A stretch of DNA of 64,000 bases from the NCBI GenBank assembly GCA_004020315.1, contig SAQG01000021.1, positions 35,719 to 99,718 of the forward strand, read 5' to 3'. Source of the DNA: Mesorhizobium sp. Its GTDB lineage: Bacteria > Pseudomonadota > Alphaproteobacteria > Rhizobiales > Rhizobiaceae. The position numbers were made by a program, and so were the translations under genes. The notes under the pieces were generated by a model, which saw only the letters and a list, made by a program, of their open reading frames with translations, was not told where the DNA came from and did not search any database. Numbering within the stretch: the stretch's first letter is position 1; every line of letters begins with the position of its first letter. This document shows positions 1 through 64,000 of the stretch, piece by piece.

Positions 1-224
1 TCGACGGCGAAGGAGGGAATGATGAGGGGGGCCATTTGCCCGGCAGCGCCGCGTACCACGTCGCCGAGCTGAAACCGCCGCTGCTCGGGCGAAACGTCCG
101 GCCGGTCCCGGTCGCCATAGGTCGCTTCGCAGATGAGATAGTCGACACCGGCCGGGCCTTCCGGATCGTTCTGAAGGATCTTGTAGCCTGGCCCGATATC
201 ACCCGAAAACATGATGCGCGGCGT
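1..224 (-). pseudogene. Partial second copy of an MBL-fold RNA exonuclease (internal part; 5' part missing)
   Basis: Clear nucleotide similarity to 49692-49915 inside the intact MBL exonuclease gene; similarity stops near 220-230. May continue left of the window. Confidence 0.6.
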
Positions 225-280
225 TGGCCAGCAAGTTGGCAAGCTCGAGTGATGATGGATACGGCGGCGAACCCCGGAGG

Positions 281-637
281 CTACACGAAAAGGTACCAGA
301 ACGGCGGGAAGGTTAGTAGGAATCCTATCCCGAGCAAGACGAGCGCTGCGACATTGACGGCGCGCATGTTCACCGTTTCCCTTTGCCAAATCCGTGACAG
401 CCCGTACCAAGCAACGAGCCAAACGATGATTGTTACGGTCGTCTTGCCGGAGAGCGGGCCGACAGGATTGTAGAAATTCAACAGACCTCGCAATCCGGGC
501 GACAGCTCAGAGGCGAATGCTAGAACGCCGATGGCAGCACAACCGATGCCCGCTGCCAGAATGGCCGCAGCTCCGGGGCCATTCGGGATCGTCTCAACGA
601 TCTTTCCAAACTCGACCGGTTTTTGCGACGTATTCAT
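281..637 (-). CDS. Small multi-TM hypothetical membrane protein (118 aa)
   Basis: ORF with hydrophobic segments; overlaps the upstream membrane ORF 634-1206 by 4 bp (operon-like). Confidence 0.7.
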   Translation of the reverse strand: MNTSQKPVEFGKIVETIPNGPGAAAILAAGIGCAAIGVLAFASELSPGLRGLLNFYNPVGPLSGKTTVTIIVWLVAWYGLSRIWQRETVNMRAVNVAALVLLGIGFLLTFPPFWYLFV

Positions 638-1206
638 GTCCCTTCCCCCTGCATCAGAATGATCACATCACCACCCCGAATCGGAGCGTACTTGTTCAGG
701 AATGCGCCGAACGCTCCGGCGATTCCCGTGGCGACAAAAGCAGCCACGGCGAAGGCTAGTACGGAGATGCGCATGTTTCGGTGTTGAATGATTGCTCGCC
801 CGTATTTCATGGTGACGTAGGCCACCATGGTCATGGCGGTCGGTGCTAGCCAGCCTACATGCTCTTTCCATTCCATGCCGACGTTATGCCACTCGGATGT
901 CTTCCCGCTGGACAGGAGCAATCTCCGCGGATAGTCCGCAAGATCGGTGACGCCTTCCGGCGGAACGGCTCGATACCAAGGATAGATGACGTAGGTGCCA
1001 GAGAACACAGTGAGCCACGCGAGTATCACCATCGCCACGAGGTAAAGACCAAGCAGTGTCTGGCCTCCCGCGCTCATCGCCGGCGGCGCGCCAGGCGCAG
1101 AAATTCGATAGAGTTCGACCAGCGCGCCAGAGAACGCCAGCATGAACAGGGCTCCAAACCCCATTCCATGCAGCACCGTCATGAGGTCGTGCGTTGTAAT
1201 TTCCAT
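634..1206 (-). CDS. Hypothetical multi-TM membrane protein (190 aa)
   Basis: ORF with several TM-like segments; FNR-like box upstream. Confidence 0.7.
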   Translation of the reverse strand: MEITTHDLMTVLHGMGFGALFMLAFSGALVELYRISAPGAPPAMSAGGQTLLGLYLVAMVILAWLTVFSGTYVIYPWYRAVPPEGVTDLADYPRRLLLSSGKTSEWHNVGMEWKEHVGWLAPTAMTMVAYVTMKYGRAIIQHRNMRISVLAFAVAAFVATGIAGAFGAFLNKYAPIRGGDVIILMQGEGT

Positions 1207-1273
1207 GACAGGCCCCTTTCATGCCTGGCAATATACAATATACAATATATTAGCGACGTCGCATGTTGCGGCA

Positions 1274-1287
1274 TTGATCCACATCAA
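1274..1287. promoter_or_regulatory. FNR/FixK-type box TTGATCCACATCAA
   Basis: Perfect TTGAT-N4-ATCAA; centre about 74 bp before the start at 1206 (-). Confidence 0.75.
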
Positions 1288-1639
1288 AGCTCCCGCTTAC
1301 GGGTCCACTGCTTGGCACGGGCAACATTCCACTGATTTCCATCCTTGACTTATTAGAGAACATACCGATTACGCGCAGCTCTCTTTCGCCGCGACACCGG
1401 CAACACATCGCATTTCGACGTCCGGAATTGCAGCGCTCCCGCGCAGAGGAGAAGCTCATTCACGCACAAGATGCCGCGCTCGACACCGAAACGATCAGTG
1501 CCAACGGTCCTCAGAGCGTTACCGTGCGAGCGGTTAGTCCTTTGGCGCGCAAACCTGTCCCGCCTCAACCACTTTGGTGTACGCGCATTGCGCATTGACT
1601 TGCTCGCTGAGCATCGATGCTACCGATGCACTCATCACG

Positions 1640-2045
1640 CGGCCGACAGGCAAGTACTGAGGCCAAAGCGCGCTGTAGCGCTTGGTCGCGTGCGCTGCAG
1701 AGCACCTTGGCGCTCATCCGGTTGGTGACGTAGGCGAAGGCGATGCCCGTCTCGGGATCGGCGAATGCGAGTGAGCCGCCGGCGCCCGGCGCGCCGAATG
1801 CGCTCGGGCTGCCCACCGGCCACTCTCGCGATGACTTCATGAAGCCCATCGAAAACTGCGCCTCGGCTCTGATGCCGTCGTCGTAGAAGCCATTGGCCGG
1901 TGGCAGCGCCGGCGCCTTCAGTGCCTCAAGCGAGCCGGGTCGGGTAAGCACATGAAGTCGAACGTGTCGCTCGGCATCTGGTCCGTGCAGGTTGGCGCGC
2001 AACCACGAACGTGATCCTTCGACGGCGATCCTTCGATAGGGACTG
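1640..2045 (-). pseudogene. Remnant of a beta-lactamase-family serine hydrolase (C-terminal part)
   Basis: Peptide SREWPVGSPSAFGAPGAGGSLAFADPETGIAFAYVTNRM is typical of the C-terminus of this family; no N-terminal half found in frame. Confidence 0.5.
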
Positions 2046-2457
2046 CTTCACTGCCGATTTTTGTTTGTGGCCCGTCCCGCCCGGTAGATGTTGATCGGAA
2101 ACGTGACAGACCCGCCTCCGAAGGCGGGCGAGGAGCCGCCGCCGCTCAGCAGCGCCTTGTCGAGGTTGTGGTGGAGGATGCGATCAAAGTGTCGGGAATA
2201 TTCGCGGCACAAACTGCGCGAGAACGTCTCAACGAGGGCATCGCAGATCGTATCGAGGCGTCCCAGTCTTTCGCTCCACGACTTCGAGTCGCCGTCGTAA
2301 GGGCTCAGGGGCGCATCGTCGCCCGGCTGATCTCGATCGCAGTGACGACACCCATAAGACTGCCCCTGATAAGCGTTACGTCACTCGCCTCGATAGCGAC
2401 GTCGGTTCCTGTCCCGATCGCGAAGCCGACATCGACGCCTGGCAGGCGCTGCTTACG

Positions 2458-3218
2458 TCACTGCTGCCGTGCGAGGCCGACTCGCGCGGGCGCGGGGCGG
2501 CCCGGGACACTGATGTCCACCAGGATATCATAGCGGTCACTGCCGGGCAGCGTGACGAAGCCGCCATAGGTCACCGTGCCGGCGATCGCCATTGGCTCAA
2601 GTTCCAAGCTGTTTTGCCCAACATGTCCCAGTCCCGATACGGTTGCAGTCACTTTGGCGTTCTCGATACGCGCGCCCGTCGCGGCCTCGAAGACCGCGAT
2701 GATGATGTGGTATTCATGTGCACCGCGCGGGCGCCGCCATGCATAGTAGCCTCGGGGTGACTCTCAAGAAGACGGCGCGCAATTGCCGCCGGCAAGACTC
2801 CCAGATAGACGCCTAACCCCTGCGCCACTTTATAGTTTTCATCTTCTTTGGCCGAAACCGGGGAGACCACAGAGGACAAATAATGAACGGCCGTAACTGG
2901 CGTGGACAGTTTCGCAGTCGTGGCCAATCCGGCGGGCGTGTGGCATACTGTTCCATAGCCGCCGCTACATGGAACTGATGGAAGGTAGCTCTGATATGCG
3001 CCGCTTGTTGACCCGTACCAGACTGCCGACGAACGGCTGGCGAAACCGCCACTAGCTGCGACGAGGTGATTGGCGATGGCGACCGGCCCTTCGGCCCTGG
3101 CATGAACCACCGACGCCAGCAGGCTCACTGCGAGTAGTACCAGCAGAAACATCTGCCCTGCCGCTGTCGCATTTGGCTGCGCCGCAACTGCACACGCTTT
3201 TGCTGGCATGATAACCAT
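2458..3218 (-). pseudogene. Frameshifted exported/periplasmic hypothetical protein
   Basis: N-terminal part (3218 to about 2712, signal-like segment) and C-terminal part (HEYHIIIAVFEAATGARIENAKVTATVSGLGHVGQ...) are in different frames, joined at gtgcacatgaatac. Confidence 0.6.
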
Positions 3219-3274
3219 GACATCCCACGTAAGGTTATCTGGATCGATACCACCGGATTTTGGCAGTGGGCGCT

Positions 3275-3288
3275 TTGATTTTGATCAA
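3275..3288. promoter_or_regulatory. FNR/FixK-type box TTGATTTTGATCAA
   Basis: Perfect TTGAT-N4-ATCAA; centre 63.5 bp before the start at 3218 (-). Confidence 0.75.
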
Positions 3289-3392
3289 CAATTCCCGCTC
3301 GCCGAAACGTCGGGCAGCAAGACCGGAGCGGCTATCGAAATTTCCCAGGCTGACAGATGATTGGCTTGCGGCACAGGCGCCTCGCAATCCGA

Positions 3393-4751
3393 TCAAGCGG
3401 TCGGCGTCGGTTCCTGGTCGAACGCTCTCAACCAGCCGCCTTCAAACCCCGCCCGTTGCATGCCGCTGCGGATATACCGGCACGAGCGCATCAGGCGCCA
3501 CAGAAGCCCGCTGCGATCGTTCTCGATCATCAGCACGACGGGGCCTTCGTTGAGGCCGAAGTGCCAAGGCGAAACCCACCAGCCAAAGGCATTGCCGGAT
3601 GTCCCCGGATGCGTCGGATTGAAGGCCGCCTTGAAACCATAGGCTTTGGCGGCCTTGAGCTTGGCCTGGTGGATGCAGAAGCTGATCGCCGGCCGGACGA
3701 TTTCGGGAGCAAAAGGCAAGGAGGCCACGACGGCCCATGGGGCAAGCGTGCCATCGTCGGGGCCGTACGGGACTCCGCGTGCAACATAATCCTCGAAGCG
3801 GCGTTCGATGCCGTTCAACTTGAGCGTGGAAGGGCCAGGACCCTCGCTTGCGGTGATGCCCCAGCAGTGTTCGCCATAACCCTCGAATCCACGGGGGTTC
3901 TCGATGGCGTAACGCTGATGGACGAAGGTGGCGCGTCGGCTGTTCTCGAAATAGTCGGTTCCCTTGCTGCGCATGAAGGCATCCTGCAGGTCGCGAAAAT
4001 CGATCCATACATGCGAAAGCTGGTGGATGAACAGCGGTCCCGCATAAAGATAGTCGTAGCCGTAACAGCTCTCCCATCGGAAGGTCGCGGTCCAGGCCGT
4101 ATAGCTGCTCTCGGGCAAGGGGTGTGTCGGCGATCCGAGCCCCAGGACATAGAGCAGGAGCGCTTCGTCATAGCCTTCCCAGCGATACTCCAGAAACCCG
4201 TGCTCGGGTGTCCAGCCATGGGTGACGGTCTCTCCACCGTCCTGCGCCCAGCACCAGTCGGCTCGGCCATAAAGCGCCTCCGCCAAGCTGCGGATCTCGG
4301 CTTCGGCCTCGGTATCGGCATCGAAATACTGCCCTGCAGCCAGCGCGCCCGCCAGCAGGAACGTGCTGTCGATCGTGGACAGCTCGCATTGCCAGGCTCG
4401 CCGGCCGGTCTGCATGTTCAGGAAGTGATAGTAGAAGCCGTGATATCCCGTGGCATCCGGATCCGGACCCTGCGGGCTGTTCCAGAAGAAGCGCAGCGTC
4501 GCCAAGGTGCGTTCCGCAGCCGCGCTTCGCTTCATGAACCCGCGCTCGACTCCCACTGGATAGGACGCCAGCGCAAGGCCGGTGGCCGCGATGCTCGCCG
4601 GCCAATTCGCTTCGGTCTTGTCCAGAATGAGACCGTTCGCAGGGTTCGCTTCATGAATGAAGTAGTCGAACGTCTCCCGCTGCAGCATCGCCAGATCGTC
4701 TTCGATGGCCGAGGTGTTGAAGCGGTGGGTTTCGAAAGGATGCGTTCGCAT
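3393..4751 (-). CDS. Glucoamylase/glycoamylase-like domain protein (PF10091-like, 452 aa)
   Basis: Motifs such as GWWVSPWHFGLNEGPVVLMIEND and GITASEGP...Y typical of the glycoamylase-like domain. Confidence 0.8.
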   Translation of the reverse strand: MRTHPFETHRFNTSAIEDDLAMLQRETFDYFIHEANPANGLILDKTEANWPASIAATGLALASYPVGVERGFMKRSAAAERTLATLRFFWNSPQGPDPDATGYHGFYYHFLNMQTGRRAWQCELSTIDSTFLLAGALAAGQYFDADTEAEAEIRSLAEALYGRADWCWAQDGGETVTHGWTPEHGFLEYRWEGYDEALLLYVLGLGSPTHPLPESSYTAWTATFRWESCYGYDYLYAGPLFIHQLSHVWIDFRDLQDAFMRSKGTDYFENSRRATFVHQRYAIENPRGFEGYGEHCWGITASEGPGPSTLKLNGIERRFEDYVARGVPYGPDDGTLAPWAVVASLPFAPEIVRPAISFCIHQAKLKAAKAYGFKAAFNPTHPGTSGNAFGWWVSPWHFGLNEGPVVLMIENDRSGLLWRLMRSCRYIRSGMQRAGFEGGWLRAFDQEPTPTA

Positions 4752-4775
4752 CTCAGTATGACCTCGGATCGCCGT

Positions 4776-5426
4776 TCACGGATGCGCGAAGTACAGGTGG
4801 TCATACACACCTTTAACGCCTCTGACGCCTTCGGCAACGACGCGCACGGCATCCCGTTCACTCTGCGATCTGACTGCGCCCGAAAAATGGACCAAGCCAT
4901 CGCTGACCGTGAGTGTTAACGCGTCTCCGTTGACGCCTGCGTCCTCTCGCAGCCGCGTAAGAATGCTGCGCCGGATCGCATCGTCACCTGCCGCCGTGGC
5001 GTCGAACTTTGCCGCAACGACGGCGCGCAAAAGATCGGCACGGCTGACGACGCCGACCAGGCGCGGTCCCCTCAAGACCGGTATGCGCTTGATGCCGTGT
5101 TCCTGCATCAGGACGGCAATTCGCTCGATCGGAGTTTCCTCGTCCGCCACGACGACGTCGGACGTCATCAAATCCGCCACTTTCCAGCTGTGGCCCTTCA
5201 CATAGCCACGCGCCTCACCTGACGACAATGCTGTGGCACCGAGTTCCGACCTGCGCAGGAAGTCACCTTCGCTCACAATTCCAACCACGCGGCCGCCATC
5301 GTCGACGACCGGCATGCCGCTGATGCGATGATCCAGCATGATCCGTGCTGCGTGTCTTACGCTGTGGTCAGGCGACACCGTAACAACCCTTGCAGTCATT
5401 ACATCCTTTGCTCTCATCGGCCTCAT
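4776..5426 (-). CDS. CBS-domain pair plus BON-domain protein (216 aa)
   Basis: Two CBS motifs (MTARVVTVSPDHSVRHAARIMLDHRISGMPVVDDGGRVVGIVSEGDFLRR...) then a C-terminal BON-like region. Start may be 5417. Confidence 0.85.
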   Translation of the reverse strand: MRPMRAKDVMTARVVTVSPDHSVRHAARIMLDHRISGMPVVDDGGRVVGIVSEGDFLRRSELGATALSSGEARGYVKGHSWKVADLMTSDVVVADEETPIERIAVLMQEHGIKRIPVLRGPRLVGVVSRADLLRAVVAAKFDATAAGDDAIRRSILTRLREDAGVNGDALTLTVSDGLVHFSGAVRSQSERDAVRVVAEGVRGVKGVYDHLYFAHP

Positions 5427-5614
5427 CCTAGTTCAGTTCAAGTGGACAGGCGCTCGGGCACCAATCGGCAATATGGTAGCGTAGCCGGCCCCAGCCTCCT
5501 TTGAGGCAAATCAATACCGGCTCCGAACCAGACGACCCGGACGACTTGAACGCCTGCTCCCAGTACTTGTCTGTTGCGGTGCCGGCACAAGTGATGGCCT
5601 TCGGACTCCTCGTT

Positions 5615-5628
5615 TTGATTTGCGTCAA
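5615..5628. promoter_or_regulatory. FNR/FixK-like box TTGATTTGCGTCAA
   Basis: One mismatch to TTGAT-N4-ATCAA; between divergent 4776-5426 (-) and the ABC operon (+). Confidence 0.5.
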
Positions 5629-5770
5629 TGTGGCTCTCATCTGCAGGGATGACTGTGGTGCGGAGATACGAGGGGGTTGAGCTGGCGAGGACGCATTTTC
5701 CCAACCCAACTCGCGGATCTATCCTGGAGCCGGCGCGACAAATGCCTCGAACATGCGATCTCCAAAGGCC

Positions 5771-6478
5771 ATGGCTGACCTCGTCTTCAGCGCCAGAGCG
5801 CTGACCAAAACTTACACCTCGGGTGAGACGCAGGTGCTTGCCCTGCGCGCGCTGGACCTGGAAATCTTCGCTGGAGAAGTGGTCGTGCTGCTCGGCCCGT
5901 CAGGCAGCGGCAAGTCGACCCTCCTCAACATCATGGGCGGGCTTGACCATGCCACGAGCGGTCAGTTGTTCTTCAGGGATCAGGAGTTGACCAACCTCGA
6001 TGATCGAGGCCTTACGGCCTATCGTCGCCAGCACGTCGGGTTCGTTTTTCAATTCTACAATTTGATCCCTAGCCTGACGGCTTATGAAAATGTCGCCCTG
6101 GTTACGGAGATTTCCGATCACCCGATGCGCCCGGACGAGGCGCTGGCGCTTGTTGGACTTGAACCGAGGGTGCACCATTTCCCGGCTCAGCTCTCCGGTG
6201 GCGAGCAGCAGCGCGTGGCCATTGCCCGCGCCATCGCCAAGCGCCCCGACGTGTTGCTTTGCGACGAGCCGACCGGCGCTCTCGATTCCAAGACGGGCAT
6301 CCGGGTGATCGAGGCACTGCTGGGCATCAATGCGCAGCTCGGCACCACGGTCCTCATCATAACGCACAACGCCAGCATCCAGGACGTCGCCGACCGCGTG
6401 CTGTTCTTCGCCGACGGTCAAATTTCCAGAGTTCACAAGAACAAGGCGCGCCGAACTGCCGCCGAGCTCGTCTGGTGA
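5771..6478 (+). CDS. ABC transporter ATP-binding protein (MacB/LolD-like), copy 1
   Basis: Walker [10 protein letters not shown], signature [14 protein letters not shown], Walker [13 protein letters not shown]. Start 5753 or 5771. Confidence 0.9.
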
Positions 6479-6482
6479 TCCG

Positions 6483-8846
6483 ATGCGCACCCTGGATATC
6501 AAGCTCTTTCGTGATCTGGTGCGGCTCTGGGCTCAGGCGCTTGCGATCGCTCTCGTCATTGCCGGCGGAGTGTCCACAGTGGTTCTTGCTGTCGGCTCCT
6601 TGCGGTCGCTGGAGGAAACCCGAATTGCTTATTACGAGAGGCACCAATTCGCCGATGTCTTTGCGTTGGTCAGGCGTGCGCCGAAGACGCTGCTCACTCA
6701 AATTGCAGAAATCCCCGGAGTTGCTGCCGTGCAAGGGCGAATTGCCAAATTGGCCCTGCTCGATATTCCTCAGTTTAGCGAGCCTGCAACGGGACTATTC
6801 ATTTCGTTGCCTGAGGACCGTCAGCCCGCGCTTAATCGGCTGTACATACGGTTAGGCCGGATGCCCGAACCTGGGCGAGGCGATGAAGTTGTCGTCACCG
6901 AGGGCTTTGCCAAAGCACATGCATTCAGGCCGGGGTCTCACTTCGCTGCCATTCTCAACGGCCGCAAGCGCGACCTCGTCGTCGTGGGTATCGCGCTCTC
7001 GCCGGAATTTATCTACGCCATAGGGCCGGGCGACCGCATGCCGGACGAGCGTCGCTTTGCCATCGTCTGGATGTCTGAAAAGGCTCTCGCCAGCGTCTAC
7101 AACCTGGACGGCGCATTCTCCTCGGTCATTCTCAGCCTAATGCGGGACGCCTCGGAAGGCGAGGTCATCACGCGCCTCGACGCGTTGCTCGATCGCTACG
7201 GTGGACAAGCAGCATATGGGCGCGAGGATCAGACCTCACACGCCTTTCTGGAACACGGGCTCGACATGCTCAGGAATATGAGCCGCACGCTGCCGCCGAT
7301 CTTTCTTTTGGTGGCCGCATTCCTGATCAACGTGACGCTTAGCCGGATCGTCGCGCTCGAACGCGAACAAATCGGTCTGCTGAAGGCGCTTGGCTATCGG
7401 AACGCCGCCGTCGCCTGGCATTACATCAAATTCATCGTTGTGATTGTCACGATCGGGGTCGTCATCGGCAGCGCGGCTGGAACGTGGCTGGGCACTTTCG
7501 TAACAGAGATGTATGGCGACTTTTACCGGTTCCCATTCCGCGTTTTTGTTCAGAGCTCGGATGTCTACGTTGCGGCTGCGGCGCTCAGCCTTGGTGCTGC
7601 GATCGTCGGCGCGGTGCGTGCGTTGCGCGATATCGTGACGTTGCCGCCCGCAGTTGCGATGCAGCCGCCCGCTCCGCCTCGGTTCCGTCGTCTCCTGCCC
7701 GCGAACTTTGCTATCCGTAACGTCCTTTCACAACCGGCTGTGATGATGGTGCGCAACATCAGCGGCCATCCGATAAGGGCTATGTTTACGATAGCGGGCA
7801 TGTCGCTGGCGACGGGAATCCTGATCGCCTCGCTTTTCCTCAACGGCACGATGGAGGCGTTGATCGATGTGACTTATTTCCTGTCCGACCGACAGGATGC
7901 CACTGTGAGCTTTGTCGAACGGCGCCCGCTGAAAGCAGTCAATCAAATTGCGCGGCTGCCCGGTATTCTTGCGGCGGAGCCTTTTCGGGAGGTTCCCGTT
8001 CGCATACGGAATGGAAACATCGACCGTCGGATCATGATCAGCGGAAGACCGCGCGATGCCGACCTCAACAGGATCATCGACACTGACCTGCATCCCGTCG
8101 TGCTGCCGGAAGCGGGCTTGGCACTTTCGAGTTGGCTCGTGCACATTCTCGGGACACAGGTCGGCGATTTCGTCGAAATTGATTTGCTGGAAGGGCGGCG
8201 ACGGACCGTCTCCCTTCCCGTGACCGCGTTGGTCGAGGATTATTTTGGCATTCAGGGAATGATGCATTTCGACGCCCTGGCGCGCTTGATGCGGGAGGCT
8301 CCGGCCGTCAACAGCGTAAGCGTAAGCCTCGATGCGAACGAGCGTGACCGATTTTACGACGCTATCAAGAGCATGCCGACGGTCAGCGGCGTGGCCCTGC
8401 AACGCGTATCACTTGCGAACTTCCGTGATGCATTGGCCGTGTTGGTGACCACGATGGCAAACATTTACATTGGGCTCGCGGCCGTTATCGCCTTCGGTGT
8501 CGTCTACAACAGCGCAAGAATCTCGCTTTCCGAACGCGCGCGCGAGTTGGCCAGCCTGCGTGTCCTCGGCTTCACCCGTGGAGAAGTGTTGCGAATTCTG
8601 CTCCTCGAGCTGGCCGTGTTGACGTTGCTTGCGCAGCCGCCGGGATGGGCCATCGGCTACGGCCTCGCCTGGACATTGCAAACAAAAATGGCCGGCGAGC
8701 TGATGCGGACTCGGTTGGTCGTGGAACATTCTACCTATGTACTTGCCAGCGCGATGGTGATTGCCGCGGCACTGTTCTCCGCGCTCGTCGTACGCCGGCG
8801 GATCAACCAGCTCGACCTTGTCACCGTTCTCAAGACGCGAGATTGA
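6483..8846 (+). CDS. ABC transporter permease, FtsX-like, 787 aa, copy 1
   Basis: FtsX-type permease; SERARELASLRVLGFTRGEVLRILLLELAVLT motif; 4 bp after the ATPase stop. Confidence 0.9.
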   Translation: MRTLDIKLFRDLVRLWAQALAIALVIAGGVSTVVLAVGSLRSLEETRIAYYERHQFADVFALVRRAPKTLLTQIAEIPGVAAVQGRIAKLALLDIPQFSEPATGLFISLPEDRQPALNRLYIRLGRMPEPGRGDEVVVTEGFAKAHAFRPGSHFAAILNGRKRDLVVVGIALSPEFIYAIGPGDRMPDERRFAIVWMSEKALASVYNLDGAFSSVILSLMRDASEGEVITRLDALLDRYGGQAAYGREDQTSHAFLEHGLDMLRNMSRTLPPIFLLVAAFLINVTLSRIVALEREQIGLLKALGYRNAAVAWHYIKFIVVIVTIGVVIGSAAGTWLGTFVTEMYGDFYRFPFRVFVQSSDVYVAAAALSLGAAIVGAVRALRDIVTLPPAVAMQPPAPPRFRRLLPANFAIRNVLSQPAVMMVRNISGHPIRAMFTIAGMSLATGILIASLFLNGTMEALIDVTYFLSDRQDATVSFVERRPLKAVNQIARLPGILAAEPFREVPVRIRNGNIDRRIMISGRPRDADLNRIIDTDLHPVVLPEAGLALSSWLVHILGTQVGDFVEIDLLEGRRRTVSLPVTALVEDYFGIQGMMHFDALARLMREAPAVNSVSVSLDANERDRFYDAIKSMPTVSGVALQRVSLANFRDALAVLVTTMANIYIGLAAVIAFGVVYNSARISLSERARELASLRVLGFTRGEVLRILLLELAVLTLLAQPPGWAIGYGLAWTLQTKMAGELMRTRLVVEHSTYVLASAMVIAAALFSALVVRRRINQLDLVTVLKTRD

Positions 8847-8849
8847 ACC

Positions 8850-10067
8850 ATGCGCACGATCTGGATGAAGCGAACCGTCGGGGCCACGGCCTTGGGTGTC
8901 TTGGCAGCCGCTGCGGTCTGGTTCGCATGGCCACGGCCGATCGCAGTGGATCTGGCGACGGTGACGGAAGGGTCCATGGAGGTCACGATCGACGACGAGG
9001 CCAAGACGCGCGTCCGCCATGTCTATACGGTGTCCGCGCCAATCGCTGGAAAAGTCCTGCGAATCTCCCCGCCTCGCCATGTCGGGGATCAGGTTGCCGT
9101 GGACGAGACGGTGGCGGTTATGCAGCCGACGGTGCCGAGCTTCCACGACGCCCGCACGCACGAAGAGCTACAGGCGGCGCTGGCGGCAACCGAAGCGGCA
9201 ATGACGCTTTCGGAAGCCGAAGTTCGCCGGATCGAGGCGGCGCTCAAATTTTCGCGCACGGAGCTTCAGCGGGCGGAGGCCCTCGCCCGCACCGAGGCGA
9301 TCTCGGTCAAGGTTTTGGACAAGGCAAGATTCGACGTCGAAACCAATGAAGCTGCGTTGGCAAGCGCCAAGGCGCAGGTCGAGGTACGGCGCAACGAGCG
9401 CTCAAGCGTTGCGGCCCGACTCAGCGAACCGTCGGACGCCATCCCGCAATCGAATCCCGCCTGCTGCATCCAGCTACGCGCCCCAATGAACGGCAGCATC
9501 CTGAAGATCGTTCAGGAGAGCGAAGGAGTGGTGCAAGCAGGTGCCCCGTTGATCGAGATCGGCGATCCGCGCGACCTCGAGATCGTCGCCGAGCTTCTGT
9601 CGACCGACGCTGTCCAGATCAAGGCCGGCGCACCTGTCCGGATCGATGGCTGGGGCGGATCACCCATCCGTGGCCAGGTGACACGGGTGGACCCGGCGGG
9701 GTTCGTCAAGGTCTCCGCACTCGGTATCGAGGAACAAAGGGTCCGCACGATCATCGATTTCGCCGATCCTCCCGAAGCATGGCCGTCGCTCGGTCATGAC
9801 TATCGGGTGATCGTGCATGTCACGATCTGGAATGCGGAAGACGTGCTGACGGTGCCGGTGGCGGCCCTGTTTCGAAAGGGGGAGGACTGGGCTGTCTTCG
9901 CGGTCAAGGATGGGCGTGCGGTCACAACGATCGTCAAGCTCGGGCAGCGCAACGACCGGACGGCAGAGATTCTGTCAGGCCTTGCCGCAGGCGATCGCGT
10001 GGTGCTGCACCCGAGCGACAGGGTCACGGACGGCGTGACCGTCGCAGAGCGCGGTGGAATAGGCTGA
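8850..10067 (+). CDS. HlyD-family periplasmic adaptor, copy 1
   Basis: N-terminal TM, VYTVSAPIAGKVLRI biotinyl-lipoyl-like segment, coiled coil; follows the permease. Confidence 0.9.
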   Translation: MRTIWMKRTVGATALGVLAAAAVWFAWPRPIAVDLATVTEGSMEVTIDDEAKTRVRHVYTVSAPIAGKVLRISPPRHVGDQVAVDETVAVMQPTVPSFHDARTHEELQAALAATEAAMTLSEAEVRRIEAALKFSRTELQRAEALARTEAISVKVLDKARFDVETNEAALASAKAQVEVRRNERSSVAARLSEPSDAIPQSNPACCIQLRAPMNGSILKIVQESEGVVQAGAPLIEIGDPRDLEIVAELLSTDAVQIKAGAPVRIDGWGGSPIRGQVTRVDPAGFVKVSALGIEEQRVRTIIDFADPPEAWPSLGHDYRVIVHVTIWNAEDVLTVPVAALFRKGEDWAVFAVKDGRAVTTIVKLGQRNDRTAEILSGLAAGDRVVLHPSDRVTDGVTVAERGGIG

Positions 10068-10532
10068 AACGCCCTTTTTCGCCGGCAGCTCAGCCGCTTT
10101 CCATCGAAGGGCTTTCAAGGTGGTAGGCGCGTAAACTCGCGCTCCCTAGTCCGGAACTGTTACTTGCGCTGGTCGGAAAAACAGTAACGCCAGCCTGTGG
10201 CGATCTGTCAGGCACGACCAAGAAAAAGCGGGGAACTGAGTTGGATTGCTGTTCAACGGGAACTGTCTCGGGCGCAATCCCGAAAGACCATTCAAAAGAC
10301 AAATTGGAACCGCGCCTAGGCTACGAAACGGCTAATCCTGGAGTCATATCAATCTTTTAGCTTATTGATTGCGTGGCTCGATAATGCAGCACAGGTCGCC
10401 AGAAGGATACGCAAGCGGCGACGAAGGCGAGCGCTGGCATGATGCGCTGTCCCTCCTCCTGCGGCTGTTCCTTCGATCGGCGACAGCAACGAAACGACCT
10501 GTGAGGCGGCACTGCCCCAGGCGGATGTTGTA

Positions 10533-11507
10533 TCACTGTCTTGGGCTGTCGGATGACGGGGTCAGGCCGGCGCCAGCTAGGAAAGTGCGAACTGCCATGC
10601 GAACATCCTGCTGCTGCCCAACAAGAAGATGTCCGCCAGTGTCATAGACGACCAGTTTGGCACGCGGGATCTTGGCTGCGGCGAACTCAGCTGCCGGTAG
10701 CGTGTTAAACAGGTCGTCGCGCGCAGAAATAATGATCGTCGGCGCCGTAATTACTTCCAACGGCAGAACATGTAACGCGGGGGCGCTATCGATGTTGATT
10801 CCGGGGAAGCGCAGCGACAACGGCTCAACACTCTTGACGATACTCATGACGCGGTTCCGCTCGGCCCGAGGCGCAGCCGCAACCAGTGCGGGCCGAACCC
10901 CGAGGAAGCGAACGAGCACTGACGGCGCGATCTTCTCGGTGGCCCACCATGCGAAGTCGCCGCCGGCATTGACGACCCTGAATACGAACTTGTTGCCACG
11001 GCTCGCTTCAATCGAGACCGGACTGGTGGGCGAATAAAGGCCTGGAACGATCAGAATGAGAGCGGTGACCTTGTCCGGGTGCCGGAGCGTCAGCTCGACC
11101 GCAGAACGCGCCCCTGCCGAAACGCCGACGACCACCGCTTTGGGAACGTCCAGTTTGGACAGCAACGCCGCGTGCGCATCGGCCTGCGCGGCTGGAGAGG
11201 TATCCTGCGGAACGGGCGTGCGCAGATAGCCGAAGCGCGACGGCGCGATGACCCGAAAGCCCTTACCCACAAGATCGGCTGCATTGGCAAGGCCTTGGTC
11301 AAAGCCGCCACCGGCACCATGGATCGATAAGAGCGGAATACCCGCACCACTGTCGGCATATTCGACGGGGCCCATGTCGAGGTTGGCGACCACACCGCCT
11401 CGGCTGACGGCGTCGCGCATGCGGCCAAGCTCATTTTTGTAAAGCAAGAAAACCACACCGGCCGTAGCGATGAACATGGCCAGCAGGAAACCGCCAATTC
11501 GTCTCAT
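10533..11507 (-). CDS. Alpha/beta hydrolase (324 aa)
   Basis: HGAGGG, nucleophile elbow VGVSAGARSA, C-terminal GGHLLVG. Confidence 0.85.
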   Translation of the reverse strand: MRRIGGFLLAMFIATAGVVFLLYKNELGRMRDAVSRGGVVANLDMGPVEYADSGAGIPLLSIHGAGGGFDQGLANAADLVGKGFRVIAPSRFGYLRTPVPQDTSPAAQADAHAALLSKLDVPKAVVVGVSAGARSAVELTLRHPDKVTALILIVPGLYSPTSPVSIEASRGNKFVFRVVNAGGDFAWWATEKIAPSVLVRFLGVRPALVAAAPRAERNRVMSIVKSVEPLSLRFPGINIDSAPALHVLPLEVITAPTIIISARDDLFNTLPAAEFAAAKIPRAKLVVYDTGGHLLVGQQQDVRMAVRTFLAGAGLTPSSDSPRQ

Positions 11508-11564
11508 TGGAAAAGCTCCACAAAGAGGACGGGCGAATATTGGCCTGTATCACTTGGAGACAGG

Positions 11565-11578
11565 TTGATTTACCTCAA
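11565..11578. promoter_or_regulatory. FNR/FixK-like box TTGATTTACCTCAA
   Basis: One mismatch; centre 64.5 bp before the start at 11507 (-). Confidence 0.55.
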
Positions 11579-11968
11579 TTTCCCTGAGTGACAGCATTGG
11601 TCGGTGTATTTGGATGCTGTCAATTGTGAGAGGCGGAAGCCGATCCGGTGTCCCTACTCTCCCGGGATTATGCATGGTACATCCCGTTCAGTTTTGCTGC
11701 CAGACGGCCTGAATATCCAGGGCCTTGTGCAGTATCGAGCCAGAAGCCGCTAGCATTTCTCAAACGGAGGTGGCCAAACTCGAATGGTCATGCCTCAGAG
11801 TCCCAGTGTGACATGAAATGCAATCAGCCCTCTTTAATTTTCAGGGTCTATGTCACGCCCGCGCTTGCTGCTCGAAAGAGTCCCCCTGCCCTATGCCTGC
11901 CTGGCAAACGTCCGCCCGGAGCGCGAGCCCTTGGGGCAAATGTCGCGCTGAGAGCTGCGGGTCCTAGG

Positions 11969-12181
11969 CTACGGCCGCGCGCCAACGACATAGTTCTTGC
12001 TGTACGCTTTGGCGCATTTCGGACACGTCGGGTAGAAGAAATAAACATCACCCGGTTCTGTTTTCCGATCACGCGCAATCTGTCGCATTTCCTCATGCCA
12101 CTGCGTTGCCTGGCTATACGGGCCTTCGAACGGTATCACGGCTCGCACTGAAGTGCTGAAGGCCGATGACGAGAGCGACAA
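11969..12181 (-). CDS. Small CxxC protein (70 aa), possible
   Basis: YFFYPTCPKCAKAYSKNYV motif looks protein-like; no other support. Confidence 0.3.
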   Translation of the reverse strand: MSLSSSAFSTSVRAVIPFEGPYSQATQWHEEMRQIARDRKTEPGDVYFFYPTCPKCAKAYSKNYVVGARP

Positions 12182-12262
12182 GCTGACAGTGCCGATCGCG
12201 TCGCTTGGGCTGCCGTGAAGCGCCTTTATCGCAAGGAAGGCAGAGACTGGGTGCCGCTGTAA
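12140..12262 (+). pseudogene. Possible decayed C-terminal fragment of an HlyD-type adaptor
   Basis: DKLTVPIASL then, out of frame, LYRKEGRDWVPL resembles DVLTVPVAALFRKGEDWAVF of the intact adaptor. Confidence 0.3.
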
Positions 12263-12276
12263 GCAGCGGGGGGATT

Positions 12277-12290
12277 TTGATCGAAATCAA
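12277..12290. promoter_or_regulatory. FNR/FixK-type box TTGATCGAAATCAA
   Basis: Perfect TTGAT-N4-ATCAA; about 70 bp before the small ORF at 12353 (+). Confidence 0.7.
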
Positions 12291-12352
12291 ACCCATCCCT
12301 GCCGTGTTCATTCATATGATTTGAAATCAGGCGCTTAAATAATGCGGATTCA

Positions 12353-12565
12353 ATGACGGACACGGTCTCGAGGCTTCTCAATGCGTGCAACGCTGAAAAG
12401 AACAAGGGAGCGGATTTTCCAACGATCTGGAAAAACATCCTGAAGGGGCACCTTTACGTCGCGGGACCGCCGATCCAGGACAGCTGCGATGACGGTCCCA
12501 TATTGAAAATTCCCCTGGTTACCGGCCAGTTTCTCCTCTTCGGCTCGAACTTCTCTCTCCTCTAG
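12353..12565 (+). CDS. Small hypothetical protein (70 aa)
   Basis: ORF preceded by a perfect FNR-like box at typical spacing. Confidence 0.45.
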   Translation: MTDTVSRLLNACNAEKNKGADFPTIWKNILKGHLYVAGPPIQDSCDDGPILKIPLVTGQFLLFGSNFSLL

Positions 12566-12769
12566 CAGCAGCTTGCGTGTGTCGGGCGCAAGTGCGACAT
12601 GTCACAAATGCCGCCGGGAGTGCCCTTGCCGATCTCGGCTAGCGTGCCGCCAGCATCCATCCACCCTGCTAAGCCCTCTCAGTGCCGGCCGATCCCACCC
12701 AAGGTCGCCGGTGTAAAAGGGCTCGCGACGATCGTCGAGATCAGCAGATCTTGGTCGATCTGGGGGGAC

Positions 12770-13174
12770 TCAAGCCGTCGTCAACATGTCCTCAATGGCC
12801 TTGGCGGAATGTTTAGCGAGATCCTTGGCTACCTCGCCCACCAGCTTTGCTCTCAGCGGAGCCTGGAAGTGCTTGCGCAGCTCGCCCAGCGTGCGCGGAT
12901 CGGCGATCACCACGACGTGCTCGAATACTTCCGTCAGCGCCTCGCGATTGAGATAGGCGGCCACGGCTGCGGCCAAGTCGTCTTCCCGCAGACGAGAGTC
13001 GTCGGGATTAGCGGTGGAACTGCGATGTCTGCCGCCCGAACCAGTGTTCGCGAGGTGCAGCCGCGGCTCGGGCATTTCGACCAGATCGATCCTGGGTTCG
13101 TGACCTTTGTTGCGGAACAGGCGCAGCTTATCGCCGTCGGTCACGACGATGAGGGTATCGTTAGCCAGAATCAT
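12770..13174 (-). CDS. Host attachment family protein (PF10116-like)
   Basis: MILANDTLIVVTDGDKLRLFRNKG... and EVFEHVVVIADPRTLGELRKHF match this family. Start moved to ATG at 13174. Confidence 0.75.
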   Translation of the reverse strand: MILANDTLIVVTDGDKLRLFRNKGHEPRIDLVEMPEPRLHLANTGSGGRHRSSTANPDDSRLREDDLAAAVAAYLNREALTEVFEHVVVIADPRTLGELRKHFQAPLRAKLVGEVAKDLAKHSAKAIEDMLTTA

Positions 13175-13279
13175 ATTGTTTCTCCTTTGACATCGCTGGA
13201 CCGAGATCCAACGCACTCTCGGGCCATCGTGGCGGCGCGGCGGCCACCAAGAAGTCGCCGCGTCCAACTCGTGTGCCCA

Positions 13280-13927
13280 TCAGATTATGGAAATACGATC
13301 GTCCACAGTTCGGACACCCGGCGACGACCAGGCGGCACGTTCCGCTGCCTGGCGCTCGGACCATGCCCGGACCTTGCCCTCAAGGGTCACCTTGCCATCC
13401 AGTACGTTGACGCGGATCGCCTGTGCTTCGGTTTCCGCGTCGCGCTTCAGCGCATTCTCGATGCGCTTCTTGATATCGGGCACTGACGCTCGTGGCGTGA
13501 TTTCGATCTGGTTGGCAACGCCGACAACACCCGCCAAGCCGCGGACGGCCTCGGCCGCTGCGTTCTTCTGATACTGCCATTCAAGTTTCCCGGTCAGCGT
13601 TATCCACCCGTCGTGTACCTTGACCTGAACTTTGTCCCTCGGGATGGAGACATTCCAGGTGACCGCATTGACCGCACGCTTGGCGATCTCGTCGTCCGCG
13701 GTTCCCTTCTGTCCAATCAGCCGGACTTCGATTTCCTCGGCGATGCCCTTCACGCCCTTGACCCGCTTGACCACATTTTCGGCGGTGGTCTTTTCCCAAT
13801 AGGAAGAAACATGCCCGGTCAGGGTGACGATGCCGTCTTCCACAGCGACGCCGATGTGGGCAGCGTCGATGCTCGGCTCGAATTCCAACTCATCGAGAAT
13901 GTTCTGACGCAATGTTATATCCGTCAT
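13280..13927 (-). CDS. BON-domain protein with three BON repeats
   Basis: Repeated BON-like motifs (VEDGIVTLTGHVSSYWEK; VHDGWITLTGKLEWQYQK; VLDGKVTLEGKVRAWSERQAAERAAWSSPGVRTVDDRI). Start at MTDITLRQN, 13927. Confidence 0.85.
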   Translation of the reverse strand: MTDITLRQNILDELEFEPSIDAAHIGVAVEDGIVTLTGHVSSYWEKTTAENVVKRVKGVKGIAEEIEVRLIGQKGTADDEIAKRAVNAVTWNVSIPRDKVQVKVHDGWITLTGKLEWQYQKNAAAEAVRGLAGVVGVANQIEITPRASVPDIKKRIENALKRDAETEAQAIRVNVLDGKVTLEGKVRAWSERQAAERAAWSSPGVRTVDDRISII

Positions 13928-14003
13928 GGTCTGTCTCCTGTTTGTTGAGGCGGACTTTCTCGCCCGCAGCGAAGACAAAAAGCATCCTTTGCGCCCTTGC
14001 TCA

Positions 14004-14017
14004 TTGATCCGGCTCAA
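14004..14017. promoter_or_regulatory. FNR/FixK-like box TTGATCCGGCTCAA
   Basis: One mismatch; about 84 bp before the BON gene start. Same 14-mer as at 24003. Confidence 0.55.
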
Positions 14018-14062
14018 TGCCCGGGTCAGATAGTCAGCTGGTTGGACCATTGGTCGCGATCG

Positions 14063-14581
14063 TCATGAGGCGGCGGACGTGCCCACAAGCCAATGGTGTC
14101 GCATGCTGTCCAGAGTCTCCGCGATATCGTCGGCCTCGATCTTAACGAGATCGGTGTGACCAAAACCCAGGGAATAGTCGAGCACAGAGATGATCGTGGG
14201 CCGTACTCTGAAGAGCTTCACGGGTGCGGCCTGGCTGGGCTGGATAGCCGAAATCTGCGGAAAGCGCTGCACCATCATGCGTCCAATTTCTGTGAGTTCG
14301 GAAGGCAAGACGACCTCCGTCGCAGTCGCTGCCATCGACAACCCCTTGATCTCCAGCCAGTTCTCATAGGGTGCGGTCATGGCGACCGAAACGCGCGGGT
14401 CGCGAGAGATATTCATTGCCTTCTGCGAGCCGGCTCCGCAGCCGAAATAGAGCACCAGACCTTCATGGACGAACGAGACCACCGTCGCCTGTGGCGAGCC
14501 GTCGGAGCGGGTCGTTGCAATCGTCATGTCCATGCAACGGGCCAGGATGTCGATCATCATCTGCTGAAGCTTGTGTTTCAT
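14063..14581 (-). CDS. Pyridoxamine 5'-phosphate oxidase-like flavin-binding protein (172 aa)
   Basis: MTIATTRSDGSPQATVVSFVHEGLVLYFGCGAGSQKAMNISRDPRVSVAM pattern. Confidence 0.8.
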   Translation of the reverse strand: MKHKLQQMMIDILARCMDMTIATTRSDGSPQATVVSFVHEGLVLYFGCGAGSQKAMNISRDPRVSVAMTAPYENWLEIKGLSMAATATEVVLPSELTEIGRMMVQRFPQISAIQPSQAAPVKLFRVRPTIISVLDYSLGFGHTDLVKIEADDIAETLDSMRHHWLVGTSAAS

Positions 14582-14633
14582 GACACTCTCCTCCTTTGTT
14601 CAAGGGCGGCCGGCACCTCGGGGCACTTCGCCT

Positions 14634-16454
14634 TCACGTCGCCGGAGCCAGCTCGGCGGTTCGCCGCAACGGCGCGAAGTCATCGGGCGTCAACGTTTCT
14701 TTCTCGAGCAGCAGCTTGGCGCCAGCGCGCAGGTCGGTGATCCTTGCCCGGAGCACGTCCTTGGCACTGGCAAAGGCCTCCTCGATCATGCCGCGCACCG
14801 CCAAGTCGACTTCCCGAGCCGTAGCCTCCGAATAATCCTTCTTGTTCGGCAGGCCAGGGCCGTCACCCAGCCATTGCAGGCGCTGCTCTTCGAGAACGGC
14901 CTGCCCCACCGTCGGATCCATTCCAAAGCGGGTGACACACTGGCGGGCAATATCCGTGACCTTGGCGAGGTCGTCGGCCGCCCCAGTTGAGACTTCGCCG
15001 AATATGATTTCCTCAGCCGCACGGCCGCCCATCAGGACGACCATGCGGTCCTTCAGCTCACTGACCGTGATCAGAAACCGGTCCTCGGTCGGGCGCTGCA
15101 TGGTGAAACCGAGAGCCCCTATCGAGCGCGGGATGATCGATACCTTGTGCACCGGATCGGCGCTTCGCCTCGCGACCGCAACCAAGGCATGCCCCATTTC
15201 GTGAAAGGCGACACGCTCACGCTCCTGCGGTTTCAGCAATCGGCTTTTGCGTTCCGACCCTGCGACGATGCGCTCGACCGCATTGGTAAAGTCATCCATC
15301 GTCACCTTGTCGGCGCCACGCCGCGTGGCGATGATGGCCGCCTCGTTGACGAGATTGGCAAGATCCGCGCCGCTGAAACCGGGCGTTATCGCGGCAATCT
15401 CGTCCGTGCTGACGCCAGGCGCGATTGAGACGTTCTTGATGTGGACCTTGACGATCGCCTCCCTGCCCTTGCGGTCGGGCCGGTCCAGAACGACCTGTCG
15501 GTCGAAGCGCCCGGCGCGCAGCAGGGCCGGATCGAGGATTTCAGGCCGATTGGTGGCAGCAAGCAGCACGATACCAACACGCGGATCGAAACCGTCGAGT
15601 TCCGACAGCAGTTGGTTCAAGGTCTGCTCTTTCTCGTCACCGCCGCCGTAGCCCGCAAATGGGCTGCGGGCGCGGCCGAGCGCGTCGAGTTCATCGATGA
15701 AGATGATGCAAGGCGCGGCCTGCCGGGCCTGCTCGAACAGGTCACGCACCCGGGCGGCACCCACGCCGACGAACATCTCGACGAATTCCGAGCCGGATAT
15801 GGAGAAGAAGGGCACGCCTGCCTCACCGGCGACGGCGCGCGCCATCAATGTCTTGCCGGTCCCAGGCGGCCCGACCAGCAGGATGCCTTTCGGGATGCGA
15901 GCGCCGAGGCGGCCGTATCTGTCCTTGTCCTTGAGGAAGGAGACGATTTCCTGCAATTCGGCCTTGGCTTCGTCGACGCCAGCCACATCTTCAAACGTCA
16001 CTCCGGTCTTGCGCTCCAGATAGACCTTGGCCTTCGACTTGCCGATATTGATCAGGCCGCCCATGCCTTGCCTGTCGGCGAACCCGCGGAAAAAGAACGT
16101 CCAGATGCCGACGAAGATCAGCGCGGGCAATATCCAGGACAGAATTGTCGTCAGCCAGTTGCTGTCGGACGCCCCGGTGATCTTGACGCCGGCCTTCTCG
16201 AAAACCGCAACTGCCGCAGGGTCGACGCGATTGGCAAGAAACGTCGTCTTGCCATCCAGCGGCTCCTTGAACGCGCCCTCGATCATGGTCTCGGTCAGTG
16301 TGACGGACGCAACCTTGCCTTCCTCGGTGAGGCGGATCACGTCACTGTAGGAGATGTGGGCAGTGTCGCGATAAGCGAACCAAACCTGAAACAGCTCAAT
16401 AATCAGGAAAGCCACGATGACGTAGCCTATGTTGAAGGTGTGTTTGCGATCCAT
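14634..16454 (-). CDS. ftsH: ATP-dependent zinc metalloprotease FtsH
   Basis: Walker [12 protein letters not shown], metalloprotease HEMGH (HExxH), two N-terminal TM segments; 606 aa. Confidence 0.95.
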
Positions 16455-16511
16455 GACATCCCGCTGGCCGTTGTCTTGATCTGCAAAATGTCACAACCAA
16501 CGGACGCGTCC

Positions 16512-16525
16512 TTGACGCGCATCAA
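16512..16525. promoter_or_regulatory. FNR/FixK-like box TTGACGCGCATCAA
   Basis: One mismatch; in the divergent ftsH / kinase-like intergenic region; centre 64.5 bp before ftsH. Confidence 0.55.
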
Positions 16526-16551
16526 AGTGCAGATCGCTGCTGGCGACCATT

Positions 16552-17622
16552 GTGCTGGCGATGATGGGACACCGGCAAATTGCAGACTTGGCGGAGAAGG
16601 TGCGCTTTCTGAGCGATCCGGCGGCATACGGTCGCGGAACTACTCATGTGGAAGCCCGCGAGACGCATATGTCCTGGGTCTTCCTCACGGACGAACTTGT
16701 CTACAAGCTCAAGAAACCGGTCAGGCATGCATTCCTGGATTTCAGCACGATCAGGAAGCGGCACCTCTACTGCAACGAGGAATTGCGACTGAACGCTCGC
16801 CTCGCCGCTGAAACCTATCGGCGGGTCGTTCCTCTTTGCCGCGGCGCATCGGGCCATCTCGGCCTCGGCGGGAGCGGACGCGTCGTCGACTGGCTGGTGG
16901 AGATGAAGCGCCTGCCGCAATCAGATATGCTTGACGAGCGAATCGTCAGCGGTCGCCTGACCGCAGCGGAGATCAACAAGGTCGCCAGGACGCTGACGGC
17001 CTTCTATGCGCTAGGCCAGGCTGAAATCGCCGATGGCGGCGCCTATTTGCGTCACCTCACAGGAGAGCAGCGGATCAATCGCGCTATCCTGCTCCGGCCC
17101 GAACTCGCCTTGTCGGACATTGCTTCCGGCGCGCTGGTCATGGTCGACAGTCTGCTGCAGCGCCTGTGGCCCCGGATCGAAGCGCGCATTCTCAGCGGGG
17201 TCATCGTCGAAGGGCATGGCGACCTGCGCCCCGAACACGTCTGCCTGTGCCAGCCGCCCCAGATCATCGACTGCCTCGAGTTCAACCGGTCGATGCGCAT
17301 CATCGACCCCTATGACGAGGTAAACTATCTCGGCCTGGAATGCGAAATGCTTGGCGCGCCCTGGATCCGGCCGCTGCTGGTCGAGGCCTTGCAGAACCGG
17401 CTGCCGGACCGCCCCAATGCCGATCTGCTCGCGCTTTATGGTGGGTTCCGGGCGCTGCTGAGAGCCCGTCTTTGCGTCGCGCACCTCCTCGACAAGCCTG
17501 TTCGTCACCCTGAAAAATGGCGCCCGCTGGCAATCCGCTACATCCGGCAGACAGAGCGCGAGATTCTCAGTGTTCGATCCCCGTCAATTCGGAAATCGAC
17601 CCCTGTGTATGGAGACGCCTGA
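16552..17622 (+). CDS. Aminoglycoside-phosphotransferase-like kinase (COG2187-like)
   Basis: VEGHGDLRPEHVCLCQPPQIIDCLEFNRSMRIIDPYDEVNYL catalytic loop. Start may be 16561/16564. Confidence 0.75.
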   Translation: MLAMMGHRQIADLAEKVRFLSDPAAYGRGTTHVEARETHMSWVFLTDELVYKLKKPVRHAFLDFSTIRKRHLYCNEELRLNARLAAETYRRVVPLCRGASGHLGLGGSGRVVDWLVEMKRLPQSDMLDERIVSGRLTAAEINKVARTLTAFYALGQAEIADGGAYLRHLTGEQRINRAILLRPELALSDIASGALVMVDSLLQRLWPRIEARILSGVIVEGHGDLRPEHVCLCQPPQIIDCLEFNRSMRIIDPYDEVNYLGLECEMLGAPWIRPLLVEALQNRLPDRPNADLLALYGGFRALLRARLCVAHLLDKPVRHPEKWRPLAIRYIRQTEREILSVRSPSIRKSTPVYGDA

Positions 17623-18547
17623 TTGCTTTGCCGACCAGACGACCGATCGGCAGAATGTCCAAGGGCGCTTGCGGGTAACGAGCATTGGCGACTGCCGCCG
17701 AGTCCACGCTGTCAGTGACGATGATGCGGTCTATCGCCTGGCTGCCGAACAGCGCATCAGCGCCCTTGCCAAACAGTCCGTGCGCGGCGATAGCATAAAC
17801 GGTCTTGGCGCCGCGTTCGCGGCAAGCCAGCGCGGCCCGCAGCATGGTGCCACCCGTACTGATCATGTCATCGACAATGAAGACGGCCGAGCCCGAGACG
17901 TCGCCAGCAAACAGCTCTCCGGACACCAGGTTCCGGCTGCGACGCTTCTCCATGAAGCCGAATCCGATTTCTCTCCCGGTTTCCGCCTCCAGGGCCTCCT
18001 TGAGCAATTGAGCGCGCTTCACACCGCCACCGTCGGGTGAGAAGATCGTCACCGGCAGATCGCCGGTCAACTTGCCTATGAGGGGAGCGAAGAGCTTTCG
18101 CGTGTCGAGATGGACGCTCTCGCAGCGAAAGGCGTTCTGGAACGCCGCGAAATTATGGATATCGAGCGTGACGACCCGGTCGGGGCCCATTGCCTCGAAG
18201 AGCTGCGCGACATAGCGCGTGGTGACGGGGTCGCGCGCCTTGGTCTGCCGGTCCTTGCGCGCAAAGGCGAGATAGGGAACGACCGCCGTTGTCTGTGCGG
18301 CGCCGTTCTCCTTGCACGTCGCCAGGAAGAACAGGAGCTTGCACAGCCTGTCGTTGGCCGACGCACCGCCACTTCCGGCGAGGCTGTGCAGCACATAGAC
18401 GTCCTTGCCGCGCACGCTGACGAGCGGGCGCGACTTATGCTCCCCATCCTCGAAATCCCTCTCTTCATGCGGGTCGAGTTCGATCGCGAGCGCCTGCGCT
18501 GCCGCTGCGCCGAGTTTTTCCGAGCCTTTGAGTGCGAAAAAACGCAT
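17567..18547 (-). CDS. Ribose-phosphate pyrophosphokinase-like protein (Prs-like)
   Basis: PRPP loop VFIVDDMISTGGTMLRAA, RKDRQTKARDPVTTRYVAQLFEAMG. Start moved to 18547. Confidence 0.85.
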   Translation of the reverse strand: MRFFALKGSEKLGAAAAQALAIELDPHEERDFEDGEHKSRPLVSVRGKDVYVLHSLAGSGGASANDRLCKLLFFLATCKENGAAQTTAVVPYLAFARKDRQTKARDPVTTRYVAQLFEAMGPDRVVTLDIHNFAAFQNAFRCESVHLDTRKLFAPLIGKLTGDLPVTIFSPDGGGVKRAQLLKEALEAETGREIGFGFMEKRRSRNLVSGELFAGDVSGSAVFIVDDMISTGGTMLRAALACRERGAKTVYAIAAHGLFGKGADALFGSQAIDRIIVTDSVDSAAVANARYPQAPLDILPIGRLVGKAIRRLHTQGSISELTGIEH

Positions 18548-18580
18548 TTGTGCTTGTATCCAGTTTCGGGCATCGATGGA

Positions 18581-18594
18581 TTGATGCGCATCAA
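18581..18594. promoter_or_regulatory. FNR/FixK-type box TTGATGCGCATCAA
   Basis: Perfect TTGAT-N4-ATCAA; centre about 40 bp before the Prs-like start (18547). Confidence 0.7.
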
Positions 18595-18710
18595 GGATGC
18601 GGGCCGTCGAATGGCTTAGGAGCACCAATTGACAATCTTGAACTCCTGCGCTGGGGCAAGCCATGCGGGAGCCGCTTCAGACCACGACGCCGAACGCAGG
18701 CGTCAAGCCA

Positions 18711-19575
18711 ATGAAGCCATTGGTGACGAAACCACTCCCTGAGAACATCGGGGTGGCAGCGAAACTCCGCGATTTTGCCGATCTCCTCGATAGCCAGGGC
18801 GCAGACGGTTCCCGCGCGCGGGCTTACAGATCGGCGGCGGATGTAGTCGCCAAAAATGGAGCGGCCCTTGGACGAAATCCTGGCAAAGGACGGACGCGAC
18901 GGCCTCGTCGCCCTCCCGGCAATCGGAACAGGCATAGCCGGTGCAATTGCGGAGATCATCGCGACAGGACGGTGGTCCCAATTGGAAAGATTGCGCGGCG
19001 AGATGGACCCGGAGGCACTGTTCCGGTCGATCCCTGGCATCGGCCCACGATACGCGCACCGCCTCGCCGAGGACGCACAGCTCGAGAGCCTCGAAGACCT
19101 CGAAGCCGCGCTTCATAGCGGCGAGCTTCGTATCAAGGGAATCGGTCACAGGCGCAAGGAGATGCTGGCTGCGACCCTCGCCGAGCGACTCGGCAGAGTT
19201 CGGCTGGGAACGACACATCAGCCTCGACCCTTGCCACCTGTGTCGATGCTGCTCGATGTCGATCGCATGTATCGCGAAAAGGCGGCTGCTGGCGCGCTTC
19301 GCAAGATTGCGCCGAGACGCTTCAATCCGAAGGGCGAAGCATGGCTGCCGGTTCTGCATGCACGACACGACAACTGGCATTTCACCGCGTTCTTTTCGAA
19401 CACCAGGCTGGCGCACGAACTGGCGAAGACGCATGACTGGGTCGTGATCTATTTCCAAGCCGAAGGCCAGCCGGAAGGGCGCTGCACAGTCGTCACCGAA
19501 ACACATGGGCCGATGGCAGGCAAACGCGTCGTCCGGGGACGGGAAGACGAAAAGCAACTGAAGGAACCAGCGTGA
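18711..19575 (+). pseudogene. Helix-hairpin-helix PolX-like protein, frameshifted
   Basis: MKPLVTKPLPENIGVAAKLRDFADLLDSQGADGSRARAYRSAADVVAK continues after +1 base as MERPLDEILAKDGRDGLVALPAIGTGIAGAIAEII...; shift at gccaaaaatggag. Confidence 0.65.
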
Positions 19576-20018
19576 TGAAAAGAGCAGCGACCAGGATTGG
19601 TGACGGCGAGACGGAACTCGAAGTTCCGCTCGAAACCGTATGCTTCATTATCATTAAGGCGCGCGAATTCGATGCCAAGGATCCAGTTACCGAACCCAGC
19701 CCCGCCTCTAATCCGTCAGATGATCATTCCGCCGCGATCCTCGAGGATCATGACGACGACCCGGTCGTTGAAGAACTGCAGTCGCTGATTTCCGATCTTT
19801 CCATTGACGCACAGATCGACTTGGTGGCCCTGATGTGGTTGGGCCGCGACGATCATTCCGCCGAAGAATGGCAGAATGTCCGCTCGCAGGCGGCTGACGC
19901 ACACAATGAGCATACGGCTGATTATCTTTGCGGGACACCGCTGCTTGCTGACCATCTCGCCGATGGTCTTTCGACACTCGGCTACTCCTGCGCCGAATAT
20001 GAGGGCGAGCACCTTTAG
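19572..20018 (+). CDS. DUF3775-like hypothetical protein (148 aa)
   Basis: SLISDLSIDAQIDLVALMWLGRDD...EEW pattern; overlaps the upstream stop by 4 bp. Confidence 0.65.
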   Translation: MMKRAATRIGDGETELEVPLETVCFIIIKAREFDAKDPVTEPSPASNPSDDHSAAILEDHDDDPVVEELQSLISDLSIDAQIDLVALMWLGRDDHSAEEWQNVRSQAADAHNEHTADYLCGTPLLADHLADGLSTLGYSCAEYEGEHL

Positions 20019-21170
20019 TCACCAGTTGCGCCTTGCGCCTGCCGAACGAATGACGTTTTCATGCTGCGGTGCTCGCCTTTCGGCCATGCCTTCATCAGCG
20101 CATTCCCAAAGCACGGGACCATCGCAGGCGTGCTTCTCACGCCATTTCGGTCCTGGACCGCGCATATAGTAAAGCTCGGGCCGGTACGGGTCCAACAGAT
20201 CTGTTACGAGTTCTTGCAGTGCACCGGCAATGCGCGTGGCACTCCAAGACGAGGCTCCAATGCCTACTGTAATGGCAATGGCTCTGGAAACCGAGTGTGT
20301 ACAGAACATCAGTTTGCTCCTGCGTCAGCCTACAGCTCAGTTGGCGTCCGGAAACGATGAGGCACTTCGACTAAATTTCGGGACGTCATCTGCCTTTGGA
20401 TTTCACTGCAAACACAGCTGTCAAACAATTCGGTTATACCCTTAAGGGAACCTACTAAGTGCAATCGCGAGCGCCACTGTTCGGTCCGATGGCCTTTGCG
20501 GTCGTTCCACTCCGTCTCCAAGAGATGGTTCCTCTCACACTGGAGCTAAACGTTGCAAAAGCAGGGATGGCGGCCTTTTAACCAGGCTCATGACGAGCGG
20601 CCGGAACGAACGCTTTGCTTCAACTCTAACAATCAGACCGATTTCCGGGCTGACTTTGACGAATAGCTGATGACGGCGGTCGCCTTTACCGTTGTCTTCG
20701 ATCTTGAGACGCTTCCACAGCCTGACGAGATGAACCCGGCTGGCTTCGCACGTACACTTGCGGATCCGGCTAAACGGAGCCGGTTTTCGGCGGAAAGAGC
20801 GTGGTGTCCAGTCTGGCTGTGCCTATCGCACTCCTCGGCAGCTCGATACGTCGATTTGACGGTGCCGTTGGCGCTCCAACCGTTGCGGCCGATCGAGGGA
20901 TCACAAGCCTTGTCGGCACAAGCGACACATCACACTTACGAGTTCCCTTTTTCTCTCTACGACGAATTGATTCACATCACGGCCAACCCAGAGCCGCTGG
21001 ATCGGACTTGTCGCTACGCGATGCCGCGCACGCCTGAGCCGCCAAGTCTCTCTGACGCTGCGGCATGGGCGTTTTCTCTTGCAAGTCAGCTTCTTGCGCG
21101 ACGATGATCTCCTAGTTTCGCCACCCTACTGATCGCATATCTGCCGCACCGATGGCATTTCCTCGTCTCA

Positions 21171-21184
21171 TTGATGCGGATCAA
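21171..21184. promoter_or_regulatory. FNR/FixK-type box TTGATGCGGATCAA
   Basis: Perfect TTGAT-N4-ATCAA; about 240 bp before hsp20. Confidence 0.65.
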
Positions 21185-21418
21185 TGAGCCTGAGGACTGC
21201 AAACACTATGATGCAATTCTCGTCAGGCCGAGCCGACTTTGGTGACGCGGGCGCGATGAACCGGGCAAACGCGGATTCGCGAAGCAATGCACCAGTTCGG
21301 TGACGACACTTGGCGAGCGGGCCGCTGACCTCCAGCTCTAGCGCCTCCTGGGAGACCTAAAGGTGGAAGGGCGGAGGCGGCGGCACCTGTCGATCAACCC
21401 CTTTCGAGGATAAAAGCC

Positions 21419-21958
21419 ATGGCTGAAGCTGCCACCAAACTGCCCATCAAATCAGAGAAAAGCACTGCGCCGGCGCCAGCCGGCAATTGGACAAGTCCGT
21501 TCGAAAGCCTGCGTCGCGAAATCGACCGACTGTTCGACGACTTCCATCCTTTCGATTTTCGCCTGCCATCGCCGCGCTCCATATTCGGCCGCGAACTGCC
21601 AACGCTGCGCTCCGCAGCTTGGCAGATCGCGCCGGCGATGGATCTTGTCGAAAAAGGCAAGGAGTATGAGATCACGGCCGAGCTGCCCGGTATCGACGAA
21701 AGGAATGTCGAGATCAAACTCGCCAACCGCACGCTGACGATCAAGGGTGAGAAGACCGAAGAGAAGGAAGAGAAGGACAACGACTATTACCTGTCCGAGC
21801 GCCGTTATGGCTCCTTCCAGCGTTCATTCCAGCTGCCCGAAGGGGTCGACGCCGACAAGATCGATGCGAGCTTCGCCAAGGGCGTTCTGACGGTCAAGCT
21901 CCCCAAGACCGCCGAAGCCCAGAAGGCCGAAAAGAAGATCACGGTGAAGGCTGCCTGA
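21419..21958 (+). CDS. Hsp20/alpha-crystallin small heat shock protein
   Basis: Alpha-crystallin core ELPGIDERNVEIKLANRTLTIKGEK... and GVLTVKLPK. Confidence 0.95.
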   Translation: MAEAATKLPIKSEKSTAPAPAGNWTSPFESLRREIDRLFDDFHPFDFRLPSPRSIFGRELPTLRSAAWQIAPAMDLVEKGKEYEITAELPGIDERNVEIKLANRTLTIKGEKTEEKEEKDNDYYLSERRYGSFQRSFQLPEGVDADKIDASFAKGVLTVKLPKTAEAQKAEKKITVKAA

Positions 21959-22427
21959 TTCCGTGATTGTTAGCTGTCAGCGCGTCGGTCCGACGCGCTG
22001 ACAGGTCCGACCTTGCTGGTGCCGGCGCTCCTCGAAAATGAACCAGTCCGCATACGGATGCGCTCTGGCTTCTGATGTGACGAAAACGCCTTAGCGCTTG
22101 GATCAGGTTTGGAATTTCACCAACTTCGCCCAGATTGGACAGCTTGCGTGCCTGAATATCCGCAACTTGGAGCTTTTGTTGTTCCCAACAAGCCTTCGAT
22201 CAAACGCCGCCGTTCTGGATCGGTCTCATGCGCGAGCAAAACCTGGAAGTGGCTGATATTGGCCTTCGCAATGAAGCAGTCCGCGATATATCTGCTGCCC
22301 GGCCCGGATGCAGGCGAAGAGTTTACACTCTGAATCACGCCCGTCCTATCCTTCCTTTGGCACTCACACCCAGGGCGAGATGCGGCACCAATCGGTATGC
22401 CGCCTCGAACACCCCCCGCTGGCGTCG

Positions 22428-22441
22428 TTGATGTAGATCAA
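22428..22441. promoter_or_regulatory. FNR/FixK-type box TTGATGTAGATCAA
   Basis: Perfect TTGAT-N4-ATCAA; about 75 bp before ATG 22509. Confidence 0.75.
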
Positions 22442-22508
22442 CGCCGCCACCGCTGTTCTGCCGCTAGAATGATCCAATGCAATAACCGATGAGATGGAGG
22501 TTAATCCG

Positions 22509-23078
22509 ATGCTTACTCCGATTTGGCGCAAGACCTTCGCCGCGGGGCTGATGCTCGCAGTTGCAGCAATGCCTGCCGTAGCCAGTGCTGAGGAAAACGA
22601 TGCTGACTCTGGTTGGTGGCCCCGGTGGGGCATGGGCCGAATGATGATGGGCCAATGGGGCATGAGCGGGCCAATGGGCGGCTATGATTCAGGCGAGATG
22701 CTCGATCGAATCAATGGACGCCTTGCCTTCCTGAAGACGGAACTGAAGATCACCGACGAGCAGGCGCCATCCTGGAACGAGCTTGCTGTTGTGGTCCGCA
22801 CGACAGCCGAGGCACACAACGAGTTGATGCGTGGCATGGTCAAGGAATTCCATGAAGGCGACTTCCTGGAAAAGCCTTTGCCGGAGCGGCTCGCTTACCA
22901 GCAAACGCATCTCGAAGCGCGCCTCGGACAGGTGAAATCGGTCCGGGCAGCAGTCGACAAATTGTACGCAATATTGAGCGACGAACAGAAGAAATCAGCC
23001 GACGAGATTATTCTGCCGATGATGGGGCTGGGCATGGGTCGCAAAAGCGGCTTCGGTCCTGGAATGATGTTGAGATAG
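22509..23078 (+). CDS. Spy/CpxP-like periplasmic protein with Met/Trp/Gly-rich N-terminal segment
   Basis: Signal peptide, GWWPRWGMGRMMMGQWGMSGPMGG segment, LTXXQ-like helical region; GGAGG before ATG 22509. Confidence 0.7.
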   Translation: MLTPIWRKTFAAGLMLAVAAMPAVASAEENDADSGWWPRWGMGRMMMGQWGMSGPMGGYDSGEMLDRINGRLAFLKTELKITDEQAPSWNELAVVVRTTAEAHNELMRGMVKEFHEGDFLEKPLPERLAYQQTHLEARLGQVKSVRAAVDKLYAILSDEQKKSADEIILPMMGLGMGRKSGFGPGMMLR

Positions 23079-23144
23079 TGTCCATTCGCTTGGAAATTCT
23101 GCGCGCGAAGTCTGACGGGGACGATTTGTGGAGGGCTTGAAAGC

Positions 23145-23756
23145 ATGTTTCGGGTTCGGCTTCTTGGCTCAATATCCGTGCTCGTAACGCTCGGGATAAG
23201 CCAGGCAACCGGCGCAACCATCCTTCCAACACAGGTCGTTTACAGCAATTGGACCGAAGAGACCGAAGAGGCCAGGATCTGCGAGATCATTCTCGATGTC
23301 AGTAACCCGCCGTCGCGGGAAGTCGTCAAATTCATCATGCTTGCCGGTTACAACAAGTTCGACAGCGAAGTCTTGGCCGGCTTTCTCATGGCGGCGGCAG
23401 ATATCATGACGATCGACAAATTCGAGATTGTGCAGATTTCGGATGCTGCCTTCAATTCCGGGGCATTCAGTTCCCTAGGACAGTTGGGCTATGAAATCTA
23501 TGATGACGGCACGGTGATGGCGACGACAGATGACCCTCAAATCGCCACGCCATTCATCAGCGCAGTGCTCGCTGGCGATTATGAGTTGAGTTTTTCCCGA
23601 CCAGAACCAGGCGCCGGTGCACGGACCTACAAGATCATCCCTGCCCCGCCGGACGCTGTAACGAGCAATTTCATTGATTGCATGGGCCGCGTTGAGGCTC
23701 AATCGAAGCTCGCTCGATTGTCCGCGTCGGCAAAAAGAAGCCCGCTGCCGGAGTGA
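23145..23756 (+). CDS. Hypothetical exported protein (203 aa)
   Basis: Signal-peptide-like N-terminus. Confidence 0.65.
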   Translation: MFRVRLLGSISVLVTLGISQATGATILPTQVVYSNWTEETEEARICEIILDVSNPPSREVVKFIMLAGYNKFDSEVLAGFLMAAADIMTIDKFEIVQISDAAFNSGAFSSLGQLGYEIYDDGTVMATTDDPQIATPFISAVLAGDYELSFSRPEPGAGARTYKIIPAPPDAVTSNFIDCMGRVEAQSKLARLSASAKRSPLPE

Positions 23757-24002
23757 GTAGGCAGCGGGCTCAACACCACGATGGATCAGGGAGGAGGAAT
23801 CCATCGCTCGCCCATGCCAAGGGAAAGCATGCGGCACATCATAAATAGGAAAATGATCCTAGAACTCAAGCGCAACAAAGTCGACTTTTGAAATGTCTCT
23901 CAGCATGGCGCTGTCGCCCTTCTTGCCGGACCAAATTGCGTATTTCCATCATCCGTAGACTGTTGTGGTCGAATTCTGAGGCATTTAGCGCCATCGGATA
24001 AA

Positions 24003-24016
24003 TTGATCCGGCTCAA
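24003..24016. promoter_or_regulatory. FNR/FixK-like box TTGATCCGGCTCAA
   Basis: One mismatch; centre 62.5 bp before ATG 24072. Confidence 0.6.
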
Positions 24017-24071
24017 TGCCAAAACCTTCCCGTACGCCAAGATGGGTATTTAGGGTTGAAGGAGCGATCGC

Positions 24072-24500
24072 ATGACACACACTTCAGTGACAAGTTTCGC
24101 CCACGCTGACGAACAGGCGCAGCAATGGGTCAACGAGTTGGCTCAAGATCTGGATTGGAGCGAACAACGCGCATACAGATTTCTGAAATCTGTTCTGCAC
24201 ACGTTGCGGGATTGGTTGTCGCCAAAGGAAATGGCCGACCTTTCAGCTCAGCTGCCTACACTCATCAGAGGCATGTATTTTGAGGGCTGGAGACCATCGG
24301 GCGAGCCCATGTTGGAAAGAAAAAAGCGCGACTTCGTCATTTGCGTTCGCAATAGCTTCGGGTACGAGCTTGACGTTGATATCGACAAGGCGATCGAGGC
24401 GGTTTTCAAGCTGCTCGATCACCACGTATCGCACGGCGAGATCGTCCAGGTTCGGAACTCGATGAAGAAATCGCTCCGTCAGCTCTGGCCGATGGACTGA
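24072..24500 (+). CDS. DUF2267-like protein
   Basis: Helical pattern AYRFLKSVLHTLRDWLSPKEMADLSAQLPTLIRGMYFEGW. Confidence 0.8.
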   Translation: MTHTSVTSFAHADEQAQQWVNELAQDLDWSEQRAYRFLKSVLHTLRDWLSPKEMADLSAQLPTLIRGMYFEGWRPSGEPMLERKKRDFVICVRNSFGYELDVDIDKAIEAVFKLLDHHVSHGEIVQVRNSMKKSLRQLWPMD

Positions 24501-24503
24501 CTG

Positions 24504-25199
24504 ATGTTCCGTGATCGTCAGGAGGCCGGACAAAAGCTTGGCGTCGAGTTGGAGAAACTCCGCTTGCGCCAGCCCATCATTCTCGCCCTGCCCCGGGGTG
24601 GTGTTCCGGTCGCCGCCGAAGTGGCCCAAGCCCTGAAAGCTCCGCTCGATTTGATCATCGTGCGCAAGGTAGGCGCACCGGGGAACCCTGAGCTGGCCGT
24701 CGCAGCGATCGTGGATGGCGACCCTCCGGACGTCGTGCTCAATCGTGAGATCATTGAAGCTTACTCGCTCGACGATGATGAACTTCGTGTGTTGATCGCC
24801 AAAGAGCGGCCCGAGTTGCAACGTCGCCGGCTTGCCTATCGTGGGAATTGTCCGCCCTTATCTATTGCTGGAAAGACGGCAATCATTGTCGACGACGGGG
24901 TGGCTACCGGTACGACAATGAAGGTAGCGATCCGTGCTCTCAAAAGGCGCTCGCCTCTGAAGCTGGTCGTAGCTATCCCTGTCGCGCCGCCTGACACATT
25001 GGCCGATCTGGCCAATGAGGCGGATTGCATCGTGTGCCTTAGTCAACCCGCACACTTCCAGGCCCTCGCTTACCACTACCGCAGCTTCCCCCAGCTTACC
25101 GATGAAGAAGTGAAGGACGCGCTAGCCGAAGCTGCGCAAAGACGTAGCGCGGTTCAACTACGGGTTGGACGCAACGCCGCCAAGCCTCGAGCGGTTTGA
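24504..25199 (+). CDS. Phosphoribosyltransferase (COG1926-like)
   Basis: ALPRGGVPVAAEVA..., PRPP loop AIIVDDGVATGTTM; immediately after the DUF2267 gene. Confidence 0.85.
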   Translation: MFRDRQEAGQKLGVELEKLRLRQPIILALPRGGVPVAAEVAQALKAPLDLIIVRKVGAPGNPELAVAAIVDGDPPDVVLNREIIEAYSLDDDELRVLIAKERPELQRRRLAYRGNCPPLSIAGKTAIIVDDGVATGTTMKVAIRALKRRSPLKLVVAIPVAPPDTLADLANEADCIVCLSQPAHFQALAYHYRSFPQLTDEEVKDALAEAAQRRSAVQLRVGRNAAKPRAV

Positions 25200-25244
25200 A
25201 CGGCTTCCTTTCAGCCTGCCGCCGCATCGGGTCGGCGGCACGGT

Positions 25245-25258
25245 TTGACGAACGTCAA
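25245..25258. promoter_or_regulatory. FNR/FixK-like box TTGACGAACGTCAA
   Basis: Perfect TTGAC/GTCAA dyad, fits TTGA-N6-TCAA; centre 62.5 bp before ATG 25314. Confidence 0.5.
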
Positions 25259-25313
25259 GGTGCGTGCGAGCCAATGTCGTACCAGTGGTCCGCTCAATGA
25301 GGCCAGGCCACGG

Positions 25314-26021
25314 ATGAACACCCCGATCTTTTCCGCCCGTGAGGTAACCAAGGTCTATGACGCCGGCGAAGTCGAGGTCTTCGCTTTGCGCGGCGTCGAT
25401 CTCGACCTTTATGAGGGCGAGATCGCGGTGTTGCTGGGACCTTCAGGCAGCGGAAAATCCACTCTACTGAACATAATGGGCGGGCTCGACCAAGCGACGA
25501 CCGGTGCCGTGCGCTTTCGTGGGGAGGAGCTGACCGCCTTTTCCGAACGGCAGTTCACCCGCTTCCGGCGCGTCCATGTCGGCTTCATCTTCCAGTTCTA
25601 CAATCTGATCCCGAGCCTCACCGCCTGGGAAAATGTCGCCCTCGTCACCGAGATTTCGTCGAATCCGATGAAACCCGGAGAAGCGCTCGAGATGGTCGGT
25701 CTCAAGGACCGCATGACGCATTTCCCGGCTCAACTCTCTGGCGGTGAGCAACAGCGGGTCGCGATCGCACGGGCCATCGCCAAGCGACCGGAGGTGATGC
25801 TCTGCGACGAGCCCACCGGCGCGCTCGATTCGAAGACAGGCATTCTCGTCCTCGAAGCGCTGTCGCGGATCAACGAAGAGATGAAGACAACCATGGCGAT
25901 CATCACGCACAATGCCGGAATCCGGCAGATCGCGCACCGGGTCTTCACCTTCAAGGACGGCCGCATTGCTGACGTCGCCGTCAACGACCAGCGGGCACGG
26001 CCTGCTGAAGTAAGTTGGTAG
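25314..26021 (+). CDS. ABC transporter ATP-binding protein, copy 2
   Basis: Walker A/B and signature; paralogue of 5771-6478. Confidence 0.9.
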
Positions 26022-26025
26022 CGTC

Positions 26026-28389
26026 GTGTCCGTTCTCGACCGCAAGCTTTTGCGCGACCTCTTGCGCATGTGGGCGCAAGCCCTTGCGATCGCGTTCGTC
26101 ATGGCCTGCGGCGTCGCGACACTCGTCCTCGCTATTGGCGCCTATCGCTCGCTGGAGGAGACCCGTTCGGCATTCTATGACCGCTATCGCTTCGCCACCG
26201 TCTTTTCGGGGTTGACGCGAGCGCCCCTGTATCTTCGAGAGCGCATCGTTTCTTTTGCGGGCGTCAGCGGTGTCGAGTTGCGTATCGTCGAACCCGTCCT
26301 GCTGGATATTCCCGGCATGGCCGAGCCAGCAAGCGCGATCGCTGTGTCGATTCCAGATAGCGGTGAGCCGGCGGTCAACCGGCTGTACCTGCGAACGGGG
26401 CGGTCACCTGACCCGGCCCGGTCCGGCGAAGTTGCTGTGACGGAGCCTTTCGCAACCGCACACCGGATGACACCCGGTAGCACATTTGATGCCATTCTGA
26501 ACGGCCGTAAGCGGACACTTACCGTTACCGGCATCGTACTCTCGCCCGAATACATTTATGCACTGGGTCCCGGCGAGATGGTGCCGGACCAGCGACGGTT
26601 CGGTGTCTTCTTCATGCCTCGCACCGTTCTGGCTGGCATCTTCGACATGGACGGCGCGTTCAACGACGTTGCAATCCGCACTCAGCGCGACGCCGACATC
26701 CACGCAATCGAAGGCGCGCTGGATCTTGTTCTGAGACCATTTGGAGGGACCGGCGCACACGGACGCACAGATCAGATCTCGCACGCGTTCCTGGACAACG
26801 AGCTCGTCCAGCTTCGAGCTATGGCCGCTGTCATTCCACCGATCTTCCTGTTTGTATCGGCCTTTCTCGTCAACATGATCCTGTCACGGCTAATCGTGCT
26901 TGAGCGGGAACAGATTGGACTGATGAAGGCCGTCGGCTACGGACCGGAGGCAATCACCTGGCATTATGTGAAGCTGACACTGGTGATTGCGCTGATCGGC
27001 ATAGCCATCGGCGCTGGAGCAGGCAACTGGCTGGGTCACGGCCTCACGGCCCTCTATGCGCGGTTTTACTCCTTTCCCTTCCTGATCTTCAGGCAGAGCC
27101 TCGACCTCTACGCAATTGCAGCGGCCATAAGCGCGCTAGCAGCCCTTGCGGGGGCGACACGCGCGATATGGAGCGTCGTAGCGCTTTCCCCGGCGGTCGC
27201 CATGCGGCCACCAGCGCCGGTCCGATACCGTACTTTCTTTTCAGGTAGCGGTCGTCTTCTGACGGCTTTTTCGCAATTGACCATCATGGCGCTCAGACAC
27301 CTGATGCGCTGGCCTTTGCGCACGCTGCTCACGGCGTTGGGGACCTCCCTCGCCGTCGCACTCCTGGTGACGGCGCTGTTCTCCTTTGATTCCGTAGCGT
27401 TCATGGTGGACACGGTTTTCTTCCGTGCCGAGCGGCAGGATGTGACCTTGTCGTTTCGCCTCGCGCAATCGCCCCGCGCCCTTCAGTCGGTCGCCGCCAT
27501 GCCGGGCGTGCTCCGTGCCGAGCCTTTCCGGGTAACGCCGGTGATTTTGCGCCATAATCATCGCGAGCGCCGGCTGGTCATCTCGAGTGTTCCCCAGGGC
27601 GCTGACCTTGCGCGTATACTCGACCTTGATCTTGATCCGGTGGAACCACCCATCGTCGGCCTGACGATATCCGAGAGGGTCGCTTCGCTGCTCGACATGC
27701 GTATTGGAGATGTGGCCGAGGTCGAGCTGCTTGAAAAGGCGCGCCGGGTGGTTCTAGTGCCTGTCACCAGCATCGTGCAGAGCTATGTCGGCCTTGCCGT
27801 CTATATGCAGGCCGATGCGCTCGACCGCCTGGTCGGCGACGGTCCTCGGATTTCCGGCGTCAGGGTAACAATCAATCCGTCGCGCCTCGCAGATCTGTAT
27901 ACGGTCGTCAAGCAAACGCCCGCTTTCGCCTCCGCAGCGCTGCAGAGCATATCGCGACAGCATTTCCGCGAGACGATCGAGGAGAACATCACGATCATGA
28001 CGAGCGTCTATACCGCGCTTGCCGTGATCATAACCTTCGGCGTCGTCTATAATTCCGCGCGCATTCAGCTTTCCGAGCGTGCGCGCGAGCTCGCAAGCCT
28101 GCGTGTGCTGGGTTTTACCAAGGGCGAGGTTTCCAGCGTCCTGCTGTTCGAGCTTGGCTTTGTAGTCGTGCTGGCGCAGCCACTCGGCTGGATCCTCGGC
28201 TATCTTTTTTCATGGTCGGTTGTGAAAGGCTTCGAAAGCGACCTCTTCCGTATTCCATTCATCATTAATCGAGCCACCTTTGCGATTGCCAGCCTCATCG
28301 TGGTTTGCGTGGCAACACTCTCGGCTCTGATCGTGCGCCGCCGTATCGACAGGCTCGACCTAGTGCGAGTTTTAAAGACAAGGGAATAG
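26026..28389 (+). CDS. ABC transporter permease, FtsX-like, 787 aa, copy 2
   Basis: Same length and motifs as copy 1. Confidence 0.9.
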   Translation: MSVLDRKLLRDLLRMWAQALAIAFVMACGVATLVLAIGAYRSLEETRSAFYDRYRFATVFSGLTRAPLYLRERIVSFAGVSGVELRIVEPVLLDIPGMAEPASAIAVSIPDSGEPAVNRLYLRTGRSPDPARSGEVAVTEPFATAHRMTPGSTFDAILNGRKRTLTVTGIVLSPEYIYALGPGEMVPDQRRFGVFFMPRTVLAGIFDMDGAFNDVAIRTQRDADIHAIEGALDLVLRPFGGTGAHGRTDQISHAFLDNELVQLRAMAAVIPPIFLFVSAFLVNMILSRLIVLEREQIGLMKAVGYGPEAITWHYVKLTLVIALIGIAIGAGAGNWLGHGLTALYARFYSFPFLIFRQSLDLYAIAAAISALAALAGATRAIWSVVALSPAVAMRPPAPVRYRTFFSGSGRLLTAFSQLTIMALRHLMRWPLRTLLTALGTSLAVALLVTALFSFDSVAFMVDTVFFRAERQDVTLSFRLAQSPRALQSVAAMPGVLRAEPFRVTPVILRHNHRERRLVISSVPQGADLARILDLDLDPVEPPIVGLTISERVASLLDMRIGDVAEVELLEKARRVVLVPVTSIVQSYVGLAVYMQADALDRLVGDGPRISGVRVTINPSRLADLYTVVKQTPAFASAALQSISRQHFRETIEENITIMTSVYTALAVIITFGVVYNSARIQLSERARELASLRVLGFTKGEVSSVLLFELGFVVVLAQPLGWILGYLFSWSVVKGFESDLFRIPFIINRATFAIASLIVVCVATLSALIVRRRIDRLDLVRVLKTRE

Positions 28390-28393
28390 TCTG

Positions 28394-29590
28394 ATGAGGT
28401 CAATCTGGATCAAACGCGGTGGGCTCGGTCTTGTTGCCGCTGCGGTCATTGCCGGTTTCGCTTGGGCCCTGCGCGAGGAGCCCGCGTTCGTGGACATGGT
28501 TGAAGTCACCGCAGCACCGATGAAGGTCACGATCCGAGAAGAAGGCATCACCCGCGTACGCGACATCTATACGGTGTCGGCGCCGATTGCGGGGCACCTG
28601 ACGCGCACGGTGGTAAATGAAGGCGATGTGGTCAGGGCAAACGATACAGTCGTCGCTTCCATCCATCCGCTCGACCCGCCGTTGATAGATCGGCGCGCGG
28701 AGGCTGAACTGCTCGCGACCCGTGATGCGGCGCGTGCCGGCATCGGTGTCGCCGAGATCGAACTGCAGCGCGCGCAATCGGCGCTGAAACTGGCAGAGGA
28801 CGAACTGGCACGGACAATCAAACTGTTCGGATCCGGCTTTGTCTCGGAAAGCACCTTGCAGAGACTCACCAACGAAGTCGACCTGCGAAAAACCGCTGTC
28901 GATGCGGCGAAAGCAGTCATCGGACTTAGAAACGCGGAACTTGCGAACGCCGAGGCACGCCTGCTGCAGCCCGACCCTGCGGACCCGACCGGTGAAAGCT
29001 GCTGCGTCAATCTTCTCGCGCCCATCGACGGAACCGTTCTTGCGGTCATGGCAAGGAGCGAGCAGGCGGTGGTGCCTGGCACGAAGGTCGCCGAAATAGG
29101 GAACATCCGCAATCTTGAGGTCGCTGTCGACCTGCTTTCAGCCGATGCAGTACGCATCGCGCCGGCGACAAGGGCGCAGATCAGCGATTGGGGCGGCGAT
29201 CGTGCACTGCGTGCGACGGTGAGACGTGTCGATCCAGCGGCATTCACCAAGGTTTCGGCGCTCGGGATCGAGGAGCAGAGGGTCACCGCCGTTCTGGATA
29301 TGGATGACACGGACGCCAGGCTCGGCCATGGCTATCGGGTCTTTGTCGAAATGACCGTGTGGGAGTGCCCCAAATGCGTTCAAGTGCCGATTGGAGCCTT
29401 ATTCAGAACCGGGGGCAAATGGAGCGTCTTTGTGGCTGATCGTGGCCGTGTCAGGCAAGCCGAAATCGAGATCGGTCACATGAGCGAGGATGCTGCCGAA
29501 GTTTTGGCAGGTCTGGAGCCAGGCCTCAGCGTCGTCGTTCATCCTGCCGATACCCTTTCCGATGGCGATCTGGTGAAAAGACGCAACTGA
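28394..29590 (+). CDS. HlyD-family periplasmic adaptor, copy 2
   Basis: IYTVSAPIAGHLTRTVV; paralogue of 8850-10067. Confidence 0.9.
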   Translation: MRSIWIKRGGLGLVAAAVIAGFAWALREEPAFVDMVEVTAAPMKVTIREEGITRVRDIYTVSAPIAGHLTRTVVNEGDVVRANDTVVASIHPLDPPLIDRRAEAELLATRDAARAGIGVAEIELQRAQSALKLAEDELARTIKLFGSGFVSESTLQRLTNEVDLRKTAVDAAKAVIGLRNAELANAEARLLQPDPADPTGESCCVNLLAPIDGTVLAVMARSEQAVVPGTKVAEIGNIRNLEVAVDLLSADAVRIAPATRAQISDWGGDRALRATVRRVDPAAFTKVSALGIEEQRVTAVLDMDDTDARLGHGYRVFVEMTVWECPKCVQVPIGALFRTGGKWSVFVADRGRVRQAEIEIGHMSEDAAEVLAGLEPGLSVVVHPADTLSDGDLVKRRN

Positions 29591-29614
29591 TTTCGCGACG
29601 GGTAGGCATTCCGA

Positions 29615-29628
29615 TTGATCGGTATCAA
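29615..29628. promoter_or_regulatory. FNR/FixK-type box TTGATCGGTATCAA
   Basis: Perfect TTGAT-N4-ATCAA, just before a flavin oxidase pseudogene. Confidence 0.65.
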
Positions 29629-29639
29629 CGGAAGAACAG

Positions 29640-30017
29640 GATGTACGAATGGTGGGCAGCCTTATGTTGTACCAATCCACTATGCTTATGCGGATCACCA
29701 TCTCTACGCGTTCTCCATGCCCGGCAAGAAGGTCGAATGGATGCGAGCCAACCCTTTGGTCTCCGTGCAAGTCGACAATCCGCGGCGAAGGGCGACAATG
29801 GAAAAGCGTCGTAGTTGATCGTCGGTACGAGGAGTTGCTGGATCGGATCGACCAAAGGCCCGAACGGGAGCATGCCTGGTCAATCTTGAGCAAGCACGTT
29901 GACTGGTGGGAACCTGGAGCCCTTAAGCCGGCAACCCCTCCGCTTTCGGACCACTCGACTCATGTGTTCTTTCGGATTTCGATTGAGCAGGTGTCGGGTC
30001 GTGAAGCGAAAGAATAA
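29640..30017 (+). pseudogene. Pyridoxamine 5'-phosphate oxidase-like protein, 5'-truncated and frameshifted
   Basis: GGQPYVVPIHYAYADHHLYAFSMPGKKVEWMRANPLVSVQVDN then one-base shift to RGEGRQWKSVVVDRRYEELLDRI...HVFFRISIEQVSGREAKE. Confidence 0.75.
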
Positions 30018-30186
30018 AATAGCTGACGCGGTCTCATTCGCTACTTGCGACCTGAAAACTGCGGTCGCGGCACGCTGGCTTTTTTCGACATTAACGCAAG
30101 GTTTTGGATCGGCACGAGCGGGCTTGGCCTCGCATCCTGACATCTTCCCTGCGTACCAGTGACGGCCTACTTCCGGCGGCCATGCT

Positions 30187-31023
30187 TCACCGCGCCACTA
30201 GGATCGGCAGTGACAGCTCATCGAGCATCGACTTGGTGACGCCACCGAAGATGCGCTCGCGCAACCGGGAATGACCATAGGCGCCCATCACCATCAGGTC
30301 GGCGGCAATGTCGACCGCGTGGCGGCGAAGGACGTCGGCGACTGAATGGTTCGAGCTGGGCAGCCGGTCGACCGTGACCTTCACGCCATGCCGCGCGAGA
30401 TAGGCAGCGGCGTCGGCTCCGGGTTCGGCCCCGTGGCGGTTTTCGTCCTCGACCGGATCGACCATGACAAGGTGCACCTCATCGGCACCTGGCAGCATGT
30501 CGAGAGACTCGCGGACGGCACGCGATGACTCCAGACGGGCGTCCCATGCAATCAGCACGCGTTTCGGCTTCAGTGTCGGCCGCGATCCCTCGGGGATGAG
30601 TAGCAAAGGCTTTCCCGAAGAAAACAACGCGCCTTCGATCGCTTTGCTTTTCAGCATTTCATTGGCAAGCAACTCCGGTCCAGTAACCGTGATGTCGGCG
30701 TATCGGGCACGGCGGCCGATGGTGTCGTCGGCCCAGCCGGCCTCCGGATATTCGCTGGAGACATCGGCCGAAAGCACCCTGCCAGCGAGAAAAGCCGACA
30801 CGGCAGCGGCTCGCTTCTTCAACACATGCTCGTCAGCCTGACGCTCCTCGAGCCAGGCTTCTGAAACGACCGCCGCATACTCTCCGACTGGTGGCGGCGC
30901 AGCAATGGCAACGACCAGAACAGAAAGATGGGCGCCGATTTCTTCGCAAACGTCGGCACCGAGTTTGAGATCGTCATCACCCATCTCCGGCCCGGTTATC
31001 GTAAGGATCGTCTTGAAAGCCAT
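30187..31023 (-). CDS. Universal stress protein, tandem UspA type
   Basis: MAFKTILTITGPE...; C-terminal DLMVMGAYGHSRLRERIFGGVTKSMLDELSLPILVAR ATP-binding motif. Confidence 0.9.
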   Translation of the reverse strand: MAFKTILTITGPEMGDDDLKLGADVCEEIGAHLSVLVVAIAAPPPVGEYAAVVSEAWLEERQADEHVLKKRAAAVSAFLAGRVLSADVSSEYPEAGWADDTIGRRARYADITVTGPELLANEMLKSKAIEGALFSSGKPLLLIPEGSRPTLKPKRVLIAWDARLESSRAVRESLDMLPGADEVHLVMVDPVEDENRHGAEPGADAAAYLARHGVKVTVDRLPSSNHSVADVLRRHAVDIAADLMVMGAYGHSRLRERIFGGVTKSMLDELSLPILVAR

Positions 31024-31116
31024 GGCGGCTGCTCCCGACGTCAAATTCCATTACAATGGTAACAAGACGGTTCGGCATATTCATTGCGCTGAATCAAAGA
31101 CCATGCCGACGCCCAA

Positions 31117-31130
31117 TTGATCCGGATCAA
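31117..31130. promoter_or_regulatory. FNR/FixK-type box TTGATCCGGATCAA
   Basis: Perfect full palindrome in a divergent promoter; 60.5 bp before ATG 31184, about 100 bp before the USP start. Confidence 0.8.
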
Positions 31131-31183
31131 CTCGTGTACACCTTGACCTAGTACGCTTAGCCGATCAATCGGTGGGTGCGCAC

Positions 31184-31582
31184 ATGAGACTCCTCATCGC
31201 AGCAGCTCTCGCAACCATGACCTGCGAAGCGTCCAGCGCGCAGGAAATGAGCTATGGCGAGGCGGAGTACCTGAACTCATGCGCGGTCTGCCACGGTCTC
31301 GACGGCAAGGGCGATGGGCCCTTGGGCGATGTGTTGTTGAAGCGTCCGGCCGACCTGACGCGTCTTTCCGAACGGAACGGCGGCGCGTTTCCCTATTCGA
31401 GGGTCTTCGCGACTATCGACGGTCGCTATGCCTTGCCAAGCCATGGCGATCGCGAAATGCCGGTGTGGGGTCGACAGTTCCTCGAAGAAGACGCAAAGGT
31501 TTATGGCCCCAGTGGCGGCGAGGTCGTTACGACGGAACGCATTCACAACCTGGCCGCTTACATCGAAACGTTGCAGCATTAG
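31184..31582 (+). CDS. Class I c-type cytochrome
   Basis: Signal peptide, NSCAVCHGLDGKGDG (CxxCH), distal Met region. Confidence 0.85.
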   Translation: MRLLIAAALATMTCEASSAQEMSYGEAEYLNSCAVCHGLDGKGDGPLGDVLLKRPADLTRLSERNGGAFPYSRVFATIDGRYALPSHGDREMPVWGRQFLEEDAKVYGPSGGEVVTTERIHNLAAYIETLQH

Positions 31583-31674
31583 ACTTCGGCAACAGCGAAG
31601 TTTGCGCAAATGGCTTGCTGTATGTGGATGAATGGTGCACGTGCCGAAGCGCCAATCAACTGGCTCTGGACGCT

Positions 31675-32613
31675 ATGATTGATATCAGCCCGAGGTTGGA
31701 CGAGCGCCTTGGCCGGATTCATGCCAGGCAGCGTCTAGGGGTCGAAGAGGACCACGAAGCCCAGGTTTTCGGCCACGGCCTGAATTTCTTCCATTTGGAG
31801 AATTGGTATTCGATCCACGCGGCAATCCGCTACGGGCTGCGGTTAACTGGCCTCTATGGGCGTGGGCGCCGCAATGCCGCAAACGTCCAACTCCGCGTCA
31901 ACACGATTGCGTCGGCAAGCTTGCCACGTAGTTTTGACGGATTCCGGATCCTCCACCTCAGCGATTTGCATGCGGACATGAGCGGCCCCGCAATGGATCG
32001 CGTCACCGAACTCGTCGCCGATCTCGACTATGACATTTGCGTGCTGACCGGCGATTTCCGTGCAAAGACCTTCGGTCCCTTTGAAGCTGCCGTAGACGGC
32101 ATCGCCCGTATGCGAGCCTCTCTCAAGGGTCCGCTATACGGGGTGCTCGGCAACCACGATACAGTTCGAATGGTTCCAGCCTTGGAGGACATGGGCATTC
32201 GCATGCTGATGAACGAACTCGAAGTGATCGAGCGGAGCGGAGAGCGCATCTATCTCGCTGGAATAGACGACGCGCACTTCTTCCGGGTCGACAATATCGA
32301 AAAGGCGGCTGCCGATATGCCAGCCGACGCATTTTCAATGCTGCTTTCGCATACTCCCGAGATCTATCGCCAGGCAGCTCACGCTGGATTCGACGTGCTG
32401 CTCGCAGGTCACACCCATGGCGGCCAGATCTGTCTGCCAGGGGGCATCCCGATCACCTTGGATTCGAAACTCCCGCGGACGATGGGCGCCGGCGCGTGGA
32501 TGTTCCATGCCATGATGGGTTACACATCAGTTGGCGCCGGATCGAGTGTCGTTGCAGTACGGCTGAACTGTCTTCCCGAGATCACACTCCACCGTCTGGC
32601 CCGCAAGGATTAG
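31675..32613 (+). CDS. Metallophosphoesterase (calcineurin-like)
   Basis: ILHLSDLHAD, LTGDF, GNHD, LAGHTHGGQI motifs. Confidence 0.9.
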   Translation: MIDISPRLDERLGRIHARQRLGVEEDHEAQVFGHGLNFFHLENWYSIHAAIRYGLRLTGLYGRGRRNAANVQLRVNTIASASLPRSFDGFRILHLSDLHADMSGPAMDRVTELVADLDYDICVLTGDFRAKTFGPFEAAVDGIARMRASLKGPLYGVLGNHDTVRMVPALEDMGIRMLMNELEVIERSGERIYLAGIDDAHFFRVDNIEKAAADMPADAFSMLLSHTPEIYRQAAHAGFDVLLAGHTHGGQICLPGGIPITLDSKLPRTMGAGAWMFHAMMGYTSVGAGSSVVAVRLNCLPEITLHRLARKD

Positions 32614-33107
32614 TAGGGTCTGTCTCTGATACGCAGCATGTAGAGAAGCCGGGACACCACGAGTTCGCCAATCCAGAACGAGCCGACACCGATCAGAATG
32701 TCCCAAACCGAAAATCCCACGAGGTCCTTGACCGCAAGGAAAGGCAACAGGGATTCCGGCACCTGATCGAAGCCTGGCGCCTCGGCGCTCGGAGCCAAGC
32801 GCAAACGACGCTTGAGGAAGCTCGATAGCATGTCGCCAATCATGGCGATCAAACCTACGAGCGCTCCGGTTTCAATGTCCAGCCCCACAAGAGGACCGCC
32901 CATCGCAGCTGCCGTGATGGCTAGCACGAGACCGCGAAGAGTCTTTGACCGACCCAGGAGCGGCTGTCCGTCCCAGAAAAGCCAACCACCATCGATCGGC
33001 CATGCGAGCCACTCGCCAAGCATTTTCTTGGCGATAACAGGCACGCCGTTGGCGAGGGTCAGCAAGATGAGGCACTGACCAATCGACCAGAAATGAAGCT
33101 CGGTCAT
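32610..33107 (-). CDS. CDP-archaeol synthase-like (DUF46/CarS) membrane protein
   Basis: DGGWLFWDGQPLLGRSKTLRGL and GLIAMIGDMLSSFLKRRLRL fit the CarS/DUF46 family. Confidence 0.7.
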   Translation of the reverse strand: MTELHFWSIGQCLILLTLANGVPVIAKKMLGEWLAWPIDGGWLFWDGQPLLGRSKTLRGLVLAITAAAMGGPLVGLDIETGALVGLIAMIGDMLSSFLKRRLRLAPSAEAPGFDQVPESLLPFLAVKDLVGFSVWDILIGVGSFWIGELVVSRLLYMLRIRDRPY

Positions 33108-33217
33108 GATGTTCTCATAATGCAGGGTCCGGGGTCCTTGCGAAAAATCGCGCGCCAGCCCTTAAGCCGGTCGGGTTGCCTTCCTCCGATAACGCGCTTC
33201 ACTACTACTAGTTTTCT

Positions 33218-34006
33218 TCAGAATGATGATGCACTACCCGAGTGGGCCGCTGTTGGCGGCCGGATGGCAAGATCGTCGCGACCGGACATCGTGACGAGCT
33301 GACGCTTATTGAGAACGTCAAAATCACTCGCGTTGCGGATTTTGATGATGCCCTTGCGGGTCATCTCGTGGATGACGCGACTAATGGTCTCCCCGGTTGT
33401 CCCAAGATAGCTGGCCACGTCACGGCGACTGATAGGTACATGGATCGAGAGGCTTGCGCCGGGCGTCCATCCATCTGCACCGCTACGACGGCACAGTATC
33501 AAGAAGAAACTGGCAATTCGTTCCGGGGTCGTCTGGCAGCCAAGCAGCAGCATCCAATTGCGCGCTGCATCCAGCTCGTTCAGCGTGCTCAACATCAGCT
33601 GATGCTCAAGCTCGGGAAAGCGCTCCGTCAATCTTTCGAAGGCGCGACGCTCATAACAACACAGGGTCACATCGGATGCCGCCTCGATGGCGTAATCGGA
33701 AAGGCCGCCGAAGACTCGGCCAAAGAAATCTGACTGAAACAGCAAGCCGACGAGCTGCTGGCGCCCGTCTTCCAGCGACTTCTGCATTCGCAACACGCCG
33801 GACACGACGATGCCAACAAAGGAAGTGGCCTCCATTTCGGCCAGCACGGTTTCGCCGTTGCGATAAGTTCGGTGATGAGAAAGCTTGGCGAGTTCCTTCT
33901 GCAAGCCGACGTTGACCCTGTTGCAGAGCGAGGTTTTGCGCACGGCGCATCGATCACAGGGCGTTAGAACTCGGACAAAGGGCAAGGCTTTCACAGAAAT
34001 ATCCAA
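33218..34006 (-). CDS. Crp/Fnr-family regulator with FNR-type Cys cluster
   Basis: CDRCAVRKTSLC (C-x2-C-x7-C) plus central VTLCCYERR; HTH ISRRDVASYLGTTGETISRVIHEM. Confidence 0.9.
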   Translation of the reverse strand: MDISVKALPFVRVLTPCDRCAVRKTSLCNRVNVGLQKELAKLSHHRTYRNGETVLAEMEATSFVGIVVSGVLRMQKSLEDGRQQLVGLLFQSDFFGRVFGGLSDYAIEAASDVTLCCYERRAFERLTERFPELEHQLMLSTLNELDAARNWMLLLGCQTTPERIASFFLILCRRSGADGWTPGASLSIHVPISRRDVASYLGTTGETISRVIHEMTRKGIIKIRNASDFDVLNKRQLVTMSGRDDLAIRPPTAAHSGSASSF

Positions 34007-34650
34007 CTCACCGTTGTGTCAAATAAGGCCGCTTAAAGCGAAGGCCGACTTGGACTGAAACTCGTTCAATTTCCTACTGTCGTCTTTGTCCTGAATCAAA
34101 TTGAGATCAGGTATGTTCAGACCCGCCTCGTCAAGCAGTCGATCCGACCTGTGGCGCATGCCAACGTCGCTCGCTTTCACAAAATCCTTTCTCACGAACC
34201 GGACGCGGAATGAACCGCTGTTTAGGGAAGGCGGGAGGCGCCTTTGGCTGGGTGTAGACAATCGACAAGCATTTACCTGAGATGCTCATCAAAAGGCATG
34301 GCGGCCTCAGGGCAATTAAGGATGCTCCGTGTGGGAATAAAAGTGCGGATCGTCCATTGAAACTGAGAGGTCCATAAAGCCAGTGCCGCCGCTCTCGGCG
34401 ATCGAGCTGAGCTCCTCATCGAAGGCCGCTTCTCCCGTCAGGTTGCGGCATCGGAGCTGGCGGGGCCGGCCCCAATGGTCGCCGATGGTGCCGACCTCAC
34501 TCGAGGGCCACAGGATGCGCCGGCCCCATCAAACGGCTCCACTGCCGCCTCCATCAAGTACCTAGGTAATTCCCCGTAGGGACATAACCGAATTTCGCGA
34601 GACGTGAATTCGCGCGATTGCTGTCACACGGATCAACCGGGAAAACAGCC

Positions 34651-35295
34651 ATGCAAACCTACGCAGCCCTCAGAATTGCACTGTCGCCAAGCTCCACCCA
34701 GTCGAGCCTGCGAGAGGCTTTCGACGCGCCGTTACAGCCGGTCAGCTTCTTCCCCGCCGGCTCGGAAATCTATGCCCAGGGCGAGAAGGCGGGAGCCTTC
34801 TACCAGGTCGAGTTTGGCGCCGTCCGTGTCTACCGCCTGCTTGCCGACGGCCGCCGTCAGATAAGCGCCTTCCATCTGGCCGGAGAGACATTCGGTTTCG
34901 AAGCCGACACTACCCATCATTTCTTCGCCGAAGCCATCAACGCCACTGGTGTCCGCGTCTTCCGCTTTGCCACTGGTGCGGATATCTCCAGTCAGCTGCT
35001 GCCGTTGGCGCTCAAGGGCCTGACGAGAGCGCAGGAACACCTCTTGGTCCTCGGCCGCCAGAACGCCATCGAACGCGTCGCCGCGTTCCTGGTCGACATG
35101 GCGGAGCGGCAGGGCGGGTTGCGGCAGGTCGAACTGCCGATGTCGCGCATGGATATCGGCGACTATCTCGGCCTCACCATTGAGACTGTATCGCGGGTCT
35201 TCACCCGGCTGAAGGACAAGGGCGTCATCCGCCTGCCCAGCCTGCGCAGCATCGAGATCGTCAAACACGACACGCTTCTCATTATGAGCGAGTGA
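34651..35295 (+). CDS. Crp/Fnr-family regulator, FixK-like (no N-terminal Cys cluster)
   Basis: cNMP-like fold; HTH MSRMDIGDYLGLTIETVSRVFTRLKDKGVI. Confidence 0.88.
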   Translation: MQTYAALRIALSPSSTQSSLREAFDAPLQPVSFFPAGSEIYAQGEKAGAFYQVEFGAVRVYRLLADGRRQISAFHLAGETFGFEADTTHHFFAEAINATGVRVFRFATGADISSQLLPLALKGLTRAQEHLLVLGRQNAIERVAAFLVDMAERQGGLRQVELPMSRMDIGDYLGLTIETVSRVFTRLKDKGVIRLPSLRSIEIVKHDTLLIMSE

Positions 35296-35376
35296 CGCAA
35301 CTTGGTTAGGCAGCGCGCGCGGCAGACCGCAGGCGGTCGCTGTCAATACCCGTTCAAACGATTGTATAGGCAGAAA

Positions 35377-35901
35377 ATGACTACGGAGAGAAATAATACT
35401 CTTACCACACGCACGGGATTTCAGTTCGAAGTGCGCCGTGCACGCCCCGAAGACGAGCTAACCTTAGCCGAGTTCTTTACCCATGTGACGCCGGCTGACC
35501 TGCGATTTCGTTTTCTCGGCGGAGTGAAGGTTTCGCATGAACGGCTCGTGTCGATGACTCGGTCCGATGATGCGGGCATATACAACTTCCTTGCCCTTGC
35601 CATGGACGGAATGCTGATTGCAGTCGCAACGCTGGCATGCGATGAGCCTCGCCGGCATGGAGAAGTCGCGATCTGCACGCGCGCAGATCACAAGCATTTG
35701 GGCGTCAGCTGGGAACTGCTCTCTTACATAGCGAAATACGCTGAGGAGCTGGGCCTCCATACAATCGAGTCGATCGAGAACCGCGAAAACCAAGCTGCCA
35801 TCGAGCTCGAACGCGAGATGGGATTCACTGTGGCGGCTTATCCTGACGATCCCACACTTGTCCTGGTTCGGCGGGACCTAAGAAGCCGACCAGCAGAGTA
35901 G
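35377..35901 (+). CDS. GNAT-family N-acetyltransferase
   Basis: EVRRARPEDELTLAEFF..., GVSWELLSYIAKYAEELGLHTIESIENRENQAAIELEREMGF. Confidence 0.8.
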   Translation: MTTERNNTLTTRTGFQFEVRRARPEDELTLAEFFTHVTPADLRFRFLGGVKVSHERLVSMTRSDDAGIYNFLALAMDGMLIAVATLACDEPRRHGEVAICTRADHKHLGVSWELLSYIAKYAEELGLHTIESIENRENQAAIELEREMGFTVAAYPDDPTLVLVRRDLRSRPAE

Positions 35902-36436
35902 CTGCCGGTGGAACGTGGACCGAAATCCATCAAACCAAACTCTGACGCACGCCCCACCTCCGTGTAGCGCCATTCAACACACCCCTTCTTGGCACGGCTC
36001 AGCAGGTGTGGCGGTAAGATTCCTGCTTGAAGGGCGATCGTTTACACCGGTGTTCCGATCCCAAGGGAGAGGCGGCGTTTCTCCTGTTCGGGACGCGCTG
36101 AGCTGGCGGTCGCGAAGGCCAGACGCTTTACCAGGATCGCCGTCCCCGCCCCTGGTCACTTGGCGGCGGGTTGAAGATTGTCTCGCGCACAAACTCGGCC
36201 AGAGCGGGCGGCTCTGTCTTTGAGTTGGCGGCACTTGGTTCGAAACCAGCACGTCAGATCGGTTCTAGCAATGGCTGACTGGTTTCTGTGACCGCCTTGG
36301 CTGCAAATGCGCCGCAAGACCGAGCCGAACCGTCGATCCAGCGAACATTTGACCAACCGGCGGGCGACGATCCGGCCGAACTCGCCTTTGCGGCAAAGGG
36401 CTTGCCGTGGCGATCTTACCCTGCACTCGATCACCA

Positions 36437-39400
36437 TCACGTCCTCAAGACCCGATAGATCGCCGGGATGACCAGCACCGTCAGCAAGGTCGAGGACGCG
36501 AGGCCGAACAGCAGTGAAATCGCCAGTCCCTGGAAGATCGGATCGGTCAGGATCACCGCCGCACCGATCATGGCCGCTAGCGCGGTGAGCAGGATCGGCT
36601 TGAACCTTATGGCGCCGGCCTCGATCAGAACCTCACCCAGCGGCCTGCCCGGCGAGGCGGCATGCCGGATGAAATCGACCAGCAGGATCGAATTGCGCAC
36701 GATGATGCCCGCCAGCGCGATGAAGCCTATCATCGACGTTGCCGAGAACGGCGCGCCGAACAGCCAGTGTCCGCCGAGAATGCCGATGAAGGTCAGCGGG
36801 ATCGGCGTCAGGATCACCAGCGGTACCTTGAACGAACCGAACTGGGCGACGACCAGGATATAGATGCCGAGCAGCGCGACGCCGAAGGCCGCACCCATGT
36901 CGCGGAACGTCACCCAGGTGACTTCCCATTCGCCATCCCACAGCAGCGTCGGCTTGCTTTCGTCCTCCGGCTGGCCATGCAGCGCGATCGAAGGCTTCGG
37001 CAATCCTGTCCAGTCCTGCGCGTCGATTGCCTGGCTTACGGCGAGCATCCCATAGATCGGCGCCTCGAAGCTGCCGGCAAGTTCGGCCGTCACCATTTCG
37101 GCGGCGCGGCCATTGTGCCGGAACACCGGAAAGGAGGCGCGTTCGTCAGCGACCCGCACCACATCCCCCAGTTCGACCACGCCACGGTCGCCGGGGAGCA
37201 CATTTGCTGGAATGGGCGTTGTCAGGAAACGTTCGTCCAGAGTCCTCTCGCCCTTCGGCCGCTCGATGCGGATCGGTATCGGCTGGCGGCCGCCGCGATG
37301 CGAATAGCCGACGGTCTCGCCGCCGTTGAGGATGGCGATCGTGTCGAACACATCGCTCTCCTCGACATGGAAGAACTCGGCATCGTCGGTGGAGATCGTG
37401 GTGCGCAGCCGGCGTGCCGGCTGTCCGTAGGAATTGTCGACGTCGACGATGAACGGAACGGAACGGAACGCCGCTTCGACCTTCGCGGCAACCTTGCGTC
37501 GCGCCTCGCCATCGGGGCCATATATCTCGGCCAGGAGCGTCGCCATCACGGGCGGCCCCGGAGGCGGCTCGACGACCTTCAGGCTGGTGCCGGCTGGAAC
37601 GGCGATCGATGCGATGCGTTGGCGAATATCCAGCGCGATGTCGTGACTCGAACGGATGCGTTCCGATTTCGGCGGAAGATTGAGCGCAACATCGCCCTGC
37701 TGCGGCTCGCTGCGCAGAAAGGAGTGTCGCACAAGCCCGTTGAAGTTGAAGGGCGCCGCGGTTCCGGCATGCGTCTGGGCCGATCGCACCTCGCTCAGTT
37801 CGAGAACCTTGCCGGCGACCGCCTGCGCCACCGCGTCGGTCGCCTCGACGGAGAATCCTTCCGGCAGGTCGATGGTCACCGAGAGTTCGGACTTGTTGTC
37901 GAAGGGCAGCAGTTTGACCGTGACATCCTTGGTGTAGAACAGGGCCAGCGAGCCAAGCGTGAGCACGCCGATCGCAAGCAGAAAGGCCCAGCTCGCCGTC
38001 TTCGACGACAGTATGGGCCGGGCGACGGCAGTGTAGACGCGGCCCAGCATGCCACCGCCGGCTTGATCGGCATGGGCATGCGCCGGCGACCGTCCGGCAA
38101 ACTTCAGCATCAACCACGGCGTCACCATCACCGCGACGAAGAAGGAAAAGATCATCGCCGCCGACGCATTGGCCGGGATCGGGCTCATATAGGGGCCCAT
38201 CATTCCCGAGACGAACAGCATCGGCAGCAGCGCGGCGACCACGGTCAAAGTGGCGACGATCGTCGGGTTGCCGACTTCCGCCACTGCCTCGATCGCTGCT
38301 TGCCGTCGATCGCGTCCGCCGCCCATCGCCCAGTGGCGGGAGATGTTCTCGATCACCACGATCGCATCGTCGACAAGGATGCCGATGGAAAAGATCAGCG
38401 CGAACAGCGAGACGCGGTTCAGCGTATAGCCCATGACGCGCGAGGCAGACAGCGTGAGCAGGATGGTGACGGGAATGACGATGGCGACCACCATGGCCTC
38501 GCGCCGGCCGATGGCGATCCAGACCAGCACAATGATCGAGATCGTCGCCAGCCCGAGATGGTAGAGAAGCTCGTTAGCCTTCTCGTTCGCCGTCTCGCCG
38601 TAGTCGCGCGTGACCTCGACCGACAGGTCGCCGGGGATCAGGCTGCCTTGCAGCACCTCGACCCGGTGCAGGATCGCCTCGGCAACCGACACCGCGTTGG
38701 CGCCGGCCCGCTTGGCTACCGCAACGGTCACCGACGGCACGCGCGTCACACTCGTCGCGGACCTTGTAAGCGTCGAGACAAGCACATCGCTGGTATCGGT
38801 CGCGAAGGCGACATCGGCCACGTCGCGGACATAGACGGGGCGGTTGTCACGCGAGGTCAGCAGCAGATTGCCGATCTGGTCGGGCGAACCCAAGGTCTCG
38901 CCCGCCACGATGTCGATCTGCTCGCCCGCATTGCGCACGCGTCCCGCCGGAAAGGCCTTGTTCGCGCCGGAAACCTTTGCCACAAGCTGCTGCAGCGTCA
39001 CGCCGTAGAGAGCGAGCTTTTCCGGGTTCGGGTTGACGCGGATGATCTCTCCGGTGTCGCCGACCAGATAGGTCAGCCCGACATTGTCGATCTTGGCGAT
39101 CTCGGTGCGCAGTTCGCGCGCGATGCGGGTCAGGTCGTTTGCCGTCAGGCGGTCAGCTGTTTCCGGTTTTGGCGACAGCGTCAGCGTGACGATCGCGACA
39201 TCGTCGATGCCGCGTCCGACGATGAGCGGCTCGGGCACACCGACGGGAATGCGGTCCATATTGGCGCGAACTTTGTCGTGGACGCGCAGCACGGCGGCGT
39301 CCGACGATGTGCCGACGACGAAGCGCGCGGTGACCATCACCTGGTCGTCGCGGCTTTGCGAATAGACATGCTCGACACCATCTATGCCCTTGACGATCGT

Positions 39401-39631
39401 CTCCAGCGGCTCGGTGATCAGCTTGACGGCGTCGTCGGCCTTCAGGCCGTCGGCCCGGACGAAGATGTCGACCATCGGCACCGATATCTGCGGCTCTTCC
39501 TCGCGCGGCAGCGTAAGCAGGGCCCCCAGCCCGAAGGCGAAGGCGGCAATCAGAAACAACGGCGCGAGCGGCGAGGCGATGAACGCCCGGGTCAGCCCGC
39601 CCGCGATGCCGACGGCAGCAGGACCTTTCAT
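36437..39631 (-). CDS. RND efflux transporter (AcrB/HAE1-like, 1064 aa)
   Basis: RND motifs; SIGILVDDAIVVIENISRHW and FIALAGIIVRNSILLVDFI. Confidence 0.95.
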   Translation of the reverse strand: MKGPAAVGIAGGLTRAFIASPLAPLFLIAAFAFGLGALLTLPREEEPQISVPMVDIFVRADGLKADDAVKLITEPLETIVKGIDGVEHVYSQSRDDQVMVTARFVVGTSSDAAVLRVHDKVRANMDRIPVGVPEPLIVGRGIDDVAIVTLTLSPKPETADRLTANDLTRIARELRTEIAKIDNVGLTYLVGDTGEIIRVNPNPEKLALYGVTLQQLVAKVSGANKAFPAGRVRNAGEQIDIVAGETLGSPDQIGNLLLTSRDNRPVYVRDVADVAFATDTSDVLVSTLTRSATSVTRVPSVTVAVAKRAGANAVSVAEAILHRVEVLQGSLIPGDLSVEVTRDYGETANEKANELLYHLGLATISIIVLVWIAIGRREAMVVAIVIPVTILLTLSASRVMGYTLNRVSLFALIFSIGILVDDAIVVIENISRHWAMGGGRDRRQAAIEAVAEVGNPTIVATLTVVAALLPMLFVSGMMGPYMSPIPANASAAMIFSFFVAVMVTPWLMLKFAGRSPAHAHADQAGGGMLGRVYTAVARPILSSKTASWAFLLAIGVLTLGSLALFYTKDVTVKLLPFDNKSELSVTIDLPEGFSVEATDAVAQAVAGKVLELSEVRSAQTHAGTAAPFNFNGLVRHSFLRSEPQQGDVALNLPPKSERIRSSHDIALDIRQRIASIAVPAGTSLKVVEPPPGPPVMATLLAEIYGPDGEARRKVAAKVEAAFRSVPFIVDVDNSYGQPARRLRTTISTDDAEFFHVEESDVFDTIAILNGGETVGYSHRGGRQPIPIRIERPKGERTLDERFLTTPIPANVLPGDRGVVELGDVVRVADERASFPVFRHNGRAAEMVTAELAGSFEAPIYGMLAVSQAIDAQDWTGLPKPSIALHGQPEDESKPTLLWDGEWEVTWVTFRDMGAAFGVALLGIYILVVAQFGSFKVPLVILTPIPLTFIGILGGHWLFGAPFSATSMIGFIALAGIIVRNSILLVDFIRHAASPGRPLGEVLIEAGAIRFKPILLTALAAMIGAAVILTDPIFQGLAISLLFGLASSTLLTVLVIPAIYRVLRT

Positions 39632-40590
39632 GGCGTGACCACGACATCGCCGGGCGCAAGACCGGTCAGGATCTCGACATAGTCGCCGTCGGCGCGCGCC
39701 ATCCGTTCGCCGGCGACCACTGCCCGATCGGCCTCGACGCCGGCGGCAACCGTGCGGACAAAATCGATCCCCGATCGGGTCTCGATCGCCGATGACGGGA
39801 CCAGCAGCGCAGAGCGCTCCGCGACCGGCAGCTCGACCAGCACCCGGGCGTCGATGAATTCGGTATCGAGGTTGTCGACCTCGACATCGGCGATGACGCG
39901 GCCATTGTCGATCTGCGGGTAGATCTTGGCGAGACGGCCGGCCAGTTCCGTGCCATTGGCATTAATGCGGATAGCGGCACCCTGCTTCAGCGTCGCCGCG
40001 TGGCGTTCGGGGATCGCCAGCCTCAGGAACACGCCGCCACCACCGATGGTCGCCACCACTTCGCCGGCCATGATCACGGCGCCGCGCGTGACCGGCACGG
40101 TCAGCACGCGTCCGTCGCCGGGTGCGAAAACATCTCCTTCGGCCCCCTGCTGCACGATCACCGAACGCTGCGCCTCGGTCGCGGCAAGCTGGTTGCGTGC
40201 TACGTCGACTTCGGTCCTGAGCTGATCGACCCGCTGCAAGGTCACGACGCCCCTGCCGACCAGTGTCTGACCGCGGGCCAGTTCGGACTGCGCCGTTGCC
40301 AGCTGCACCTGCAGGGCGCGAAGCTGGGCGTCCAGCGCCGCGACCTGAAAGGCGATCTTGTCGTCCTGGACGGTCGCGATCTTCTCGCCCGCCTTGACCA
40401 GATCGCCCTCGGTAACGGCCAGATCGACAATGAGGCCGCCAATGCGCGCGCGCGCCGGAATGGTGTTGCGCGCTTCGACTCGGCCATAGACCGCCTTCCA
40501 TTCGGTCACCGTCGTCGGTGCGAGCGTGAGCGTGCCGGCCAAGGCCGGTGAGCACGCCAGCAGCGCGCCGAGGAAAAGCAACTTGCGCAT
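39628..40590 (-). CDS. RND membrane fusion protein (periplasmic adaptor)
   Basis: Signal peptide, barrel-sandwich and coiled-coil pattern; overlaps the RND gene by 4 bp. Confidence 0.9.
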   Translation of the reverse strand: MRKLLFLGALLACSPALAGTLTLAPTTVTEWKAVYGRVEARNTIPARARIGGLIVDLAVTEGDLVKAGEKIATVQDDKIAFQVAALDAQLRALQVQLATAQSELARGQTLVGRGVVTLQRVDQLRTEVDVARNQLAATEAQRSVIVQQGAEGDVFAPGDGRVLTVPVTRGAVIMAGEVVATIGGGGVFLRLAIPERHAATLKQGAAIRINANGTELAGRLAKIYPQIDNGRVIADVEVDNLDTEFIDARVLVELPVAERSALLVPSSAIETRSGIDFVRTVAAGVEADRAVVAGERMARADGDYVEILTGLAPGDVVVTP

Positions 40591-40600
40591 TCTACTGCTC

Positions 40601-40813
40601 CTAGAATGCGCATCCCGGCTTGATGCCGAGCTTCCGGAAGATCATCGCCGCCGGGCAGAAGCCGGTGAACGCGGATTGCAGCATGTTGAGCCCGACGAAG
40701 ACCGTCAGCCAGACAAACAGCGGCGAAACCCAGACGGTGAGCGCGACGGACAGCAGCACCATGAAGCCTGCGAACGCAAGAACGGAACGGTCAAGTGACA
40801 TTGTCATCTCCAT
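40601..40813 (-). CDS. DUF2892/YgaP-like inner membrane protein
   Basis: GLNMLQSAFTGFCPAAMIFRKLGIKPGCAF motif. Start may be 40801. Confidence 0.85.
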   Translation of the reverse strand: MEMTMSLDRSVLAFAGFMVLLSVALTVWVSPLFVWLTVFVGLNMLQSAFTGFCPAAMIFRKLGIKPGCAF

Positions 40814-40816
40814 TTG

Positions 40817-40830
40817 TATATGATCATATA
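40817..40830. promoter_or_regulatory. AT-rich palindrome TATATGATCATATA (candidate ArsR-family operator)
   Basis: Perfect 14-bp palindrome just upstream of the DUF2892-MFP-RND operon. Confidence 0.5.
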
Positions 40831-40991
40831 TAAATATAAAAACGTTACGGTTGACCGCAAGAGGCGGTGTCGATTTCGCGGTCCGCGGCTTAAGGCCACG
40901 CCCGCCGCCCTAGCGGGAAAAGCGGGCTGCGCAGGGTGGGTCTCGATCAGGCGCCGGGCACGCCCACGTCCGCCTCGATCTTGATTTCCTT

Positions 40992-41464
40992 TTGAGCTTG
41001 TCCATGCCGAGCACCTGCAGAGCCAGGCGCTCATAGAAAGGCTCGGACTTTTCGGTTCTTATCTTGTGGAGGAAATACGTTTCGAAACCGACCTTGGCGG
41101 TGTGCACGATTTGTCGGAGGACGACCAGTTGAGGTTGCGCGGCGGAATTTGCGGCTGCGCCACGAAGGCGAGCCGGATTTGCCGAAATCGGCGAGGCAGG
41201 CCGCGTTCCATGTACCCTGCGTCGGGTCCCATTCCCTCTACCAGCCGGCCAATTTTGCGGGCCGTCGGCGTGACCATGGATTCGATCATGAGGCCGGCCT
41301 TCGCACCCACGGAACCGGCTTCTTGCCGACCGGCGGGACGGCGACGCGGACGCGAACCGCGAACTTGACGACGGAAACTTTGTGTTCTCTGGCCAGTTCG
41401 TCGCGAAGCTCGTAGGCCATGATGGTGCCGCCCAGACCGGCCCCGTGACGACAACATCCGTCAT
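40992..41464 (-). pseudogene. Degraded sulfide:quinone-oxidoreductase-like flavoprotein
   Basis: Fragments in three frames: GAGLGGTIMAYELRDELAREHKVSVV; GAKAGLMIESMVTPTARKIGRLVEG; HTAKVGFETYFLHKIRTEKSEPFYERLALQVLGMDKLK. Confidence 0.65.
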
Positions 41465-41573
41465 GCTTTTGCTCCTGTGCGGCGTCACTCGAAGCGCTAC
41501 GCCGGCCGTCACCTGTTTCCGACGACTGTGGGCCGAAGTTGTTTAATTCTGGATCGTCGTTGCTGGCCGCGCC

Positions 41574-41587
41574 TTGATGCGGGTCAA
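41574..41587. promoter_or_regulatory. FNR/FixK-like box TTGATGCGGGTCAA
   Basis: One mismatch; upstream of the SQR-like pseudogene. Confidence 0.5.
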
Positions 41588-41692
41588 TCGACCCGCCGGT
41601 ATACGGATTTGCAGGGTTTCGAAGCGTCGGCTTGACAGCCGCCAACGCGAGACTAATATTATTTGTAGATCTTAATATGATAATGTGTTCAT

Positions 41693-42028
41693 ATGCGCAA
41701 TAAGAAAATCGTTGAACTGAACAAGATGGCGCGCGAGGCGTCCGAACTGCTTGCGGCGATGGCCAACGAGAAGCGCCTGATGATTCTGTGCCATCTGCTG
41801 GATGGCGAGACGAGCGTCAACGAGCTGGCGGAACTGGTCGCGATGAACCAGTCGGCGCTCTCGCAGCAATTGGCGAAGCTGCGGGCGCTGAAGCTGGTCA
41901 ACACCCGTCGCGACGCCCAGCAGGTTTACTATCGGCTGGCTTCGGTGGAGGTCGAGCGCATCCTGCAGACGCTTTACGGCATTTATTGTGATCCGCAGGC
42001 TAAGACCGCGAAGATCAGATCGTTATGA
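41693..42028 (+). CDS. ArsR/SmtB-family regulator (BigR-like)
   Basis: Winged helix: NEKRLMILCHLLDGETSVNELAELVAMNQSALSQQLAKLRALKLVNTRRDAQQVYYRL. Confidence 0.9.
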   Translation: MRNKKIVELNKMAREASELLAAMANEKRLMILCHLLDGETSVNELAELVAMNQSALSQQLAKLRALKLVNTRRDAQQVYYRLASVEVERILQTLYGIYCDPQAKTAKIRSL

Positions 42029-42167
42029 TGTGATGCTGACGACTTCGGTAAAGTTGACCGAAGTCCCAAGATTGCAGCTCAAGCCACAGCTTCAGCACAT
42101 AATGGAGCAGCGCCGTTGGGGCAAGTCGGTCGGTGAGGGTCATGTGCGGCATTGGCTTCTCAGGATT

Positions 42168-42815
42168 TCAGGCGTTCACATTAAGCTTGCTGCGACAGGC
42201 GACCATCAACGGGACCGCAACAACACCGCTGACCAGAAGTAACCAGTCTTGCGGCACGCCAAGGAGGAACGCTGCACTCCCTCCGATCAACGACCAGATG
42301 AACGGGATCGCGAGCACCCATCCAGACACGGGCGGCTTTGCAAGAAGGAAGAACCCGAAAGTGAAAATCGTCACCGGACAGGGGGTGACACCGAACACCG
42401 GCATTTCAGGATATGCGTGACCTGTCCAAATGCCGAGAAGTGGATAAAGGACGGCCGCATAGGTGACGAAGCCAACTCCCACCATTGCTGCAGGTCCAAA
42501 ACTCTGGCCGAACCGCAATTGGTTCTTGACGAAACCAACATAGGCCAGAATGGCTCCCTGTGCGACGAAGAGAACTCCAAAGACGAGCGCGGCCTCGTTG
42601 ATCTGGGTGAAATGGAACCAGTGATATGCAACGCCGGTCCACAGCCACATGATCGCCAGGATGCCAGCGATCAGACGGTCCGCCATTAGCGGTCGCCAAA
42701 ACAACAAGGCCACGGCAAGCAAGCCAAGGCCAAATGCCGCCACTTGCACCGGCCAGATGCCCTCGTTGTAAGAAACCAGGTTAGCGAGAAACTGATCGCG
42801 CGTGAAGGGCAACAT
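42168..42815 (-). CDS. DUF6064-like multi-TM membrane protein
   Basis: MLPFTRDQFLANLVSYNEGIWPVQ..., multiple TM segments. Confidence 0.7.
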   Translation of the reverse strand: MLPFTRDQFLANLVSYNEGIWPVQVAAFGLGLLAVALLFWRPLMADRLIAGILAIMWLWTGVAYHWFHFTQINEAALVFGVLFVAQGAILAYVGFVKNQLRFGQSFGPAAMVGVGFVTYAAVLYPLLGIWTGHAYPEMPVFGVTPCPVTIFTFGFFLLAKPPVSGWVLAIPFIWSLIGGSAAFLLGVPQDWLLLVSGVVAVPLMVACRSKLNVNA

Positions 42816-42864
42816 CAGCGTGTCTCCTCACGCTTCACCATAGCCTCGGTCGCAGATACCCCAA

Positions 42865-42878
42865 TTGATCTGGCGCAA
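42865..42878. promoter_or_regulatory. FNR/FixK-like half-degenerate box TTGATCTGGCGCAA
   Basis: Fits TTGA-N6-GCAA (FixK-type tolerance). Confidence 0.35.
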
Positions 42879-42892
42879 GTCAGCGGCCTCGG

Positions 42893-42906
42893 TTGATCCA
42901 GGTCAA
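42893..42906. promoter_or_regulatory. FNR/FixK-like box TTGATCCAGGTCAA
   Basis: One mismatch; 28 bp after the box at 42865. Confidence 0.55.
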
Positions 42907-42962
42907 CGCCCACCTGACATTTGCTCTGCCTTATGGATGAAGGATCAAAGGGGAGAAACAAC

Positions 42963-43106
42963 GTGCCAATAGAGAGTTTGGTCGTCACCATCGCGGTCTT
43001 GACCGTCTTTGCATTTTTTATGGTTGTGCTGGGCTATGCCTCTTTCGATGAATCGCGCGGGCTGTCCCCCAAGATAGCACCTCGGTCCGGTAAGGAGAGA
43101 CGCTGA
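42963..43106 (+). CDS. Single-TM small membrane protein
   Basis: GTG start with GGGGAG before it; MPIESLVVTIAVLTVFAFFMVVLGYASFDESRG. ORF track start 42921 also possible. Confidence 0.5.
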   Translation: MPIESLVVTIAVLTVFAFFMVVLGYASFDESRGLSPKIAPRSGKERR

Positions 43107-43505
43107 AGGGAACCTCGTCATATAATCTGCCAGACCGTAGGGAAGTCGACGCCCTTTCTTCGCGTCAAATTGTACTTTCTGCGAGCCTGGAGACAATGTG
43201 GCCGTCTGCATGCCCGTTGAAGCGGCTTCCACGTTCCAGGACCAATTGATGGCGAAGGATGCGTTTGGAGCGCATGCGCTCGACGAAACTCGGCACGCGC
43301 CCGGCAGATCCAGGCGGCGCTGACTTCGGCTGCCGCCGTCGGCGTCGGCGATGCCATGCCGCTCACGGGTGTGGCCCTCTTCGATGCTGGTGACCGTCGT
43401 TAATCGCCTCATTGCTTCTTCTTGCGCTGCCTGGGTCATTCGCAATGCGTTGACGGCGGCATAGGTGAGCTGATCGGTACTGCTACGAAAGCGCAACTGG
43501 GTCGG

Positions 43506-46148
43506 TCAAGCCTTCAGGCGCTCCCGCCAGAAGTGTTTCAACAACTCAAGGCAGACTAACACAGCGATCCCGGACGCAAGCGTGACGGCAAGATCATCCA
43601 GGTGCAGCGGCCCGAATTGGAAGAGGCCACTCGCAAGCGGCCACAGAAGCGTGCCGCCAAGTGCTGCAGCAACGACCGCGACGACAACTACAAGCGATCG
43701 ATTTGGCCGCAACAGCGCAATCAGCAACGACTCGCTAAACGTGCGGTTGACGAAAATCAGCCCGACAATCGTCAACACCAGGGAGAAGAACGTCAACGCG
43801 CGAATTTCATCCTCTGGCATTTCCCAGCGCAAGCCGAGAAGAAAAATGCCCGTAACGAGCACGAAAGCCAGAAGGCCCTGCACAAGGCTCCACGCGATCA
43901 ACGGACGCGAAAAGAGCGCCGCCTCCGCATCCCGCGGAGGACGCTTCATTATGTCGTCCTCCTCGTTTTCCGCTTCAAAAACCAGTGAGCAGACCGGGTC
44001 GATCACCATCTCCAGAAAGGCAATGTGAATTGGCCCGAACAGGATAGGCAGTCCAAACAGCAATGGAAGTAGAGCCAAGCCGGCAATCGGCACGTGCACG
44101 GCGAGGATGAAGCCCATCGCTTTGCGCAAATTGTCATAGATGCGACGGCCCAACCGTATGGCCTTTACGATCGATCCGAAGTCGTCGTCGAGAAGGACAA
44201 TGGAAGATGCCTCGCGGGCGACATCGGTGCCGCGGCCTCCCATGGCAATGCCGATGTTGGCCGCTTTCAGCGAGGGGGCATCGTTGACGCCGTCTCCCGT
44301 CATGGCGACGATCCCGCCATTGGCCTTCAAGGCCCTGACGATCGCCAGTTTCTGCTCAGGCATGATCCGCGCGAACACGGTTGCGGTTTTCACGCGCGCC
44401 GAAAGGGCAGCCTCGTCCAGTGTCTTGAGCATTTCACCGGTGACGACATCTTCGAAGTCGAGCCCAGCTTCGCCGGCAATTGCTCTTGCCGTCGCCGGGT
44501 AGTCTCCGGTGATCATGATCACCTTAATCCCGGCGGCGCGGCAATCACTCACGGCATCCGGAACGCCTGGTCGCAGAGGATCAGCTAGCCCGACGAGACC
44601 CATGAATTCGAAATCGAAACCAGTCTGCTTGTCTGGCAGTTGATCGCCGGCATGACTGGCACGTGCAACGCCCAAGACGCGGAGTCCTTCGGTTGCCATG
44701 GCGTTCACGGAAACCTTGACCGAAGCGACACGATCCGCACTCAGATGACAAAGTGCCGCGATGGCCTCCGGCGAGCCCTTGGCGGCGACCAGGCAATTGT
44801 CACCGGCAAGCGCCGACCACCACACATTCGACATGGCAAGCAAGTCGGGACGCAGCCCATAGGTGCGGACCAGTTTCCGATCAGGGCTGTTCAACTGTTC
44901 CCGCCCAAGCCCCCGCTCCTTGGCGAGGTTGTGAAATGCCCTTTCCATCGGATCAAAAGGAATCTCGGCACTGGCGAGCACGCCGAGCTCGACCAGTTCG
45001 CCGAATGCCGCCGGCATCGCTCCGTTCGCGCCGTCTGGCAAACGGAGCAGTTTGCCGTGCGGCGTTCTCAGTTCTGTTATTGTCATGCGGTTTTCGGTCA
45101 GCGTTCCGGTCTTGTCCGTGCAGAGAACCGTTGCCGAGCCAAGCGTTTCAATTGCTGCCGCGCGACGGGTGAGCACGCGTGCCTGCGAGATGCGCCAGGC
45201 GCCCATGGCCATGAAAATCGTCAAAACCATGGGAAACTCTTCCGGCAGCATCGACATGCCGAGCGCAATGCCTGCCAGCACCGCATCAAGCCATCCTCCG
45301 CGCAAAACGCCGTAAAGCATGACCGCGAGGACACTGACCGCGCCGCCAACGAGTGCGAATATGCCGACAAGGCGTTTTGTTTGTCGCTGCAAGCGGGGTG
45401 CTTCGGTCTCCATCGAACTGAGCGATTGCCCGATCGCACCGATTTGGCTGCGCGGCCCGGTCGCCAGAACTTCGCCGACGCCTGAACCGCGAACAACGAG
45501 TGATCCGGAAAAAGCGAAAGGCAGATCGTCTCCACCTGGACGGCGCTCGGCTGGCAGCTGGCCATCTTTGCCTGCAATCTTGCGCACCGGGACGGATTCG
45601 CCCGTCAGCAAAGACTCATCGGTCTGGAGGTCTGCACTCTGGATCAGCAGCATGTCGGCCGGGACCCGGTCCCCCTCGCCCAGGACAACCAAATCGCCCC
45701 GCACCACCTCGCGACCCGCAATGCGCTTGCTTTCACCGTCGCGTATGACCAAGGCACGGGGGCTCGTAAGATCACGCAATGCCTCCAGAACGCGTTCCGT
45801 CCGCGCCTCCTGAACAATCGTTATGCCTACCGACAATGTGGCAAAGGCAAGCAGGATCAACGCTTCTTGCAGATCGCCAAGAAGCAGGTAGACAGCGCCG
45901 CCACCCAGCAGGAGAGCCAGCATCGGTTCGCGCATGACCTCAAGAGCAATCCGCAACGGCGTGCGCCTACCGGTCGCAGGCAATTCGTTGAACCCTTCGG
46001 CGAGGAGCCTCGCTCGCGCCTCGACCTCGCTGAGGCCGGGCGAGAGAATGGTCGATGCGTTGGATTCAGACATGTCGGCTTTCTTCAATCGCCAAAGCGC
46101 GCTCTGTTGCGTTTCTTGTACGACAGGGACTGACATCAGGTTGGTCAT
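43506..46148 (-). CDS. Cation-transporting P-type ATPase (P2-like, 880 aa)
   Basis: DKTGTLTENRMT, MTGDGVNDAPSLKAANIGIAMG, PEEFP motif. Confidence 0.95.
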   Translation of the reverse strand: MTNLMSVPVVQETQQSALWRLKKADMSESNASTILSPGLSEVEARARLLAEGFNELPATGRRTPLRIALEVMREPMLALLLGGGAVYLLLGDLQEALILLAFATLSVGITIVQEARTERVLEALRDLTSPRALVIRDGESKRIAGREVVRGDLVVLGEGDRVPADMLLIQSADLQTDESLLTGESVPVRKIAGKDGQLPAERRPGGDDLPFAFSGSLVVRGSGVGEVLATGPRSQIGAIGQSLSSMETEAPRLQRQTKRLVGIFALVGGAVSVLAVMLYGVLRGGWLDAVLAGIALGMSMLPEEFPMVLTIFMAMGAWRISQARVLTRRAAAIETLGSATVLCTDKTGTLTENRMTITELRTPHGKLLRLPDGANGAMPAAFGELVELGVLASAEIPFDPMERAFHNLAKERGLGREQLNSPDRKLVRTYGLRPDLLAMSNVWWSALAGDNCLVAAKGSPEAIAALCHLSADRVASVKVSVNAMATEGLRVLGVARASHAGDQLPDKQTGFDFEFMGLVGLADPLRPGVPDAVSDCRAAGIKVIMITGDYPATARAIAGEAGLDFEDVVTGEMLKTLDEAALSARVKTATVFARIMPEQKLAIVRALKANGGIVAMTGDGVNDAPSLKAANIGIAMGGRGTDVAREASSIVLLDDDFGSIVKAIRLGRRIYDNLRKAMGFILAVHVPIAGLALLPLLFGLPILFGPIHIAFLEMVIDPVCSLVFEAENEEDDIMKRPPRDAEAALFSRPLIAWSLVQGLLAFVLVTGIFLLGLRWEMPEDEIRALTFFSLVLTIVGLIFVNRTFSESLLIALLRPNRSLVVVVAVVAAALGGTLLWPLASGLFQFGPLHLDDLAVTLASGIAVLVCLELLKHFWRERLKA

Positions 46149-46322
46149 GTGGGGGTGTTGGTTGGTGTGGTGCAGATAGCAGTGGCACCCACGGCGCTCT
46201 CACCGGCGACAGACTGCCGTCTCTAGCCGCGGACTCCCGCCGCGCCCCTCTATGACAGGCCAAGGTCAGGGTGGAAGGAATCACGCTTCAGGACCAGGAG
46301 CGCGTCTGCCACCGGCTCGTCC

Positions 46323-48740
46323 TTAGTGTGGGCCGATTGCCGCCTCATCAGGACCCTCATTCCACCTCCATTCAAGTATCTCCGGCATGTCGCGGCCATG
46401 GACGCGAATGTAGGCTCTATGTTCAAGCAGCTTGACGTCCATCGCCTGCTTCAGGCGGACCTGAACGCTCCTCAGCTGTGGAACCCGGTCGAGCACGCTT
46501 TGTACGAGATGGAACCGGTCGAGGCCGTTCAGCACCGTCATATCGAAAGGGGTGGTCGTCGTGCCTTCTTCATTGTACCCACGTACATGGATATTGTCGT
46601 GGTTGGTGCGACGGTAAGTCAGGCGATGAATGGTCCAGGGATAGCCGTGATAGGCGAAGATGACGGGTTTGCCCGTGGTGAACAGAGCATCGAAATCCCG
46701 ATCTGACAGGCCGTGCGGGTGATGCTCCTTGGGCTGCAGGGTCATCAGATCGACTATATTGACCACCCTGATCCTGAGCTCAGGAACATGGTGCCTGAGG
46801 ATCTGGACGGCTGCCAGCGTCTCCAGAGTCGGAACGTCGCCGGCGCAAGCCATGACGACGTCCGGCTCCGCACCGTCCTCCGTCGATGCCCAGTCCCAGA
46901 TGCCGATGCCCGCTTTGCAATGAACGATCGCCTTGTCCATCGACAGCCACTGCCAAGACGGCGGCTTGCCGGCGACGATGACGTTGATGCGGTTCCATGT
47001 CTTCAACACGTGTTCAGTGACGCAAAGCAAAGTGTTGGCATCCGGCGGCAGATAGACGCGCACGACGTCAGCCTTCTTGTTCAGGGCAACGTCGATAAAA
47101 CCGGGATCCTGATGACTGAAGCCATTATGTTCCTGATGCCAGACATGGCTGGACAACAAATAGTTCAGCGATGCGATGGGTCGCCGCCACGGTATGTCCC
47201 GGCAGGCATCCAGCCATTTTGCATGCTGGTTGAACATGGAATCCACAATGTGAATGAACGCTTCGTAGCAGGAGAACAGACCGTGCCGCCCGGTCAATAG
47301 GTAACCTTCGAGCCAACCCTGGCAGGTATGCTCGGAGAGGATTTCGAGAACCCTGCCATCGGGGGCGAGATGAACGTCTTCGGGGAGGATCGTTTCCATC
47401 CAAGCTCGCTCGGTAACTTCGAACACGTCCTGAAGCCTGTTCGAGGCGGTCTCGTCCGGGCCAACGATACGGAAGTTCTTCGAGCCGTCGTTCAGCTCCA
47501 TCACGCCACGTAGGAACTTGCCCATTACCCGCGTTGACTCGGCCTTAACCTCTCCGGGCCGCGCGACGGCTATCGCATGGTCGTGCAAGCCGGGTAGATC
47601 GAGGGACCGACGCAGCAGACCACCATTGGCATGCGGGTTGGCGCTCATGCGCCGCGTTGCTTGCGGCGCGGTGGCGCGGATCTCGGCAAGAGGTGCGCCG
47701 GCCTCGTCGAACAGTTCGTCGGGTCGATAGCTTTTCAGCCACTCCTCGAGCAGCTTGAGATGGGCGGGGTTTTCCGCAAGGCCCGACAAGGGCACCTGGT
47801 GCGCACGCCAGAAGCCTTCGGTCTTCAGTCCGTCGACCTCCTTCGGACCGGTCCAGCCCTTGGGGCTTCGCAGCACGATCATTGGCCATTTCGGTCGCGA
47901 CACCAGCGCTACGGCACCATGGCGCGCTGCGTCCTGGATCGCTCTGATGCGATCCAGCGCGTCGTCGAGCACGGTCGCCATCAGCTCATGCATAATGGTC
48001 GGATCGTGTCCCTCAACGAACAGCGGTTCATAGCCATAGCCAATGAACAGCGCGCGCAATTCATCTTCGGGAATGCGGGCCAGGATGGTCGGATTGGCGA
48101 TCTTATAGCCGTTCAGATGCAAGATCGGCAGCACAGCGCCGTCGCGCGCCGGGTTGAGAAATTTGTTGGAGTGCCACGCGGCGGACAGCGGCCCGGTTTC
48201 GGCTTCGCCGTCACCGACTACGCAGGCGACGACAAGGTCCGGATTGTCGAAAGCGGCGCCGAAGGCATGGGAAAGTGCGTAACCCAACTCGCCGCCCTCG
48301 TTAATCGAGCCGGGCACATCGGGCGCGGCATGGCTCGGAATCCCGCCCGGAAAGGAGAATTGCCGGAACAGCTTGCGCATGCCCTGCTCGTCCAGTGATA
48401 TGTCCGGATTGAGCTCGCTATACGTGCCCTCCAGATAGGTGTTCGCCACCATTGCCGGGCCGCCATGGCCGGGGCCACAAATATAGATGACATTTGCATC
48501 CCTGAGCCGGATCACGCGGTTGAGATGCGCGTAGATGAAACTCAGCCCCGGCGACGTTCCCCAATGGCCAAGCAGGCGCGGCTTGACATGGTCCAGCCGC
48601 AATGGCTCGCGAAGCAGTGGATTGTCGAGCAGGTAGATCTGGCCGATCGTCAGATAGTTGGCAGCGCGCCAATGGGCGTCGATGTCGTGGAGCTCCTGGT
48701 CGGTCAACCGGCGCTCGGAGGCTGCTTTAGGCTCGGTCAT
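46323..48740 (-). CDS. xfp: Xylulose-5-phosphate/fructose-6-phosphate phosphoketolase
   Basis: [21 protein letters not shown] and [18 protein letters not shown] signatures; 805 aa. Confidence 0.95.
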
Positions 48741-48865
48741 GTCTGGCTCCCATTGCCTGTTGGCGACTGTCGCCGAACCGCGACATGCGCCTGTCTTCGT
48801 CGATCTACGGCGAACTACAGAAACGTATTCGCGCGCTTTCAGTTCGTGCTCACGTCGTGTGGCCT

Positions 48866-50473
48866 CTATGCATCGCTGTCCTCGAGCGCCCGGCGCATTC
48901 GCCTGACAATTGCGGCGCGGCCCCTTTCGTCGGCTGCGGCGCCAACCGCCTCGCTAATTTCCAGGAGAAGCTTTGAAAGGTCGTTGTGCCAGTCGAGACG
49001 GGCGATTTTTTCTGGCCTCAGGCGGCGCGGCTCATTAACGTCGATCGGCAAACAGCCGCGTGGTGACAACTGGAATGCGTCATCCAGCCTCGGCATGATG
49101 ATCTTATCGTAGGGCATGATCCCTGTCAGCTTTTCGCGCAGGCCACCAAGCCCCCCTTCCTCGCCATGCGTCAGGAATACCACCTGCTTCACCGGGGTCC
49201 GGGCCTTAACCCAGGCGACCAGCTCGCCAGCGTCGGCATGGCCGGAATACAAATCGAACAAACGGATACGCGCCTTGACTTCGACCTCCTCGCCTTGGAT
49301 GCGCACACGCCGCGCGCCGTCGAGAAGGATCCTGCCGAGGGAACCCTGGACCTGAAATCCAGCCATCATGACCGTGGCGTTCCGACGCCAGAGATTGGCC
49401 TTGAGATGATGACGGATACGCCCTGCGTCGCACATGCCGCTGGCGGCGATCACCACGAAGAAGCCGTTCAGGCGATTGATCGCCTTGCTCTGCTCTACCG
49501 TCTCGGTGAAACGCAACTCCCTCGAGTTGAGAGCCTGGCGCAGCACATTTCCCTGTTCGATTTCGTCGGCATGCCGTTCGAAAATCGCGCTGGCGCGCGT
49601 CGCCAATGGCGAGTCGACAAAGATCGGAGCCGTAGGCACGTCACCGGACTCCATAAGCAGGTAGAGATCGACCAGCAATTCCTGCGTCCGCTCGACGGCG
49701 AAGGAAGGAACGATCAGCGGGCCGTTCGCCTCGGCCGCGCCACGCACAATTTCGCCGAGCTGAGACCGACGCTGCTCGGGCGAAAAGTCCGGCCGGTCCC
49801 GGTCGCCATAGGTCGATTCACAGATCAGATAGTCAAAGCCTGCTGGGCCCTCGGGATCGGCCTGAAGCAGCTTGTGGTCCGGCCCTATGTCGCTCGAGAA
49901 GATGATGCGCAGCGGCGCATCATCTCGGTCAATCTCAAGCTCTACCGATGCTGAACCGAGCAAGTGGCCGGCGTTCCAGAGGCGGGCGCGAAGGCCCTCG
50001 GCAATGGTCGTCCATTCGCAATATTCCAGGGCCCGAAACAAGCTCATGCACGCGGCCGCATCCTCCTGCCTGTAGATCGGCTCGACCGGCTGACGCCCGC
50101 GCTGCACGTTGCGGCGGTTCAGCTGTTCCACCTCCATCTCCTGGATATGTGCCGCGTCGGGCAGCATGACGGAGCAAAGATCGATCGTGGCGCGGGTCGT
50201 GTGGATCGGGCCAGAAAAACCCTGCTTGACCAGTTTCTGCAGAAGGCCGCTGTGGTCGATATGCGCATGCGTCAGGATGACGGCGTCAATCGCCTCAGGC
50301 GCGAACGGGAACGCACCATAGTTCAACTCGCGCTCGGACTTCGACCCCTGGAACAGTCCGCAGTCGACGAGGATCCGTGCACGCGACGTCCCGATCTCAT
50401 AGCACGAGCCGGTAACGCCGTGGGCAGCGCCGTGGAAACGCAGAACCGGATCCTTGTCGCGATCGCCTCTCAT
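48866..50473 (-). CDS. MBL-fold RNA-processing exonuclease (beta-CASP)
   Basis: [10 protein letters not shown], beta-CASP region, [13 protein letters not shown]; 535 aa. Confidence 0.9.
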
Positions 50474-50484
50474 GCCACCAAGCC

Positions 50485-51321
50485 CTAGTGCGACAGGAGC
50501 ACAGGCAAGCGCAGTTCCGAGAGAATACCTTCAGTCGCCCCACCGAGTACGAAGTCCCTGATACGCGAATGACCGTATCCGCCCATGACGAGCAGGTTGC
50601 CGCCGATCTTGAGGGCGTGCTCCTGGAGAGCAGTTCCGATCGAACGACCCTCAGCCTGAATCGAGGCGGCTCCGGCCGCCAGGCCACGCGTCCTGAGGCC
50701 CTGCGCAAGGCGTTCGCCGATGTCGCGCCCGGGGAGCGGCTTCTCGTCCGTCACGGTCACGACAGTTATCGTCGAAGCACGCTCCAAAAACGGCTGTGCG
50801 TCCGCAACGGCCCGTGCCGCCACGCGACTGCCATCCCACGCGATGACGACGTGGCCAAGGACGCCGACATCCGCGGCGTCGGGAAGAATTATGGTCGGGC
50901 GACCCGACCCGAACAGTATCGCCTCGGCAGCCATGCGTGCAGCCTGATTGTCCAACTCCCAACCGACCAGACAGACATCGAAATAGCGGGCCTCCTTTGC
51001 TGCAACGTCACCCATCAATGCCGGCGGTGCCGTTATCTCTTGTGTAGTCAGGGTCACGCCGCCTTGCGAGGCTTCCCTCGCAACCGCCTGCAGCAAAGTG
51101 GTGCCGCACTTGCGACTGGCGGTTTCCACCTCGCGAATCTTGTTGGGAAGGTCGAGAAGATAGCTCGACAGCGCGTTCGAAACGTCGGGTATATCCACAT
51201 TGATGGCGACAGCATGAAGCGAGGCCGCGATCTGCTTAACAACGGCGACTGCGTTCGCCGCTATTTTCGGAGGGGTCGGGTCCGGGTACGTCGTCAGTGA
51301 CAGAGATGCTATTTGGTTCAT
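50485..51321 (-). CDS. Universal stress protein
   Basis: GNLLVMGGYGHSRIRDFVLGGATEGILSELRLPVLLSH. Start moved to 51321. Confidence 0.9.
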   Translation of the reverse strand: MNQIASLSLTTYPDPTPPKIAANAVAVVKQIAASLHAVAINVDIPDVSNALSSYLLDLPNKIREVETASRKCGTTLLQAVAREASQGGVTLTTQEITAPPALMGDVAAKEARYFDVCLVGWELDNQAARMAAEAILFGSGRPTIILPDAADVGVLGHVVIAWDGSRVAARAVADAQPFLERASTITVVTVTDEKPLPGRDIGERLAQGLRTRGLAAGAASIQAEGRSIGTALQEHALKIGGNLLVMGGYGHSRIRDFVLGGATEGILSELRLPVLLSH

Positions 51322-51404
51322 CAGATTTCGCCTCCGTTGCGGCAAGATCAAGCGACCTCACGCCAGTGCAGGCTATCTGTAGAGGCAATGGACAGTGTCC
51401 AGCT

Positions 51405-51418
51405 TTGATCCACCGCAA
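51405..51418. promoter_or_regulatory. FNR/FixK-like half-degenerate box TTGATCCACCGCAA
   Basis: Fits TTGA-N6-GCAA; about 90 bp before the USP start, possibly driving USP-MBL-xfp-ATPase. Confidence 0.4.
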
Positions 51419-51729
51419 ACACGCGTGATCAAATACCAAAACGTTGGCGTCAGATAACAAGTAGGGCCGCAGGTCTCGATCTGCCGACGCCGCCGACAAA
51501 TCGTCGCGCTCGGCGAGCGCGCAAATAGGCGAAACGGGCGATGATCGGGTGGCTGCCAGCCGATTCCGGTGACAACGTCTCTATCCTGTTCAAATCGCTG
51601 GCCATCTGACAAACACCTTGTTCGCATGAAGGCCGAGGTGTCTCCGGCCATCGCGGTGACTCTACTGACTGTGAGCCTGCGGATCCGGCTTGTTGCGCCG
51701 ATGATGAAACTGTAGCAGACCGAAGCATC

Positions 51730-53448
51730 ATGCCCGAAAGCGTCCCTCACGATTATTCTATCCTGCGCGACGCCGTCGTCTTCCTTGTGGCTTCTATCTT
51801 GGTCGTGCCCCTGGTGCGCAGGCTCGGCATTGATGCGGTCATCGGTTACTTGATCGCGGGCCTTGTTATCGGACCGTATGGTTTTGGACTCGTGAGCGAG
51901 GTTGAGGGAACGCACCGCCTCGCCGAGCTCGGCATTGTGTTCATGCTATTTGCGATCGGGCTGGAGCTGTCGTTCGATCGCCTTCGCACCATGGCGCTAT
52001 ATGTGTTCGGACTTGGCGTGGCACAGGTTGCCATCACGGGTGCTGTCATCGGAGCGGGGTCACTAGCGTTCGGAGGCACCATCGGACAGGCGGCGATAAT
52101 CGGCGGCGCCCTCGCTCTCTCATCAACGGCTTTCGTGTTGCGCCTGCTGTCGGAACGCGGTGAGCTGTCCAGTCATCTCGGGCGGGTAGTTCTTTCCGTT
52201 CTGCTCTTGCAGGATCTCGCGCTCGTTCCCGGCTTGGCCGTTGTCACAGCGCTGGGCCAAGAGCCTGAAGAACTGGCCTGGACGCTCGCCGAGGCGGGCC
52301 TAAAGGCCACCGTGGCGCTAGTCATCTTGCTTGCCGCCGGGCGTCTGCTGCTTCGACCGCTTTACCGCGTCATCGCCGGCACGGGGAACGCGGAGCTTTT
52401 CATTGCTGCTACCCTGCTGGTAGTGCTCGGCACGGCCTGGGGTACCGCACTGGCCGGTCTCCCTATGGCCCTTGGCGCCTTTCTAGCCGGTCTCATGCTT
52501 GCCGGCACCGAGTACCGCCACCAGATCGAAGCCGATATCCGGCCTGTCAGAGGCGTCTTGTTGGGCTTGTTTTTCATCTCGATCGGCATGCTGGTCGACG
52601 TTGGCGTCGTCTTGCCTCTGCTCCACTGGATCCTGTTGGTCGCAGTTGCACTCATAGCCGTGAAGGCGCTGCTAATCCTCGGCCTATGTACGGCCTTCGG
52701 GTTGCCGCTGCCGCTCGCTGCAAGCGCTGGCCTGCACCTTGCCCAAGGCGGCGAGTTGGCTTTTGTGCTGTTCAGCCTCGCGATGGGCACCGAGGCGCTA
52801 TCGGTCGAGACCGGTCAGTTCCTGCTTGCCGTCGTAGCCGTCAGCATGGCTACCACGCCACTTCTGGCCCGAGCTGGTCGAGCGGCCCAGAGCCAGCTTG
52901 AGCGACGGGGGCTACCCAGCAGAACTCAGTTGCAGACAGAGACCGAAGCTTACTCGGGCCATGTTGTCATTGCCGGGTTCGGGCGGGTCGGCCAGGTGAT
53001 CGGCAGATTGCTCGACGAGCGTGGATACAGGTGGGTTGCAGTCGACCTCGACGCCAAAAATGTAGAGCGGTCCCGGAAGGAACGTCTACCGGTCTTTTTT
53101 GGCGACGCTTCTCAGGAGGAGATGGTGGCCGCAGCGAGAATCGATAGCGCAAAGGCCATGGTGATCACTCTGGACGACCCCGAGGCAGCCAAATCGGCTC
53201 TTGCGGCGCTGAGACGCAAACTGCCCGACTTACCGGTGATTGTCCGGGCGCGTCACCACGTGCATGTGCAAGAGCTGCTTGAGAAAGGCGCGACAACCGT
53301 GATGCCCGAAACGACGGAATCCAGCCTTCTCCTGGGTGCAGCTGTCCTTCAAGAACTCGGGGACAGCAAAACGGATGTGGATGCGGCCGTCAGGACCGTC
53401 CGCGAGCGTTCTTACCCCACGTCCCCAAGCGGCTCCGGCCTTCCCTGA
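51730..53448 (+). CDS. Kef-type K+/H+ antiporter (CPA2) with TrkA-N domain
   Basis: Multi-TM N-terminus; GHVVIAGFGRVGQVIGRLLDERGYRWVAVDLD Rossmann domain. Confidence 0.93.
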   Translation: MPESVPHDYSILRDAVVFLVASILVVPLVRRLGIDAVIGYLIAGLVIGPYGFGLVSEVEGTHRLAELGIVFMLFAIGLELSFDRLRTMALYVFGLGVAQVAITGAVIGAGSLAFGGTIGQAAIIGGALALSSTAFVLRLLSERGELSSHLGRVVLSVLLLQDLALVPGLAVVTALGQEPEELAWTLAEAGLKATVALVILLAAGRLLLRPLYRVIAGTGNAELFIAATLLVVLGTAWGTALAGLPMALGAFLAGLMLAGTEYRHQIEADIRPVRGVLLGLFFISIGMLVDVGVVLPLLHWILLVAVALIAVKALLILGLCTAFGLPLPLAASAGLHLAQGGELAFVLFSLAMGTEALSVETGQFLLAVVAVSMATTPLLARAGRAAQSQLERRGLPSRTQLQTETEAYSGHVVIAGFGRVGQVIGRLLDERGYRWVAVDLDAKNVERSRKERLPVFFGDASQEEMVAAARIDSAKAMVITLDDPEAAKSALAALRRKLPDLPVIVRARHHVHVQELLEKGATTVMPETTESSLLLGAAVLQELGDSKTDVDAAVRTVRERSYPTSPSGSGLP

Positions 53449-53915
53449 GTCTGAGTGCCTGGCATTTACCGCCTCGCGGTGATCTGTACCCGCTCCATGC
53501 AATCGGGAACTCCACCGCTCTCGGCGGCTGGCGGATGAGCCGAATAGCTAACGCCTCCGGAGTGCATTCCTCGTAGGCCGCTGATCTGCGGCCTGACACT
53601 TGACGAGCACTTCGTCCAACGCGCCTTGAAGAGGCCTTCCTGATGGCCCTGCGCGAAGCCGGGCTGGCGATCATGGGGTTGTCGGCCGCCGATCGCGAGG
53701 GAGGATGCCGCGATCCCGATTGTGTCGGCTGTCGCATCCGGTGTGGTGAGCGACCGCGACCAAACTTGGTGGCCGAGTTAAACACACTGAATGCGCGGCT
53801 ACAGCGTTTATCCGCGGCCGATCAGAACGATCATCCTTATAATATTGACGAGGGGATGTGGATTGTCGGAAGGAAACGGATTATTTGCCTGGCGGAGCGG
53901 GTAAATCACACTTCT

Positions 53916-53966
53916 TTAGTGAATCCGATAAGTTAGTGAATCCGATAAGTTAGTGAATCCGATAAG
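53916..53966 (+). repeat. Three exact tandem copies of TTAGTGAATCCGATAAG (17 bp)
   Basis: Read directly: 53916-53932, 53933-53949, 53950-53966; just upstream of the MucR gene. Confidence 0.97.
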
Positions 53967-53981
53967 ACAAAGGAATATTCT

Positions 53982-54515
53982 ATGGTCAATTCTCCCGAAC
54001 GCGATGGCCAAACGGATATCGTGTCGATTGCCGCCGACATTGTTGCCGCCTATGTGTCGAACAATCCACTGCCGGTCGCCGAGTTGCCGAAGCTAATCGG
54101 CGATGTCCATGCCGCTCTGTACGGGATCGGCACGCCGGCAACGGAACCTGTGGTCAAACAGCAACCGGCAGTCTCGATCAGGAAGTCGGTCACAGCGGAT
54201 TACATCATCTGCCTGGAAGACGGAAAAAAGTTCAAATCCCTGAAGCGCCATATCGGAGTTCACTACAATCTGAGCCCTGATGAATACCGGCAAAAGTGGA
54301 ATCTACCTGCCGACTATCCAATGGTGGCGCCGAACTACGCGGCCACCCGCTCTGCGATGGCGAAATCAATTGGACTCGGGCGCAAGGCCGCGGTGCCTGC
54401 ACCCGCACCGGCAGCAAAACCAAAACGGGCTGCTCGTGCGGCGGCAGCAGCAACAACCCCAGCAACAATCAAGTCGCCGATGAAGAAGGCGCGCAAGGCA
54501 CCCGCAAAAGCGTAG
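53982..54515 (+). CDS. MucR/Ros-family zinc-finger regulator with Ala/Lys-rich C-terminal tail
   Basis: [52 protein letters not shown]; tail [32 protein letters not shown]. Confidence 0.93.
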
Positions 54516-54564
54516 CGGCTGAACCTGATAGCGGTGGCAAACCTGAATATAGCGAAGCCCCTCG

Positions 54565-54747
54565 CGCGATGGTCGGTGCCGGTGTCGGCACCGTCACAGC
54601 CACCGCCTTTGCCGCGGCCGTGGAGGATCCGTCGAACTTCAGAAAACTCGCGCGCCGTAGGCGCATGGGTAGGCCTGACCCCGAGACGCTACCAGTCCGG
54701 CGAAGTCGATAATGACGGCCATATCTCGCGCCGTGGCGACAAACCGA
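54565..54747 (+). mobile_element. IS110-family transposase remnant (C-terminal, frameshifted)
   Basis: GVGTVTATAFAAAVEDPSNFRK then, in another frame, SRAVGAWVGLTPRRYQSGEVDNDGHISRRGD. Confidence 0.75.
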
Positions 54748-55058
54748 CGGTGAAGATCACATTACTCGAGGAACATCCCGAGCACCTGCCCAAGCGCCTG
54801 ATGATCCACAAGCCGATGAAGATCGGCGGCAAGATCCATTGGACCACCGAGCGGTTCCGGGGATGAGCGAGCGCCTCGAGGTATGCCTCTCCTATCAGAG
54901 CGACTCTTCCAGATCGTCGACGGCAGGCTTGCTGCCTTCGAATGCCCTGTCGAGGGCTTCAAGTTCGTCCGCGACCGCGGCGCTCGTGTCTAGCTGGACT
55001 GGCGCAGAACCGTGATCGCTGGCCAAACTGGACAGTATGATTTTACCGCGAGTCTGCG

Positions 55059-55346
55059 TCAGCGGAACATCAAGACGGGCATCCGGGAGCGGCGAACCAG
55101 GGCTTCGGTCGTGGAGCCGATGACCAGGCCGCGGATGCGCGAATGGCCGTAGGCGCCCATAACGAGCAGACCGATGCCGCGCGTTTCGACATGCGATCCG
55201 ATGACCTCGTCCGGATCGCCCTGCAGGAGCAGACCCTCGACTTCGAAGCCCGCTTCGCGGAGACGGCGCACAGGCGCGTCGAGCTGGGAGCGGTTCTCGG
55301 CCGTGTCGGCGCCGACCGACAGCACCGTCGCCTTCACGGCTTTCAA
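55059..55346 (-). pseudogene. C-terminal half of a universal stress protein
   Basis: GIGLLVMGAYGHSRIRGLVIGSTTEALVRRSRMPVLMFR present; N-terminal Usp domain missing. Confidence 0.6.
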
Positions 55347-55940
55347 GAGGCCGCTTGAAGCGACGAAGTCTATGCGCGGTTAATGCAATAATGCGCATCG
55401 CGAGCAGGCTCAGGGGCGGCGGCCCTTCTTAATCACGATGCGGAGCTCATGTGCCAAAGCAGGTACGTCACCGCCTCGGATCAGTTGGGAACCGGGCGCG
55501 ATTGGCGCCCTCGGCTCCGTTAATTGATCCCCGACCCCGGAGGAAGTTGCCGATCTTGACAGCATGACATTAGCGTACACTAATATTATCTGTGAGCAGC
55601 GGCCCGCCCCCGCTTGCCCGCCACAAATCGAGGCCCAACCCGATCGGCCCGCGCTCTCCGCCCGAGGCGCGGGCTTGTTTTCGAAAAACAGACGAACATG
55701 CTGCAGTCGTCATTGCAGGACAACATTCCCGGATGGGGGTGATCGACAAGGCGCCATCCCCCTGCCCTGCCCTGGATCCGAAGCTTCGGTGGAGCGTCTT
55801 CTTGGCAAACGCAAAGTTTCACGTGAACTCGTCTTCCCCTAAATGGAAGGGGTGAGCAGCACCCGTGACGGCTTCCCGCACGGCATGATGATCGGCGATA
55901 TACTTGCGAAGACTAGCTGACGGCTGCGGAAAGCAGGAAA

Positions 55941-55956
55941 TTTGTCCGCTGACAAA
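55941..55956. promoter_or_regulatory. parS-like palindrome TTTGTCCGCTGACAAA, copy 1
   Basis: 16-bp dyad, identical to 57343-57358; upstream of repA. Confidence 0.65.
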
Positions 55957-56131
55957 ATCGGGAAATTGTGTAGCCTATTCAATTGCATGAATCGGATCAC
56001 GTGATTCCGCTGCCGCGAGGCCGTTAACCCTTTGTTAACTTAAAATTTCTTGCCGGATCGAACGAATCGGACATAATGACGCTTGCTTAGCGTCTTTGCG
56101 CCAAAAATCGTTTTTAGAGAGTGTCGATCTA

Positions 56132-57340
56132 ATGAACGTGAGTTCGCCCGTTCCCACGAAAATCCCGTTGCTGTTCGAGAAAAGCATTCTCGAGCAGGGC
56201 GACCAGATATCGAAGAAGCTGCACCTACTCTCGATGCAGCGCTTCCCTCCCCATGCAAAGAAGAATCTTCGCTCGTTCTCGCTGGCCGAGGTTGCCACGT
56301 ATCTTGGGGTCTCCCAAAGCCATCTGAAGAAGCTGCATCTGGAAGGCAAAGGCCCGGTGCCTGAAACCTCAACGTCGGGCAGGCGGTCGTATACTGCTGA
56401 ACAGATGCTTGAGCTGCGCCAGTATCTCGACCAGTACGGGCGATCCGACGCCCGAATGTATGTTCCCCATCGGCGGCCGGGCGAGAAGCTTCAGATCCTA
56501 GCTGTGGTCAATTTCAAGGGCGGCAGCGGTAAGACCACCACCGCTGCCCACCTCGCCCAATATCTTTCGCTGACCGGGCACCGTGTCCTAGCTGTCGATC
56601 TAGACCCGCAGGCGTCGCTCTCCTCATTGCATGGGTTCCAGCCTGAACTCGACCAGACGAAATCGCTTTACGACTCGATTCGATATGACGACCAGAAGGT
56701 GCCTCTCTCGGAAATCATCAAGCCAACGAATTTCCCGGGCCTCGATATTGTCCCTGCGAACCTAGAGCTGCAGGAATTCGAATACGACACGCCTCTGGCA
56801 ATGACCGACAGGTCCTCGAATGTGGGCAGGGCGTTCTTCACGCGAATCTCGACGGCATTGACGGAGGTCGACGATCGCTACGATGTCGTAGTTATCGATT
56901 GTCCGCCGCAGCTCGGGTATCTGACGATCACCGCACTGACCGCGGCGACGTCGGTGTTGATCACGATCCATCCGCAGATGCTCGACGTGATGAGCATGGG
57001 CCAGTTTCTGCTGATGCTCGGGAACATCCTCGAGCCGATCAGGGCGGCGGGTGCCGAGGTGAACCTGGAGTGGTATCGCTATCTTGTTACTCGATTCGAA
57101 CCCACGGATCAGCCGCAAGCGCAGATGGTAGCGTTCCTGCATACGCTGTTTGGCGAATTCATTCTCAAGAACCAGATGCTGAAATCGACGGCGATTTCCG
57201 ATGCGGGGATTACCAAGCAGACCCTCTACGAAGTTGAGAAGAATGCGATGACCCGTTCCACATACGAGCGGGCAATGGATGCGCTGGAAGTCGTAAACGG
57301 TGAAGTCGCCGACTTGATTCATAAAGCATGGGGGCGCTGA
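56132..57340 (+). CDS. repA: Plasmid partitioning protein RepA (ParA-type ATPase)
   Basis: NFKGGSGKTTTAAHLAQYL, VDLDPQAS, VVIDCPPQLG; followed by RepB and RepC. Confidence 0.95.
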   Translation: MNVSSPVPTKIPLLFEKSILEQGDQISKKLHLLSMQRFPPHAKKNLRSFSLAEVATYLGVSQSHLKKLHLEGKGPVPETSTSGRRSYTAEQMLELRQYLDQYGRSDARMYVPHRRPGEKLQILAVVNFKGGSGKTTTAAHLAQYLSLTGHRVLAVDLDPQASLSSLHGFQPELDQTKSLYDSIRYDDQKVPLSEIIKPTNFPGLDIVPANLELQEFEYDTPLAMTDRSSNVGRAFFTRISTALTEVDDRYDVVVIDCPPQLGYLTITALTAATSVLITIHPQMLDVMSMGQFLLMLGNILEPIRAAGAEVNLEWYRYLVTRFEPTDQPQAQMVAFLHTLFGEFILKNQMLKSTAISDAGITKQTLYEVEKNAMTRSTYERAMDALEVVNGEVADLIHKAWGR

Positions 57341-57342
57341 CT

Positions 57343-57358
57343 TTTGTCCGCTGACAAA
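57343..57358. promoter_or_regulatory. parS-like palindrome TTTGTCCGCTGACAAA, copy 2
   Basis: In the repA-repB gap; match to copy 1 extends to 21 bp (TTTGTCCGCTGACAAAATCGG). Confidence 0.7.
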
Positions 57359-57415
57359 ATCGGATCTTTTTCGAATGCATTCAATGGACTAGGCGCTATC
57401 TGGAGGTAGACAAAT

Positions 57416-58402
57416 ATGGCACGTAAGAACCTTCTTGCAGGCCTCTCAGAAACGGAGACCGACGATCAGGTGTCGTCTACCTCCACGGCGGCATATCCGA
57501 TCCGCGGCGCTTCGAAATCTATGATCCGCTCAGTCAATGAGTTGGCAAAGCAAGCGGATGCGTATCTTGAAGGCGAGCATGTGGTCGAACTCGATCCAAA
57601 CGTCATCGACGGCTCGTTCGTTTCCGACCGCATGGGCGACGACAAGGAGCAGTATCAAGAACTGCTGGAAGCGATCCGGGAGAGGGGTCAGGATACTCCC
57701 ATACTTGTTCGTCCGCATCCCGGTATCGACGGCCGCTACATGATCGTTTTCGGCCATCGCCGCGTCCGAGTTGCCGGCGAACTGGGGCGGAAGGTGAGGG
57801 CGGTCGTCAAGGAGATCGACGACAAGACTCATGTCATTGCCCAGGGTCAGGAGAATTCTGCTCGGGCAAATCTCAGTTTCATCGAGAAGGCGATGTTCGC
57901 AAAGCGCCTTGAAGACTTAGGATACGACAGAGATGTCATCTCGTCGGCATTGGCCTCGAACGCCGCTGCTGTCTCGAAGATGGTGTCAGTTGTCACAAGG
58001 ATTCCGGCATCTGTCATCGGCAAGATTGGGTCAGCTGCATCTGTCGGTCGCGAGCGGTGGGTAGAACTGTCCCTGCTTGTCGGCAGGAAATCCGACATGG
58101 TTACTGAAATCCAGTCCGAACCCGAATTCGGTGAGTTGGAAAGCAACGAACGCTTCGCAAGGTTGCTTGCGGCCCTGAATGCCAAGGGGAAGCCCGGTCG
58201 CAAGGCCAGTGTAAAGCCCGAGGCACAATCTTGGGCTCCTGAGGACAAATCAGTTAGCGTCAGTGTCAAGAAGGCAGGCAGGGCCGTCACAATCGCTGTG
58301 AAGGAGACAGATGGCGGCCGCTTTGGAACGTGGATTTCCGACAATCTGGGCGACCTTTATGAGGCGTTCAGGAAGTCGGAGAGGACAGCAACAGGAGACT
58401 GA
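57416..58402 (+). CDS. repB: Plasmid partitioning protein RepB (ParB-type)
   Basis: ParB-like domain ILVRPHPGIDGRYMIVFGHRRVRVAGELGRKVRAVVKEI; position after repA. Confidence 0.95.
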   Translation: MARKNLLAGLSETETDDQVSSTSTAAYPIRGASKSMIRSVNELAKQADAYLEGEHVVELDPNVIDGSFVSDRMGDDKEQYQELLEAIRERGQDTPILVRPHPGIDGRYMIVFGHRRVRVAGELGRKVRAVVKEIDDKTHVIAQGQENSARANLSFIEKAMFAKRLEDLGYDRDVISSALASNAAAVSKMVSVVTRIPASVIGKIGSAASVGRERWVELSLLVGRKSDMVTEIQSEPEFGELESNERFARLLAALNAKGKPGRKASVKPEAQSWAPEDKSVSVSVKKAGRAVTIAVKETDGGRFGTWISDNLGDLYEAFRKSERTATGD

Positions 58403-58411
58403 ACCGCAAAA

Positions 58412-58460
58412 GAAAAAGGCCCCCGACGGCGAACCGTGGAAGCCCTTCTCGATCTGTAGC
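58412..58460 (-). ncRNA. Counter-transcribed RNA (inc-alpha type) in the repB-repC gap
   Basis: Minus strand: TTGACA (58495-58490), 17-nt spacer, GATTCT; then a stem-loop and T-run at about 58436-58412. Position typical of repABC ctRNAs. Confidence 0.6.
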
Positions 58461-58556
58461 AAGCCGAGAATCTCATTTCCACGAATCAGTGTCAAGAGTT
58501 TTAAGCGTCGATTCGGCGGACGGATTTCTTTTGCCTAATTGAAGGCGAAGGAAGAA

Positions 58557-59762
58557 ATGGAGACGGGTATTGCAACGACGCCCTTTGGGCGGCGGCCGAT
58601 GTCGCTTGCCATGCTGGCAGCGCAAAACGAGTCACGTGAGATCCCCAAAGGCAGGATCGTCGACAAGTGGCAGATCTATCGCAACCTCTGCGAGGGCAAG
58701 AGCATCATCGGCATCGGCGATCGCGCCCTGGCCGTCCTGAATGCGTTGCTGTCATTCTATCCTGACAGTGAGCTGAGCGAGGAAAACGGCCTCATCGTGT
58801 TTCCCTCGAACGCACAGCTGTCCCTCAGGGCGCATGGCATGCCCGATTCCACCTTGCGGAGGAACCTGGCGGAACTGGTGGATTGCGGTCTGGTCATCCG
58901 TCGGGACAGCCCGAACGGCAAGCGTTATGCACGGAAGGGCAGGGGCGGGGAGATCGAGGAAGCATTCGGCTTCTCCTTGGCGCCGCTGCTGGCCCGTGCT
59001 CAAGAGTTCGAGGCGGCGGCCGAGCGTGTTCGCGCCGACAACAGGGCGCTCAGGCTTATGAGGGAACGCATTACGCTGCACCGCCGGGATATCCACAAGC
59101 TGATCGAGGCGGCCGTTGAGGAAGACGTGACGGGCGACTGGGGAGGCCTGTGGAGGCGTTTCCGCGCCGTTGTGGAGACAATTCCGCGCCGTGCCCGCAT
59201 TGCCGAGCTCGAGCCTGTCGTGGCCGATCTGGCCGCGTTGCGTGATGACGTGGATAAGCTGCTTGAAATCCATATGGAATCTACGAATCCGAGCGGCAAT
59301 GAGTCCCAAAGCGAGCGGCAGCAATCTGATTCAAATACCGACTCTATTTTTGAATTTGAACCTGCTTTGGAAAAAAGCGGGGCGGCGGCCGAGCCACTAA
59401 CGAGGACCGCAGAGCCGCCGAAAACCTATCCGCTGGGGCTGGTGCTGAAGGCCTGCCCCGAAATTGCGGACTACGCCGTCGACGGCATCGGCAACTGGCG
59501 CGATTTCATGATAACCGCGGCCCAGGTGCGGGGATACCTGGGCGTTTCGCCGTCTGCGTATGAGGATGCCTGCCATGTCATGGGTCAGGAAATCGCCGCG
59601 GTGGTGATTGCCTGCATTCTGCAGCGGGCACAGCACATCGAGTCAGCTGGTGGCTATCTGCGCGTGCTGACCGAGAAGGCCAGGGCAGGGGAGTTTTCGG
59701 TCGGGCCGATGCTGATGGCGGCGTTGCGAGCGAACGGCGCGACTGCAAAGATGACAGGGTAA
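58557..59762 (+). CDS. repC: Replication initiator RepC
   Basis: TTPFGRRPMSLAMLAAQ...; GLVIRRDSPNGKRYARK...AFGFSLAPLLAR typical of RepC. Confidence 0.95.
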   Translation: METGIATTPFGRRPMSLAMLAAQNESREIPKGRIVDKWQIYRNLCEGKSIIGIGDRALAVLNALLSFYPDSELSEENGLIVFPSNAQLSLRAHGMPDSTLRRNLAELVDCGLVIRRDSPNGKRYARKGRGGEIEEAFGFSLAPLLARAQEFEAAAERVRADNRALRLMRERITLHRRDIHKLIEAAVEEDVTGDWGGLWRRFRAVVETIPRRARIAELEPVVADLAALRDDVDKLLEIHMESTNPSGNESQSERQQSDSNTDSIFEFEPALEKSGAAAEPLTRTAEPPKTYPLGLVLKACPEIADYAVDGIGNWRDFMITAAQVRGYLGVSPSAYEDACHVMGQEIAAVVIACILQRAQHIESAGGYLRVLTEKARAGEFSVGPMLMAALRANGATAKMTG

Positions 59763-59800
59763 CCCGTTGGCGGATCGGTTCGCGCTGATGCGGGGCTTGC

Positions 59801-60283
59801 ATGGCGCATCAAGTGAGGCTATATTTTGCCTCAAATGGAATGGAGAGTGAAATGCTAGCGTTCGGAAATGTCGCCGACGTGTTGGGGCTGCCCGTGAAAG
59901 AGGTGGCGGCGCGGTCGCCTTTCGGGCTGATCTCCCGGATCGAGGATGGACTTCCCATTGGCGCACTTGAGCGCGTTGCGCATCTTCTGGCGCCTGGCGA
60001 TGCTCAGTTCAAATACCGGCTGATCCCCAAGGCGACCTACGAGCGGCGCAAGGCGGTACATCGCCTCTCGTCGGACGAGGGCACACGATTGGCCCGCGTC
60101 GCGCGCGTCTGGGGCCTTGCTGTCGATGTCTGGCAGAACGAAGAGGAAGCGCGCGATTTCCTGTTTCGGCCGCACCCGATGATTGAGGACAAGCGACCGA
60201 TCGACGTCGTTATCATGAGCGAGTTCGGTGCCGAAATGGTGGTCGATATTCTCGCAGGTCTGAAGTACGGCAGTGCTGCGTGA
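59801..60283 (+). CDS. Xre/MbcA/ParS-type antitoxin (DUF2384-like)
   Basis: C-terminal RPIDVVIMSEFGAEMVVDILAGLKYGSAA; directly before a RES toxin. Start may be 59840. Confidence 0.85.
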   Translation: MAHQVRLYFASNGMESEMLAFGNVADVLGLPVKEVAARSPFGLISRIEDGLPIGALERVAHLLAPGDAQFKYRLIPKATYERRKAVHRLSSDEGTRLARVARVWGLAVDVWQNEEEARDFLFRPHPMIEDKRPIDVVIMSEFGAEMVVDILAGLKYGSAA

Positions 60284-60762
60284 CGGCGCAGACTCTCGAT
60301 CGCACTCTATCGTCCTTTCGTATCGGCGATCCGGCCGGCACCTACCCGATCTTCGACGCGACCGGCTCGACAATCGCGCCAGGGCGATGGAACACGCCCG
60401 GAAGTCCTCTCATCTACACCAGTGAGCACTATTCGACGGCCCTGTTGGAAAAGCTGGTGCATGGCAGCGGCCGCCTGCCGCCCAACCAGCACTACATCGA
60501 AATCACGATCCCGCGCGGGCTGAGCTACGAGGTCTTTTCCCAGCCATCACTGCCCGGCTGGGACACGATGCCGGCGACAGTGAGCCAGGGATTCGGCGAA
60601 ACCTGGTGTTTAGACCGGCGCAGCGTCATCCTGCTGGTGCCGAGTGTCGTGGCGCGTCTCGATTGCAATGTGCTGATCAATCCGGCGCATCCGGAGTTTT
60701 CAAAGATCCACACAGGCCTGCACCAGCCGGTCTACTGGGACCGGCGGCTGTTTGGCGCGTAA
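60280..60762 (+). CDS. RES-domain toxin
   Basis: APGRWNTPGSPLIYTSEHYSTALLEKLVH; overlaps the antitoxin by 4 bp. Confidence 0.88.
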   Translation: MTAQTLDRTLSSFRIGDPAGTYPIFDATGSTIAPGRWNTPGSPLIYTSEHYSTALLEKLVHGSGRLPPNQHYIEITIPRGLSYEVFSQPSLPGWDTMPATVSQGFGETWCLDRRSVILLVPSVVARLDCNVLINPAHPEFSKIHTGLHQPVYWDRRLFGA

Positions 60763-60921
60763 CGCGGAGGTGGCTCTTTGTCCCTACAGCCCGCTCGCTT
60801 TTGTGAGATTGACACGAAAACAGTCGCGCCGACGCTGATATCTGCAGGTCATCTCGGCCGAGGCGTGGCCGAGTCCTGGAGCTGACGCCGCAAGCTGTGA
60901 TGTGTCGGATCGATCTGCGAC

Positions 60922-62091
60922 TCAGACGATGATCCGCGCCGCCCGCCCGAGCGTGCGCTCGGCGTCGTTGTAGTAGTTGGACGCCTGTTGCACCGAGCGA
61001 TGCTGCGACTGCTGCATCGCCTCGGGCAGCGGAATGCCGCGACGGGCGGTTTCGGTGAGATAGCCGGAGCGCAGGCCGTGGGCGGAAAATGCCATCGGAT
61101 CAAGCCCGGCCTCGGCGACGCGTCGCTTCAGGATCAGGTTGACCGCCTGCGGCGTCAGCGCGCGTTTTTTGAGATTGCCCCAGCGGTCGATGCCGCGGAA
61201 GACGGCGCCCTCCCTGAGCACGGCGCGCTCGAGCCATTCCTTCAAGACCAGCACCGGCCGGCCGACGAGCAGCACGAAAGCGTCGCTGTCCGCCTGTGTC
61301 GTTTTGGTGCGGCCGAGCCGGATCGACAGGCAGGGCAGTTTTTCGCCGCCGGGATTCTTGGGGTCGGCGGTCACCGGCTCTTCTTCGACGATCTGCTCGA
61401 ACCTGAGCGAAGCAATCTCGCTGCGGCGGCGGCCGCCGGAGGCGAAGGCGGTGATAAGAAGGGCACGGTCACGCAGGTCGACGAGACGGTCGCCGGCGCA
61501 GGTGTTGAGCAGGGTGGTCAAAATATCGGCGGTCACCGCCTTGTTGCTCTTGCGGCCCCGGGGGCGGGCGCTGGCGCGCACGGCGAGTTTTATGGCGCTG
61601 CGCAGGCCTGGCGCGTTGAATTTTCCCACAAAACCGCGCCAGCCGGTCAGCGTCGACCAGCTGGACAGACGCCGGCGTACGGTGTTCGGCGCGTGCGGTC
61701 CATCGACGCGCAACAGTTTTGCCGACTTCAACGCCGCGGTCACGTCTTCCGGCATACCGTGCGACACGTCGGTTTCACGCTTTGCAGGATCCCACAGGTG
61801 ATGGGCGACGAATTTTATCAGCAGTGCCTCCGGCGCCGGCCAGGGGAGCGAAAAACCGGTCGCGGCGAGCGACCAGGCCTCGAGATAGCCGAGGTCGGAG
61901 GCCAGCGCCCGCAGCGAATTCTCGCCGATGCCTTCTTTGGCGAGATGGCGCAGTGTGGCGACGTCGTCGTCGGTGAGGATTTCGGCCAGAAAATCGCGCC
62001 GGTCGAATGGCAGCACCGAATCCAGCGCATCGAGCGCCTCCGCACGGCGCAGTTTTTGGTCTGGTAAGGGCTTTGGCAGGCGAAGATCCAT
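60922..62091 (-). CDS. Tyrosine recombinase/integrase
   Basis: GGRRRSEIASLRFEQI, FSAHGLRSGYLTETARRG, QHRSVQQASNYYND (R...HxxR...H...Y). Confidence 0.92.
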   Translation of the reverse strand: MDLRLPKPLPDQKLRRAEALDALDSVLPFDRRDFLAEILTDDDVATLRHLAKEGIGENSLRALASDLGYLEAWSLAATGFSLPWPAPEALLIKFVAHHLWDPAKRETDVSHGMPEDVTAALKSAKLLRVDGPHAPNTVRRRLSSWSTLTGWRGFVGKFNAPGLRSAIKLAVRASARPRGRKSNKAVTADILTTLLNTCAGDRLVDLRDRALLITAFASGGRRRSEIASLRFEQIVEEEPVTADPKNPGGEKLPCLSIRLGRTKTTQADSDAFVLLVGRPVLVLKEWLERAVLREGAVFRGIDRWGNLKKRALTPQAVNLILKRRVAEAGLDPMAFSAHGLRSGYLTETARRGIPLPEAMQQSQHRSVQQASNYYNDAERTLGRAARIIV

Positions 62092-62100
62092 GACGGCGGC

Positions 62101-63195
62101 TCAGAACAGATATTTTTTGTCTGCCCAGGCGAGCAGTACGGCGGCATCGCGGTCTGGCAGGCGCACCCGTCCTTGGCGCAGGCCTTCAGCGATCGCATCG
62201 CCGACGTCCGGATCGACCCAGTGCCCGTGCGTCATCAGAAAGAACCAGGCGAAGGGCAGGCCAATCTCGGCGTCGATCGCCTCGGTCCGCTCCATCAGGC
62301 GATGCACCGAAATACCGTCTTCCATCGGCAGCCGCTCTGCCGGCATTTTGAGCGGCCGCGGGATAAAGCCGATCTCGCGCCGGCCACGATCTTCGAGATC
62401 GTGGATGTCGAAGGCCCAATGGTCAAAAATGCGGTGGGCGCAAGCGCTCGACCGCTCCCAGTCGGCAAAAAAGCGGTTCTCGCGCGGCACAGAATCGAAC
62501 CAGTCCGGATTGGCGTCTAAAAACGCGGTGTCGCGCGTGCCGTCGGGGCCGACCTCACGGATGATGCGGTTTTCGAGCTCGGGACGGCTTGCCTCGCGCT
62601 GTTCCGTGTCGATGCGCGCCCGGCGCGCCAAAAAACTCTTCATGTGAACGATGCCGCCGCCGGCGCGGCCGCGCAGCCGGTAGACCGGCCCTGCGAGCTG
62701 CTGCGCCTCGGCAGCGGAATCACGCAAAACCCAGGTCGGCTCGAAGAGCTGGTCGACGCTGTTGGGGCGGTAGTCGGGATCGACTACGGGGCCGGCCACG
62801 ACCTCGATCTCGCGGCTGAGCGAGAGTTGCACGAACTCGGCGACGCCCGGCCCGGACGGCGCAAAGGCGAAGGCGCTAGCGCCGCGCCATTCAGCGAATT
62901 TTGTCCCGTCCTCGCGATGCCGGTTCCAGAAGGCGGTGAGATCGCCGCCCAGTTCGGCCAGCTCGCGTTCGACCCAGGCACGGTGGTCGCCGCTGCGCGT
63001 GCCGTCGGCAGCGACAACAGCGTGAGGGTTGCACCAATAGGGATCGTCGATCGTCGCGACGGTGAAGGCAAAGCCTGGAAAGGCCTTGTTGAGAGCAGGG
63101 GCGAGCTCGGCGTCGGCCGACTGCGCCTCCAGAGATGCGAGCACGGTTTCGGCGGAAGCGGGGTCGGGCAGGCGGACGGGTTTTTCTTCGCTCAT
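62101..63195 (-). CDS. Hypothetical protein (364 aa), probably cotranscribed with the integrase
   Basis: Long ORF 9 bp upstream of the integrase start on the same strand. Confidence 0.8.
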   Translation of the reverse strand: MSEEKPVRLPDPASAETVLASLEAQSADAELAPALNKAFPGFAFTVATIDDPYWCNPHAVVAADGTRSGDHRAWVERELAELGGDLTAFWNRHREDGTKFAEWRGASAFAFAPSGPGVAEFVQLSLSREIEVVAGPVVDPDYRPNSVDQLFEPTWVLRDSAAEAQQLAGPVYRLRGRAGGGIVHMKSFLARRARIDTEQREASRPELENRIIREVGPDGTRDTAFLDANPDWFDSVPRENRFFADWERSSACAHRIFDHWAFDIHDLEDRGRREIGFIPRPLKMPAERLPMEDGISVHRLMERTEAIDAEIGLPFAWFFLMTHGHWVDPDVGDAIAEGLRQGRVRLPDRDAAVLLAWADKKYLF

Positions 63196-63310
63196 CCCAG
63201 GTGGCCTTTCTCGCGCGGCGGAATAGCACCTTGCGTCATTCTCGGCCGCGCGGGACGTGACCGGCGGGGCTCTGCAGGGCGATTCTGGCTGATTTGGGCG
63301 GCGAGATCAA

Positions 63311-63343
63311 TCACTATCGATAAGAGGTCATTATCGATAGTGA
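63311..63343. repeat. Perfect 13-bp inverted repeat with 7-bp spacer: TCACTATCGATAA-GAGGTCA-TTATCGATAGTGA
   Basis: Read directly; between the integrase operon (-) and the DUF1612-like gene (+). Confidence 0.95.
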
Positions 63344-63416
63344 GAAAGATGCCAGAGAAAATCCCCTGCAAGTCAACTTAAATGCCGGATAGCTTGACTA
63401 ACGCGAATCAGCCATC

Positions 63417-64000
63417 ATGAAAACAATGGCTTACGACATCGGTCTTTTGTCCCTGGAAACCCTGATCGGGCCGGTTTCCCGCGCGACCGAAGCCTTGGCG
63501 CGTCTCGACGAGCGCCTGGCCCGCTCGCCGGTCCGCGACGGTTTTATCGAGCGCCAGCACTTCGCCGACGCAGCCGCCGCGCTTTGGCTCGTGGGCGAGC
63601 TCGTCCACCTCGAGGACCTCGTCCTGCACGACGCCCATATGGACATCCGCACCCCAACCCACGAGCTCACCCGGGCGCACGCGGTGCTGCGAACCCGCCG
63701 TCGAATTTTGTCGCAAAAGCCGGACTGGGCGCTCGGCCGCGACGGTTTTTGGGCCCTGACTGGCCGGGGCGGCGCCGTGCCGGCGGCGGAGGGTCCAAAA
63801 AACCGGGAAGGGGAGGGAGCTCGAGCCAGCCCCGTTGAAGCCGACGGTCGGGATGATGGTGAGGACGATCTTCTGGCTGAGGAATTTGCCGAGATCGATG
63901 CTGTCCTGGCGCGCTCGTCGAAGATCCTCAGCGGCGCCGACGTGTCGGCGAGGACGCCGCGTTCGGACGAGCGGCCGGACCTGATCTACGATCTCGACTG
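63417..64000 (+). CDS. DUF1612/HTH-type protein (partial, runs off window)
   Basis: ATG 63417 opens MKTMAYDIGLLSLETLIGPVSRATEALARLDERLARSPVRDGFIERQHFADAAAALWLVGELVHLEDLVLHDAHMDIRTPTHEL...; no stop before the edge. Confidence 0.75.
   Translation, partial: MKTMAYDIGLLSLETLIGPVSRATEALARLDERLARSPVRDGFIERQHFADAAAALWLVGELVHLEDLVLHDAHMDIRTPTHELTRAHAVLRTRRRILSQKPDWALGRDGFWALTGRGGAVPAAEGPKNREGEGARASPVEADGRDDGEDDLLAEEFAEIDAVLARSSKILSGADVSARTPRSDERPDLIYDLD

Follow-up and report, generated by a model that had tools for sequence, protein, structure and literature searches.

A putative 33-bp crossover site of the IntA/att kind beside a Cre-like tyrosine recombinase on a rhizobial repABC plasmid

Main finding

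The 33-bp inverted repeat upstream of a tyrosine recombinase operon in the window, i.e., the whole 64,000-nucleotide stretch of Mesorhizobium sp. DNA that was analysed, is very probably (about 0.9) the core crossover site of that adjacent IntA-type (Cre-like) recombinase. By its sequence features, it belongs to the already known kind of core recombination site represented by IntA/att of Rhizobium etli. The initial annotation had taken the repeat for a lox-like site cognate to the recombinase, and this reading is supported by the relation to IntA, the linkage to the recombinase gene and the homology breakpoints that fall on the site. The anatomy of the site, the orthology, the linkage to the recombinase, the flank breakpoints and the linkage of half-sites to flanks are read directly from the sequences compared. 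The breadth and natural footprint of IntA-type sites may be new. No report of either was found in a search covering part of the literature, and searches on the bare motif and on RHE_PE00001 returned nothing on the site.

The site and its neighbourhood

The features of the region are as follows.

63311–63323, plus strand: left arm, the recombinase-side half-site TCACTATCGATAA; conserved at related loci and following the divergence of the recombinase
63324–63330, plus strand: spacer GAGGTCA, the putative region of strand exchange, within which half-site identity changes
63331–63343, plus strand: right arm TTATCGATAGTGA; conserved in relatives and moving with the right flank
63291–63308, plus strand: imperfect dyad GATTTGGGCGGCGAGATC (GATTT-N8-GAGATC-like), adjoining the left arm; from sequence comparison
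60922–62091, minus strand: tyrosine recombinase of 389 aa, Cre-like IntA orthologue (Pfam Phage_integrase, 8e-13; catalytic residues; 64% identity to the p42a integrase; AlphaFold2)
62101–63195, minus strand: ORF, first gene of the recombinase operon; no Pfam or NCBIfam match
63417–63998, plus strand: 5' part of an RHE_PE00001-family (DUF1612-type) gene, cut by the contig end (NF040876, E = 5.7e-68)
56096–59762, plus strand: repABC replication/partition operon (repA 56096–57340, repB 57416–58402, repC 58539–59762)

The site reads TCACTATCGATAA-GAGGTCA-TTATCGATAGTGA (63311–63343), with 13-bp arms complementary at 13 of 13 positions around an asymmetric 7-bp spacer. The 13-7-13 geometry given by the initial annotation is exact in sequence and coordinates, and the distance to the recombinase operon, put there at about 120 bp, measures 115 bp from the site to the start codon of the minus-strand operon (ORF 63195–62101, then recombinase 62091–60922). 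On the other side, the ATG of the plus-strand gene (63417) lies 74 bp from the right end of the site. By simple arithmetic, perfect 13-bp arms no more than 12 bp apart are expected about 0.01 times per 64 kb; the site occurs once in the window. When related loci are aligned, conservation drops sharply immediately outside the 33 bp. The dyad at 63291–63308 recurs in many of the relatives with a left operon directly adjoining the site; it is a possible promoter, operator or accessory element.

Residues R222, K263, H338, R341, H364 and Y373 of the recombinase are invariant in two alignments, Y373 having been picked by its 9-residue spacing from H364. An AlphaFold2 model of moderate confidence (mean pLDDT 72) has Cre as its top Foldseek matches (E 1e-8, TM 0.58–0.70). 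The XerC and XerD equivalog models score about 24 bits against the protein, the cut-offs being above 329.

For the first ORF of the operon (62101–63195), neither a Pfam nor an NCBIfam family was found, the PHROGs matches were only marginal, and the AlphaFold2 model (pLDDT 49) was uninformative. Since its homologues occur at only a minority of site-bearing loci, the ORF appears dispensable for the occurrence of the site and is probably not essential to the system. It takes the place of toxin–antitoxin pairs in relatives and is kept in a subset of them, mostly Mesorhizobium and Bradyrhizobium.

Directly after repC, at 59801–60762, there is an Xre (TIGR02293)/RES toxin–antitoxin pair, a typical plasmid stability module. 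The complete repABC operon together with this pair identifies the replicon of the window as a repABC plasmid.

Relation to the IntA/att system of Rhizobium etli

In R. etli CFN42, the tyrosine recombinase IntA joins p42a to the symbiotic plasmid at the 23-bp palindrome attA, TCCGATAAGCATTACTTATCGGA; attA has the core CGATAA-N7-TTATCG, as in the window site, and is one base apart from attD (PMC4928290). Cointegrates of p42a and p42d are formed by IntA, and recombinant plasmids arise from them (PMC3224233). Over 383 aa, the p42a integrase (1339–2487) and the window recombinase are 64% identical; 103 bp upstream of the integrase gene (p42a 2590–2622) lies TCACTTCCGATAA-GCAGTAC-TTATCGGAGGTTA, again in a 13-7-13 layout. 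One spacer base distinguishes the p42a record from attA as printed. From the site match, within the 50 kb of p42a inspected, we infer that this integrase (RHE_RS21105) is the published intA. The IntA/att features found again here are an orthologous tyrosine recombinase, the palindromic CGATAA-N7-TTATCG core and identical sites on two contigs.

Homology breakpoints at the site

In plasmids aligned at the site, homology in many pairs is restricted to one side: it extends as far as the site, and the sequences past it are unrelated. Left-only homology ending at the site is seen in L004/L028 (93.9% over 2.4 kb), and further left-only pairs are L077/L083 (95% over 2.2 kb), L043/L051 (89% over 1.9 kb) and L061/L104 (89% over 0.7 kb). 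L002/L005 are homologous on the right only (88% over 0.7 kb). Two loci are mosaics: L082 has its left flank as in L097 and its right flank as in L102, and L051 has its left flank as in L043 and its right flank as in L075. Of 774 homology ends, 151 fall in the 50-bp bin on the site, the most of any bin, in pairs that are non-independent and with some left-flank differences possibly caused by turnover of toxin–antitoxin genes. Further ends cluster at +150, +400 and +1250, in and around the RHE gene, and thus gene boundaries also produce homology ends.

The half-sites themselves follow the flanks. When pairs are selected on the flanks only (left-only, 81; right-only, 366; non-independent), each half-site is better kept with its own flank, and the switch lies inside the spacer. 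The distance of the left arm correlates with that of the recombinase (rho 0.50, p 0.001); the correlation is weak for the right arm (0.15) and not significant for the spacer. The same divergent left half-site occurs in L005 and L022, whose left flanks are near-identical but whose right flanks differ; the pair may record two crossovers, each with another partner. The divergent left arm, ACAGTCCCGATAT, is found at L005 4994, at L022 3994 and in L160. One-sided homology, the linkage of half-sites to flanks, the left-arm correlation and the L005/L022 pair would all arise because a crossover in the spacer parts the right arm from the recombinase.

Two copies in the host genome

The full 33-mer occurs once more in the 6.8-Mb host genome, on contig C153, identical at 33 of 33 positions and beside second copies of the neighbouring genes. 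The flanks of the two copies have diverged to 79% identity on the left and 90% on the right, and the exact core CGATAA-N7-TTATCG is present in those two places of the genome only. Genes for repC are carried by contigs C99, C153 and C178, of which C99 and C153 each have the site and the recombinase; the two sites are therefore apparently located on two repABC plasmids, and we infer that C99 and C153 are separate plasmids. With identical sites on two repC-bearing contigs, cointegration is predicted. Both site-bearing contigs end inside the RHE_PE00001 gene, and the remainder is matched by a fragment on C148; hence a repeat has probably been collapsed at this point of the assembly.

Sharing of spacers by co-resident sites was compared among the matches listed: 10 of 46 within-genome pairs share the spacer, versus 3.5% between genomes (permutation p = 2e-4), a comparison in which duplicated plasmids may contribute and the two site families described below are mixed.

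These data bear on a narrower reading, according to which the crossover site serves dimer resolution only, different plasmids are not joined, and the mosaics come from homologous recombination. It fits the arrangement of a single site per plasmid beside the recombinase and repABC, and P1 Cre/loxP is a resolution system of this layout, with one site per plasmid beside the recombinase. However, the breakpoints fall on the 33-bp match, which is too short for efficient homologous recombination, and co-resident sites share spacers above chance. PMC10194956 does name as the resolving enzyme a Cre-like recombinase encoded downstream of repABC, yet IntA cointegrates p42a and p42d (PMC4928290; PMC3224233). 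Restriction to dimer resolution is thus considered unlikely.

Association of the site with the recombinase

The reading as a crossover site of the recombinase leads to the question of which gene the site accompanies. Seeding with the recombinase only gave 80 loci, at which a site was called at 19 or more matches of the 26 arm positions and permuted arms served as the control. A site with a 7-bp spacer was present at 66 of the 80 loci (permuted-arm control mean, 0.14 loci), and three more loci have 6-bp spacers, giving 69 of 80 in all; several others are cut by contig ends. The 6-bp sites (L047, L058, L073) lie beside close relatives of the recombinase. The recombinase is usually to the left of the site, sometimes beyond toxin–antitoxin genes. 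Occasionally the site occurs with no recombinase nearby (L149, L155, L157, L160, L174), and contig ends account for some of these cases.

The gene to the right was called DUF1612-type in the initial annotation and is now identified as a member of the RHE_PE00001 family (NF040876). The 33-mer might be the operator of this divergent DUF1612/HTH protein, by which it would autoregulate its own promoter: the site is upstream of the gene (about 98–107 bp from the gene start at RHE-seeded site-bearing loci), and palindromes fit HTH dimers. At 40 loci seeded with RHE_PE00001, however, the site was present in 9 of 9 with a nearby recombinase and in 5 of 31 without one (Fisher p = 7e-6), and therefore it goes with the recombinase and is not the operator of the RHE_PE00001 gene. 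In addition, the left arm follows the recombinase, and L019, L020, L021, L022 and L024 have the site with another right-hand gene or with none. Binding by a DUF1612-type repressor only, named in the initial annotation as what would refute the lox-like reading, is disfavoured by the 26 of 31 recombinase-less RHE_PE00001 genes that have no site and by the occurrence of the site without that gene. The operator reading is rejected by the seeded association test and is very improbable. The RHE_PE00001-family gene is a right-flank neighbour outside the recombination system. It is found to the right of the site in L003, L004, L008, L009, L014 and L015, and the family adjoins the recombination site on many accessory plasmids, despite the report that RHE_PE00001 itself is essential on R. 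etli p42e (PMC3898782).

Autoregulation of the recombinase/ORF operon only, with the 33-mer as its operator and not a crossover site, is scarcely credible. The site does lie upstream of the operon, and tyrosine recombinases can repress promoters that overlap their sites. Nevertheless, the recombinase starts anywhere between 55 bp and several kb from the site, and toxin–antitoxin genes often intervene; these variable distances and interposed genes led to rejection of the operator-only reading. The flanks also switch at the site, and crossover at the orthologous site is proven (PMC4928290). A secondary regulatory role may accompany the crossover function.

The probability that the 33-mer is a parS partition site or replication iteron of repABC is negligible and this reading is without support: the window does hold a complete repABC operon and parS sites are palindromic, but the 33-mer is 3.5 kb from repC, has a non-palindromic 7-bp spacer, is single-copy in the window and stays with the recombinase at loci with no repABC nearby (e.g., L009, L014, L015), and the RepB parS sites described in the excerpted text of PMC10194956 are 16-bp palindromes.

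Distribution and a second site family

The initial annotation had suggested a search of relatives for the same site and for spacer variation, and the site was indeed found on many plasmids with varied spacers. A blastn search with the site matched 226 plasmid records, mainly of Sinorhizobium, Agrobacterium, Bradyrhizobium, Rhizobium and Mesorhizobium; some sphingomonads and one Paracoccus are among the matches listed, and 181 records match the p42a version of the arms. At the loci fetched, CGATA/TATCG is invariant in the arms. Nearly all relatives have a 7-bp spacer, and three have one of 6 bp. A strict 25-bp pattern searched across the order gave almost no match outside the host genome because the arms vary; a shorter core pattern and the protein-seeded scan outperformed it. 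The core pattern was surveyed in 299 genomes of the family, of which 112 had matches, far above the reversed-pattern control.

A second site family also came to light in the survey; its spacers are TGCAANA-like and its outer arms of the AACGA type, and it lies near L007-like recombinases that are only about 25–31% identical to the window enzyme in the aligned stretches. Sites of this family, AACGAACGATAA-TGCAACA-TTATCGTTCGTT-like and sharing the inner core CGATAA, are present at L007 8818 and in L194, L199, L200, L207, L209, L218–L220 and L223. The L200 contig bears both site types about 1.4 kb apart.

Plasmids of Bradyrhizobium, Nitrobacter and Sphingobium have transposon genes of the TniA/TniB(/TniQ) type close to the core site, on the stretch separating it from the RHE/DUF1612 gene or a little farther on (L016 4274–6776, L017 5133–6776, L018 5577–8037; cf. 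L006 1338–4892). The placement recalls the res-site hunters of the Tn5053 family, here at a tyrosine-recombinase site.

Proposed mechanism and significance

Binding, cleavage and strand exchange in the host, as well as the balance between resolution and fusion, are predicted by analogy with IntA and Cre. Two recombinase protomers would bind the two 13-bp arms, two sites would synapse, and strands would be exchanged within the 7-bp spacer, whose asymmetry would set the direction of recombination. Two copies on a plasmid dimer would be resolved into monomers. Copies on co-resident repABC plasmids with compatible spacers would give a cointegrate, like that formed by IntA from p42a and the R. etli symbiotic plasmid, and incomplete or alternative resolution of the cointegrate would swap plasmid flanks at the site.

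On a wider scale, there is roughly an even chance that alphaproteobacterial repABC plasmids share a docking-site network. In such a network, hundreds of plasmids with no other relationship would carry interchangeable IntA-type sites at which they fuse and then separate with swapped flanks; spacers would define compatibility groups that co-residents tend to share, and the 33-bp site would be a main natural junction of plasmid mosaicism. The sister recombinase family would have its own, parallel site, in which the inner core is unchanged and the spacers are of the TGCAANA type.

An unannotated repeat is now tied to a proven recombination system, and the site consensus can be used for finding this system on symbiosis and accessory plasmids. 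The two repABC plasmids of the strain should, by prediction, fuse at the 33-bp site. If the footprint is interpreted correctly, one short site explains a definite class of mosaic junctions on the plasmids of rhizobia and agrobacteria, bacteria in which cointegration is a known driver of plasmid transfer. The set of lox-like sites, with 7-bp spacers and differing arms, might also serve as genetic tools.

Comparison with known systems

RinQ of R. etli p42d is likewise a site-specific recombinase beside repABC; it was rejected as a relative, being a serine invertase/resolvase according to the excerpted text of PMC10194956. Sinorhizobium pSmeLPU88b has in common with the window a Cre-like XerD and a toxin–antitoxin module downstream of repABC, and the description of it in the same excerpt includes no recombination site (PMC10194956). 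XerCD/dif and XerH/difH belong to the same tyrosine recombinase superfamily and have dimer resolution as a likely shared task, whereas the window has a single plasmid-coded recombinase, symmetric arms and a 33-bp site, and the TM score with XerH is about 0.4. The dif site measures 28 bp, with arms of 11 bp and a 6-bp spacer.

Cre/loxP of phage P1 is closer: it shares the 13-bp arms, the asymmetric spacer, the location on a plasmid and, according to the predicted model, the Cre-like fold. The loxP site has 13-bp ATAACTTCGTATA arms and an 8-bp spacer; in contrast, the window spacer is 7 bp, the arms are different, and identity in the structural alignment is about 18%.

IntA/att differs from the putative window system in the arm half (CTATCGATAA in the window, CTTCCGATAA in R. 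etli), in the spacer (GAGGTCA versus GCAGTAC/GCATTAC) and in the extra ORF of the window operon. The two systems share a 64% identical recombinase with all catalytic residues, the CGATAA-N7-TTATCG core, the position of the site about 100 bp upstream on the recombinase side and two compatible sites on two repABC plasmids per cell, the plasmids of the window host being presumably separate.
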